64,000 bases of DNA from positions 43,445,001-43,509,000 of the forward strand of contig NC_060214.1 in assembly GCF_021130785.1 (NCBI RefSeq). The letters run 5' to 3'. The position numbers were made by a program, and so were the translations under genes. The notes beneath the pieces are model-generated. The model did not search any database, was not told the origin of the DNA, and saw nothing but the letters and a program-made list of their open reading frames with translations. The DNA comes from Homalodisca vitripennis (Eukaryota > Arthropoda > Insecta > Hemiptera > Cicadellidae). Positions 1 through 64,000 of this stretch are shown here, piece after piece; the first letter of the stretch is position 1, and each line of letters opens with the position of its first letter.

Positions 1-940
1 AAAAGGTCCCGTGGTAAAATTGATGCTATCGAGGGTACCTTGGTCTTAACATCATAGTACATCCTAGTTCGTGGGAGACCCATAAATCGACATTTTGATC
101 GCTGCACACACCAAAAAACTTTTTGGTTTGGTTCAGGACCGGAAATTAATGGACGACCTTTGTTTTCGATGTAAGTGCGATTTGTTTGGTTAGTAACCAC
201 ATTGAAAATATCGTCAGGAATGTACTTGCTGACGTAATCTTGAGGAGGTATATTGAGTGCGTTTTGATTTATTTCTTCGTAAGCAGGAGCAGGAGGTAGT
301 GGATCAAAACTAACCTGTTTTTTTCCAAAAAGTTCTTGTTTGACTTGGTAAGGTTTCATCATTTTGCTCCGGAGTAGTTACTTGAGTGTGAGTGCCAAGC
401 TGGTTTACTGAAGTCACACACTGGATCGTCTGGAACCTCTTGGTTGAACCATGCGTGTGGAAGGTTCGATTGCAGGATTTGCCACCACCTGAGTTACACC
501 CACCTGTCAACACACAATACAAATCAATGTCTGTTACTAACATAAATATTAAGCATAGTATTCAATAATAAATTTTGCATAGACTATTTGTAAATACATC
601 CAAATATTATTGAATTTACTAAAGTTTGGAAAACCCAGGTTAAATAAAATTTTATTCAAATTTTAGAGTACAAACCAATAAAATATGTAACCTAAAAACG
701 TTTTGTCACCCTGGTTTGAGAAATATGGTTATTTTTTTAATATTATTTTAACGTAAAGCCCAAAGTAAAATCATACCTTCCGAATCACTGTCGTCTTCAG
801 ATGTCCTCCTCCTGCGCTTGCTGGATAAGGTTCTTCCGGTTCAAAATCTGGATCAGCATCTTCATCATCACTGATCTCTAGATCACTAACGTCTCCATTT
901 AATTCGTTGTCCACAAAATCTTCAAAACGACTAGAAATCT
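1..940 (-). pseudogene. piggyBac-like transposase, N-terminal half, decayed, with introns
   Basis: Read right to left, 940-778 encodes an acidic N-terminus (ISSRFEDFVDNE, then DLEISDDEDADPDFEPEE) followed, one frame over, by a basic-acidic stretch (KRRRRTSEDDSDSEG). This ends at a GTATGA donor near 777. An acceptor (GTGTTGACAG) lies near 505. The second block (504-1) passes through TFWKK, then in another frame PAYEEINQNALNIPP, TNQTNRTYIE, and MGLPRTRMYYD followed by VPSIASILPRDLF. That is the typical start of the piggyBac DDE_Tnp_1_7 domain (family knowledge). The catalytic part lies beyond the left edge. A polypyrimidine acceptor also sits upstream of the first block. Frame breaks near 815 and 325 show it is dead or badly decayed. 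A domesticated PGBD-type gene is the alternative, because it has introns. Confidence 0.72.
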
Positions 941-1313
941 AAAAAAAAAACCAAAGAATTATTGTCAGCAAAAATCAAAATTCTAGTGTTTAAATAGCAC
1001 AAAAAAATGAAAAAATAAATAATAAGTTTAAAAATAACATACAATGTTAATTTATCTCAAATATAACATCTATTTTGTTGTTAGAAATGAGAAAGCAGGA
1101 ACAGTAAACATAGGTTGTTTAGTTTGTTGCTGATTGCCCCTGTTCCAAATGTCGACTCTGGTAGACATACATGTTTTCGAAAACGTTACCAAGGCAACCA
1201 AAATCCATAAACTAATCAAAAAAATTATATCAATGTCTTCCTTAGACCTTAAACAATACATGTAGCCTAGATTTATTCTAAGAATTTAACATTTAGTATT
1301 AAAAAACAAGCAC

Positions 1314-1510
1314 TTACATGGACGTAGTCCGCTCTGAACGCTCATATCGCCGGTCGGACAATTTCCAAATGATGTGATGATGACCAAACTCAACAAAACA
1401 ACTGTCAAGAGTAATCCAGGGAGTGCTGCTACCTCTAGGCAGTAGAATGAAACTACTCGCAAAGCTGCCAACCTATTTTTAACTCGTAGAGAAAATTCCC
1501 TACGACACAA
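1314..1510 (-). other. Hydrophobic ORF ending in a consensus splice donor (possible host exon)
   Basis: A 74-codon ORF contains one strongly hydrophobic segment (LPGLLLTVVLLSLVIITSF) followed by NCPTGDMSVQSGLRP, and ends at a perfect CCAT|GTAAGTGC donor near 1314. The reading frame does not join in phase to the acceptor at the piggyBac block downstream, so it is not obviously part of that gene. I do not recognise the family. It could be a signal-anchor or membrane exon, or chance. Confidence 0.2.
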
Positions 1511-2854
1511 TGTTTTAATGTCGACTGTGGTCGACGAATGGAACGCTAATGTAATTAACGTAATTCAATATATTGAAATATTTAAAATAAATCCTAACCA
1601 TGTAGTCTGTTACTGAGGTATTTTTCTCATGCGATTACAAGTGCCACTTCTCATCATGAAAACACTTAAAGCCCAAGAGGCAGTTAGTATATTTATAATT
1701 ATTAGTACGAAACCATAATAAATTCATGTCATTGTTATTGTTTGGTAACAGATACCTGTATTAGAGACAATGACTTAAAGCATTACAGAAGTCTTATATA
1801 AATGTAGTAAGCACTTTTGGTTATGGTATTTTCAAAATTTTCCGATTCCCGGTATCAGTTTTAAATAAATACATTTTTATAATAACCAACATCTATGAGA
1901 TCTAACGTAATAACTAACGTTGTTACACAAAGTACCTTACCATTTTTTCAATAGTAACACTACGAAAAATATTAAATTGTTTCAAACGACTGAGTTGTTG
2001 TCGATATTAAATTTTAACTAATTAAACTACACGACTTTCACTTAACTATACAGTGGGTTATTTCGTTAAAGGTAAATAGACATAAACGTCATTTTAGTGT
2101 TTCAATTAAGTTCATACAATATGTGTACCTAATTAAGTAGTAGATTTGCGTCATTATCCACCATAAACTTTACGTTAATATAGATGTTTCCTTGGATATG
2201 TCATAAACATTATAACAGCATAATGATTTAAAATGAGTTAAACTGGGAATAATTGCTAATAAATGGTAATTGGCTTGGAAAAATTTGGTATTATCGTTTT
2301 TTAAGCGGTTTATTCACGTTGGTTAGTCACATTTATTCTTCTTTCGTATTTACCTTCCTAAAATGAACCATTGTTGCTAATGTGGACCAAGTTAACGGCT
2401 AATGAGTCATAATAATACAATAACACAATGTGAATTAGTTTTGAACGCATTTTTTTAATGAGGGCAGTTTTTATTTTATTTCTAAACATATATTAATTTA
2501 TAACTCCACGCTGTTGTTTTAAACACGTATAAGTGTGTATTTGTAAGGTTCTATAAATAATTGCTTGTCGTTTATATTGTAAAAGTAAGGTAAAATTGTA
2601 ACATGTTAAAATTTGAGGGGAAATAAAAGAGAGTGGAATATAAAAGAGTAAGTAAAACAAACTAAAAAGAGACAGAAGTAGATTCTTTAACAAATATGTA
2701 TTCCATTTTAGCTTTCTCGATGTAAATGGAATCGTTAGTCATATTACACTCACATAAAAAAATTCCAATAGTAGCAAAATACCAAAATAAAAATTGTAGA
2801 CCAGCTATTAAGATGTTAATCTGACACGGTTTACATAATTTTTATGTATATAGG

Positions 2855-2855
<1 letters not shown>
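1511..2855. other. AT-rich non-coding stretch
   Basis: Only short spurious ORFs in AT-rich sequence. No splice-supported exon, repeat family or RNA gene recognised. Confidence 0.5.

Positions 2856-2911
<56 letters not shown>
2856..2911. repeat. (TA)n microsatellite
   Basis: Uninterrupted TA dinucleotide run of about 56 bp. Isoleucine-tyrosine ORFs through such tracts are artefacts. Confidence 0.97.
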
Positions 2912-2912
<1 letters not shown>

Positions 2913-4344
2913 TTATTTATTTAGAAATAACATATATGTCTCCTTTATATTATTTTTCACATATATATACTGCACTATCGGTAGTAATTAAATGTATTTG
3001 AACTGTAAATAACCAGAAGCCCATGTGCTCACTAAAAATTTTAGGGTATATAAAAAATCCAAAGGATTTTTGTAAGTTACCTACACGTTCTAAAAAATGC
3101 ATTGGACCTATTTGTGAAATTATGTACTATCCACACACGATAATAAAACTCTACTACCCGTCTCTATTAAGTATTTTTATTTAGAAAATTTAATAAGCTA
3201 TTACATAAAATTGTATCGTTTATTTCGGAATGGTGAGCATATTTAATATTAGTATTGATTTTGTAAACACCCTATAAGAATATAAGTATAATTTCCATAT
3301 AACCTATAATGTTAAACTCACTAAACTTGTATATATATTTTAAATTCATGAATTAATACGTGAAAATGTAAGTTCCATAGTACAACAGATACTTCTAGAT
3401 TAGGTCGTACTAAATCAAACGTATTACAATCCGACAAGATGTAATATTACAAAGTTGTCTAATAACAAATTTCTTTAAACTTAATTAGCACAAACATTGT
3501 ATGCTGATTACAGTTTATTTTGGAATTTCACATTAATTCTAAATCCCTACTAAACTCACACGTACGCTGAGGCATATAATTATTGATGGTCCAGTTGTAA
3601 ACAATAAGCAATTTCTTACATGTAAATGTCATAACTTTACATTTAGGACATTTTTTTATTTAACACCACACAAAAATAGCATAACAATTATTTCATTATT
3701 ATTACAAATTATTTATTCCTCTAAAAAGCTTAATACAACATGCATATCAAAGTAGGAGAGAATCCATTAAAAACCACCACATCATTAATAACTAAGTTAA
3801 AACTTCATAGACCTTCATTATAATCTTAAAGACCGTATTCCTTTTATAAATATTATACTGGTGTCTGTTTAGTATTAAGTCCTGAAAAATATTTATAAAT
3901 GTGAAGAAAACCCCAAGATGTTTATTTTTTTGTAAAAAACGGCTTAAAGTGCTTCTACGAGCAATTTTCTGCGACTTTGCATAGTTTTTCTTTAGTAATA
4001 AGCATATCATATTAGAACTATTATTCAATAAAAAAATTTATATTTTGAATTTGAATAATAAATGGTCAGGAAATTACTGAATAAAATTAATTGTTCGCGT
4101 TACTTAAACTTAAATATTTTTTAAGTAATAATAATTTTAAAAGCATAAGTTTCATTAACAAAACTCATTTGTTACTTTGAATGTGTTGAATTATGTTGAA
4201 TTCAAGAAGTTTTTAACAAGTAAAAGAAAATTGGGTGAAAATATTCACTTTTCATATGAAAAAGTTTAACATTGACACAGTTTGAAAAATCATTCCATAA
4301 ATAATATTATTGAAGTAGAAAAGAAGACGAAACTTTAAATTCCT
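2912..4344. other. AT-rich non-coding stretch
   Basis: No exon, RNA gene or named element seen. Confidence 0.5.
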
Positions 4345-4482
4345 TGATTGCTTTCGGAAACTTCTAATGGTTGTGGGATGCAAACAATACTTTTCTTGAA
4401 CTTTTATTTATAAACTTGCAAATTGCCAATGTTATATTACATTTTTAACACATCTTGGGGTTCTTGAACAATATAGGCCATG
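4345..4482 (-). repeat. Dispersed repeat, copy A (inverted relative to 10041-10165)
   Basis: Read on the minus strand, this segment matches 10041-10165 in order: TATTGTTCAAGAACCC, then ATTTGCAAGTTTA, then TTCAAGAAAAG, then TCCCACAA, with similar spacing. A shorter related piece (AAACTTGCAAATAGCCAACG and GGTTCTTGGA) lies at about 4729-4765. The conceptual peptides also resemble each other (an SRK..FASHN-like core), so this may be a scrap of a repeat-encoded protein. The family is not recognised. Confidence 0.6.
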
Positions 4483-4765
4483 CTTTAAACAATTAACTAT
4501 TTAAAAATAATACTAGTAGTAATATAAATAATTATTTATGCAAATATCGGTTACAACGTAGCTGGAACATTTTTATTTCAATATTTTTGTCGTATTTATT
4601 TTAAGTGCATGTGGAAAATTTTTGTTTTAGAATATTGTACATATTATTTTTTCAATATAAAAATGTAACATAATTATTGCAAAACATTTATATATTTTTA
4701 TTATATAGTTTTTTTTTATTATTGTTAAACTTGCAAATAGCCAACGCAAGCTATGGTTCTTGGAG

Positions 4766-6155
4766 ATTCTGCACTTTTGGTGACAAAGGACCACATTCCT
4801 CGATATAGTACCACAATTAAAGTCACGTGAACAAATTTAGGTAAAGGTTATTTTTGACTTTGGTAATACTAGTAACATATTTATGACAACCTACTCCTCT
4901 TTATACCCTGTAACAACAAGTAGTAGGATTAGAGTTGTCTGCTTACATTCCTTTTGGAATGCAGAAAACAAGGATCGATCGTCATAATAGCATGTAGTTT
5001 TCACAGTAATTCGAATTAATTCTACAATTTTTAGTTATATAGTTTCTTAAGTACCAGGGAAAAAAAACTTTTCAAATATTAGTAGCCTCTAAATAATACT
5101 AAAATACCAAAGCTTTAAAATTACGTATGAATTTATTTCCAACGGAAAAACAGTTTACACATGATAATAAATACTAAAAACAAGGCAAGACTTATATCCA
5201 ATATTCACTAAAACCCAAAATAATATGCGAACATAATCAATCTTATATGTAATCACAACCATAGAAGGTTAAGTAAAGTTATCATGATCAGAATTTATGA
5301 TGTAGAAATAAATAAATTACAACTCACATACATGCACATCTACAAACAAACAATAAACCAAAGCAAAAAACAACTACAATGCAATTGTAAGGATATATCT
5401 TCGAAAGGCATGTGTGGAAGACCCAAAGAAGTCTCATATCCAGATACTGTACTTGGGATTGTGCTGTGTTGACCGTAGGGCGATGGCAAAGCACGCCTGC
5501 AGAAGATGTCTTGAGAAAGGGTTCGCAAGGATGAATCTCTAGATAATTTAGCACAGTCTATGACACTGTTTACCGTCTTGCGATGTTTATTTCAGATCGG
5601 CGACCTTACTTCCTTTTGAAGGATATGGAAGTCTAAGGAAGGATCTAAGGAAATCCACCGGCACGTAAAGTTGCTGCTAACCAATTTCAATTATTATAAC
5701 TATTATTTTATTATTTATTAATATTATTTTACATGATCGTTATATTTTATTATATAGTTTATTATAAACCTTTTACAGAATCGTAATATCTCATTTTTAG
5801 ACTTAACCTCTAGTGGCAGTGAATTGAATACAGTCAGCAGTGGTTTCTTCTTGGGGTTTTGCCAAATGGACCAACGATAGTTTTTAACTCGGTTCTGTCG
5901 TCAAAGTTCATTTAAACTTTCTCTAACAACTCTAAACTGCTTAACTCAGTACTTTCTTTTCTCCATTAGAGATGAGATCTAGGGTGGTAAATTCTTACCT
6001 CAAAACGGGGATTTGAGGATAATAGACTTTACTTACAAATAAACTTTGTATATACTCAAATTTAAAATATTGCATCGTAATCTAGTTTACAAACAAAATA
6101 TAGTGAATAATAATGCATTTCTATAAAGCCTAACTTTAATATAAATAGCTAATAT
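4766..6155. other. AT-rich non-coding stretch
   Basis: Small ORFs near 5284-5554 overlap on both strands and show no family signature. Nothing else is supported. Confidence 0.5.
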
Positions 6156-6189
6156 ACATATATATATTATATATATATATATATATATA

Positions 6190-6225
<36 letters not shown>
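6156..6225. repeat. (TA)n microsatellite abutting a transposon end
   Basis: Interrupted TA run lying directly against the left end of the 6228-8853 element. Tc1/mariner elements target TA, so the tract may be the insertion site or may have expanded from the target duplication. Confidence 0.95.
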
Positions 6226-6227
<2 letters not shown>

Positions 6228-6228
<1 letters not shown>

Positions 6229-6806
6229 AGGGTGAGTCATGAAATATGGTAAAATATTTTAAGAGACGTGATTCTAGAGCTAAAAATAAGAAAAAAAGTG
6301 TTATATGAAGGTATAGGTCCGGAAAAACGCTCCATTACTGAGTAATGGCTGGCGAAAGATTTTGCTTTGTTTTCAGTTCACCTGGTGAAATTAAGTGATT
6401 CTGAAAGGTTTTGTTTTTACTTTTTAACTCAAATAAGATGGATTCTTAAAGGAAATCACCTGAAATTGGAAAAAATTCAAAATAAAAACCACTCTAGATG
6501 TTGTAAAAGTGTGAACAGTTTTTTGTGAAAAAGTATAAAATTTGCCAAAAAAATCGAATAACAAAAATACCGTCTTAAATGTTTGATGTCGATAACATTG
6601 TTAGATGACCAATAAACAAATTGTTTTTTCCTAATACAGATTGAAGTGAATTTAATTCTGAAAAAAAACAACCATAATCAGCCGCAAAGTTAACTAAATG
6701 TGTAAAAAATTTTATGAAATTGACTCCTCACACGTATTACACTACACAGCACAATTTTTTGCTGTTTTATAATAAGGAAATGAGTATCTGATTGGTAACA
6801 GATGGT
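6228..6806 (+). repeat. Left long TIR of the 6228-8853 element
   Basis: Inverted match to 8256-8853. Shared landmarks include TTTCACCTGGTGAA-like and AAATAAGATGGATTCTTAA segments and an ACAAATTGTTTTTCC block. Similarity fades just inside the GGTAACAGATGGTACC region. Confidence 0.9.
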
Positions 6807-7084
6807 ACCAATATAATCATTTAAACAACAACCGTTTTAAACATCTTTCAATACATTAAACCCCAATCAGTTTGGTCATTTATTATTAGATGACATATTT
6901 CACCTCATTGTTGAACAAAACAACAAACTGTAAAGATACCGTACTATGTGCTTGTTTAAGTATTTTAACCAGCTTTATTTCCATCCATTTTATTAGTGAT
7001 TTTGTGTTGTGTGTTTCATTTATTAAAAACGGATGGTAATACTTCATGTGTATTCAAACTCTGAATTAGCAGACATGCATTTTA

Positions 7085-8157
7085 ATGTATGGTTTGGGAT
7101 GCTGCAATAGTACTTCAGCAAGACGTCTGTATCAAGAGAGCTGTCCTAACCTCAAGTGTCCAAGCACAATGATTTTTGCCAATATTCACTCAACGCCTAT
7201 CTGAAGAAGGTTCTTTTGACGTCTTCGGAGCATAGTAATGCAGGCATCGCCCGATCATGTAGGACTGTTTGAATTAGAAGAGTTGGTTCTTAATGAAATT
7301 TCTAATTTATTCCTGAAAAGAGCACTAGAGAAATTGTCACTAATACATTTTTAATGTCACCAATCTAGTATTTCGGAGAATACTACACGAAGTACCAGTT
7401 ACAACCCATACCACTTTCCAGCATGTCCAAAAACTTTTTTGCATTAGACTACACTCCCCATGTTGTTTTTGTCGATGGCTTCTGTTAAAATGGGCTGATC
7501 CCAAACTTTTTAAATATAATTTTGTTTACCAATGAGGCTCACTTTACAAGAACAAATATCATTTAACTTCCATAGCAACCACATTTGGGCAGACAGAAAT
7601 CCTCATGCTATCAAACCTAATCGACCCACAATAAACATCAGTTTTTAATGAATGTTTGGGCTGGGCTGAATCTTAGCAGATCATTAGTCGCATTCGTGCT
7701 TTCTCCCAGCTTAATGGCGTGGTGTACTTGATACTTTTTAAGAGATGACTACCAAAACCTGCTTGATGATGTACCTCTGACATTTGCGCCAAAACATGTG
7801 AATTTATGCATGACCCGTGGGCACCTACGCACTAACACTCTGGCTGTTCGTGGACACCTAAATGAGAGTTTCATCACAAATCAATCGATAGGCCGAGGTG
7901 CACCAGTTTCATAGCCAGCAGCAAGATCACCGACTTAAATCCTTTGGGACTTTTACCTTTTGTCGGACATTTAAAAACTTTAGTTTTTACTCTTCCCCAA
8001 TAGATACCAATTGAAGAACTCCGATTAAACATTACTAATGGAAGTTGAATAGAAACCATTAAGCAGACACCTGGAATTTTTTAACGGGTCTAAAACGTTG
8101 ATGACAAGAGACGTACCAGAAACGCGTGCATTTTGAACAATGTAGGTCATTTATAGC
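7085..8157 (+). pseudogene. Tc1/mariner-superfamily transposase, heavily mutated
   Basis: Across shifting plus-strand frames the order of an insect IS630/Tc1/mariner-type transposase is kept. It starts with an N-terminal helix-turn-helix region (FANIH near 7180), then FTNEAHFTR near 7535 (usually FTDEAHF), then IWADRNPHAIKPNRP, NVWAGL, FMHDPWAPTH near 7803, a LNESF block, TDLNPLGLLPF near 7937, and a C-terminal NNVGHL. The first catalytic Asp reads Asn, and the second and third Asp positions remain. Many stops and frameshifts rule out function. It lies centrally between the two TIRs, as expected for a once-autonomous element. No protein-level reconstruction was attempted beyond motif order. 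Confidence 0.88.
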
Positions 8158-8255
8158 ATCATTTTTAATCTTCCGGTGAGACTTAAAGCGATTGTAGATG
8201 TGTTAAATTGTATTAAAAAAGAAATTTTGAACTAAAAATATGTTTTCTTTTTCAC

Positions 8256-8853
8256 CAGCATGTTACCCATCAGATAATCATTCCTTATTATAAAACAGCA
8301 AAAGTTTTGCTGTGTAAGTGTAATACGTAAGGGAGTCAATTTCATAACTTTTTTTACACATTTAGTTTAACTTTGCTTATTATGGTTATTTTTTCAGAAT
8401 TAAATTCTCTACAATCGGTAATAAGGAAAAACAATTTGTTTATTGGTCATCTAACAATATTTATTCGACAATCAAACATTTAAGACGTATTTTTTGATTT
8501 TAGTATTTTTTGATTTTGATTTGAGTATTAGATTTTTTGGCAAATTTCATACTTTTTTTCTCAAAAAATTTTCACACTACAACATCTAGTGGTGGTTTTA
8601 TTTGATTTTTTCAGGTGATTTCCTTTTAAGAATCCATCTTATTTGAGTTAAAAAGTAAAAACAAAACCTTTCAGAATCACTTAATTTCACCAGGTGAACT
8701 GGAAAAACAAAGCAAAATCTTTCGCCAGCCATTTATCAGTCATGGAGCGGTTTCCGGACCTACCTTTCACATAAAACACTTTTTTTCTTATTTTTAGCTG
8801 TAGAATCACGTCCTTAAAATATTTTACCATATTTCTTTTTCTGACTCACCCTG
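8256..8853 (-). repeat. Right long TIR of the 6228-8853 element
   Basis: Reverse-complement counterpart of 6228-6806, ending GACTCACCCTG before TATATATAC. Confidence 0.9.
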
Positions 8854-10040
8854 TATATATACTACTATGAGAAGTTTAATATGATATTAATATGCACCTG
8901 TAATATATTAGTGTGTACTTTACACTGATTCCCAGTTTTTCTTGGTTCGTTCAACAACAAAAAAAAACTTTACATAAGAAACAGGTAGTTCAAATGCCAT
9001 GTAATCATCCTCCTACCTAGGAGCTTTCTACAATCAACACAATCATATTTTTGTCATTTACGCTACCCGTTGCCGTGGACTGTAAAACTATTCTGCCCGT
9101 AGCCCGGAATCCTGTGCTTGAGTACATTACCTGTAGTTATAAGAATTATATATTTTTTATTATTTTAAGTATCTATTTTAAGAATGTTTACCAAAAAAAC
9201 GTTTCCACCTAATAATTTTTTGTCATCGTCCAGACAATTTTTTACACATAGTATAATATAATTCATAAACTATTATGAAGCGCTATTTGTCATATCATCA
9301 TAAGGTATTTAGAGCTAAAGTCATTTAATACAAGCATTTTTCTTGAAGTCTGCACAAATTAAATTAATTCTTTTTATACAGTGAAATGTTATATTAGTTA
9401 GTCCCGAGTCTGTTAAGTATGTATATTAACTCAACCACGGAATCCCCTCAAGGCAAAAATACCTCCCAAAATTTGCATTTCTGTATTCCATCATGTAGCA
9501 GGTTCCCATCATGTATGTTCATTTCAATGCTTTTATGGAACTAAATTTTATCTCTATTTTTAAAAAGGAATGGAAACAATGCATCGCTAATAATGAGCTT
9601 ATGTATTTGATAGAGAATTAAGTAATATTATCATCAATGTCTTCTGGTTCTTTCACTGCTTAAAAATATTATGATCTTTTTTTCAAAGGTTTTTGACATC
9701 GAATCGCTGTGGAAATACTACAACACCGAAACTGCTGCCAAAAATTAATGAAGTCATCTGCTTAGGATACATGAAGGGGTGGAGCTTTCTCGTGATTGAT
9801 TGAAAGCATAAACAACTACCCGAGACTACTTTCTGAGCTTTAGCAAAAGCCCATCAGCCCTTGGGACTGAACAAATGTTTAAGAAGACTAAATTTAAAAC
9901 TATAAGGTTTTTACGCAAAGGATTTAAAATGTATAAAAATAGCAAAAAATATAATAAAAATGTCTACTTGTAATCAATATCTGTGTAACAAGAAAATAGT
10001 TGATTATTGATATATTTTTTATTAGTAAATTGTTCTAACC
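8854..10040. other. AT-rich non-coding stretch
   Basis: No supported gene or named repeat. A somewhat GC-richer patch at 9060-9130 is unassigned. Confidence 0.5.
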
Positions 10041-10165
10041 ACGACCAGTATTGTTCAAGAACCCAGAGTTGTGTTTGGAGTGCAATAAAACTTTTGTCAT
10101 TTGCAAGTTTACAAATAGAATTTCAAGAAAAGGATTCTTTGCTTCCCACAATTAGTTGGGTTTAC
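10041..10165 (+). repeat. Dispersed repeat, copy B
   Basis: Plus-strand relative of the minus-strand segment 4345-4482. It lies inside a 90-codon ORF (10007-10279) whose peptide contains Cys pairs (YCSRTQSC) and an F..KDSLLPTIS stretch. Because the sister copy is broken in all frames, I treat this as a repeat and not as a gene. Confidence 0.6.
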
Positions 10166-10408
10166 TCTGAGAATTATGGTTACTTAATAATGGTTAAAGT
10201 TTCTGAAATTCAATTAAAAGATTTTGAGTTAAATAATACACCACCAACTCCCAACTGTCAATGCTCCGCTGCAATTTAAATATCTATAGATCAACCTCAT
10301 TATCAATATCTCGACATTTTCCTGTAAGCAGTGCATATTAAAACAGAAAAATATAAACCAATCAAGAAGTAAACACCCGTGGAGATATTAGATAACCTAG
10401 TAATATAT

Positions 10409-10560
10409 GTATCACCGGCAGTGAGAGAGAATTCCCGGGTTCGACTCCTCCGGCGGAGCAAGTACTTTTTGTGATTCAATGTTTATTGAAATTAAATAAG
10501 GCTATTGCCATTTATACAATTTAATGTATATATATATAGTATAATATATATATAGAATAT
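10409..10560 (+). repeat. tRNA-derived SINE, copy 1 (5'-truncated head)
   Basis: The 3' half of a tRNA-like head is visible, with a pol III B box (GGTTCGACTC) near 10438 followed by TCCGGCGGAGCA. It continues into a body (TGTGATTCAATGTTTAT, then GGCTATTGCCATTTATA) shared with the minus-strand copy at 53026-53175. The copies match both within the tRNA part and in the unrelated body, which identifies a SINE and not a tRNA gene. The tail runs into TA-rich DNA. Confidence 0.85.
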
Positions 10561-10655
10561 ATATAAAAAACTCGTATATATAACGTATACATTATATATA
10601 TAAATATATATATCCTGATATAATATATATATATATATACATAACTCGTATATAG
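10526..10655. repeat. Degenerate TA-rich tract after the SINE
   Basis: Irregular TATATA clusters with ACTCGTATATA occurring twice. Probably expanded SINE tail sequence. Confidence 0.7.
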
Positions 10656-10659
10656 TTGT

Positions 10660-12560
10660 TTTAGTAAATGGGAATCCTTTTTAACCTATTCGAATTGTTA
10701 AATCTGGATAAGACGCATGCATGTTTGCGTTAACTTACGATGAAATGGATTGAAAGTATCGTTAAGTATATATCATATTGTTTCAGTTTACATTTTTGAA
10801 TATTACATTATTAGATTAATCAAATTCTGGTTACTATTAATTTCCAAAATTGCATTTTCATGGGCAGGAACCATAAATTTTAACGGTTATTAACATTTTT
10901 TAATGATAGTAACGATGAGTCATTTCATCACTTACGGCATTAAAAATATGGCATTCAAAGCAGTGCTCATATACGTGCAAAAAACCTACAAAATATCATT
11001 TTAAAGTCGCGGGTAACTGCGACATGTATTAGTTTATCATGATTTTTTTTATGAAATTTATGCATGCTTAGACTAGATATGAATTAAATTGAAAAATATC
11101 GATTGCTTCCTAGACACTAAAAAGGTGTTAGTATTTTCCTGTCAAGATTAAGGGGGGATTTAAATTCACTGCTCTTCAAGGGATTTTCTCTCAACAATAT
11201 TATTGAATTTTGCTCTACTAAAAATTGGAGGATTGTGCTAAGAATATCCACCATGTATGTTAATATGGTGAAAAATTCTAAAATAGGGCAGAAATGTTAT
11301 TCCATTTAAATGATTGCTCTCTGGGCATAAATGGTAACTGGAATAATGCAATCTATAAGTGACAACTCTACCATATTACTTATTATTATCCACCATCATG
11401 TTGTAAAATTGTTATATTTGTGGCTCAAATTACCATCATTATGTTTTAATGTTTTCAGATATGTACAGAAAAAAACATATTCCAGTCAACTTTTATTTAA
11501 CAATGTAAATTCTATTTATAAATAAGAAATATATTAATTATATCATAATAATGCTACTAAATAATTAGATTTCATTCATCACTCTAACTGGTTCAAAACA
11601 GAAGATAATGTAAACTTAAGTTTGTGATAATTCAATTTCGTGAGTAATGTCTGGTTGGTATAAATCGAGTTTAACGACCGTAACTATCATTTTAATGCTT
11701 AGCAGTGAATTGCAGAACAGATTAAAACTGATTTTTATAATATTGGATTTATATGAAGTAACCAAAAACATACTATACTGTAATAAGATACCCTAAAAAA
11801 ATTTTACCGCTCTTTTGTACCAAGTTGTAGGAAATATTTTTAATCTAAACTATGAAATAAGCGTAGGAACTGGGACTTCCACAGTCCCAAATTTCAATTT
11901 ATAATAATTGAAAATTCAAAATTAATAATGATCCGAATAAAGCTCGGAGCCAGCTGTGATCCCCTGCACTGGCTCTTTCAACGATACTTTTTTATTTTTA
12001 TTTTGAGTTACTACTGCAGGAACACGGTTCTTTTGCTTGTCTCCCTGCAGATTTATTAAAAAAAGGAACATCTATAATCACAACTGTAAATCTCACCAAG
12101 TTGTCACTGAAACATACTTCAAGTGGGAGTAAAAATCCCAGTGTATACGACAAAAATAATATTTATTTACAGAATCCCTCATTGCTTAAAACAAGACCCA
12201 GTTCTTCAAATGACTATTAAAAACCACCTAAATTTTATTCTAAGGTCTGGTTCGTCCTCTAGCAATCCATCCACCCCATACTAATCCAATACTTGAATAA
12301 ATTGACATATTCGTTCTACAATTCAGTAGGATGTAAATACGTGTTTTTAAAAATATGTTAGTTGATTATATCAATATTATTGTTATATATTTACTATACA
12401 TTAGAGTATTGTACATACAGAGTTTCATGAACCTCACTGTAAAAATTGATTTTCATATAACATTGATTTTGATGTTTTGAAAGATTAAAAATAAGGCCTT
12501 GAGCGTCAGACAGTTATTTTCAATAGTAGTCAAGTGTTTGATGATGAAAAATTTTGAGTA
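10660..12560. other. AT-rich non-coding stretch
   Basis: No supported gene. A small block near 11940-12060 is GC-richer and unassigned. Confidence 0.5.
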
Positions 12561-12639
12561 GGTATTGCAGTTAGATAAACTAAGATTACATCACACACTT
12601 GAAACGAGGGTAGATCATTACCAGAAATTGTTAAACCTA

Positions 12640-13190
12640 TTTTCCGGTATGGGTGAGAAACCCCGTGGTGATCCGCACACCAAACCAAATTATATTCCCC
12701 CCAAAGGCCTGGATCGGTCATTATGCTGTGACACTCCTCTAGCCAACTTTGATTTAGAATTTCTGATTAATATTACCCCATAATTAAAACCCCCTAAAAA
12801 TTAAAAGACATATTGACCCTCGATACCCGAACCATGCTCCCCGTATTTCCCGATCCCAACAACCCCACGAACCCCCGTCTAACCTGCCTAGCCCGCCATA
12901 ATTTATTGGAACCTAAATTGTAACCAAAATATATATATTCAAAAATATAAATTTACATCTAACTTACGGATACCCGTCAGGTCTCCAACGTCCGTCAGCG
13001 TACCCGTCCGCTCACTCCTCCACCACAAGTCCGTACTCGACCAAACCCGTTCACCGATAATCGGCCTGATTGTTCCCGTTCCGATCCTCGGTCAAGGGTC
13101 GCCCGATTAGCTCCTGCACACTGACCGACCCGATAACCGTGGCGGTTATATGCCACACACTCTATAAATCCCTTGCCTAGTTGTGGTGGA
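12640..13190. other. C-rich, strand-asymmetric island with a TATA-like box
   Basis: The plus strand abruptly becomes C-rich and CpG-containing (repeated CCCG, ACCCG and CCCCACG-like words) inside DNA that is otherwise AT-rich. It ends near TATAAATCCC at 13163 followed by a pyrimidine-rich run. No reading frame stays open across it. It could be part of an LTR or 5' UTR of a retroelement, or a promoter region. I could not find a matching direct repeat elsewhere in the window. Confidence 0.35.
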
Positions 13191-13199
13191 ATGTTGAAC

Positions 13200-15325
13200 T
13201 GTTCTATTTCTTTCTTTCTATATTCCTCACAGTTCGTTGTCTTCCAAAAGCTATTTTAACCAACTTTCGCTAAACATTGCTCTTGTTCCGGCATGACAAA
13301 GCAATATAAGTAACGTAACGATAGTAAAGTAAAACAAACAAAATAGCTTTTACAATATTATCATTGCTCGGAATAATAAAGGATACTGAAATTTCACACC
13401 GTAAATAAATAAAAGGAAATTAATTTATACGGCCTGAAGTAGATGCTATATAGACGAAGTAGACTTCTGAGTCTAAGGTAGTGTAATAAATTTCCTTCAT
13501 CTGGATGACAACTTTCATATAAAATATAAAAATTGCTTTCGAAACAGTGAGTAATAGCTTTATAATATATAAATATTGTTTATAATGACAATAAAAATAT
13601 TTCTCAAGACAATGAAGGGTAAACCGCTAGAATATTACAATACGGGCTAAAATTAAAAGTAAACAGAGTTCCATACGTAAATTTATAATATAATAAATAG
13701 CTAAAGGCTGTGGATCCAACTGGCCCGACCTTTCACTTTCAAGACTAAAAACCGATTTCCCTTTGTCATAACTTTGCTGTTGGACATTTGTAAAATAAAT
13801 TATCGCTGACATACCTACGTCCATTGTTTCCTAGTTAAAATTTTTAACTATTCTATTTATTGCTACTAACGCAAAACTTAAAAATCAATCCTGGATATCA
13901 ACGTACACATATATGGCTGAGCAATAACGAAGCCTATCACTGGAGAGGTTGAAACGTTAAATTTATATCTTCCCGCAGAATATCTCAGGATCATACTGAC
14001 ATTTAGACTATACATTCTTCACTAAACTTCATTTTTATATAAGTGTCATCGAATTCAATGATATTGCAGATTATATTAAATTAGGCATAGATTTGGAAAA
14101 TACTTTTATATTTATCAAGGTCAGCTATGATTGCAACGAAAAATGTTTAGAATAAATAAAATGAAACTAAGTAGAATCATATGAAATTTCACTACGAGAC
14201 ATAGAATCACGCTTTAGAGATGTAACTTGGCTTGTAATTCCATCATAGCCTGCTAAGCGAAAAGCGGCGTACTCCTCCTATTTTGCTTTAAAGACGTCTG
14301 TAAAAACTTTATGGTATACAAATGATAAATTAATTATGATGAACTCTTGTTATAAATCTAAATTTAAGGTTCCAAAGGCGTGAAAGTCAATATATAGCCA
14401 ATTTCTTGTCAACCAATCCAATAATACTGTAAGCATTGTAAAATAAAATCCTGCAATAAAGTGATTATCTTATATTCATAATGTAAACTTAGTCAAAATA
14501 TAAAAATATTATAATAAATAATAAAATAGTTCTGTTTATAACCTTATGTTTGTAAATAAAGGTATCCATTAAAGTTCGCGATTTAAAACAACGTATAAAC
14601 ATTACTAAACGATGGATTTCTTGAATTATTTCCTTCTTGCTATGTGGAATCATCTTTAGTTAACGTAAACCAAAAGTGCCAATGAAAATGTCTGGTTATG
14701 AGATTTGTTAACAAATTTGGAACTAAAACATTATCTGCTATTTAACGAATAATATAAATAAACGTAATTATGTTGCGTTTTTCATTATTTTAAGGTGATG
14801 TTTTATCATATTATTACCCTTCAATTACAGTGTGTAATCGAGCAAGAGATCATTTCTTTATCAAATGATATTGTATATCTGGAGTTTTAGTTGTGTTCTG
14901 TTATGATCGATTTTCCTAAATCTTAAAACTTAGTGTATCTCATACGTCCAGTAACTCATAAAGTTGTGTAAATATTGAACTTTTTGTTTACAAAATGTTT
15001 AGACATCCACTAAAAATTAAGGTACATATTCACAAAAAGCCGTAAGCAGTGATGTAATTTCAAAACAAGAGCATCCTGCTGGCAGTTAAGCTAAATATAA
15101 TCAAGGAAACAATTATATCTGTTATTGAGGATACCTGTTACGTAACATTCTGTGCTAAACATAGAGTTGCTTACATGTATGGGTTCATCACTAATTGGTC
15201 AGTACAGTTATCTGATATCTGTATTTATCTTACGAGTATAGTAACTAGTTATATAACTCGTAAAGTTATATAAATTAGTAATCGTATGGAACTCACGCTG
15301 TTTATCTTAGTAAATTACTCTTCAA
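13200..15325. other. AT-rich non-coding stretch
   Basis: Nothing recognised other than spurious short ORFs. Confidence 0.5.
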
Positions 15326-15327
15326 TA

Positions 15328-15662
15328 GTCCGGTCAATTTTGACATTGAACCTTGCAAAAATTCCCAGAAAGCTGAAAATTTGTATAGATGTTAGGGACA
15401 CCATTGTTATGAAATTGTGAAAAGTCCCCATCTATCCCATGTCCGCAAAATTTTATATTCAAGGTCAAATTTCACAAAAATAGGATTTTTGAATTTTTCA
15501 GCTAAACGGTTAGTTTTATGAAAAAATATTTCAAACAAAATTTGTAGATCATGCAATTATCTACAGAAATGCTCCTTATGCTTTTTTTCATAACACTAAC
15601 CATTTTTGAGAAAAAACCATTAAAAAATTTTCTTAAGCTGTATTGTCTATAATATGGACACG
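15328..15662 (+). repeat. Left TIR of the 15328-18090 element
   Basis: Inverted match to 17757-18090, including GCTGAAAATTT, TTGTAGATCATGCAATTAT and GCTGTATTGTC landmarks. Confidence 0.9.
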
Positions 15663-15879
15663 TTTCCATGCCACCTATGAGGTAGTGTACCTAGCGCGAT
15701 TTTTTTAATGTGGTTTCCCCGGTAGGCATATTCCACAGTCTATTCCAGTAAAATTTAATGAATCTTTGGTTATTCTTCTTCTTTTCAGTCGTTGCACTCA
15801 TGTTAGAGTGGTAGTTGTCGATCAAGTATAGCTCGAGTGACAAGTCCCGTTATACTTGGCTGTAAACATATTTTATTCA

Positions 15880-17465
15880 TCATTATTGTCACTAATTATT
15901 TCCTCTTCTTCCCCTCCATCTTCTTCTCTCTCTCTATTTTCTTCTTCTTCCTCATCTTCTTGAGTAGACGTAAATTGCACTAACAGCGATACATCAGTTG
16001 TTTCGTCGTTCATGTAAAAATCTTCTTCTGTTGGAGATTTAACATTTGAACACGATTGGCCTTGACAAGTGGTGCACGCTAGTGAACAAAATAATTCTAC
16101 TTTTTTGCAGCCGCATCCTAAGTTACACCCCTTTTTGCAATTGCAAAAAACAGAATTAAGGAGGTTTTCTGGTGCAGGTTAAAGAAGTGTGTGGGTTGGT
16201 TCCAATGCATTATTGACATCCTTCCAACCCCATTTTTCTGGGTCTAGTTGTTTACCAAGCCACACCTGAACCTAGTAATATACAGGATAAAACTGTTGGT
16301 GAGCGGAAGCTGCGATTGGAGGAAGGCAAACTAATTGCACACGTTTTTTAATACGTTTTTGTTTTGCAAAAGATAAGTAACGTAATTTGTCTATAAAAGT
16401 AATTTTTTGGAGCTCCATATACAGACAGAAGAAAGCGAATTTCTGGTGAAGAGTTGATATCTTGGAAAGCTTGTACACAATTAATAAAAAACTTTTTGGT
16501 TTACCCCTTCGAACATTGCCGATGTTTTATCACAGCCAGTCATAAGCATGTAAAACCAGTATATGATTAAACCGATTGATTATCTTCCCGAATAATTGCT
16601 GCCACAGTTTATAGGGCCTTCATTGATCTTTTTTGCCTTTAGGTTTTTTCAATCTAAGCTTGATTGATAATATCATGATAATTAACAAGAAAACATACAA
16701 TGTTAATTGTCCTTTTTCTGAGTAATAATGACTATATTACTATAATTTAACTTCAACCGTAATTTAATTTTTCTGTTATCAACACTTACGTTTTTACAAA
16801 TATTTTCTAGTTCTTCTAACGTAAACTGGCAGTCACCACTACTTTCAATAAATATGAAAATATTTTACCCTATGGCGAGATACAATGCTTCATCTTGAGG
16901 ACGGCCGACTTAGCCTCCAGTGGTCGTCTTTAAAAATGATACAAAACAATTATTATGGTACTTAGCTTCAGCATTAACTAAATCGTGTTCAAACTCGATG
17001 CGAGCAACAATAGTTTTTGCTGTGTCAACTGAACGAGACTGAGCTGCTTTCATAACTGAGTCTTTAAATGAAAGAGTTCTAACGTAAAAAAATTTACGAC
17101 GAGAGATCTATGCCGCCGCAAAATAAAGACAAATTTTTAAAAGAAAAATATGACTCACTTACATGTGCTCTCATGTGCTTACAGTACGAGGAGGACTTTT
17201 TGAGAGGTACTAACTGATTCCTCTTCATGTTGCCGTTTTGCTGCTGTAATTGTACTCTTTCTATTGTATTGTTTGCGACACTGCACATGATTAGTCGCTG
17301 AATTTACATTCTTCAAGTAATCAGTAAATTGATTCCCCCCTTGAATACTCACGTTAAGTAACGTCTTCATGCCGCGATCAACAATAACACATTCGCTTGA
17401 AGATAAAAGTTTAGTGCAAATAAAACACTCTTGCGACAAATTTGAGTGAATACAGCACAAAATTT
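15880..17465 (-). pseudogene. Transposon ORF: N-terminal Cys motif, central GCDxTS motif, C-terminal Cys-rich and acidic tail
   Basis: Minus-strand order, with frame changes. First, a Cys-containing N-terminus (CFICTKLL, then HVQCRKQYNRKSTI, about 17430-17250). Second, DLVNAEAKYHNNC near 16990, then VGRPQDEALYLAIG and QFTLEELENICKN near 16900-16800. Third, FYMLMTGCDKTSAMFEG near 16550. Fourth, LRYLSFAKQKRIKKRVQL and LPPIAASAHQQFYPVYYQ at 16440-16270. Fifth, DPEKWGWKDVNNALEPT near 16240. Sixth, FCNCKKGCNLGCGCKK and FCSLACTTCQGQSC at about 16150-16050, and an acidic Glu-rich tail to 15880. This layout recurs in uncharacterised insect repeat-associated proteins (family knowledge, name unknown). 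Several in-frame stops mark this copy as dead. Function is not assigned; a transposase role is inferred from its place between TIRs. Confidence 0.72.
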
Positions 17466-17756
17466 AACAGAGAATATTTGAAATATCTACGGGTTTTCAC
17501 TATGAAGGAATTTTCAAGACTAACGGTGATTTAGGTGCGACCTCAAGAAAAGCAAGTGGACGGAACGGTCACTCGAACATTGGAATGACAGGAAGATGTT
17601 GTTCAAAGGGCACATGGTCCCTTAAAATTAGGGACTCCGTTTTTTTAATATCATATTCTCAAAATTATCGGTCAATATGAATGTATTAGTCACGCAGACT
17701 TTTAGTTTTACTTATATTACACGCTAAATAATATCATAGGCAGCTTAGTCGTGCTT

Positions 17757-18090
17757 ATTATGGACAATACAGCGTAAGAAAGTTTGTAACTGTTTTTTCT
17801 AAAAAATGGCTAGTGTTATGATAAAAAGCATAAGGAGCATTTTTATAGATAATTGCATGATCTACAAATTTTGTTTGTAATATTTTTTCATAAAACTAAC
17901 AGTTTCGCTGAAAAATTCAAAAAACCTATTTTTGTGAAATTTGACCTTGAATAAAACTTTTTGCAGACATGGGATCGATGAGGACTTTTCACAATTTCAT
18001 AAAAATGGTATCCCTAACATCTATGAAAATTTTCAGCTTTCTGGGAATTAATGCAAAGTTACCCCTATTTTTTGGCTAAATTGACCGGAC
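17757..18090 (-). repeat. Right TIR of the 15328-18090 element
   Basis: Reverse-complement counterpart of the left TIR, ending ATTGACCGGAC before TA. Confidence 0.9.
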
Positions 18091-18594
18091 TAAAATAGAG
18101 TTTATTTATTTTATGTTGTTATTTATGATATATTTGTAAAGTTTTTAAATAATTGTCATCTTTGTGTATTACAATAACAATTCGTATACAAGCAAACAAT
18201 TAATTACAGATTTTCAAGTAGAAATTTTGCAAATTCGGCCTATTGCAACTATTCTTCGATCTGTAGGGTCTTTTTTGAAATAGCTGCACCTCCAGATTCA
18301 AAAACCATCCCGTACCATGTACATATATATGCTATATGACAAGGGTTGTGGAAACGATAACTACCCTATAAAATTAAAAACACAAAAAAGATTTGTGTAA
18401 AAATATAGTTTATAAATAGCTCGTTTATTTATACTTCTATACAATTTTGTTCTAACGGGGGCCGTAAATTTTTGAATAGAGAAAAAGTAATACGTGTTCT
18501 GGAATACATACATGTGTTCTTAACTTTAGGCAGTTATAACCGTCCATATCTCGTTTTCGATGAAATGTGATTTCTACGAGAAATAAATTATTAC

Positions 18595-18597
<3 letters not shown>

Positions 18598-18683
<86 letters not shown>
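18598..18683. repeat. (TA)n microsatellite
   Basis: Pure TA run of about 86 bp, among the longest in the window. Confidence 0.97.
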
Positions 18684-18688
<5 letters not shown>

Positions 18689-18689
18689 T

Positions 18690-20480
18690 GTTTAATACAT
18701 CTTGTGACGGATACAGGAGGGCTATTTAAAATAAGTGTTTTTAGTATTGATCCCAAAAATGCTTTCTCGTATGACCATGTGAGTTTAATGTGATGGAAAT
18801 GTATCACGATTGGATAAAGCACAACCAATTAATAACCGATTGCAAATGATACTGCCAGTTTTATCCCAGGCTGACAGATTTTTATCAATTAAACACAATA
18901 ATAATGGCTGAAATCTTAATCAATCATAATCATTATGGGCAAGTATATACCTATTGGGTTTCCCCGTTTTAAAACGTTACTGTAATAAAGTTGAAATTAA
19001 CCAGCTGACTGCAACTAATAAGAACGTAATCACTCCAAAATTGCCACTATAAACTTTATTACTAATAAATTTCAATTTAAAATAATACATTTATATTCCT
19101 AATTTTGTCTTGTAACAAACTAAACCTAATTTAATTTAGTATTTTAATCTAATAAATTTTTATAGAAAGCAACATAAAAGAATTGGATATACTAGGGCCT
19201 TAGTTTATTCAACACCATACCTGCAGGCTATAGAATATTCCTATGATCAGTTCAAAAAGACAATAAAAACATTTAAATGAAAAGACAGTACAATGTACAA
19301 AATACATGATTTTCATGAGCTATTTGGCTATGTAGCACATTGTATAACATGTTAGTGGAAAAAAAATACTTTATTGTTGTATAGTTATTTAGCTTAAGTG
19401 GTTAGTAAATTGACAAAGTTTTCCAGTTAACGCTGTGTGGATATAGTGTTCAAAACAAGGCTTGTGTTTTAGGATCCCCTCTCCTACCTACGGAGTTTTT
19501 AAGGTATTTTTAATTGTTAGTGGGGGGAGGAAGGGGGTTAGAACTGTCTGTATATTTTTTTTAGATATTGTTATGTGAATACTGTTAGTTTTGTATATAT
19601 TCACCCAAATACATATGAGTTACTTCGAGCCCGTTAATTGCTAATATAATTTATTAATAGTTTTAGTTGTTTAATGGTAAACGTGAAATTATGAAACACA
19701 GTGCTTAAAAATATATTAATAAAACTTCAACAGAAGTAAAGTTGTTCTCCAGGAAAGTATTACATAAAAAAATATTTATGAATAAAATCCAAATTAAAAT
19801 ACTGTCTTCTAAACAAATGGAAGTTTCAAAATATTATTTCAAGTTAAAATCAACTTTAAAAAATACATATTTACAAAATTAATCCATATCCTACTGTAAA
19901 TTCGAATGGTGTATTATAGTTTATAGATTTCATATCTATATAAAGATAAAGATATAAAATATAAATCTTATGTATATAAAGGGCAGTTGACATTTGGAAA
20001 AATTATGCCTCTTCTCTGAATTTCATTAACTAAAGCATTTTCGTAAATAACAAACCCCCATAGAGGTAAACATACAAAAGTAACCCTTACAATTTGTTTG
20101 TTTTTTTTTTTTTAATTAAAACGTTCTTATTTCTTTCTTAATGTAATTTTACACACACTTGTTTTGTGATCTCAAAAAGAAATACAATATTTTTCATAAA
20201 TATTAACATCATTGCAGTAAGAAAGGGTTGGGACCCCCAAATAACTACATTTCATATCTTCCATTTCATGATGTCCTAGAAAGATTTAAATTTTACAAAC
20301 ACATTCTGCATGGCTACATAATAAAAGCATTGACTTAAGAGATGAACCATGGATTTAAATAAGGGTGCAATAACCAGAAAAGACATATTTTGGAACATTT
20401 TTACTAAGCAACAAGTACTGGATATATTTGATTTATTTTGGTATTTATAATATTACAATATTACTATTTTCTAATGTTAA
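18690..20480. other. AT-rich non-coding stretch
   Basis: No gene, RNA or repeat family recognised. A short GC-richer patch at 20500-20610 just beyond it is also unassigned. Confidence 0.5.
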
Positions 20481-20839
20481 TCACTCTGGGCTGACCGGTA
20501 ATCTTGATGTATCAAGGACACCTCATTGGTGTCGTGGTTACTTCTGTGCCGTCGCCGCTCTCCGTCTCCTCCATCGACCGTCCACGGTCCGCACAGTACA
20601 CTCTTCACTCCATTCCATATTGAAAGGAAAATTTCCACAAATTGTTAGAAGAAGTGAGGTTCAAAGGCTCCTGTGTAACAATGTAGTCAAGTTGCTCTGA
20701 AATTGTCGGTAAAGAGCGATTCGTGTATTTCATGCTTGTTACATGTACTCGTCTACTATATCACTAAAAAATCTAAACATAGCTTCCGAGTAAAAAACAC
20801 ATCGACCAAATAAGCCTCAAGAGCATTTTGCGCACCCCG

Positions 20840-21352
20840 GAAACACACCATGAAGCCTACCAGTCTATGACTTTAGCAGTTCCACAAACCGCCGTAAACA
20901 ACATATCAGTTTCTCCTGGGAAAATTCACCACCCCTGTCCAAACGACCAAATATGTCATACCGCTCCCTTGCTTTGAAGGTCAGTCAAAGAGCATGTACT
21001 CAGCAGTTTCATCCTGCTGAAGGACACATTCTTCATAGCGGTTCCTCGTGAAGGATGCCACCTCTGTGAAGACGGTTCCTCAGGTGACCATGCCCCGTGA
21101 TAAAACCAATAACCTGAGAAGTCATTGATCTATTTAATGAGAGGAGGTCCGACGCCACCCTGGAGGAAGGCATCTGTAATACCACTCTGCTAATTCTCAA
21201 GCCCGAATGCAACCTCCACCTTTTCTCATGCTCCACGCGAACCCATTTCGAGATATCCCTAGAGGATTCACACCTTGGAACGCGCAGAACGGTTGAGGGC
21301 CCATTATAATTGTCGCTGAGCCCCGGTTGGCCAGGGCATCTGCAGGATAGTC
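20840..21352 (-). pseudogene. Non-LTR retrotransposon fragment: RNase H C-terminus and zinc-knuckle-like tail
   Basis: The minus strand reads ADALANRGSA at the right end, as in the last part of a retroelement RNase H domain. It then passes through VNPLGISRNGFAW, a block ending VIGFITGHGHLRNRLHR (about 21130-21060), a Cys motif CxxC with a downstream ETAEYMLFD (near 21000), and ends near 20860. This order (RNase H, then TGHGHLRxHLHR, then C..C...ET..H.LF.C) is typical of Jockey/R1-type non-LTR elements of insects. Frameshifts and stops are present, and the RT part is missing, so it is a 5'-truncated dead copy. Confidence 0.75.
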
Positions 21353-21359
21353 AAAATGT

Positions 21360-22398
21360 GTATTTTATTTAACGTATTGTTGTTTGCATTCATTAGTTGA
21401 CTGTATATTTGCACTTTTACATCTGATATACTATATGGGGTGTATTTATCACAGTTCAAATTTGTATCACAGCAGGGGTGATTCTAGTTATTTCTATCTT
21501 TTCCAAAAGTGAAACATATAATATGATAAGAGTAATATTGCTATGATGTAATGTTGAAAATGTATATGATAGAGTATTTTTTTCAATGATACTACTAACT
21601 AAATCGGGAAATATATTCCGATTGCATACCGTATGTAACTTTCAAAGGTTGGTAGCTTTGCAAACATGGGAGAGATAAGGGAGATTGCAGATATTGGAAT
21701 ATCTGTTAACACCCTGTTTGGTTTCATCATAGCACTTGTAATGGAAATGGGTTGCATTGAGAAGTATTTGTAGCTTAGTGTAATGAATGTCAAAGTGTTA
21801 CGTGGGTGATCAACATGTGAAGTTTCCGTTGTTCAGGTTTCTAGAATTGAGGTTTATTACTGTTAGTCCAGTCAAGGACCACTTTCCGTGTATTTATCCC
21901 ATAAAGCACCGTTTTTCATAAATATTTTAAAATCTAACCTGTGGTGGTGGATGCCACTTTTTTCGAGGGTGAGCAATTTTTAATTAAACATAAGTACGGA
22001 AATCGATAAATTGACCAGTCATAAGCAACTTTTGTTTTTCATGACAGTCATTAGTTTTCGCCTTATTCACCAGTGAAATTGTTGGTTTTTAGGCAAAATC
22101 ATGCTTTCAGATGGTTTTCTTAATGTAAAAATATGCATTTTCATTTACATAATCGAAAACTGCTAGAGAGTAAAATTATAGCTTATAAAAACAACAAATC
22201 ATGTATTTATGATATATGTAGACCCAATACAAATGGAATTATTATTGCTTGATGAAAGTTGATTGTCACTCTTAAACCCCAAAATGGAAATTTTCTACAT
22301 TCAATAGCTAAAAACTAACGAACTTTTCGGGGAAAATACTTAGTTATTTAAAAAAATTTCTTTTTATAACAGTTCCTAACATCAAAACTTGGAAAATA
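21360..22398. other. AT-rich non-coding stretch before the satellite
   Basis: No gene recognised. The 21850-22390 part is unusually free of ORFs and could belong to a non-coding repeat, but no partner copy lies in this window. Confidence 0.4.
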
Positions 22399-24270
22399 AT
22401 TGTTAAAATCTCACCCTCTCTTACACCTTGTTAGAAAAACAATCGCTGCTAGTTCACAATTCAATGTATTTATATACGTATAATACGTTCTTAGTGATTG
22501 ACGTTCTAATTGTTAAAATCTCACCTTCTCTTATACCTTGTTAGAAAAACAATCGCTGCTAGTTCACAATTCAATGTATTTATATACGTATAATACGTTC
22601 TTAGTGATTGACGTTCTAATTGTTAAAATCTCACCTTCTCTTATACCTTGTTAGAAAAACAATCGCTGCTAGTTCACAATTCAATGTATTTATATACGTA
22701 TAATACGTTCTTAGTGATTGACGTTCTAATTGTTAAAATCTCACCTTCTCTTATACCTTGTTAGAAAAACAATCGCTGCTAGTTCACAATTCAATGTATT
22801 TATATACGTATAATACGTTCTTAGTGATTGACGTTCTAATTGTTAAAATCTCACCTTCTCTTATACCTTGTTAGAAAAACAATCGCTGCTAGTTCACAAT
22901 TCAATGTATTTATATACGTATAATACGTTCTTAGTGATTGACGTTCTAATTGTTAAAATCTCACCTTCTCTTATACCTTGTTAGAAAAACAATCGCTGCT
23001 AGTTCACAATTCAATGTATTTATATACGTATAATACGTTCTTAGTGATTGACGTTCTAATTGTTAAAATCTCACCTTCTCTTATACCTTGTTAGAAAAAC
23101 AATCGCTGCTAGTTCACAATTCAATGTATTTATATACGTATAATACGTTCTTAGTGATTGACGTTCTAATTGTTAAAATCTCACCTTCTCTTATACCTTG
23201 TTAGAAAAACAATCGCTGCTAGTTCACAATTCAATGTATTTATATACGTATAATACGTTCTTAGTGATTGACGTTCTAATTGTTAAAATCTCACCTTCTC
23301 TTATACCTTGTTAGAAAAACAATCGCTGCTAGTTCACAATTCAATGTATTTATATACGTATAATACGTTCTTAGTGATTGACGTTCTAATTGTTAAAATC
23401 TCACCTTCTCTTATACCTTGTTAGAAAAACAATCGCTGCTAGTTCACAATTCAATGTATTTATATACGTATAATACGTTCTTAGTGATTGACGTTCTAAT
23501 TGTTAAAATCTCACCTTCTCTTATACCTTGTTAGAAAAACAATCGCTGCTAGTTCACAATTCAATGTATTTATATACGTATAATACGTTCTTAGTGATTG
23601 ACGTTCTAATTGTTAAAATCTCACCTTCTCTTATACCTTGTTAGAAAAACAATCGCTGCTAGTTCACAATTCAATGTATTTATATACGTATAATACGTTC
23701 TTAGTGATTGACGTTCTAATTGTTAAAATCTCACCTTCTCTTATACCTTGTTAGAAAAACAATCGCTGCTAGTTCACAATTCAATGTATTTATATACGTA
23801 TAATACGTTCTTAGTGATTGACGTTCTAATTGTTAAAATCTCACCTTCTCTTATACCTTGTTAGAAAAACAATCGCTGCTAGTTCACAATTCAATGTATT
23901 TATATACGTATAATACGTTCTTAGTGATTGACGTTCTAATTGTTAAAATCTCACCCTCTCTTATACCTTGTTAGAAAAAACAATCGCTGCTAGTTCACAA
24001 TTCAATGTATTTATATACGTATAATACGTTCTTAGTGATTGACGTTCTAATTGTTAAAATCTCACCCTCTCTTATACCTTGTTAGAAAAAACAATCGCTG
24101 CTAGTTCACAATTCAATGTATTTATATACGTATAATACGTTCTTAGTGATTGACGTTCTAATTGTTAAAATCTCACCTTCTCTTATACCTTGTTAGAAAA
24201 ACAATCGCTGCTAGTTCACAATTCAATGTATTTATATACGTATAATACGTTCTTAGTGATTGCCGTTCTG
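22399..24270 (+). repeat. 110-bp satellite, 17 head-to-tail copies
   Basis: The unit begins ATTGTTAAAATCTCACC and ends TGATTGACGTTCTA. Counting phase through the array gives 15 units of 110 bp and two of 111 bp (units 15 and 16, with one extra A in the A-run), 1872 bp in total with no partial unit. Units 2-14 look identical. Unit 1 has CACCCTCTCTTACACC, units 15-16 have CACCCTCTC, and unit 17 ends GCCGTTCTG. Each unit contains the palindrome TATACGTATA. Variation confined to the array ends suggests recent homogenisation by unequal exchange, rolling amplification or conversion. No ORF spans the unit. Confidence 0.98.
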
Positions 24271-26654
24271 AGTGCTATAGCCTGATTAGCTTCATTTAAA
24301 AATTATTAAAGATGATCAGTTATAAATAAACAATATGTCGTGCCTCAAAATGAGTCTATTTTTGTCCAAATGTGTATATTTTATTGCATGCATAAAACTT
24401 TAACGCTATTTGTTTTATATCATAGAGGTATACCACATCAAGGTAAAATATTTAGTGTTTTTTTTAACATTAGATCTTATTTGCGATACGGGGATACGAT
24501 CGCCAAACTAACACATTCGGTATGCTCTACAGTATTATTTTAAATGCTATCAAGTCGTCAATTATGCCCAACAATGTAGTATAATCTAACCCGACTCTAA
24601 ACTGATCTAAGTTTATTGCCAATTGATTACAGTGAGATGATGTCAAAGTGTATATTAGGAACAAAGGTAAACAATACATTTCATTTACATATAGGTTTAT
24701 TCATGTTTATGTAATAAATCCAGTTTCCTATAGGTTTGGAACATATGGTGATAAAAAAAAACGTATAGAATACACAAATATGATAACACTAAAAACTAAA
24801 ACAGAAGATTATTTTAATATACTTTCTTAGAAATACTTTTCTTATATTTTTTTGCATAAATTTGTTATAATATTAGATATCATTCGGTTAACATGGTATT
24901 GAAAACAAAATCCCAGTTACACAGAAACCTTATTGCAGAAAATGACATTTTGCAAATAGAGGCAAACGGCTAGTCATGAGTCACGTTCCTTAATGATATT
25001 TCAAACTCACAATGATTAGGATTAACGGTTAAATTTCTTAAAAATTAATAAAATGTCGCAATATTGTACTGTTATTATTCTATTTGATTGCACAGAACAA
25101 AATCAAATTGAACACATACTTCAAAACTTAGTCCTGGATATGCCGATACGGAAAAGTCAAAAAGAAAGAAAATTTTCCTGTTTCTCAACATAAGATAGAG
25201 AATATTTGTCAGTTATACCTGTAGAATAAAGTAGTAATTTGTAAAATTAAAACCGTGTATTTAAAAAAGTCAATTACCTAAGTTTACAAAATCTGATTTC
25301 TAAATAATTATAGTTTAACTGTCCCTCTCAATAAAACAAGTTATAGATTCTGACTTAATAAATCTAATAATACAATTTTTAATAGAAACCCATGAATAAA
25401 TAATAATAATAGGCAGGAATCAGTTTAGTCAATTAAGGCTACACTAATAGCTAATGGCTCTTTAGTATGTGGTTAGTAGATATCTAAAGGTGGTTTTGGT
25501 TAGTCCATTCCCATAACGTGTCATTCACATAGTGCACTTCTATCGCCAAGGTTAGAAATAAATAAATACATTTAAGTGATTGGTAGATGTAATTTCAACT
25601 GTTAATGAGGTTAACCGGAACCAGCTGGATCATATTTACGTTATTTAAAATTAAATATACACTCATAGGCCCATAGATTAGTATCTAATATAGTTTTCTT
25701 AACAATAATAATAAATTGAAGAGAAAAGTGAAAGGACAATGACGTATTTTTTAAGTGTGCTAGGTAAGCGAGACTTTCAGTGTTAATATTTTACTACAAA
25801 CTCCTGGGAAACGTGTTCATATTAGTTAATCGGGGCCTACGAGAACTACAATAGACAAGGTTCAAGGGCCAATGGGCATTGTCTTAGCACAAAACTTAGG
25901 ATTTCTTGAAATCCATAGAGTAATTTTTCCTAAACCAATTTGAAGAATTCAAATTTCCGCTAAATATTATATAACATAATTACTTTACGTTTTTGTTACG
26001 TTTGTTGTTGGAAGCAATAATTTATTCCTTCACTCTGTGTATTGTTTATTTTTAATAGTAACCTTAAATATATAGAAAAATGTAAGCAATAATGATTAAG
26101 AGATAAGTAATAACATGTAATTATTAATAAAATCTTTACATGGCATCCGCGTCATCTATTATTTATTTCAAACCGCTCTCTTTTTTAAGTTTAATAGAAA
26201 GGTTTTAACATGCCAATTTTACATTAAGCGGTCATATTTAATTTTACTATGAAATTATTTGTATGCTTTAAACTTATTACAATAAATAGAAATGATATTT
26301 GTTCAATGATTTGCCGACGCAGATGAAAGAAGAATTAAGTCCATATTAAACTTTAAGAGACAGTTATTATTGATTATTATTTTATATAATTTTCAAGGGA
26401 GTGCGGTAACAAATCTAGGATTATGGTTCCTCCTAAATGTATCAATGTGAGAAAAAGTTTCCTCGACGAAACACTTAGTTTTTTAATGAATATATATGAT
26501 CAAATCAGAAATACAGGTGTTTTTTTACAATTAATTCTATTAACAAATGTTTTCACAATATCTGCGGTATTTTAGATACTAATAAATCACATGACTACTA
26601 AATAACTGTATATAAAGTTAATTATTTGCTTTTTACTATTGCTCTTTAAACCAT
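24271..26654. other. AT-rich non-coding stretch
   Basis: Nothing supported beyond spurious short ORFs. Confidence 0.5.
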
Positions 26655-26655
26655 T

Positions 26656-27650
26656 TAATAATAATAATAAACTTTATTGTGAACAGACAATGCACACATT
26701 GTATCACAATCGTCCTACCTAACCTAATCATTCATACTGACAATACCCCATTCAGACATACATTGTATCACTCACGCCTCTTTCACACGATTTACAGGCC
26801 CGGCAAATTTATTTGTTTTGATGGTTTTTGAGAATTTTAGGTTTTAATCATCCCAGCGACCCATCATAAGCTCACCAACTGAGTAAAATGCCCTCGAAAT
26901 TAAAAGAGTTTTCAACTGAGTTTTGAAATGTTTTCCATTTTGTTGTTTGGTGTGTTCAGGGAGACTATTGATCAATCTGACACCAACCTGGGATGGTAAA
27001 TTTCTGAACGCATTTGTCCTGTGCTGTTGGACGCGCAAGTTGTCCCTGCCTCTCGTCCCGTGTTGATGAACATCCCGTCCCCTAACCAAAGCACATCTTG
27101 ACACGGAGTAGAGGATAACCTCGAGAATGTAGAGACAGGGCAAAGTCAGAAATCCCAGCTCCCTAAACGCGCCTCTACACGACTCTCTATTGTTTAAATT
27201 CAAAATTATTCTTACGGCCTTTTTTTGGAGCCTGAAGACTCGCTCCAGCTTGTGCCCCAAAGTCTGATTTCATATCCCAAGTGGGGATAAATTAAACCAT
27301 AATAGGCCGTTTTTAATACCGTAATAGGGCAGTGCTTTGCCAAATTGCGAAGGGCAAAGATGCCCGATGCAACCTTGGCACAGACATGATCCACGTGAAC
27401 GTCCCAGGTTAGTCCTCGATCTAGGAACATTCCTAGGAATTTTGTTGATTCCATTTCATCGAGCGGGAGATCATCCACAAATACTGAAGGTCTTGTTTCA
27501 GATTCTCGTTTGCTTAGCGAAAATTTCATGAAATTTGATTTTGATTCATTTGTTTTCAGGTTAATTTCAGAAAAAAATTGAATGCAGTAATTCAACTCAG
27601 AAAAAGTAATTATTTCCAAGTTTTGAAGTGTTTTGGCTTTAACACAGAGA
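26656..27650 (-). pseudogene. Non-LTR retrotransposon 3' end: RT palm/thumb C-terminal part
   Basis: The minus strand starts near 27650 with LNYCIQFFSEINLKTNESKS, then SVFVDDLPLDEMESTKFLGM, GLTWDVHVDHVCAKVASGIF, and LKTAYYGLIYPHLGYEIRLW. It switches frame once near 27250 and continues with VFRLQKKAVRIILNLNNRES, then RGRDVHQHGTRGRDN, ending RAFYSVGELMMGRWDD. This is the C-terminal RT region common in insect CR1/Jockey-like LINEs. The 3' UTR follows and ends in AATAAAGTTTATTATTATT (26656-26671), a repeat-type tail. The copy is 5'-truncated with one visible frameshift, so it is fairly young. The related tail at 45690-46300 shares AFYSV.ELM. Confidence 0.88.
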
Positions 27651-27659
27651 ATTTGCTAA

Positions 27660-28617
27660 TGAATAAAATACAAACGTTCTATTTTTAAGGAACTATTAAA
27701 TTCACTTTTCATGAACATCTCATATTTTATATCCACAGCCAAAAAAAGTACTGGGATATAAGAAACTCAAAATCTTTTACATTTTGTTTACTTATTCGGT
27801 TTTCTAGTAAAATATAATTATTGAAACTTAGTATAAAAAAGGTTTAAAATGAAACAAACCAGGTTACATTTAAAACCTAATCATAGTAAAAACCCTCGTG
27901 TCATGCTACTTGAACACTGGAAACTTTGCATATTGTTACCATCCACTTCACTACACTACTGCTACACTCCAGTGCCCCTTTAAATTACAAGCGCTGTGAT
28001 TACACCATACATGGTGTTAATTGGTATTCTATTATCAGAAATATCATGTTTATCTACAAAAACTTGTATGGTATTAACCTTGGATTACTACAGGTTCAAT
28101 TTCATTATAACACCATAGTAATCATTACGCCAAAAACGTTAACACCAACTAATTTTATGATTTAAGGTTGAGTAAGTAATAACTATTCTACTCTTGACAA
28201 ATTTAACTGATGATATTTTTGCAACTAGGGAAGATAACGAGTATAGCAACAGCTGTTGTAACATACTCATCTGAGAACCCTTCCACTACATGCTGTTAAT
28301 TCTAATTCTAGAGAAACCAGAATATTCATGGATTTATAATAAAAGTAAAATATTTTAATAAACAATCAAGACAATCAAACAAACCTAACTTATTTAAAGA
28401 CCTGAAGGTTTTCATGAAGATTTCTGGCACTTAAGCTAAATGCTATTATAAAATACTAACATTCCATGAAAATTCTAGCCATTATAAAATAAAAATAATG
28501 TAAATCAGTGATCAAGTTGTCTTGATTACCTTTTTCAGAGTAAATTTAACACTGCTTATATCAAACTAATATTAATTCTACGGTTGTATTTAATTTTAAA
28601 GTAATAAAAGATATCAC
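27660..28617. other. AT-rich non-coding stretch
   Basis: No supported gene or RNA. Confidence 0.5.
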
Positions 28618-28668
28618 ATAAACAATATGATAAGTCATTAATAATTAATGACTTATCATATTGTTTAT
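28618..28668. repeat. Perfect 25-bp inverted repeat with 1-nt centre
   Basis: Arms 28618-28642 and 28644-28668 are exact reverse complements around a single A, giving a 51-bp near-perfect palindrome (GATAAGTCATTAAT arm core). It is not followed by coding sequence. Confidence 0.97.
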
Positions 28669-29103
28669 TTATAATTATTACTGTGGCAATCCATCCATTA
28701 AATTTTAAAAACAACTTAAAACTAGTCAACTATTTAGTATTTTATTACAATATGAAAATAATAAAGCTTTTATCGTATCTCCTAGAGTTTGTAAAATTAT
28801 TTTTGAAATATCACCCCTCTAGTTAATACAAATCTTGAAATTGTCTACTGAAACCATTAAAATTTTAAATAATCCATCTATTCCCTTTTATTCCTCACTT
28901 TTGTACATGTTTAATGTCATGCTTTTTAATTTATCTAATTCAATGTTACCTTCTCAGAACTAATTAGAGCAGTATATTTCTATGAATGCATAATAAACTT
29001 TATAAACAATATATTCCAAACGACACCAAAATAACCATGTGCAATGGAACGTCGTGTTACAAGAAGAACTTATGTTCTCATTACAGCGTGCAGTTGTAAA
29101 AAC

Positions 29104-29106
<3 letters not shown>

Positions 29107-29167
<61 letters not shown>
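29107..29167. repeat. (TA)n microsatellite
   Basis: Pure TA run of about 61 bp. Confidence 0.97.
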
Positions 29168-29171
<4 letters not shown>

Positions 29172-29639
29172 TATAACATTTTACTTTCATCAAACACTAT
29201 TAATGATGCCTTAAAAATACAAGTAACGCTAATTTTGCATTGCTTTGTTTAATACATCAGGAAAGTAAAAACTTTCGTTACCGTTAGATATATTATTAAT
29301 ATATTTCTTGTTAGACTAACTTAGCTGAATCTAAGCCCCATTGTGTTCAGTGATGTTTTAAACATTTATAAAACGCAAAATAAAACTTAAAATGACAAGT
29401 TTCCTTAGTTCTTTCAGGACGAGATTTTGAGAGATCTATTATTGCATTTAGTCCTAAAAAGACTCTTGCGGAGTAGTCCGAAGTGATAGCATATAGTTCG
29501 GATGGGTAATATTAGAAGAAATAAATCGCCGTATGTATGGATCCATGAGAGTAGTATACTTTGGCCGTTTCTGGGACAAAGCACCTGAGACCGAATCTGG
29601 GACAGAATTTTTAGAGAGCGACTAAGAGTGTGAGTATGG

Positions 29640-29725
29640 GTAGTCAGAACCGCGCCGCGCGAATCACCACGCATGTCATCGCTGTCCCGTCACCGCCACC
29701 ACGCAGACACCACGCGTTTTTATTA
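29640..29725. other. Short GC/CpG-rich patch
   Basis: CCGCGCCGCGCG and repeated CACCACGC words stand out from the AT-rich flanks. They lie just beyond the 3' side of the Polinton-like block. No function assigned. Confidence 0.5.
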
Positions 29726-29879
29726 ACCACAATTGTGAGTATGTATGTGTTTGTGATTTACTGATCAGATCTAAATAGACGATGTTGTTTACATGGTTGT
29801 TCTGGAGCAGTTGGTTGTTTTGGTCTACAAGTGTGATTGTGATCTGTTGAATCTTTCGTAAACCGCTCCGAAGAGGTAT

Positions 29880-30480
29880 TTAGTGTTTTTCTTGAGGTGA
29901 TTGAGATATTTTGTAGCCGTGTGGTACATTAGGGGAAAAGGAGTAGAGGATTGCTGTCTCCAAATGTTTGTGAGAGTGAACATCATGATTGACAAGACTG
30001 TTGTTGAAAATATTGCAGTGTATCTCGATGACATCAACGGCTCTGAGATTGGGTGGATTCGATGCAATTACATTTTCATTTGAGTTGAAGTAAGACGATT
30101 CTTTTTGTAAGTTTGTTGCATCAGATTTTTCTAAACCTAAGAGATCACTAACGGTTTTATCCAAGTAGAATTTAATTGGAGAATTAATTGATATTTTGTC
30201 ACCATCTTTAAAGATCTTGAAATCGTCAGAATTTATACTAAGATTCAACGATTGTATGTAATCTCTGAAACTCTTTTCAAGTTTTTCAATGGTCCAGTAA
30301 CCACATTGAAGTATTAGTGGTTTCGGAATGAAATGTATTTCCAAGTCCCAAAAATAGACTTTTGCATGTTGCAACAAGTTTTATATGTTGTTCTCAGAGT
30401 AAAATCCAACAAGAGCCATATAATACTCTGCGTTTGGATCCAAGTGGATGGGGTGTTCCAGATGGAGAGTCAGTACAGAC
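29880..30480 (-). pseudogene. Polinton-type capsid-associated (penton/jelly-roll-like) protein
   Basis: On the minus strand the N-terminal part reads HPIHLDPNAEYYMALVGFYS, then a stop in ENNI-stop-NLLQ near 30382. A long open stretch follows (30377-29880) with KPLILQCGYWTIEKL, KFYLDKTVSDLLGLEK, DVIEIHCNIFNN, and SFSPNVPHGYKISQSP. The pattern of an xLxPxxxYxxALxxF start, a central LLGF/LLGLE, a V.CNI strand and F.PNVPPGYKI near the end matches a family common in insect Polinton-like elements. I take it as the minor capsid (penton) protein, which is inference. It stops before the usual C-terminal strand, and one nonsense codon is seen. Confidence 0.65.
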
Positions 30481-30559
30481 TCAGTTCCAGTTTAGTTTGA
30501 GTAATGGCATGGTTGCAGTTTTTTATATACTTATAATTCTATACAAGTTTTAGATGAAG

Positions 30560-30997
30560 TTACTACCATCATGGAAGTCTTCAAAACCTCTTTCCATATA
30601 TTTTTTTATTTCGTTGTTGAATTTTTTCTGCATGATGTATATCTTGCCTTCTAATTCACTCAATTGAACTTTGACAACCACATCATATGGCTCCACTGCT
30701 TTGCTCACTTAACCAATTCTCTGGTGGTTTTTTCAGTAGGAAGCTGCCCCATATCTTTTCACCATTTACGTTACTAGTGGGGACAATCACGATCGCATTT
30801 ATTATTTTTTCCGTTTTTACCAAATGCGATTCCAATAATTTCTTGACTTCGGATAAATCTTGTGAGACTTTTGATACATCACTTGCAAGCTCAATTATCT
30901 CGTCAGGAGAAGGGTCTGAATTGGGTTGAGTTGGTATTGACCCAATTTCAATTTCTTCTCCAAATCTGTTAAAAATAAAACCACGGTTTCCATGCAT
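30560..30997 (-). pseudogene. Polinton-associated ORF with predicted coiled coil
   Basis: A 104-codon ORF starts MHGNRGFIFNRFGEE at 30997, just inside the end of the protease frame. It has a heptad-like helix (ELASDVSKVSQDLSEVKKLL) and ends at 30683. A second frame continues with VKVQLSELEGKIYIMQKKFN and GFEDFHDGSNF to about 30560, so one frameshift near 30700 probably splits a single protein. Family not recognised; it is placed with the Polinton block by position, spacing and strand. Confidence 0.5.
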
Positions 30998-31412
30998 TTT
31001 TTTTGTTTCTTATATTACGAAGAATATGTTCCCAGTCCTCACCAGCTGAATCTCGTCGTAGAACCTCCAGGCACAGATGTCCACAGATAGGAGGATCATC
31101 AAACCCCTGAATATGCTCTGAGTTATAAACCAACACTTTTGGTTTATACCAAATACCTGACTACTTCTATTGGAGGATTGACATCGCCATATGAATCAAA
31201 ATAGATTTTCTTTTCACCACGTTTCACATAAAACGTCCAGTGAGTACCATCATATGAAAGGTCACCAAGATTTACAATACCACGTTCAATATTTGTAGGT
31301 TTGTCTGGAAGTAACTGTCGCATGAAAACACCTCTAAACTCATTAATGTTTAATATACCTGCTAATTTTTCTATTTCACCAAGAGACAGTGCGAAGATCT
31401 CTTTTTTTTATT
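30969..31412 (-). pseudogene. Adenain-like cysteine protease (Polinton PRO)
   Basis: The minus-strand reading begins LGEIEKLAGILNINEFRGVF (overlapping the end of the core-like ORF), then GIVNLGDLS, GTHWTFYVKRGEKKIYFDSY near 31250-31190, and CGHLCLEVL near 31090. The order His (GTHW), acidic residue (FDSYG) and Cys (CGHLCL) is the catalytic arrangement of adenovirus-type maturation proteases, which Polintons carry as PRO. All three catalytic positions are present. A frameshift near 31140-31155 separates the FDSYG half from the Cys half, so this copy is broken. Its stop at 30969 overlaps the next ORF by a few codons, as in compact viral-type gene blocks. Confidence 0.85.
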
Positions 31413-31875
31413 CACAGACACCAATGCATCAAGCTTCCGACCAATACGTCGTTTCAACCCTCTACCCGTAGGGTCTTTTTCAATAATGGCGTCCAACTCC
31501 TCATCGACTAAACTCTTTAACCAAGGTATAAATTTTTCTCTCAGTAAAGGAGCCACCTTTCTTCTTATTAATGGAGAGATGAAGCGTTTACCTCCAGGAA
31601 CTGACGAATACACCATTTTCATAATTTCCTTCAAAAACCCTCCTTGTTTATTAGATACGAGTTGGTTGTAACTTAGAAGCAATTGTAAACCTTTTTTGTT
31701 CTTAACAGCTCTAAAAACGGCTTTGTGTTGCTCTCCAGAAAGAAGTATACGATCACTTCCGTGAGACAACTGTTGATTAGATAATCTGATTACTGTAGGT
31801 TTCCGTCTTTTGTACGCTATACGAAGCTTACGTTTTTGAGCTTCGGATAGCCGAACTGTATAATTCTACTGAATT
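31371..31875 (-). pseudogene. Core-like basic protein of Polinton/adintovirus type
   Basis: The frame runs from about 31865 (NYTVRLSEAQKRKLRIAYKR, then RRKPTVIRLSNQQLSHGSDR) through LLSYNQLVSNKQGGFLKEI and a basic C-terminal half (GRGLKRRIGRK) to the stop at 31371. Two or three repeats of an LS..Q/LL..Q helix pattern followed by QGGFL are a hallmark of the pX/core-like small basic proteins in insect Polinton-like elements (recognised by pattern). The first ATG in the long frame is internal, and a stop lies just upstream of NYTV, so the natural start is uncertain. It probably binds DNA in the particle; this is inferred from charge and context. Confidence 0.65.
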
Positions 31876-31984
31876 TCCATTCTATACGCTTTCTTATATA
31901 CAAAACACTGACATGAAAACAATAATTGCCCCTACTAATGAAAAAAATAAATCATTTTTATTTTACTTTTGTTTCTTGAAAAAA

Positions 31985-32740
31985 GTAATTTCTTCTTATG
32001 AAGCAACCTTTCATGTTTCTGGTAAGGTGAATAGACACAATTGTAGGATTTGGGGTACTAAAAATCCTCATAATGTTCGAGAACAAGAAAGAGACAGCAA
32101 TAAAATAAACGTTTAGTGTGCATTGGCTATAGATGAAGTGATAGGACCCTTTTTCTTCGCAGAACCGACAGTCACTAAAGAGGTATACCTCGACATGTTT
32201 GAGCTTTTTGCAACACCGCAAATTGAGCATAGACAACCAAATGTTTACTGGCAGCAAGATGGTGCCCCTCCACACTGGGGTAAGATAGTACGTGACTACC
32301 TAAATGACACGTTTCCTGGTCGTTGGATTGGACGGGATGATCCAATTCCTTGGCCTCCACGTTCCCCAGACATTACATCCTTAGACTTTTTTTGTGGGGC
32401 TATGTCAAGGACAGAGTCTTTGCCAAAAAAGTTCAAGATATTGAGGAACTCAAGAATAGAGTTCGATAGGTTATTAGAAGCATAACTCCAGCAATGCTCA
32501 GAAACACATGGTGTGAGGTTGAATTTAGACTACAAACTTTGCGTGCAAACCTCGGAAAGCACGTGGAATTAGTTTAGTTTCCTTGTAAAAGTATGAGTAA
32601 CAGTAATCTTTTTGTCCTTCATTGGTAAAAAAACTGGTTTAAATTTGCTATTTAATAAAACAATTTCCATGTTTTTAAGTTGATTGGTTATTTATTTATT
32701 AAATCTTACAATGTGTACAATAATTTATAACCACCCTGTA
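31985..32740 (+). mobile_element. Tc1/mariner-superfamily transposon, 3' part, with right end
   Basis: A 5'-truncated element: transposase C-terminal half followed by a 3' non-coding part ending CCACCCTGTATA at 32728-32739. This end resembles the CACCCTG/CAGGGTG termini of the 6228-8853 element, so they belong to related families. No left end is found; the Polinton-like block begins directly upstream. Confidence 0.75.
31990..32577 (+). pseudogene. Tc1/mariner-superfamily transposase, C-terminal half
   Basis: Plus-strand reading: SSYEATFHVSGKVNRHNCRI, then a stop (TAG near 32115) where the family usually has Trp, then VIGPFFFAEPTVT, YWQQDGAPPHW near 32250, GRWIGRDDPIPWPPRSPDIT near 32320-32375, and a frameshift near 32395. 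After it the reading continues with KDRVFAKKVQDIEELKNRV and ends RANLGKHVELV. The second and third catalytic Asp are present. The first position reads Tyr (SYEATFH where SDEATFH is usual), so the enzyme would be dead even without the stop. Upstream helix-turn-helix domain missing. Confidence 0.85.
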
Positions 32741-33149
32741 TAATTTAAAATGAACAGCCAAATGAAATACACTTTGTTATAAAATACATATTTAATGTCT
32801 CTGTACATCTGTCACATTGAATCTACTAATAGTGAAACTGATCTGAATTTATTATACTTAAATACTATTTAATATGCCATGTTCATGTGCTAAGTTTCTA
32901 GTTGCAAGAGTAAAACATATAACGATGTACAATAAGTATCACACATTAAAACAATATAACAGAGAAAAAGTAAAATGTAATGTAATCATAAAAAATAAAG
33001 TCATTTGTAACAGCTTAATAAATGAATTTAATCAGTCTCTTCTTTATTACGAATATACAGTAAATGGAGAGAACATTTCATAAGTGCTGCAATTTTGATT
33101 CCGCATATCATTCCGCTTGATGTCTGGTAGTCAATGCAAATCCTTTTCT

Positions 33150-33700
33150 GGACGAAGAATACAAATAAATTTGTTAATTTTTAGTAAGTTATCTCTATCC
33201 AATAAATCCATTGGATTTTCCTTTCTAGTCCAAATGTAATAAGACAGGATTTTTAAGGATTAAAAATAAAATGCTTGCTTTTGAACTAAGTTTGAAATTT
33301 TAATATTGTCTCAGAGGATCAGGTTTGCACATTTCCGCAGAGGGCCAATTTATCAGTAAATGCTCAGTAATTGAAAATGGAAAATTATGATCAAGCCTAT
33401 TTGTAAGTAGGAAGAGCAATTGGCCTAGTACATTGCCCTGGGTACTAAATGAGTTGTACGTGCTTAGAAAAACTGTTTATTGTTCGACATAGGGTAGACT
33501 TAGTGAGGCCCTAACAACATATATTTGAAGCTGTTTAGAAATATATTCTAGTGCACTGTATCAAAGCTCTTGCTCAGGTCTCAGGACACTCTCAAGTATT
33601 AAGGTGATAGAATACGTCCTGAATTAAGACAGTGATTCCATAACTGATATGTGCATGACTAGTGAGTGACCTTTAAACTCTGGTTCCAAACTGATTTTTG
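33150..33700 (-). pseudogene. Non-LTR retrotransposon RT fragment, highly decayed
   Basis: On the minus strand near 33577-33550, LSKSFDTVH matches the conserved DLSKAFDTVxH block of LINE reverse transcriptases. About 35 codons later (near 33440), VPRAMY or, in the next frame, QGNVLGQLLFL corresponds to GVPQGSVLGPLLF. The YADD region cannot be read with confidence. Stops are frequent. The call rests on two correctly ordered motifs at the right spacing. Confidence 0.55.
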
Positions 33701-33709
33701 TCGAAGATG

Positions 33710-35640
33710 ATGCATTTTTAAGTGACCTTCTTTAATATAAAAGTTATTTCTGTATTTTTTATATTAAGTATTATATTATTAATATAAAAAATTTACACAT
33801 ATTGATAATATTGACACATAATAATTTTTTTTTAATATACGCGGATCATGTTAATTGTAAGGGTTGTTAATAATTATAATGGAAATGCCACTAAATAGGG
33901 TATTCGTTATCATGTTTATTTGTAGTAATAAATGTCGTATTTTGCTTCACTATGGGTTGTCCTCAACGTTCTTACTTCTCTTAAACTGCAGAGTTAGACA
34001 AATATTGTGGAACAACTGACATTTGTCCGTATCTGAATATTTTGTGCGTTTACCTGTTATTTTACAGCGACAAATAAAATAAAAGTTACTATTTATACTT
34101 CAACTAAGCCATTCTGAATCTCTGTAAGCAAACCTGACAACTAATTCACCTCAGCGAAGCTGCTACGAGTTACGTGTCGTGGCGTGCTTTTATCTTGAAT
34201 TATTAATGAAGTAAATTAACTCATTTTCGGAACATATCTGATAGGTTTTGATCAATGTCAAATTTTTGTTTATATGAAACCTTTGTGTTATTTGTGGAGA
34301 CTAAAACACCATAAGGAATAAATTCTGAACAATTTTTATTTCATTTCCCTTAGCTTGTATCGTAAATACAAATCTTGCTTTATTTGCAAGGCTTAGTAAA
34401 CATTTTCTAAAGATTGATTGAGAAAATCATTTCTGTACATGCTTACCATACAAATACAAGAATATCGTTATTACCGTTTTCAATAAATTCTTATACACAC
34501 TTTCATAGTGAAAGTAGGCTTTAATTTTTGCGAGCGGAATAAGAGACTATTGCAGTAAGAACAAAGACCAACTACATGAAGTGACAGTACAATAAAACAG
34601 ATGATCAAGTGTTCATGAAAGTTTAAGTTCTCTCACACAGTAAAAAATCCGGACATAATGAACTTGGATTCAATATTTTAAACGTGTGTTAAAAAGCATC
34701 ACACAATGCGTTTTGTTTACATTTTATGGATATTTTTTGACATAATGTTCTAAAATAACTAAAAATTAAATAATTTAAGTTGCACTAATTTTATTACAGA
34801 ATAAAATCAAAGATCGGCTTAGTGAAAATGGTCTGGTTCTGAATAAAACAAATAAAAAAAAATATCTGGCTTTAACTAAAACACATAGTAGGTGATTATT
34901 GATATGAGAAAATTTCTAAAGGCCTTGATTCACTGTGGACAGAACGCTTAATTGGAAACTCCACTGTATGAACTGCAGCCGCCTCAGAAGAAGTATATTC
35001 TCTCTAAGGTTTGTTTCCCGGAAATGTCAGAAGTAGGTGTAATGTCGGCTTGTTTCGGAATTTTTCTGTTAATTTTGATCTTCATATATGGGAGAATTCT
35101 CCTCTCTCAAATTCTATATTTTAAGTATAGAAGAAGGTGTCAGTGAGATATCAAAGCCCCACTGTTAACATTAGTTTAAACCCATAAATACAACGCAAAC
35201 TACCTAGCTTTCCGTTTATCAATAACAGCCTATATATTGAAGAGGCTACACGGACAGGAAAAGGAGTCATGTGCACTGTCATTCCACGAGAAGTAAAACT
35301 TATTTCTAAATGCCTTATTACAAACTAACTAAATTCCGCATCACGAATTTAATTTTTGAATTTAACTTCAAGATAAATATACTTATAAATTGTATAAATT
35401 TAAGTAGAGCTGCTTCTAAGTTATGTAGTGATTCTCCGTCCTAGTTTACAAGGTGAGGTGTTTACATTTTAACTGGATAGAAAGAAAATTGATAAATAAG
35501 CACCATAAATCTTACAGTATTATAAAATAAGATCCGAATTGTCTGTGGGTCTAAAAGTTTAATAGTAGCGAAAGAAATTATAACTTCTAGATTTCAGAAT
35601 ATTTTACAACTGTAACTGTGTAACACGTTCTAAAATTTTG
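33710..35640. other. AT-rich non-coding stretch
   Basis: A 64-codon frame at 34952-35146 has one hydrophobic segment, but it begins at TTG and has no splice support. Nothing else is seen. Confidence 0.45.
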
Positions 35641-35659
35641 AATTACTTTTGTTTAGTGC

Positions 35660-35785
35660 CATTTTTTTTTATTTAGTCTTGTTTAGATGGTGGTAGTGGA
35701 AGTTGTGCCTGAAACTGGATCAGTATCACCAGGTAAGTTTCCATTGATCCAGCCATCTGTACAGACAGAACACACTCTTAGTATG
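35660..35785 (+). repeat. Repeat or duplicated exon segment, copy 1 (pair with 59565-59670)
   Basis: Shares ACTGGATCAGTATCACCAG, then GTAAGTT, then CCAGCCATCTGTACAGA with 59600-59660. In both copies the frame reads TGSVSPGK...QPSVQ. Each copy also has a consensus donor (CACCAG|GTAAGTT) and a pyrimidine-TAG acceptor upstream. Similarity crosses the would-be donor, so this is either a dispersed repeat or a duplicated exon with its intron start. Confidence 0.55.
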
Positions 35786-36185
35786 TATAGATCACGGCAT
35801 ATCCGATTACCTGTCTTATTTTATAATTGGTATCTAAATATGACACTAAATAATAGTTACAGATACTATAAGATACTATAATAGTATAGTAGTAACACTA
35901 ATTACATTAATTTAATTTCAGTATGTTAAGAATTAATTTTATCAAGTTTAATAGGGAAATACCGATCTAATAACTAAGATCAGTTTATGAGTTACTAGGT
36001 TATTGGTAAAAAAAATTCAGTTGCAGCAATAACATTGATATCGTAGCAAAATAGCCCGTTTTGATTAATTGCAGTTTGAAAAATTATTTATATCTGAGTT
36101 TTTTAATTTGGAATAATATTTTTTTTTTAATTTTTAACAATTCTTACTTGAATAAACTAAAATATTTTATTTCATAAAAACACAA

Positions 36186-36285
36186 TCAGACATAAGGTAG
36201 AAAGATAGACGTTTATTACACCTATTGACCTGGCAAATCAAGTGATGAAGTTTTATCGAATAATTTCTGGACACCCTGTATACTT
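36186..36285 (+). repeat. Solo transposon end resembling the Tc1/mariner termini
   Basis: TTTCTGGACACCCTGTATAC at the right edge resembles the CACCCTGTATA ends at 8853 and 32739. No transposase is attached. Possibly a truncated or MITE-like end. Confidence 0.35.
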
Positions 36286-36289
36286 TGAT

Positions 36290-38040
36290 TATGTTTTTCA
36301 AGATGGATACCACAGGTAATTCTATATCAGTATTTGGCGTTGAGAGGAGATAAATCTGGATGTAGCAGCTACTGGCTCAAAACATCAAATTATTCTATCC
36401 GTAGCTCAGCAACAATAATGAAATGGACAGTATTAATGTTTCAATGCTATTAAGTTACGATATGTCACCAGTGTTAATGTAAATGGAGAACAAATTGTTG
36501 TTTTAAATAAAGTAAATTTTAATTTAGTAATATATATTATTTTCTATATTTGATCTAAACCAGTGTATATAATTTATGACAACCATGAATATGTTAATGA
36601 ATCTTGGAGCATTGGAAAAACGGTTTATTGTAGTATCACTAGATAAAAGGAACAAAAACATTTTCCAATATATACTTTTTTATTTTGTGCAAGGCCTTTC
36701 TGAATCAAAGATTCCATCATCAGGCACTTCACAAATTATCAAATGTTTACCATTTTTTGTAATAGTAATTAAATTTTACAATAACATATGAAAAAAAAAC
36801 TCCCTCACTCAAAAAACTAAGTGGATATGTATGGATATTTAGTGGCTTGTTTTTGATACATTGTGTTTTATATATATTGCGTCTCGGAGGTTAAACTTTA
36901 TGCGAAGTCTTTAGGAGTAGTGGAACTAAAAAAAATAAATGTAAAAACATTTCTAAACGAATATTCAGGCGTGAGTGTTACTAACCTTTGTTGAGACTGG
37001 AAGTGGCGGAGGGTGCACCCTTTCTGTGTAGAACAGGTTGGTGTGGCAATGAACAAAATCACTCGCGTTGTAATTAATTGTTACAAAAATCATATACAGA
37101 AATTCAAAAAGAGAATTAAAATATTACTGAGACTTAGATAAGTATGTGAGCGGTAAGCAAGCATGCGTGATATGTACATGGATGGCGGAACAGCAATCAC
37201 CATTTGACATGATAAGGCGTTAAACACGCTTGGTGGGCCTTTAGGACACTATAGTTGTTTAATTATGGCAATAGATAGCGTAATCAGTAATAGTTGGAAG
37301 ACTTTAGTTAGGCAGGGGTGGTGAAGATTGATTTGAAATATAGGGTACTTTGTAAGGAAAATTTGCAAAGAAAAGCTTAAGATAAATATATTATAATTTA
37401 TTCAGCAAAGAAATGTTTTTGGGATGACGAACATATCCAAAATATAAGTTTTTATAAAGTAATGTATTAAATTTTTATAATGCATGTTTGTATAGTTAAC
37501 CGTTTACGTCATTTAGTAAAATGTGTAACGTATTATCGCTAAGATTATTTTTTAGTATTATAAAAATGTTATAAAAATATGCAAATAAATGAAAATTATT
37601 TCAGGCTGATGAAACAGGGCCTGTGATCTGCAATTTAATAAATAAAGTTTTCGACCCAAACTTAAGGAAAGAGGTAACGTAAAACTAAGTTCATAATAGT
37701 TCAGTTTCCTTTGCATTAAGATTGTGTAAATTCTCCTCTTACCTATCATATTGTTTTATTGCATCACAATCTACTAGGGCCCTCTGTTACTTGCTGAACG
37801 TCTTACTCGCTAGATATTAGTAGAGCTGAATGTAATGAGTATAAATAAAATATCTCTGGAGTATGAACTCTTAGAATGAGGGCTAAGAAACGAGTAATAC
37901 GCTTAGTAATCCTACCAATAAACTATCCTAGCGCTTCTAATGGATTCTTTTCCATTTTTTATCTCCACCTTAAACATTTACTTGCGTAAAATAACCAAAT
38001 ATTAAGTATTAAAAACATTAATTCTATTTATCAATGGAGA
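36290..38040. other. AT-rich stretch, probably Gr intron or downstream DNA
   Basis: An open frame on the minus strand at about 37090-36985 ends at a GTTAGT donor (…ERVHPPPLPVSTK), but no family is recognised. The final Gr exons expected on this side were not found. Confidence 0.35.
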
Positions 38041-38239
38041 AGTTACCGAGTTAGTAACTTCTGTGCTAAAGTTAAACAGCAGAAGCACATAGCAGATATG
38101 AGGCAGAACCCAGACTGTCTCTCTAGTAGAGGCGAACACTTCACCGGTTCTGACGTTCAAGAAGGAGAAGTAGGACTTGATAGTGACGTGACAAATAAGG
38201 AGAACATAACTGTCATCAGCTGATCGCAGTAGAAGTCAA
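38041..38239 (-). pseudogene. Duplicated partial copy of Gr exon 2
   Basis: About 199 bp match the 3' two-thirds of the exon at 38562-38836, with only a handful of substitutions, about 515 bp away in the same orientation and ending in the same phase-0 donor context (ACTCG|GTAACT). It lacks the exon's 5' third and acceptor, and has one base less at 38203-38210 (CACGTCAC versus CCATGTCAC), which shifts the frame. Just before the donor it reads ICYVLLLFNFSTEVTNS, which looks closer to the usual Gr transmembrane sequence than the NCYVLLVANSSTEVTNS of the longer exon. Confidence 0.8.
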
Positions 38240-38561
38240 ACTAAACTAATGAGGGTTATGTAGATTACTGCTAACTTTAATTCACTAAGCCTACAAATGA
38301 AGTAAGATATTATTGATAACGGCAATATTGGAATTCTGAACAGGAAATTTGTTAATAAAATAACGTTTTCCTACATAAGAAGTTTTTAAGAGTAACACTG
38401 TAGACTATTACGTATGTTGTGGATGAACACAAAGACGTTGTTCTGAGAGAAATACTCTTAATTAGTTTAACTATTATTGGCAAAACCTCTCTTAATAAGA
38501 CTTTTGTTGTATAGACAATTAGTTTATTCATAAACTATTATATTTCAACAAGATGAATTAC

Positions 38562-40963
38562 CGAGTTAGTAACTTCTGTGCTAGAGTTCGCTACCAGAAG
38601 CACGTAGCAGTTACGAGGCAGAACCCAGACTGTCTCTCTAGTAGAGGCGAACACTTCACCGGTTCTGACGTTCAAGAAGGAGAAGTAGGACTTGATAGTG
38701 ACATGGACAAATAAGGAGAACATAACGGCCATCAGCTGATCGCAGTAGAAGTCATTAGCCTGGTGTACGGCGTTACACCGCATCCAGTAGGTGTTCATCA
38801 GAGACTTCATTTTCATGATTTTGGAGAATATATTTTCTAAAATCATAGAAACAAACACTATTATATATACAAATAAAATTATAAATATTCAGTTATACCT
38901 AAAACGTCATAGTTTTGTATGAATTTCCATTACTTTTCCATTTCCTTTTGTGGCAATGCCTATTTGAAACCGGTGATCCTCGGTCATATATTTATTCTAC
39001 GCAGATGGGCGTAAAGCTTAAACTTCCCGAATTTCATTAGTGATTGATCTTTTATCAATCAATAGTGTATGGCAATATTACATTAATATCGGATAAATTT
39101 TTTTACAGATTCCACGGTAAAATGCTATCTCTATGTTTTGCCACTCGGGTAGCAGCATGCCATTCCATACAGGCTCTGCATGTACCACATGAGTCCCAGT
39201 AATATATTTAATTTCTTCTATTTATTGATATAAAATTCGTCTTCGAAAAGATTAAATTACATCCAATGACTATAAATACAGGCGTCACAAAAGGCAGCTA
39301 GTGACATCGTTATTATTTCCTATTTACAATGTATTAGTTACACTCAGGTTCTAATACTGATATAGGACATTATGCTACTGTTCTCTGTACAATTATGTTA
39401 TTCACTCTTATATTTTATTTGAAACTACTGTAAATATAGTACTTATATATTGTCTGAAACGCATTTTTTTAATGTTTTTAACAAGCTGAGCTCCAAAATA
39501 AAACAAGCATTAAAATAAAAATACTTCAGTTAACCCCCATTTAATATTCGATCCCTATTTTAATTATTAAGTTTTCATCAATTACAGTAAATAGTAACAA
39601 TATTTTTAATTTCCAAATTCATATTTTGAAACACTAACGAATTTGTGAATTTTCTAATACACAACCTGCATATTGTAAGTTGCCTACTGAGAGCAAACAT
39701 TTTATTGGCTCATGCTTTCAGGTAGATATAGTAGGATAAATTGCGTGGATAATGGAATACAGTCTTACACAGCTAAGATATTTTAGTAATCGTCAACTGC
39801 TAGTAACATAATTATTAGCCCCATCATAATTAGTAACCCTATTGTTTTAGATTCGATGGAAATGCTAAAATTTTTCGCAGATTCTTAATAAAACTTATTC
39901 CACTACTGGCTATTAGGATATTTGCTGAAATCTACGTTCGAAAATATATTAAAAATTACATTCATTTGCTAATAAAAATATTTAAATGAGATCCAATTAT
40001 AAGGAAATAAACAGCATCCAATTAATGTAGCTGTTGCAAAGCCTCAAAATAAGCATACATATTATAGAGCTGTGCATTGTTTAAATTTTTCTTTACTATC
40101 ACTTAATAAAGTATATGAGATTACATGACTATGCCACTAGGATTCGATAATTTTAATTTTAAGCATTTACGTACAACAATATATTTCAAGTTATTAAAGT
40201 TCCTTGCCATTTTCACGCAAACCCCCTTTAATTAATTAATTGATTCCCTGTAAAGAGGAGCATTGTATATTTAAAAAATGCAATAAGCGAACTTACGTCT
40301 TTTATGAATTGAATCGACATCAAGTGGATTATGGTTCATTTCAGTTAGTTGAATGATACATTTATTGATTTCCTCTTATATCTTTAAGTTGAGTATCCTC
40401 AAACCCATAGCGATATATTGAGCCACATTTGTAAAATGAAGGAGGAAGGCAAGTTCCGTACAGTTTATCAACATGATAGAGGTATAGTTTATCGCAAAGT
40501 AGTGTACCACATCTAGATCACTAATCACGAGGTTTACGAAGCCGATACTGAACAGTAAAGTTGATATGATGATGATCACGAAAACCTTTACTCGGGTCTT
40601 GTCCTCTCTTTTTGTGTACTGAAGATCTCGGTAGGCTCTCTGCAGGGTACTGAGGACGTCAATAATCTTCGGGTACTTCCTGGTGCCTGTGAAGAACGTT
40701 ACAGCCGCCACTGTCTGTAGAGACACAATGTCCAGAACCATTGCAAATTTAATAGTTCTACAGTTAGACATTTCTTTCATAGTGGTCATATAGAGGTCGA
40801 TGCAACAGAGTACTTCTTGCAGCAGGAATAACGCCAAACTCCTTATAAATCCTGTTAAGGAAAATGTGAGTCGCTTGATGTTCTTAGGTCCTGAAGTACT
40901 TTTCAATGGCAAATTTCCAAATAATCTTCCTATCCAAAGTATTGTATTTGGAAGATTATCCAT
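38562..40963 (-). pseudogene. Insect gustatory receptor gene (Gr), exons 1-2, one nonsense codon
   Basis: Exon 1 (40963-40297) starts at an ATG preceded in frame by TAA, and encodes NTILWIGRLFGNLPL followed by several hydrophobic segments, ending DVDSIHKRR with a GTAAGT donor in phase 1. Exon 2 (38836-38562) has a TTTTAG acceptor, supplies the missing two bases (joint codon CAA), and reads WMRCNAVHQANDFYCDQLM, then a membrane segment, then TNS before a phase-0 GTAATT donor. The topology, the DAV..AND.Y-like motif and the phase-0 3' intron are typical of insect Grs (odorant-type ligand-gated channels of sensory neurons). Exon 1 has TAA at 40376-40378, inside an otherwise intact frame. The last exons, with the TYxxxxxQF motif, were not found to the left. 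Confidence 0.85.
38840..40294 (-). other. Gr intron 1
   Basis: About 1.46 kb of AT-rich sequence between a GTAAGT donor and a TTCTATGATTTTAG acceptor. No nested gene recognised. Confidence 0.7.
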
Positions 40964-40969
40964 GGTGTG

Positions 40970-42522
40970 CGAATCCCAACGTTGGTGTTACGAAACCAAA
41001 ACTTACATAACAATTCCAGATGAAGTTATATACATTATTCATTATATTGATAAAATAGATTGGATTGCAGACTCTTTGAATAGGTTGGTAAAGATTGTTG
41101 GTTTGACCTCTATTGTTGAAAATCACTTCCAATAATTCTGTGATTGTTTTTGATCAATGAGAATTAAATATTCGACGAAGTAAAGCACGATGCTTTGTAT
41201 AAGGACAGTTACTATTTAATTATACAAAATTAATCTCGACATACATGAGGCAATACTGTTTTACAATAAACTTGAAATTTTACAGAACTAAAGTGAACAC
41301 AGAAGTAAGTGATTTATTACTAATAGAGTTATTATGTTTTATAATTTTATACAAAATTACAGAAATTTCATTGCAACTTTAATGAATTAAAAAATAAAAT
41401 AAAATATTTTTATTAACTATCAAAGAAAGATATACATTTTTATATGTACACTGTATGTAAGTGACTTGGCTGCACATATTATGATATGAATTAAAGCATC
41501 ATTCTACTCCTCTCTTATGATTGTATTTTTATTTACAGACCTCTAGCATTCAATTAAATGAAGATTTCATAAGCTCATTATTGAGGAAGAATCTGACGTA
41601 TTGAGTTTAATAAAGTCAAGTTCAATGTTGGTACTTAAACTATGTTTTCTGTTACTAATATCTGAATATTCCCTGTCTTAAGTTTTATTAGATAGGTTAT
41701 ATACAAGCTGTCTGCAACTTTATTCCTGATTGAATAGGATAATGAGAATAAAAATGTATAACAAAAGTAGATAGTGATTTAGAAATATTTTGTAAAGTTT
41801 TCTGTTTCTATATTTCGAATTTTATTTTAACTTTTAACGAGATCATGTTCTGTTATTTAGACTAACCATTAGCAGTTCTATAATTATTTGGAATATTATA
41901 TATTACTTTTAGTAAACTCGTATGTTAATCACAATATTAACTTCTACAGATTTACTAACTTGAACTTCATAAAAGGTAGTTTTACGATGAACAGAAACTA
42001 ACATGTTACTAAGATAAAAGGTTATCAACTCAGGGCCAACCATCCTGCAGCAGAATAAAAGGCTGATAGCAAAGCCAAACTGCCTGCTACTAAAAATCTA
42101 TGTATTAGCTAAAAGATCCTAATAACATATGCTTCTAACAGAAGTTTAATTTTCATGTTCTATGCTTAACTATGTATTGTGGACTTTGATTTAAACACTC
42201 ATTCTTTTTCTTGGGCGAATTGTTTTTAGACTTAAGTAATGTTTTTTAGAGTAGAAATGCTTTTTAAATAGGCTAATAATGCACACTGGACGAGATTATT
42301 TTGAATGATAAAAGCATAGAAATATAATATGTTAATAAATATACGGAGTAATGCTCTAATACTAATTAACTGTATTAGCTAACTTCACTACAACATTTTA
42401 TGTGAGAATAACATTGTTGTTCTATTAGTTTGGCAGCAAATTCATATTGGGTTTATTAATTTTTTAAATAACAGCCACCGCAATATATAATTTAACATAA
42501 AAAGTTTGATTTTTTCTTTTAG
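40970..42522. other. AT-rich non-coding stretch upstream of the Gr gene
   Basis: No promoter element can be called with confidence, and no other gene is seen. Confidence 0.5.
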
Positions 42523-42641
42523 GAAAAGAAGCTGAAATACATCGTTCAGCAATTAACCCAAAAGACCTTTCTTTAAGGCCGAAGAAGAGAACAGTGAATA
42601 AAGAGAAGAGAGATAAGACTTCGGGTTTGCTGTCCCCAACT
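42523..42641 (+). CDS. Probable internal exon of an unidentified host gene
   Basis: A strong acceptor (TTTGATTTTTTCTTTTAG) is followed by 119 nt: two bases completing a codon plus 39 full codons, then a CCAACT|GTAAGG donor in phase 0. The peptide is hydrophilic and basic: KEAEIHRSAINPKDLSLRPK, then KRTVNKEKRDKTSGLLSPT. The frame stays open exactly between the splice sites and meets a stop 10 nt after the donor. The RPKKR..NKEKRDK cluster could be a nuclear localisation signal. No neighbouring exon was found within several kb, so introns are long. Protein family not recognised. A chance ORF is possible, but the exact fit of both splice sites makes it less likely. Confidence 0.55.
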
Positions 42642-42649
42642 GTAAGGCA

Positions 42650-45615
42650 TTAAGCAATTAGAATTGAACTCTCCCATCAAAAAATATCTTAAGTTTGCAA
42701 CATTTTACAAATTACAACGTCACGTTAAAATTACGTTATATCACCAATCTTTTCTTATTCCTTCTGTATAATATGAAATTTTATATCTTCTCAGGTAAAC
42801 CTCTATTCACATAAGGTTCTTTCCGGTCAGCCATGGTATTTTACTTGGAGCTTTGCCACAAATGATGCTTTTTAAACTTCATTGTCGACAAAATACATTG
42901 AAATTTTTCTTAATTGCACAAGACTGCTTAATCTAGTAAGTAACTTCTCCTTCCTAACTTGAACTTAAGTCCGAGGCAAGAAACTCTTTATTAACATAAA
43001 CGTCAATATATAACAAAGTCGATAGCAAAGTACCGAATATTCTCTTTTTAATTTATATTCCTACAAAAAATATTTATTATAGATATACATAAAAATCACA
43101 TAAAATATAAGTTTGCAATAGATAAAATAAAGGTATAGAATAATCATATGAGGTTTTCTTTCCTTCATTATCAGCAGTTTGCAAATTTCGGATTATTATT
43201 TCCTTCAAACCCTGAAGTTAGTCTTTTTTAATGAGGAATTCATTCTCAGTGTACTATTTTTACAATAACAAGTAACTAAAATTTTATCACTTAAATTAAA
43301 ATTTATACAGGCCGCGACCCCTATTCTGAACCACGGAAAATAAATGAGCTGTGGCTAAACAATTCGAATCAAGTCCTCATAAAGTTTTCTCCTGAATCTT
43401 TGTGGGATTCAGGCAGAATCCCACATTCTACTCGGTCAGACAAAGTTTTAGCCAGAGTTACAGTAAAATTTAATAAATATTCTTAAATTAGTAATCGAAC
43501 ATTGTATTAAACGTTTATTGCATTTTAAACCAGTCTAGCTCACACCGGTTTTCAGAAAGTAGAAGAGATTGGGGGAGTATACCATTGCTGGTACATCTGT
43601 GGAATATCGATTGATATACAATTAGATTGTCTAGACGATCCTCGTGTACTAGGTGGCCAGTAGCTGCAAACCGCACACCGCAATAACATTATAATTGGCA
43701 TTACATTGTGGTAATCATAATGGACTTGAAGATATTGGTTTGTGGCTTTCTAGGTTACAAGATCCACAGCCTATCCATCTTTAAAAAGTTAATATAATTT
43801 AAAATTTAAATGAATGTATTTTCTCTTTATTTAAAAAAAAACAAGACTCTTTTAAAATACACTATCATTCCAGGAAATAAATGTCGTAGCGGATTATAAG
43901 TGTATTAATTGGTTCAATTTTGATTAATTTAAAATGCGATGTACTGCCTTGGAATTATTAATTGCAGTATTAAAATGTTGTATCTCATAGCAACTAATTT
44001 TATAAATATATTTTATCAGTTTTGAGGAACTATGCGTATTCTATTTCATTAATTGTATATACTTATAGTTTTAAGATTACGAATGTCAAATGATATACGA
44101 GTGTGAGATGGAATTTTATTTAGAATTATTTGAGTTGGTCTGTGTAGTTTTTTATTACTTATTGACAATAACTACCAATTCGGTAACCGGAAAATAATAA
44201 AAATCACAGTTTATTGTGTAGGCCGAACTGGATGGCCACTGATCTGCTTGTATTCTTTGGCTTACAAACTACATTCTCAGTACATATGTTAGCAAATATC
44301 GTATCGTGTTCACCTTCTCTGGAGATAACTAGGCTAGTAATACTTCAGTAATACTTAAGATTACTAGTAACTTCACTTTGACGTGCTAGTGATGGCATAA
44401 TTTTTTAATCAAAACTTGTCACCTTAAATCTTCCGAATACAGTAACTTGAAGAAACTGATTCACAGAATGTAACGTAAGACACAGATGCATCGCTTATTT
44501 ATGTAAATAAGTTTCAGTCATTGTAAATAAAACCAGATAGAAGAGAGTTTCGAAGGCTATCACTGAAATTATAGATGATGCAGCGTACAGAGGGATGGAC
44601 TAGTCTTTTTTATTCTAAAATCAATACAGTTCTTTCTTGGACTGAGAGAAACCAAGAAACCACTTTTCACATAAAGGTGGACCAGGGACAATAGAGCATG
44701 TCAAATTTTTGTTCACAGGTGGACGAATCATAAGTATAAATACAATAGCTCACGTTTGGTTACTTATTATACATTTAATGTAGAAGTTTTAGTAGAAGCA
44801 TTGTGTTTTAAAGATAAAATTTAGAAATAAAAATTATTTCATGATATCTGTGTGTCATAAGCAATCAAGAGTGGTACTTTACTTTTATAATAAAAGTAAC
44901 AAAAAATTTTTTTCAATAGAGGATCGTCATTTGATTATTATATGTGATAATAATAATATACGTTAAAATGGCACTACAGTTAAATTTGTCGTATTCAATC
45001 AACAAATGGAAATTTACACTGCTTTTTCTTTGTAGTTATTTCAGTATATTAATAAAGTTGAAATTAACTCAATATGTATTTTAAGCTTAATTTATTTATT
45101 TTCTAATTAGTATACAAATTTCAGCATTTTATTGGTGTATAACGTTTATTGGGAAGTTTCATTCAGTAAATTTATCTCATATTCTACTACTGATAAAACG
45201 AGAGTTGACAATTTTAAGCACAATATAACACGAAACAATGTGTTGTGTGATATTGATGTGATATGGCAGAGTTGTTACAAACACAGGTAGCTTTACTCAA
45301 GCGATCATTACGCCCAGAGAGCATCATTTCAGTGAACACATCGTCTGTCTATTTTGTATCATTCCCATTCAAACAAAGCGTTGGGAATTTTTAACGTACG
45401 TTCACTCATATTCTGCCCGATTAGTTACAGTTTTATTGTCGACTTAAATCCGATATAACAATTCATCAGCACTAATAACTAATCAGAATTGAAATTCTAA
45501 TTAACACATTAAATAAGAACTTTCAATTATATTGCATTCTAATATATACTGTTAATGCACTTGTCTTATAAATGTTTTATGTAGTGGGGGGGGGGGTATA
45601 TAGAGCCTTACTTTT
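42650..45615. other. AT-rich non-coding stretch
   Basis: Contains a 10-bp perfect hairpin at 43401-43425 (TGTGGGATTC / GAATCCCACA, loop AGGCA) and a G10 run near 45588. No gene seen. Confidence 0.45.
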
Positions 45616-45618
45616 TAA

Positions 45619-45668
45619 GAGCTCTGTGGTGTAATGGTAAACACATTTACCCACTGGTATGAATTCTG
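45619..45668 (+). repeat. tRNA-derived SINE head, copy 3 (5' part)
   Basis: GCTCTGTGGTGTAATGGTAA at 45621-45640 includes a good pol III A box (TGGTGTAATGG). It is followed by ACACATTTACCC, which aligns with GCACATTCACCC in the 53-kb copy. Downstream it diverges. It supplies the 5' head that copy 1 lacks, so the family head would begin GCTC..TGGTGTAATGGTA. Confidence 0.5.
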
Positions 45669-45689
45669 ACCAGCAAGACGCAGTTAATA

Positions 45690-46300
45690 CTCAAGTATTT
45701 ATTGCGGAGACAAAAGGTACATATGTATAGCAAATGACAAGAATATAATAATTTTGACAGAAATACCACATCGAACTCTCATTTATACATACATTTTTAC
45801 AGTCACTCTGCTCCATTCACCGCATTTTTTTTTCTCGCCCCAATTCGAGAGTAAGTTTTCTGATTTATAAGCCTTCCAATTATACGCCATTAACTCGTTC
45901 ACGCTATAAAACGCGTTCTACATTAAACAACGATTCAAAGGAGTTTTAAATGCTTTATGCGTAGGCGAATTTTAAATTTCATTTGGCAAGTTGTAGATTA
46001 GATGAACTCCTGCCTGTGTAAGAAGAAACGTTCATGAACTACCGTCCTGTGTCTCCTGGTTCGGTAGTTATCTTTGAATCTTCTCTCGTTACGAGTGAAC
46101 ATCTCGTATCTTGGTCAAGGTGCATTTAAGCATACAATATAACGTTGTTTCTAAAATTTATGGACTTGGCAGAGTCAACAGTTGCAATCTTTTCAAAAAT
46201 GGCCGGCACGACTCTTAATTTTAATTTTTCAATAATTAGTATCTAGTATCGCTCTGATTGCGTATCGCAACGTATCATTTAGTTATCAACACTTTCCCAC
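45690..46300 (-). pseudogene. Non-LTR retrotransposon RT 3' end, decayed
   Basis: The minus strand reads AIRAILDTNY near 46260, then RYEMFTRNERRFKDNYRTRR and HRTVVHERF near 46100-46030, LIYNLPNEI, KAFKTPLNRC and AFYSVNELMAYNW near 45890, followed by a 3' UTR. This parallels the LINE at 26656-27650 (AVRIILNLN, RGRDVH..TRGRDN, RAFYSVGELM), so both are from related CR1/Jockey-like families. There are several stops and frameshifts; it is older than the 27-kb copy. The 3' end runs to the SINE-like head at 45619. Confidence 0.75.
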
Positions 46301-46667
46301 CATCTTCATATTGAATAACGTCTCCAATTATTGTGTAATATCAAACCTGTGATTTATTTCCTTAAATCTGAACAAGAAATGTCTGCTCAAGCTGTAGCTA
46401 AATTATGATGCAAACGTCTAAATAAACGTTGTGTTGGGTCAGAAATGAAAAACAACGTGTTAGCTGGCGTGCAGTTTTAATGATGCCCTTCGGTGAGATG
46501 AAGCTTTACACAAGAGGAAAGACCGTTTAGAGTGTCAATTTGTTCGTACCTTTGGTTTGCTGTATCTTTCATCGTTTTTTTCAGAATCCAGCGTATTTCC
46601 TATATACCACTTCTCGATTGAATGGTTCTCATAATAAGTATTATTTAATATGTAAAACCTTTTTTAA

Positions 46668-47722
46668 CTCTTCAACTGGCGGATATATTTTCCTGTAGTG
46701 GCGGCATGTTTTCGAGCCTCGTGCAAGGGTTTTTTAAAAAAATGTATTAAAAATATAAATTAAAAGTAATATATATAGAAGTATATATTTTTGTGTTCAG
46801 AATTAAACATATAATAATATTAGTATTTAAATTTGGCCTTAAAAAAATTTTTTACTAAAAATGTTTTTCCATGAAATTCATAATTTACATTTTTTTTTTT
46901 TTTATTTTGGGGGACCATACCTAGCAAACCAATTTATAGTAAGAAAACTATAAAAGTGAGATAGCCATTTTGTGTCAAATTTATTATAGTTTCAGAAACA
47001 CATAAGCATTATACAAATTTATGAAACTATAATAACACTATATAACAAAAAGCAGCGATGCGCATAAATTGTGAAAATAGGGTGTATATGTAAGAGTTTG
47101 CTAATAAAAGTTTTACTAATACAGTTTTACTTCAATACATGTTATATTGCATATTTTATTACTCAGAATGAAGTAAACTATACAGCAGTAGTAAAATAAA
47201 TTCCATAACTTTTTTTTTCAAGAGTCGAAAAAAAAGTTTTATTTTGTCATTAATCAAAACTTTTGCGAAAAATTTTCGAGAAATTTATTTATTCTAAAAT
47301 ATATTTATTTGCACTACTGCAATATTTAACAATTCACCACACACTAAACACAACACTAAAACAAAAATAAACCTACTAAAACTTACTAATAAACACGACT
47401 CGTCACATCAACAACTCAGACGGCATCGACAACATGGCGGTCACAATGAATTGCATCATCTTCTTTTACGTTCCAAAACTACGAACTTGGTACGTTGCAA
47501 CTACAATACAAAGAGGAATAAAACTAGTAGTTTTATATAGTATTCCTTAGGCTTTTTTTTCCCGAATCCAATGGTGCATAAATCGAATCGATACGTTTCC
47601 GGAATATACTGTAATGAGTGATTATGCAAGAAATGTTGAATGTTTGTTCATCAAAATTTTGACGAACAACAATTGACAATGGGTTGTGTCCATCAACATT
47701 TTGATGAACAACAGTTGGAGGG
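46668..47722. mobile_element. Non-autonomous piggyBac-type element (candidate)
   Basis: Both sides carry TTAA (46664-46667 and 47723-47726), the piggyBac target. Termini CTCTTCAACTG and, inverted, CCCTCCAACTG agree at 9 of 11 positions. The right subterminal region holds GTTCATCAAAATTTTGACGAAC, a near-palindrome, and a related CATCAACATTTTGATG 40 bp on. No transposase is inside. TTAA is frequent in AT-rich DNA, so the claim rests on the combined TTAA, TIR and subterminal repeats. Confidence 0.5.
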
Positions 47723-47729
47723 TTAATAT

Positions 47730-48650
47730 CATATAGACACTGAATGTCGTAGTAAATTAGTTGTTTTGAGATACTTAAAGGCTAATATGTACTAGATACC
47801 TTATGATTATAAATATAATATTAAAATACTAACAGTGAAATATATTCATTGATATACCAATTTCGGAAAACCAATTCTGAGTTAATTATAATACTTACCA
47901 GTATCTACTTAATTTTATCTTATTCAATTAATTAATTTTTTAATATTTGAAAGAGTTAATTAAAATTTTATCGCATTATCTTTATCAAGCTTTATTGACG
48001 TATCTTTTATTTCTTCATGTAATTTACATAGGTAATCACTCATACTAAAAACTACACAAATTTTTCTTTATTTAAAAATTTAAATATAATATTACTAATA
48101 AAAATGGGTTTTTTATAATTAATAAAATATGTTTAGTAAATTAAATGTTGCTATATGTTAACATAGCAATTTACCAAGCTAAAATATCTACTTTATATTA
48201 AAAGAGAGCATGCATTGATACAATAACCCTAAAATTTTGAAAGGTTTGAGAAGAGATAAATAAATAAGAAGAAATAAAAGAGAACTCAGAACAACTTAAT
48301 TAAATTTTGCTGAGACAGTGCAAACACAAGAACTTCATATATTAAGGCAAAATTTTAATAAAAATGTTTTCTGTGTCCTTAACAGTATGGTTTCTTATGA
48401 AAAATTCTTATTGTAACTCAAGAAATATATTTGGCTAAAGCAAGCAAGGATTTCTAACTCAGCTTACACTATAAAATAATGTTTTATAACAGAAAATCTA
48501 AATTATGATTATTCTTGTATTGCACTCATAGCTTTATAATAATCTTACAAAAATTTACTTGATACGATTGTCTAAAATTGTGAAGACGATAACAAATGTA
48601 GATCGCCATACATCGAGTTTGAAGTACATTACGTTTCAATAAAGTTATTT
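47730..48650. other. AT-rich non-coding stretch
   Basis: Nothing supported. Confidence 0.5.
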
Positions 48651-48739
48651 AACTAAATTAAACAAAATAGTGTCAGATGTGATTCTGAGGAATAAATGAC
48701 GAGGAATTGGTGTGAATAATTGTGAAGTATCGTCTCGAT

Positions 48740-48862
48740 TATAGTTCTACATTTGAGTCGAAACAAAAGGAAGAGGCGGTGACGTGGCTGTTGAAGTACG
48801 AGAGAGACTACCAGAACTGGGTATTGTATCCCGCTGGAGATAATCCAGTACAAGTTCTTCTG
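48740..48862 (-). other. Possible terminal exon (Ser/Thr/Pro-rich C-terminus)
   Basis: After an acceptor-like TTTTTTCAATTTGGTAGTTACAG, the minus strand stays open for about 37 codons: EELVLDYLQRDTIPSSGSLS, then RTSTATSPPLPFVSTQM and a stop. Composition is like a disordered protein tail. No upstream exon was found, and the family is unknown. Confidence 0.25.
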
Positions 48863-49369
48863 TAACTACCAAATTGAAAAAATCAGGAACTTAGGTTTCT
48901 TAGACTGATATAGGGTCGTCGCTGTATTTATAGACATTATATATCTCCTCATTTGATTTATTAGAGAAGAAAAACAATTAATCTCCTGGATTAGCATCAC
49001 TTTGTTATCTTCTTTTCCGGTAAGCCAACTTCTCTGCCTTTCATTGTTACTTTTTTATTTTTATAGTATGAGTAAAATATATAAATAAATATAACGCTAA
49101 AATATATTTATAAACACGATTTGTGACCACAAGTATTGTTTTTTTTAATATTTAAAAATTGTCTAAATACTTAAGCATTTCAAAATTTGGAAAATATGTA
49201 ATCACACTTTTTAGATGGAGTACCCTTATTAGTTATATTTCGCCATTATTAACTTTGCAAAAACGTTAGTTTGCTAAGTATCAACATCGTTTTGACTGAT
49301 TAACATTAAAAAGAAATGTACTATCAGCCCCCAGGGCGGGATAAGAACTGAATGCCGCCTTTGTTGACA

Positions 49370-50250
49370 CACTAAGTCCTTCGACAAAATAGACTACTTC
49401 ATCTTATATGTAAACTGGAGGCTTCTGAGATTCAAGGATCAGTACTATCTTGGATCATTGACTACATACCGGGCCGATGTCTGACAGTGAAGTTGCAAAG
49501 GTTCACTATCGTTCCATCAAATCACGAGGGTTCCTTGAATACTTTGTTTGCCTGTAATCTGGTCTCAACAATGTCCTGGATTGGTGGACAACCAACTATA
49601 TGAAACTTACTCCTTCTAAGTGCTCTGTCATGGCGACCACACGATCGATGCTAGTTCCTGTACAATTTGGTTCGTCAACCACTAAATAAGGTTACCACTA
49701 TACAGGTTTTTACATTATGTGCCGATTTCTCCTTAAATTAGCATCTTTATGATTTGTGGAGATGTGCACACAAGATATTGGGATTCATCGCAATGTCACT
49801 CGTGGAATTACGAATAATGCCATTTTAAATAACTATTTTTATCCTTTGCACGTCACCTCCTGGAGTAGGAAGCCCTTTTTTCTGATTAATATGCTTAAAC
49901 CTATATAGAAGAATTTATTAAGGCCGGTGGAGATTAAGAAATTCTTGGGGACTGTGATTAAGAAAGGTGACACTTACTGAACTTTTTAAGCTTCTTCATC
50001 CGGATGTTCAAGTGTTCGAATGTCCAATGATCCTCTCCCAAGTAGATTTCCGTACACTATCTAGAACTCGGTCACTTTGTGTGTTCGGTAAGCGTCACGA
50101 CTCTTGGGGTGACTTGTATGGTCCACTTGTGGGAATTACGAGGCTAGGGAACAATTTTGTAATCGGTAATCTAAGTAATCAAACTTCAGAGTCCTTTAAA
50201 AGTAAGTGCATCATGATCTATGTTTCAGTTAAACTTTTTCAAAATTAACT
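49370..50250 (+). pseudogene. Non-LTR retrotransposon RT fragment (Jockey-like), decayed
   Basis: The plus strand reads AFDKIDYFILYV near 49382 (the AFD.VD..LLL block), LEASEIQGSVLSWIIDYIPG near 49420, NVLDWWTTNYMKLTPSKCSV near 49570-49630, a C-terminal ICG..H....GIH..VTRGI-like block near 49755-49820, and a tail LTELFKLLHPDVQVFECPMI with TRSLCVFGKRHDS at 49970-50110. The order and spacing match the palm-to-C-terminal RT of insect Jockey-like LINEs. A block between LSWI and NVLDW holding the GVPQGS and YADD motifs is lost or unreadable. It differs in sequence from the 27- and 46-kb LINEs. Confidence 0.75.
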
Positions 50251-50259
50251 GCGTTGCCT

Positions 50260-53025
50260 AATCCGTACATCTGGGAGTACGTGAAAGATTTGAAAATAAT
50301 TTCCCTAGGCTCCTTAGGGTCGGAAATATGGGGTTACAAGTGATCCATTAAATTTTGTTTCGTTTTGCCTATAGCATGTAAGAACCATATTGCCCCATTT
50401 ACGCCTCTACAATAATTCAAATCATCAAAATCGAAATGTAAAATAGAGTTTTAAGTACGACATAGTTTCAGAATGCACTTTGCACTAGTACGGTTTCACC
50501 ATATAAAGGGACAATTGAATTTAAGATTCCTAATTAAGTTTAGTTTATTTATGTGCGCGTATATATGCTGTACAATGTCCCATTTGGTCTAAATTGGGTT
50601 TGGTAACAGGATGTAATTAACTGAGCCATTTACAATTTCCGGTTAAACAATCACGCAAATGCGTTTACAAAATTGAGTTTGAATTTAGGAGCAGATTAAC
50701 AATGAAATTAGCTTTTCAAAATTTGGTATTAACTAGTGTTTAATGTTTATATACAAAAAGTAATTGTTTTAACTGGTATTTCTTGTGTACTATATAATAC
50801 TCAATATGAAAATTAAAACAATGCTAACATATTATCTAGTAGAGGGGGCAGACTCTCAAACAGTTGAAAACCTTGTACCGATAAATAACATCTATAACTT
50901 CTCTTTTAAACGCCAGTGGATGTAACCGGTGCATATTCGGATGCATGTTGGTGCATTTCAGGCTATCTCAGATCCAAATATCCAAGGAATCTTCTATAAA
51001 CGGACATCAGTCTGTCAAAAAGGCCCAATTGATAAGGACACTTATACGTGATCCGTACTCAAGCTGCTGTACAACGAGAGACTCGTAGAAGAGTACAAAA
51101 GTATTTAAACTAAGACCATGCCTATAAGTTCTCATTATGATACCATTTATGTTTGAATTTTTTAATATTCTTTATTTAGCATAGAAATAGAAGGCATTAC
51201 CTGTCCATAAAATCATTCTAAAGTTTTTATAACTGGTATGTTACGATTTCTGGGAATTCCAGTAACAATATTCTATATTTTAATTTCAATCTCGTAAAAT
51301 ACGTTGAAATAAATTTTATCGTGTATCTTGGTTTACAACTTGCTGTGGTTGAAAACAGAACATTACCATATGCAACTTTAAGTGACCGTGTTTATTCCAG
51401 TTTCATATTATTTCAAATGTCACGCCTATGAAAGTTTTTCAAAATTAAAACCCAAAACCTGAATATTTAATCTAGTTTGAGCATGAATTAGAGGTATGAA
51501 ACCTATTAAAATTAATAATCGGATGGAAGAGATCCAATAAATTGAAAGGCGTTGAACCAATCAGGAAAAGTGTCCTTTTATTCGGTTATGTCCACCCAAG
51601 GTTTAAGGTAGAAGCTATGAAGCTACAATTTGCTTATCATTTATTTACGCTTTATCGATTTCTGTTTATCAAACATTTCATCCTGGCCTGTTGACTGCTG
51701 AAAATCTTTTTATGTTTACAAGAGTTTACTAACTACTAATTGAGCTTTGAAATGTATAATATTCAGGAAAAATGAAGAACTTCGTGTGAAAAATTAAAAA
51801 AAAAACTATTTTAAATAACTATGCCACCACTAAAAATATTTTATTTAGTTGGTTGTAAATGTTAAGTTGGTTTATTATTATCAATTTAACGACAGCGTAT
51901 GCTAATACATGATTGTTGAACGACCTATAACATAAAAGTACGTCTGCGCGTTTTGGGGATAAACTATTCATTCCTAGTTTAAATTTTGTTATTGGCGATG
52001 GATGGCCGGATATTTGAAAGCATAGTGGTACTGCGGACATACGTCATCGTGCTATGGTTGCAATAGTCACACATTACGTTTTGAGGATTAAAATCTACCC
52101 CATGTCTCTTATGTAATGTAACGTAATAAGGGAATTAACCAAAAATTTAATTTGCATAGAACTGAGACGAAACTATTTTGTACATATTACATATTAACCA
52201 TATTGTTTTTTCGCATAACAAAGAAGATGGATTTAAATCTACAAAATACTTAGCGTTCTGTTATTGAAACATAACTATAAAAATGTGCGAAAATCCATTG
52301 TTCTAATTAAGAATTCATATTAGTATATTAATAAATGTCCTCCTCGGGGAAACAAATAATAAATGTTAGGTGTTCCTAACCTGAACACTCTGCATCAGTA
52401 TCATCACTTTATTTGTATTGGAATTTATATATTAATGACCTAATTAAGTAAAACTCTAATATGTATGATAAAATATCATAATATAAAAGTTTTTTATAAC
52501 TAGTTACAAATACAAATACAATGAAAATAAAATTTAACTGTTTTCGGAATAGGAAGCATATAAAAAAATGTTTTTGGCATATAATCTTTTGAGTTCTTTT
52601 CTTATTTTGTAGTCCTGAACATCTGAACTTATATATTTTTTACGACTCATTTTAATATTTTATTAATCTCAGTACAACTTCCACCTATCTCTCAAGTTTT
52701 TAACACCCTTCTATGAAAGTCCGTTTAAATGTTACCAAGATTCATTACCTCTTAATCTTAAATGGTCATCTTTACTAGTTCACACAGGACATAAGGGGAT
52801 ACAAGAAACCTTATTTTACAATTGGCATAGAGCCTATACTCAACGCATTTTCTATAAGTAAAAACCTGGCTTTTAACTGAATTTATGTAGTTCGGGAGAA
52901 ATATCTCTTTAATAAAAATGTCGTCTTTTGAAAGATAATATTTAAACCGTTATATATTGGGCTATACGTATTTTGTGTACATACGAGTATATTTCACATT
53001 TTTGTCTTACCATTCAATTGTATGT
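50260..53025. other. AT-rich non-coding stretch
   Basis: No gene, RNA or named element recognised. Confidence 0.5.
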
Positions 53026-53175
53026 TAAATTGAAAGTCTATATATAATTTATAAAATTTTTATAAATGACAATAGCCGAATTTAATGTCGATAAACATTT
53101 AATCACAAAAAGTACATGCTCCGCCGGGACTCGAACCCGGATCTCTTACTTGCCGGGTGAATGTGCTACCATTAT
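53026..53175 (-). repeat. tRNA-derived SINE, copy 2
   Basis: The reverse complement has GGTAGCACATTCACCCGG, then GATCCGGGTTCGAGTCCCGG (B box at 53128-53137), then CGGAGCATGTACTTTTTGTG and the body GGCTATTGTCATTTATA. The match to copy 1 extends about 65 bp past the tRNA-like part. The A box at the 5' end is interrupted. The TTCGAGTCC loop is intact, so this copy is younger than copy 1. Confidence 0.88.
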
Positions 53176-53249
53176 ATATGAATATATTCTTACGATGTAC
53201 ACTGTAAGACATAGGTAATTATTAGTAAAATAAAATTCATAGAAACAAT

Positions 53250-53655
53250 GGACAGATAGTTGCTGGAAAGGAAGTCTTTTATTACAATTCGAGACAAACA
53301 TCCTCCGGATGTAAGTGGATACGCACATCCGCCCAGACACCGATGAAGAACAAACAGGAAATGCTTGTTTAGCAGCGGAAATGCTTATTTATAAAAAACC
53401 GTGCGTCGATGTAAGGGGCAGCCATGCTGATATGAAAAATTGGTACTCACTAATTATGATGGAGAGATTTGGCAGAGGCGTGGTCATGAGCTGGTGGGAG
53501 AATAACATCAAAACTGAAGAACAAGGAGGAGAGGAGGAAGTCGAGGACAGGAATTCGAAAAGCGACGTTCGGGAGTGCTAGTGCTTGTGTTCGAGTGCGG
53601 AAAAATATCTCTAGGCGTAATAAGTGTGAAGTGGAATAAAACTGTAAGTAATTTT
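53250..53655 (+). other. GC-richer, purine-rich segment with a donor-like site, unassigned
   Basis: Composition shifts to purine-rich with CpGs. An 88-codon frame (53315-53581) begins at GTG and ends in a GluGlu-rich tail; it has no family signature. AAACT|GTAAGTAAT at about 53640-53650 is a good donor. It could be a non-coding first exon or repeat sequence. Confidence 0.25.
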
Positions 53656-53659
53656 AGGA

Positions 53660-55345
53660 ACTTAGTATATATCAGAGTTCATTAATCATTTACAATTCCA
53701 TATCTATTTAAATGTTCACAATTTCAAAAATGTAAATTCATGTAAATGTTTAGCTATTTTAAAAGAAAGTTTCTCACGTTAGTCCATGAACCCATAATTA
53801 TTGCAACACTACAAAATTACTAGTAAATGTTATAATGAATTAAATTTAAAATAAATTGTAATGCATAATTTAATATTAAATATGTCTTCAAAGTATTAGG
53901 GTATTAAAATTTGTGCTTAATATGTCGGTTGACGTAATCAATTGTTAATTAAAATTTTAATCAATTTAATGAGATGTTGTCACAAATAAAATATGTGTTG
54001 GTTCATTTGAGGGTATTGTACTGCCAATCTAACCTATTATTAAATCCTCTCACAGCAACCCTTGCTCATAATATTTCACAACCTAAACTAAACCAAACTA
54101 CAAAATCTTATAACACTTTATAATCGTATATATGAGTATACATAAATTTATGTTGGTTCTTGTTTGATTTGAGATTCCATCCAACTGATTTAGCAAATAA
54201 CAGATAAAAATAAACACTAATAATTTGTAACAAACATCATTGTGTGACGGTTATGACAAGTTCAGTAAAGTTTGGGGTAACCAAGTGATCCTTCAAGCAA
54301 TGTACAATACCACGCGGCTTGTTGAATGCAAAGCACTCATTTGCTGTAAGAATGACTACAACAAATTGCCGGAAGTTGTATCTGGGGAGTCGTAAAAACA
54401 AGCTAGTGGGTAGCAAGAGATAGTGTCTTATGTTCAGCAATACAAAGCAAACGCCTTTTTATGCCAATCGTAAACAAATATTGTTTTTCGATGTAGCTTT
54501 TAAACTCGTCCTTCCCTCTCCTTAAGTAAGTGTTTTTATAATGGTATTATAGATTTAGTAATTAAAATCCATTGGAGGACCTAAGAGTTGGCAGTATTGA
54601 AACGAATGTTTAATATTCCCCTACAAGAACAAAGGTAGGCTAAACCTGCTATTCTACGGCCTTAACGTAGTGTTATGATATAGCCTTACCTCGTTTAAAG
54701 ATATAGTGAATAGTTTTAATACGTCTCCTAACGCTGCTTTCAGTTTTTTAAGTGTATAAATTTTAAATATTAATAAGCTGAGGTATTCATTACTTTGAGA
54801 TCTTTACAAAATAACTTTTAAAAATATAGAAGAAGTAAAAAGAAATTGGATACGTATTACGTATGTGTTTAAAATAAAACACATCCCATAATTCTACGAC
54901 TAAAAAAGTCGTAAAAGTGCATAAGGTGTATCATAGTTCTTTTGGGCGTACAATCAAGATGGCCGTTATTATATCCGCTAAGTAGAGTTAGTCTAATAGA
55001 TTGATCATGGTTCATCCATGACTTTAATTCTGTTGATGAAATAGAACAAACCGTTTGATTGAAACAATAATTTCAGGAATAAATAGTTTTAATGTATTAG
55101 TTACAAAGGTGGTGAAATTGTGTGTGCTGAGGTCCAGGGAATCATTTCAGGTAGTTAGTTCTGAGATTTGACGCTAGGAGTGTGCCACGAAAGATGCAAT
55201 GTTATTGTTAAAATATTTGCTACCTGTCTTATCACTCCACAGATAGCAGTCCGAGCGCTTAATTTTACAGTGCCCCAATTTATAACATTGGATAAATCTC
55301 TTGCGTAACTATTACATTCAAAATAAATGGAAACTGTATTTTTGT
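53660..55345. other. AT-rich non-coding stretch
   Basis: Nothing supported. Confidence 0.5.
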
Positions 55346-55349
55346 AGTT

Positions 55350-56296
55350 TCATAAAAATTCTTCTGGAGTTCTGGAGTGATAGGATATTAGTATGGGTAA
55401 GATTAGTAAGAGGGACCACATGCTGTAAAGAACCAAGAGGAGGGATAGCGGACATTGTAACACAGTCTTGTCACCTTTGATGAAGATCAGAGCTATGTAG
55501 TAGCTATGTTCCAGCCTCTTCCAGTCAAAGTGTGTAGGGAATAGTATTCCATCAAGTAATACCGAATGTAACACTCAATACTTGGCAGTACAAAAATCTA
55601 GTCGATCATCCCTTTTACCCCAATATCTTGACATTTTTAACAGTTATGACAAATACACACACACAGAAATATGTCATGTTGTGTGTGACACACATTCATG
55701 GGTTTATCCAGATTTGACACCTCGGTTTCGCTGTGCCTAGTTTATGTTTATATATAAATCACCCACCCAGAAGTAAACTGTCTTGTGGATACTCGCAGCT
55801 TGATCTCTATAAACATTTCATGTTCTCTTGTCGTAAATAGGATTGAAAGTTTTAGAACCCATTAGAAACACTTAGATAAAAACAAGTTTTTGTGGTATTT
55901 GTTAGATTAGAACATGAGTGGTTTATGCTCCTTACTACGAGTATAATCAATAACTATCTTCAAAGCACGTTAGAGTTGCTAATATTATACATCGTATATT
56001 GTTAGTTAGGATTTGGAAATTTACAGATTATTAACACTGGTGCCTATAAATTTCAAAAGTTGCATTTTGATGGGAATTATAAAAGTGAGACTAACAACAC
56101 TGTTTTGCTTGATATAAACTGTGGTTAATATGGATGGAATTATAAATGAGAAGCCGATCACAGCTATGCCTCTGGTAGCGAAAGCTGCCCCGCAGTTATA
56201 CACTATTGCATAGAAGCTCAGTGATATTGGTCTGTAATGTGAATAATGGAGAGGTACGGGCATTGGTGAAACACTCCCTTGTGTACACCACCACAA
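55350..56296 (-). other. Two hydrophobic ORFs, possible chemoreceptor remnants
   Basis: ORF 56296-56021 contains LHYSHYRPISLSFYAIVYNC and two hydrophobic stretches. ORF 55574-55350 contains DWKRLEHSYYIALIF and a membrane-like LSLLLVLYSMWSLLLILPIL. They lie in order on the minus strand, the same strand as both Gr loci. Neither has a clear Gr motif or matched splice phases. A decayed Gr is possible but unproven. Confidence 0.2.
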
Positions 56297-56299
56297 CAG

Positions 56300-57660
56300 A
56301 TCATGTTTAACTGTAACTTCAAACTCATAGACTTGAGTGTACGTGTACTAGTTCCATATTTGTTTATCGGGTCGAACTGGTATTACAAAGTATCGTAAAA
56401 TTATGCAGAATTAACTGATGCATTTTCATGAGAATGGATCAAAATTGGATTTATTGCATTGCAATTTGTATTTCCTAAACGTATGCTTTTGTAGAGAAAC
56501 ATCTATAAAACACGTGGCTAAGAAGCAATATGCCAATTAAAACCTATAGTTTATTAATCTACTTCATGTCCTCTTGAGTAATATGTACCGAAATATCAAT
56601 TATTTAACATTAGCTAGTTATAGATAAATGGATTCACTTAATTCAAGCGTAAAACTAGGGTAGCAATCAAAACGAAGCCCTCAATGCACAATAATAAAGA
56701 GATTGTAATTTGTAAATAACTTTTAGCTTGTAACCTTCGTAACTTAATTTCATAGGGCTTATCCACGCAAAATGTATAGCCTACTCACTTAGAGACCTGT
56801 TACAAAGGTAGAAAAATTAAGGGGTAGTTTAATTATTTTACTAAAGTAGGTATTTAAGAATGCATTGAAAAATATTCCGTAACTAGAAATAAACAATACA
56901 AAACTAATTAGCAATAGAAACACATCAAATAAAACTAGAAGCTAAGGTCACGTAACTCTTGTAATTAATTATAAACAACTTAATTTTATATTAGATGGTA
57001 ACAATTGATATTGGATTTCATGCATAATAAAACTAAGAAGCTAATGAGTTAATTCATTTAATCTTACTAAACACTGCAGAGATAAGTCAGTTTTTTCAAA
57101 ATTCATGTACAAGTTCATGTATTTGGAATTTAGTAATTTCAAACAATAAAACATTATTTTATGGTAATCTTATTCTGTAATAAATTCACGATAGAAACTT
57201 TTAACTTTCACAACTCTTTTTCAAAATTTTGCAAGACAACCATTTTGCGAAATGTTTTGCTTAACTCCCTGTAGACTGTCCTTCATTGGATGCGAAGACT
57301 CACTAACTACTTTAAAAACTATTTCTTAAGTCTATTATTAATATACTAAGTTTCCTATCAAAAATTAAACCAAAGCAAGACTATTAAAAGATCTTGAACA
57401 GGGCCTATCTTGTAAGTTTCTCCAACTTTAAACCAGCGTAACCTTTTGGATTGAATATATTGAGCTTGGATTTACGGCATTGTACTCTACTAATAAAGTC
57501 ATTTACTTTTGATATACTGTTCGATCTATGCTCTAATTTAAGATTTCCTTCTGTCTCCTTACGTTACATCTCCCTGACTAAAACGGTAGTTACTGCATAA
57601 AATAGATTCAATGGTGTAATAACTTTCTATTGCTTTACCTATTTTCGTTCGGGAATTATG
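56300..57660. other. AT-rich non-coding stretch
   Basis: Nothing supported. Confidence 0.5.
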
Positions 57661-57667
57661 CCCGTGC

Positions 57668-57668
<1 letters not shown>

Positions 57669-57756
<88 letters not shown>
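57669..57756. repeat. Compound (CA)n-(TA)n microsatellite
   Basis: A CA run of about 35 bp, a mixed ATATATACACACAC joint and a TA run of about 38 bp. Confidence 0.97.
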
Positions 57757-57760
<4 letters not shown>

Positions 57761-58401
57761 TGTAACATTAAAATTGTTCTTGCTATATAATAACTACAGA
57801 AACGTAAATATAATCCCTACATTAACTAATCATTCTTAAGTTCCTTGTTTAATATTCTTAAAAGCTCTATTTCATTTTGCCCATACCACCGATGAGCCGT
57901 TCGTACAATTCTCTAATATTAATTATTACAATTTATATCCCGTAAAGTTTATTCTCTGTGTGTTTTGGTTGATCTTTTATTGCAGATCGCTTTCCCTGCA
58001 AATTCCTAGTTTTATAATTGTTATGAATACGCAATCATTTGTTGCCTTATTGAGCGATATAAATGACAAGACTGAATAATTTAAATTATTCCGTGAGGAA
58101 AAAATGTGCTTCAAGAGGTTTGCATAAATGTTCACATTTTAAATCCTGTTTACAAATTATAAATTTCGTCACTGTCGGGTGCAATTAAGTCGATAACTTC
58201 AAGTTGAAATTCAAAACTCTTTCTTCAAGTGAAGATTCCAGTACATAAATCTCACAGATGCCAATGCGTCTCATAGTTTGCGTGGATAACTTGAGATATG
58301 CCAAAAACTTTTCAGGCTTATATGCAATTATGGATTCATTTAAACCATTTTAACATTAAAATGTTTACTTATATTTTCAAGAAACACAATATCATTTCAA
58401 T

Positions 58402-58668
58402 ATGTTCAAATCCTGTAAGTCGGATATTGAACTTTGTAAAAATATGAATATTCAAGATGTTGAATTCAAATCGAACTTTTTCAAAGATTTACAGAATTCT
58501 ATAAAGTTTTATAAATGTAGAAAAGAACAAAACTCGTGTGGCGTTCAGATATATAATAATTTAAAATTCATGGAAAAGATCTCAGCAATTACAAACGAAT
58601 ATTTTATTACAATGAACATAGTAATGGCATATGTGTACGCTATAAGATATGAGAAGCTAAATGAGTAA
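58402..58668 (+). other. Unrecognised 88-codon ORF
   Basis: Starts at an ATG and is polar and Lys/Cys-containing (FKSCKSDIELCKN, then IKFYKCRKEQNSCGVQIYNN). No signal peptide and no family recognised. This length is long for chance in such AT-rich DNA but not decisive, and there is no splice or promoter support. Confidence 0.2.
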
Positions 58669-58679
58669 CATATGTACAA

Positions 58680-59560
58680 AGTAATTATAGGGAAATAAAA
58701 TAGGAGCACTATAGACCTGTATACATACGAAGATATTATCGGTACCTTTAAACACTATGCATAATAACATTAGTACATTACAGAAAACACTAAAAGTACC
58801 ATTTAAAAACAACAATGGAGAGATATTATAGTCAACATGTTAAAAAAAATTGAAGCAAAGACATCATGTAAATTAAGGTTTTATGAACTAGCTGTAGGGA
58901 TAATTTTAGCATTAAAGCTAATATTGTGATTTTGGATATCATAAAAATTAAATATCTAGTTAAACTAAGATGATGTATGTGAAAACGGGGATGGTTGGGG
59001 ATAAAGTGTTCCCTTCAGAGCTTATGACTTGACTGATGTTTCGAGGATGTGTACCAAGAGAAAATTAATTAAAACTCCTATCCTAAGAATATTTAGAAAT
59101 ATTCCACCATCAAACTTCAAAGCTAATACAAAAAGACTTGTTTGTTGTGGGGATGGTTTATTAACGATTGATGTTTGATCAACAAGAAACATAAACCCAA
59201 TAAACAAAACAATCATTGTATGATCATAAACTTTAGTTGCAGTAGTTTTAAACAAACAAAAATAAACTAAACGAAACTCAATTATTTTTATTATTTCAAT
59301 TATATTTTACGTTAATAGACCACTAGTTATACAATTAAATAGTGTTTTTACAAATAATTATTGCTGTTTAAGTTTCATAATTTCAAAACAAATCAATATT
59401 TACTGCATTAAATGTGCCGTGATATGTGTTGATTTTAAAAGTGCAATGTTTTGTGTGTATGTTCTGGATTATAGTACAAATGTGGCTAATTAGAATCTAC
59501 ATATTAAGAACTTGTCACATTTAGTTTTATTCCAAAAGGTATATTTCTCTAGATTAAACT
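58680..59560. other. AT-rich non-coding stretch
   Basis: A 77-codon minus ORF at 59255-59022 has one hydrophobic segment. No family signature. Confidence 0.45.
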
Positions 59561-59564
59561 GTTT

Positions 59565-59670
59565 CTCTAGAGTGGACTAGTCTAGGTGGATTACTTCTCA
59601 GTCTGGAACTGGATCAGTATCACCAGGTAAGTTGTCACCGCTCCAGCCATCTGTACAGATAAAAATCACT
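59565..59670 (+). repeat. Repeat or duplicated exon segment, copy 2
   Basis: Partner of 35660-35785: GGAACTGGATCAGTATCACCAG|GTAAGTTG, then CTCCAGCCATCTGTACAGA. The sequence before the shared core differs, apart from a TTTCTCTAG acceptor-like string. Confidence 0.55.
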
Positions 59671-60334
59671 CTCAGTCTATAGGTAACAGCAAGTTAACCT
59701 AGCTGATCGTACAAATAAACTCTTTCTTTGTAAAGAGGACTATACAATCTTAAACTTTCTACGCATATTTTAACTCATTTTAAATGCAACAGTTTTGCAT
59801 ACACACCTATTTTCTCCTCTGAGTTTACCTCTGGGTTAAATATGACTGCTACTCTAATATACACTAGTTAAAGCCAAAACCGATTTTGTCACTTACAACT
59901 GTAGAATGTGAAAAATTGACACGTAAATAATAATAAATTTTGAGATATTAGAGTAAAAGGATTGATCAGTACATCTAGTTTACTGCGGATGATGACGAAG
60001 TGGGTGAATATTAGTGCTATAGGCTGCTGCTAGCCTGAACTGTTGGGACTGCTGCTATCCCCTGTCTACTTTTCTTGCAGAGACTGGAGACAGAGCTAGC
60101 TTTACCTGCTTTAAATACGACATGGGAGAGATGTAACCCTCTATATCTTTTGTAGGATTTTAAAAAGCGGCCCCTCACTACAAAATTAAGCATTCTTAAT
60201 TTAATGTTACACAGAATAGCGCAAAATTCCTTTTAAGACTAAGTGAATTAAAAGACATTTTGTTTTATGTGAACAGAAAATATGCATATTACTCATTTTG
60301 ATAGATATATACTTGGACACAAGTCTTATTATTA

Positions 60335-60342
60335 ACCAAGCT
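60335..60342 (+). repeat. Target-site duplication, left (ACCAAGCT)
   Basis: Identical to 61171-61178 and directly abutting the fold-back element. Confidence 0.95.
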
Positions 60343-61170
60343 GGTAATTCTAAGCAATATATGGGTCAACCTCGATTTTTCTCATATCACAATATAATGT
60401 TCCAATAGTCAATTAGAAAAGGAAATGACTAGAATTCTTGCCGGAAAGCAGTTATAGGGAGCAGGCAACTCATATTACAATATGATGTTCCAATAGTCAA
60501 TTAGAAAAGGAAATGACTAGAATTTCTTGCTGGAAAGCAGTTATAGGGAGCAGGCAACCGCGAGAATTACCTATTAGTGATCAGGGGCACTGACGTGATC
60601 TGGGCTTCAAATTTGGAACTACTCGAGTTAATTTTTTTTTCTAAAAGAGCAAGCAGCGCGAAGCGCTGCGCAGCGGGCAAGCATCGTGCGTGATCTTCGT
60701 CTATACTGAATTGATTCAGGTCAAAGGAATGACACAGATTCCTTTACCAGATTTTTACGGAGATTTTGTATTGGGCGGATTATATTGGTTTACTTTGCTT
60801 TCCAGCATGTAATTATGTGTTTTAAAATTGTTTTACATACATTACCTACATTATATTGTAATATGTAATAACAATTTATCAGAAATTTTTAATAAAAAAA
60901 GGATCACGCACGATGCCTGCACGCTGCTCTTTTGCTCTTTTAGAAAAAAAATTAACTCGAGTAGTTCCAAATTTGAAGCCCAGATCACATCAGTGCCCCT
61001 GATCACTAATAGGTAACTCTAAGCAATATATGACCGTCTGGCGATTGCCTGCTCCCTATAACTGCTTTCCGGCAAGAAATTCTAGTCATTTCCTTTTCTA
61101 ATTGACTATTGGAACATTATATTGTAATAGAGAAAAATCGAGGTTGACCCATATATTGCTTAGAATTACC
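60343..61170. mobile_element. 828-bp fold-back/MITE-like element with 8-bp target duplication
   Basis: Termini GGTAATTCTAAGCAATATATG and the exact inverse at 61170 are flanked by perfect direct ACCAAGCT repeats. The two arms (about 60343-60700 and 60901-61170) are inverted copies with very high identity. The left arm has an internal tandem duplication of about 85 bp (copies near 60405-60489 and 60471-60560). Subterminal sequence includes CAGGGGCACTGA, a hAT-like word, and a second inward-facing copy of the terminal motif at 61012. A GCAGCGC-GAA-GCGCTGC hairpin sits at 60653-60669. Nothing is encoded. The 8-bp duplication fits hAT, P or Merlin/MULE-like mobilisation. Confidence 0.93.
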
Positions 61171-61178
61171 ACCAAGCT
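61171..61178 (+). repeat. Target-site duplication, right (ACCAAGCT)
   Basis: Perfect copy of 60335-60342. Confidence 0.95.
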
Positions 61179-61179
61179 G

Positions 61180-62318
61180 TCCATAAATCACCTCAGTAAT
61201 CCAAAAGTGTAAAATCTGACGATCCAATATTGCTTTTGTTGGAAATCGGGAGTTTCTGGAACTGGTTAAATGAGATGAGAGTATAATAATGACTTTGGAT
61301 TAGGAGTTCTTTAAATCATCCTTCCCACCCTCTAATAAGCTCATTGAAATTCCAATGAAGATCTACGATACTATTATCCATCCCAATGAAGCCTGGATAT
61401 GACTTAATTCAGGCGAAGATATCCAATGACGTCTATGTTATAGTTTCAGTTCAAATAGGTTCAGTGTAACGAGGCGAACTTATATGGAAAGAGAGGTACA
61501 CCCTATAACCAATACTGACCTCATTCATTCATATTAATACCTAGGTACCCAGGTGAAGTTTCACGATGATTTCGTTGTCAGAGATTAAATCCTCACTTTG
61601 GAACTGGTTCACATTAGGGAAGGGTGAATTTTACAATCTTCTTCAAGTCCATTAAAACTTAGATCTGGGGCTGTGGTAATGACCATAGATAAGTACATTT
61701 TGTGAATACTAATAATAGATACATACATCTCATTTATATGACCATTCAGCTTGTGTTATCATTTATTCTGAGCGAAGTTATCATATAATTTTCATCCTTA
61801 AAAGTATTACCATGAAAATTATTCTTAGTTTTTTACATTCAGTATCTACAAAATGATATTTTATATTTGTTTTATGAAAGCAAATGTTATTCTAATACTA
61901 TAAAAAAATTATGCATTGATACTAGATGTTTAACCTGCAAAATAGTTAGATACATAATTACGTTAAATAATAAAGTTACAGTACGATAAGCTATGTTTCT
62001 CTAGTTACATTATTGATCAAATTCTTATGTCAGGATCATACTTGAAGATTTAAATTACACTCTTTATAATTTAAACATTTACTTTTCTAATAAACAGTGT
62101 GCTATTTCCAATCTCTGAGCAACTGTAAACTGTAGTAAACTCTAAGGATAAACACGTTTATTTCACAAAAATTAGACCAAAGATAAAGGTGTAACCAAAT
62201 GAGTGTTGAAAAAAATGTTTTATGTTCAATGAAAGACGTAAAAAGACGAAAACAGACAGTACAGTTGAACATAAAATTACAACAGTAAATAATAAAGGTG
62301 AAGATAATAAACATTTAC
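61180..62318 (-). other. AT-rich stretch, probably Gr intron or 3' DNA
   Basis: If the exon at 62319 belongs to a live Gr, the final short TYxxxxxQF exon should lie here or further left. I did not find it. Confidence 0.4.
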
Positions 62319-62408
62319 CGATGTGAGGGTCTTATTATGGATCTGGAAAAATCCACGAGCGGAGAATCTTGCGTTGTGGTGAGGCAACTGCAGTAGGAAC
62401 CCTTCAAG
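62319..62408 (-). CDS. Gustatory receptor (Gr) conserved exon preceding the TYxxxxxQF exon
   Basis: Ninety nt, exactly 30 codons, flanked by a GTGTTTCCAG acceptor and a TCG|GTAAATG donor, both phase 0. The peptide LEGFLLQLPHHNARFSARGF followed by FQIHNKTLTS fits the insect Gr consensus FxxQLxHxxxxFTAxGFFxIxxxLLTS, which sits just before a conserved phase-0 intron and the last exon. No stop or frameshift. It belongs to a second Gr locus on the same strand as the 40-kb gene; earlier exons should lie to the right, probably outside the window. Confidence 0.85.
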
Positions 62409-62419
62409 CTGGAAACACA

Positions 62420-64000
62420 TAACAAGGTTTAATACGTTTTATAAGGTACAGTTTATAGGTAAAGTTTATGTTAATAACTCAACTGTGACATTACGTGCAT
62501 AGCACATCCTCAATATTCAAAATCATAACGCCTTATATTTACGAATTATAGATACAGCATAACCTTGTGTAAGTGTCAAACAGTGTCAGATAGTGAGAAA
62601 ATAAATACATATTATATTAAAGTATAAAACTATTGAAGAATCATAAAAACCAATACAAAATTGTTCAATATGTTCTAATATATCTAATATTTGTCGGGAA
62701 TAACTTAATAATGAAGGTCTATATTACCTACTACCATGTAATAGTGAACTACTGGTCTGTAGTTTATTTGTTGTAGAATAAAGTTAAATAAATTTTAAAT
62801 ACAAAAAAAACTACTGCGATTTTAAATATTGTTCTGCTTTTAATTCGTCTGTAAAATATTTAATGTTCTATACACGATTTCTCTTAAAAAATGCTTAATA
62901 TTTATATTCAAGAAATAAAGACACCATATTCGTTAATAAAACAATCACACTATTAAATATAAATTTGAAATAAAAGTTTATGTTAAATATATACGTCCTT
63001 TTAAACAAAAAGAAAATTTTAAAATTGATCAATCTTGTTATGTGATATATTTTTAGTTAGCATTTAAATTACATATCAATCACCCTGAACAGGATACTTT
63101 TTGATTTACTTATTACTCTAACAGTCTGTGCGGGACTTAGCGTAAGTAGCTCTTTTATAGTCGAATTACGATTTTCATATGGGAAATTTGGTGTCAACTA
63201 ATGTAAACTTTCTTTTACAGGGATTATTGTATTAATTTGATTCCCAAGTGAAATAAGATGTTTTCAATTCAGTTAATAAAAATAACGCACGTTTCAAAGT
63301 GAGTACATGTCGTTGCTGTTGTTCAAAATAAGGTATTCATTAATATTTATAAAGTAATATTTTAAAAATCAACTTCTAATAACAGTTTAATATACTGAAG
63401 TCAGAATTATTTCTATACATCAAGATATTAAGTATTAGTAGATTTTTTGCGTGAAACATTATTAAATTACAGTTTTGCTTTGAGTATGCACCAACAGTAA
63501 CAGATTATGACACAAGTAGTAAGAAGAATATGTTAGGAAGATCTTACTACAGTTTTATTTAGCCTCAACTATACCAGAGAAAAGTACATTTATTTTCAGT
63601 TAATTTATAAAATTTAACTAATTAAACAAGAAATTAAATTAAATAACATTATTTTATTTGAAAGAAGAACACATTTCATTGAGGAAACTTTTACATCAAA
63701 AGTGGTATTGAAAGCTTCTGTGAATTAAATATAGATATCTAACAAGTACAAGGATTGATTTTTTGAGTCCTTTTTAATTTTAAATTACTAAACAGTTAAG
63801 AGAAAATTTTTAAAGTGATTTGAGATAGTATATTCCCCTGTCCATATACCCTAACAAATATAATTAATTAGTGTTTAAACTATATAAATAAGTAATTTCA
63901 ATTAATACAAAAGTTATTTAAATGGACATTGTGAAACTTACTAATCTTTCTACACCGTTCATTGTATTCTACAATGAACTTAGGATAAACTGAGTTTTTA
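62420..64000. other. AT-rich stretch to the right edge
   Basis: On the plus strand, 63062-63140 stays open through a hydrophobic stretch (RILFDLLITLTVCAGLS) up to a GCGTAAGTAG donor. It has no partner exon and no clear acceptor, so it is recorded only as a possibility. No Gr exon was found on the minus strand here. Confidence 0.3.

What the first reader, a model, noticed from the sequence alone, without database searches (positions are those of the whole stretch)
15328..18090. A TIR transposon carrying an uncharacterised Cys-rich/GCDxTS protein family
Seen: about 335-bp inverted ends (GTCCGGTCAATTT), TA at both borders, and a single decayed ORF with an ordered set of motifs: N-terminal C..C...CRKxY, AEAKYHNNC, MTGCDKTSAMFEG, LPP..A..QH-like, WGWK, and a CxCxxGCxxxCxCKK tail. 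I know this protein family only as a recurring uncharacterised insect protein. Linking it to defined TIRs and a TA-type target site would identify it as the likely transposase of a DNA transposon group that I cannot place in a named superfamily. It is the best candidate here for an undescribed system.
Basis: partly seen in the sequence, partly recalled or inferred. Interest (0 to 1): 0.75.

Follow-up and report, generated by a model that had tools for sequence, protein, structure and literature searches.

The report
Decayed Academ-like insect DNA transposon
A broken copy of an animal jumping gene whose intact relatives encode one large protein predicted to fuse a cut-and-paste transposase to a FEN1-like DNA-trimming nuclease; it most likely belongs to the already named Academ group rather than to an unknown system.

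The parts
15326..15327 (.). TA bordering the left end (possible 2-bp target duplication)
   Evidence: sequence; control
15328..15662 (+). left terminal inverted repeat (inner edge approximate)
15960..16568 (-). C-terminal part of the decayed ORF (end of the nuclease domain with the GCD motif, then the Cys-rich tail); matches P0017 residues 617-834
   Evidence: tblastn
16044..16145 (-). Cys-rich CXC-like tail CNCKKGCNLGCGCKK...CQGQSC
16505..16543 (-). MTGCDKTSAMFEG: the GCD site of the FEN1-type nuclease, the only one of its seven checked acidic positions left in this copy
   Evidence: alignment of relatives to EXO1
16569..16569 (.). approximate joint of the internal deletion (about 940 codons of relatives missing)
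16570..17439 (-). N-terminal part of the decayed ORF; matches P0012 residues about 1-300 in several frames
   Evidence: tblastn
16946..16972 (-). AEAKYHNNC motif
17756..18090 (-). right terminal inverted repeat (inner edge approximate)
18091..18092 (.). TA bordering the right end
   Evidence: sequence; control

Best explanation
This is a dead, internally deleted copy of an animal DNA transposon (about 5.6 kb when intact) of Academ (AcademX) type. Relatives encode one protein of about 1,400 aa: an N-terminal Cys/His-rich region with a possible winged helix, an RNase-H-fold DDE transposase with a helical insertion like that of P element and hAT, a FEN1/EXO1-like 5' nuclease with its metal-binding acidic residues, and a Cys-rich tail. 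Proposed working: the N-terminal and Cys-rich parts help bind the long TIRs (inferred); the DDE site cuts the ends and joins them to target DNA (inferred from fold and conserved D, D, E); the FEN1-like site cuts or trims 5' flaps or the non-transferred strand during excision or after insertion, which could set the length of the target duplication (inferred). This copy lacks the whole DDE core and six of the seven checked nuclease acidic positions, so it could move only if another copy supplied the protein.
Confidence: 0.75

Rival explanations
1. A transposon lineage distinct from Academ: the same DDE plus FEN1-type protein, but a separate superfamily with TA (2-bp) or about 9-bp target duplications.
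For: TA/TA is exact at the ends (1.2% of random pairs), and the 9-mers CTTCAATAG and CTAAAATAG agree at 7 of 9 (1.6% of random pairs in any of six registers), while no exact 3-4 bp repeat exists. The transposase core resembles P element, recalled to make 8-bp duplications.
Against: One decayed copy; some exact 2-bp repeat occurs in 30% of random pairs. The protein content fits what is reported of AcademX.
Confidence: 0.13
2. The FEN1-like nuclease is not part of transposition chemistry; the family is basically a P/hAT-like transposase with an accessory or passenger repair domain.
For: No experiment shows that the nuclease is needed. One member of the listing, P0050, lacks part of the nuclease region between about residues 958 and 1196 of P0018.
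Against: Seven acidic nuclease positions are kept in 75/79 to 81/81 of covering proteins, as well as the DDE positions.
Confidence: 0.07
3. The ORF is a host Cys-rich (CXC) gene fragment caught by chance between the TIRs of an unrelated transposon.
For: 14 of 102 rows are named Tesmin/TSO1-like CXC proteins; no second copy was seen at the DNA level.
Against: Full-length relatives are themselves transposase-like, and both ends of the protein lie between the TIRs.
Confidence: 0.05

Closest known systems
AcademX lineage of the Academ superfamily (Repbase; founding paper Kapitonov and Jurka 2010 and AcademH paper Kojima 2020 are cited in papers seen, neither was read)
   Same: DDE/D transposon that encodes a nuclease (PMC10045372, PMC10294476 passages); inferred intact size ~5.6 kb against a mean of 5,565 bp for curated bivalve Academ elements; found in bivalves and in Bemisia, as are relatives here
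   Different: Reported duplication 3-4 bp; here TA or an imperfect 9-mer in one decayed copy. No sequence comparison was possible.
P element transposase (Drosophila)
   Different: 10% identity; relatives have an added FEN1-type nuclease and a Cys-rich tail; P element's THAP domain and 8-bp duplication (recalled) were not seen here
FEN1/EXO1/XPG nucleases
   Different: 14% identity; part of a larger transposase protein rather than a separate repair enzyme
Pfam DUF6589 (unknown function)
   Same: P0113 matches profile positions 138-361 of 410 at E 3.5e-6; P0111 at E 3.7e-6
   Different: 26.4 and 26.3 bits against a cut-off of 27; only 2 of 19 members of A4 match at E 0.1 or better

Membership tests
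Academ (AcademX) | encodes a nuclease (XPG type is recalled; 'nuclease' is in PMC10045372) | tested here: met
   FEN1/EXO1/XPG fold in the relative P0036 and motif alignment; the window copy keeps only the GCD end of it
Academ (AcademX) | DDE/D transposase core | tested here: met
   predicted fold of P0029, top 14 of 50 VIA rows DDE recombinases; conserved D, D, E. Foldseek alone not significant
Academ (AcademX) | terminal inverted repeats | tested here: met
   on this one copy
Academ (AcademX) | 3-4 bp target-site duplication | tested here: inconclusive
   no exact 3- or 4-bp repeat in six registers, but a single copy whose arms differ by about 9-12%
Academ (AcademX) | sequence homology to reference Academ transposases | not testable with these tools
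   no Repbase or Dfam library on hand; the defining papers are not held
Academ (AcademX) | element size about 5-6 kb | tested here: inconclusive
   2,763 bp here; about 5.6 kb only by adding the missing ~943 codons in number; mean of 100 curated bivalve elements 5,565 bp
P element superfamily | P-type transposase core | tested here: inconclusive
P element superfamily | N-terminal THAP domain and 8-bp duplication (recalled) | tested here: inconclusive
   no THAP among Pfam matches of P0006 and P0008; best 8-bp repeat 4 of 8, one decayed copy

The most novel reading that the evidence does not exclude
An animal-wide transposon lineage outside named Academ, in which a P-element-like DDE transposase and a FEN1/EXO1-like 5' nuclease work in one polypeptide, the nuclease making the non-transferred-strand cut or trimming the integration gap, so that the duplication is TA (or about 9 bp) instead of 3-4 bp.
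Probability: 0.13. Interest if true: 0.7.

Novelty: new member of a known kind. Interest (0 to 1): 0.38.

Why it matters
It ties a recurrent uncharacterised Cys-rich ('Tesmin/TSO1-like CXC') protein of animal annotations to a transposase with a predicted fold, explains the GCDxTS signature as a FEN1-type metal site, and suggests that Pfam DUF6589 is a transposase core. Gene sets could be cleaned of such entries, and the role of a FEN1-like nuclease in cut-and-paste transposition becomes testable.

Tried and rejected
Own-genome copies: the genome search 'own' was asked 20 times with the same request and did not complete. Copy number, empty sites and duplications in other copies are therefore untested.

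Relatives in viral or prokaryotic contigs: none confirmed by tblastn. A 20-mer shared by both arms had no exact match in viral contigs or genome contigs.

Literature: ten searches. 'DUF6589' is in 0 held papers. In one search, 0 of the 20 listed papers (of 22 found) holds 'XPG'. In one search, of 25 listed (of 69 found), only PMC10045372 holds 'AcademX'. Seen by passages, without an Academ protein architecture: PMC12730594, PMC11071193, PMC4455052, PMC8290104, PMC8594854. TA-target superfamilies (Tc1/mariner, Harbinger/ISL2EU) were considered only from the TA border; the two models gave no sign of them in the rows shown, which does not exclude them.

Full report
WHAT IS THERE. At 15328-18090 two inverted arms of about 335 bp face each other. 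Their outer 13 bases are identical (GTCCGGTCAATTT). The ungapped core is 282 nt at 91% complementarity, and the arms with the bordering TA align over 338 columns at 88% identity, E 5e-118. TA lies outside both ends. A blastn of the element against the window gave, besides itself and its two arms, only one 105-column match at 70% within the left arm, so there is no second copy in the window.

THE ORF. On the minus strand, 17439-16570 matches residues about 1-300 of the relative P0012, in several frames with stops, and 16568-15960 matches residues 617-834 of P0017, its C-terminal part. In P0018 numbering about residues 250-1192 are missing, some 940 codons. Adding them in number only (2,763 + ~2,830) gives an intact element of about 5.6 kb.

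THE FAMILY. Two searches listed 11 and 102 proteins, together P0001-P0111. The longest is P0071, 1,396 aa. Named rows include beetles, moths and butterflies, bees, wasps, ants, aphids, whitefly, stick insect, spiders, mussels and clam, hagfish and Nematostella; many rows carry no name; 14 of the 102 rows are named Tesmin/TSO1-like CXC. Some rows are fused to other domains (P0010, P0042, P0063, P0090) and were left out of the alignments. Of the 111, alignment A2 used 53, A4 19 and A5 35. In the residue counts, 99 of 111 proteins (P0018 itself included) cover at least one of the 14 checked positions; the other 12 cover none.

MECHANISM. Shown: TIRs, homology, predicted folds, conserved residues. 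Inferred: the DDE site does end cleavage and strand transfer; the FEN1-like site handles 5' ends or flaps of the non-transferred strand or of the target gap; the Cys-rich parts bind DNA. The published remark that the nuclease- and the helicase-bearing Academ lineages differ in duplication length (3-4 against 9-10 bp; PMC10045372, passages) would fit a role of the nuclease in setting that length.

TARGET SITE. With the end at GTCC, TA/TA is exact. If the end is set one base further in, CTTCAATAG and CTAAAATAG agree at 7 of 9. Exact 3- or 4-bp repeats are absent in the six registers tried. In 20,000 random flank pairs of this window, TA/TA at that place occurs in 1.2%, some exact 2-bp repeat in any register in 30%, and a 9-mer with at least 7 matches in 1.6%. 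One decayed copy cannot decide.

NAMING. Papers seen by passages: PMC10045372 (AcademX 3-4 bp and AcademH 9-10 bp duplications, tied to nuclease and helicase), PMC10294476 (100 curated bivalve Academ elements, DDE/D, mean 5,565 bp), PMC9143410 (Academ in Bemisia tabaci), PMC10799480 (AcademH helicases in fungi). The AcademH paper is not held, and the founding Academ report was not seen; that the AcademX nuclease is of XPG type is recalled. No reference sequence could be compared. I therefore file this as most likely AcademX, with the duplication length inconclusive, and keep a distinct lineage as the rival.

VERDICT. A real transposon and the right protein, but probably a member of a superfamily that already has a name. 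The predicted fusion of a P-like DDE core with a FEN1-type nuclease, and the link to DUF6589, are the parts a specialist may find worth following.

Noticed in passing
22397-24269: Tandem array of a 110-bp unit, 17 copies, 99% matches.
   Followed up: no
6219-6800 and 8261-8861: Inverted pair, 83% over 627 columns, with CAGGGTGAGTCA-type ends next to TA repeats: perhaps another TIR transposon of about 2.6 kb.
   Followed up: no
60342-60468 and 61045-61171: Inverted repeat of about 128 columns at 98%, unexplained.
   Followed up: no
38043-38238 and 38558-38754: Direct repeat, 93% over 197 columns.
   Followed up: no
26844-27655 (-): Two overlapping ORFs that by eye look like the end of a LINE reverse transcriptase (recalled); no Pfam match at E 0.01.
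   Followed up: partly
29880-30380 and 31371-31865 (-): ORFs of 166 and 164 aa that by eye recall Polinton/Maverick-type proteins (recalled, not tested); no Pfam match at E 0.01.
   Followed up: partly
40376-40987 (-): ORF of 203 aa that by eye recalls an insect gustatory receptor; Pfam gives only a sub-threshold Terpene_synth_C match, E 0.0017.
   Followed up: partly
relatives P0111 and P0113 (proteins, no locus): Matches just under the cut-off to Pfam DUF6589, collinear over 220 positions in P0113: this unknown domain may be an RNase-H-fold transposase core.
   Followed up: partly
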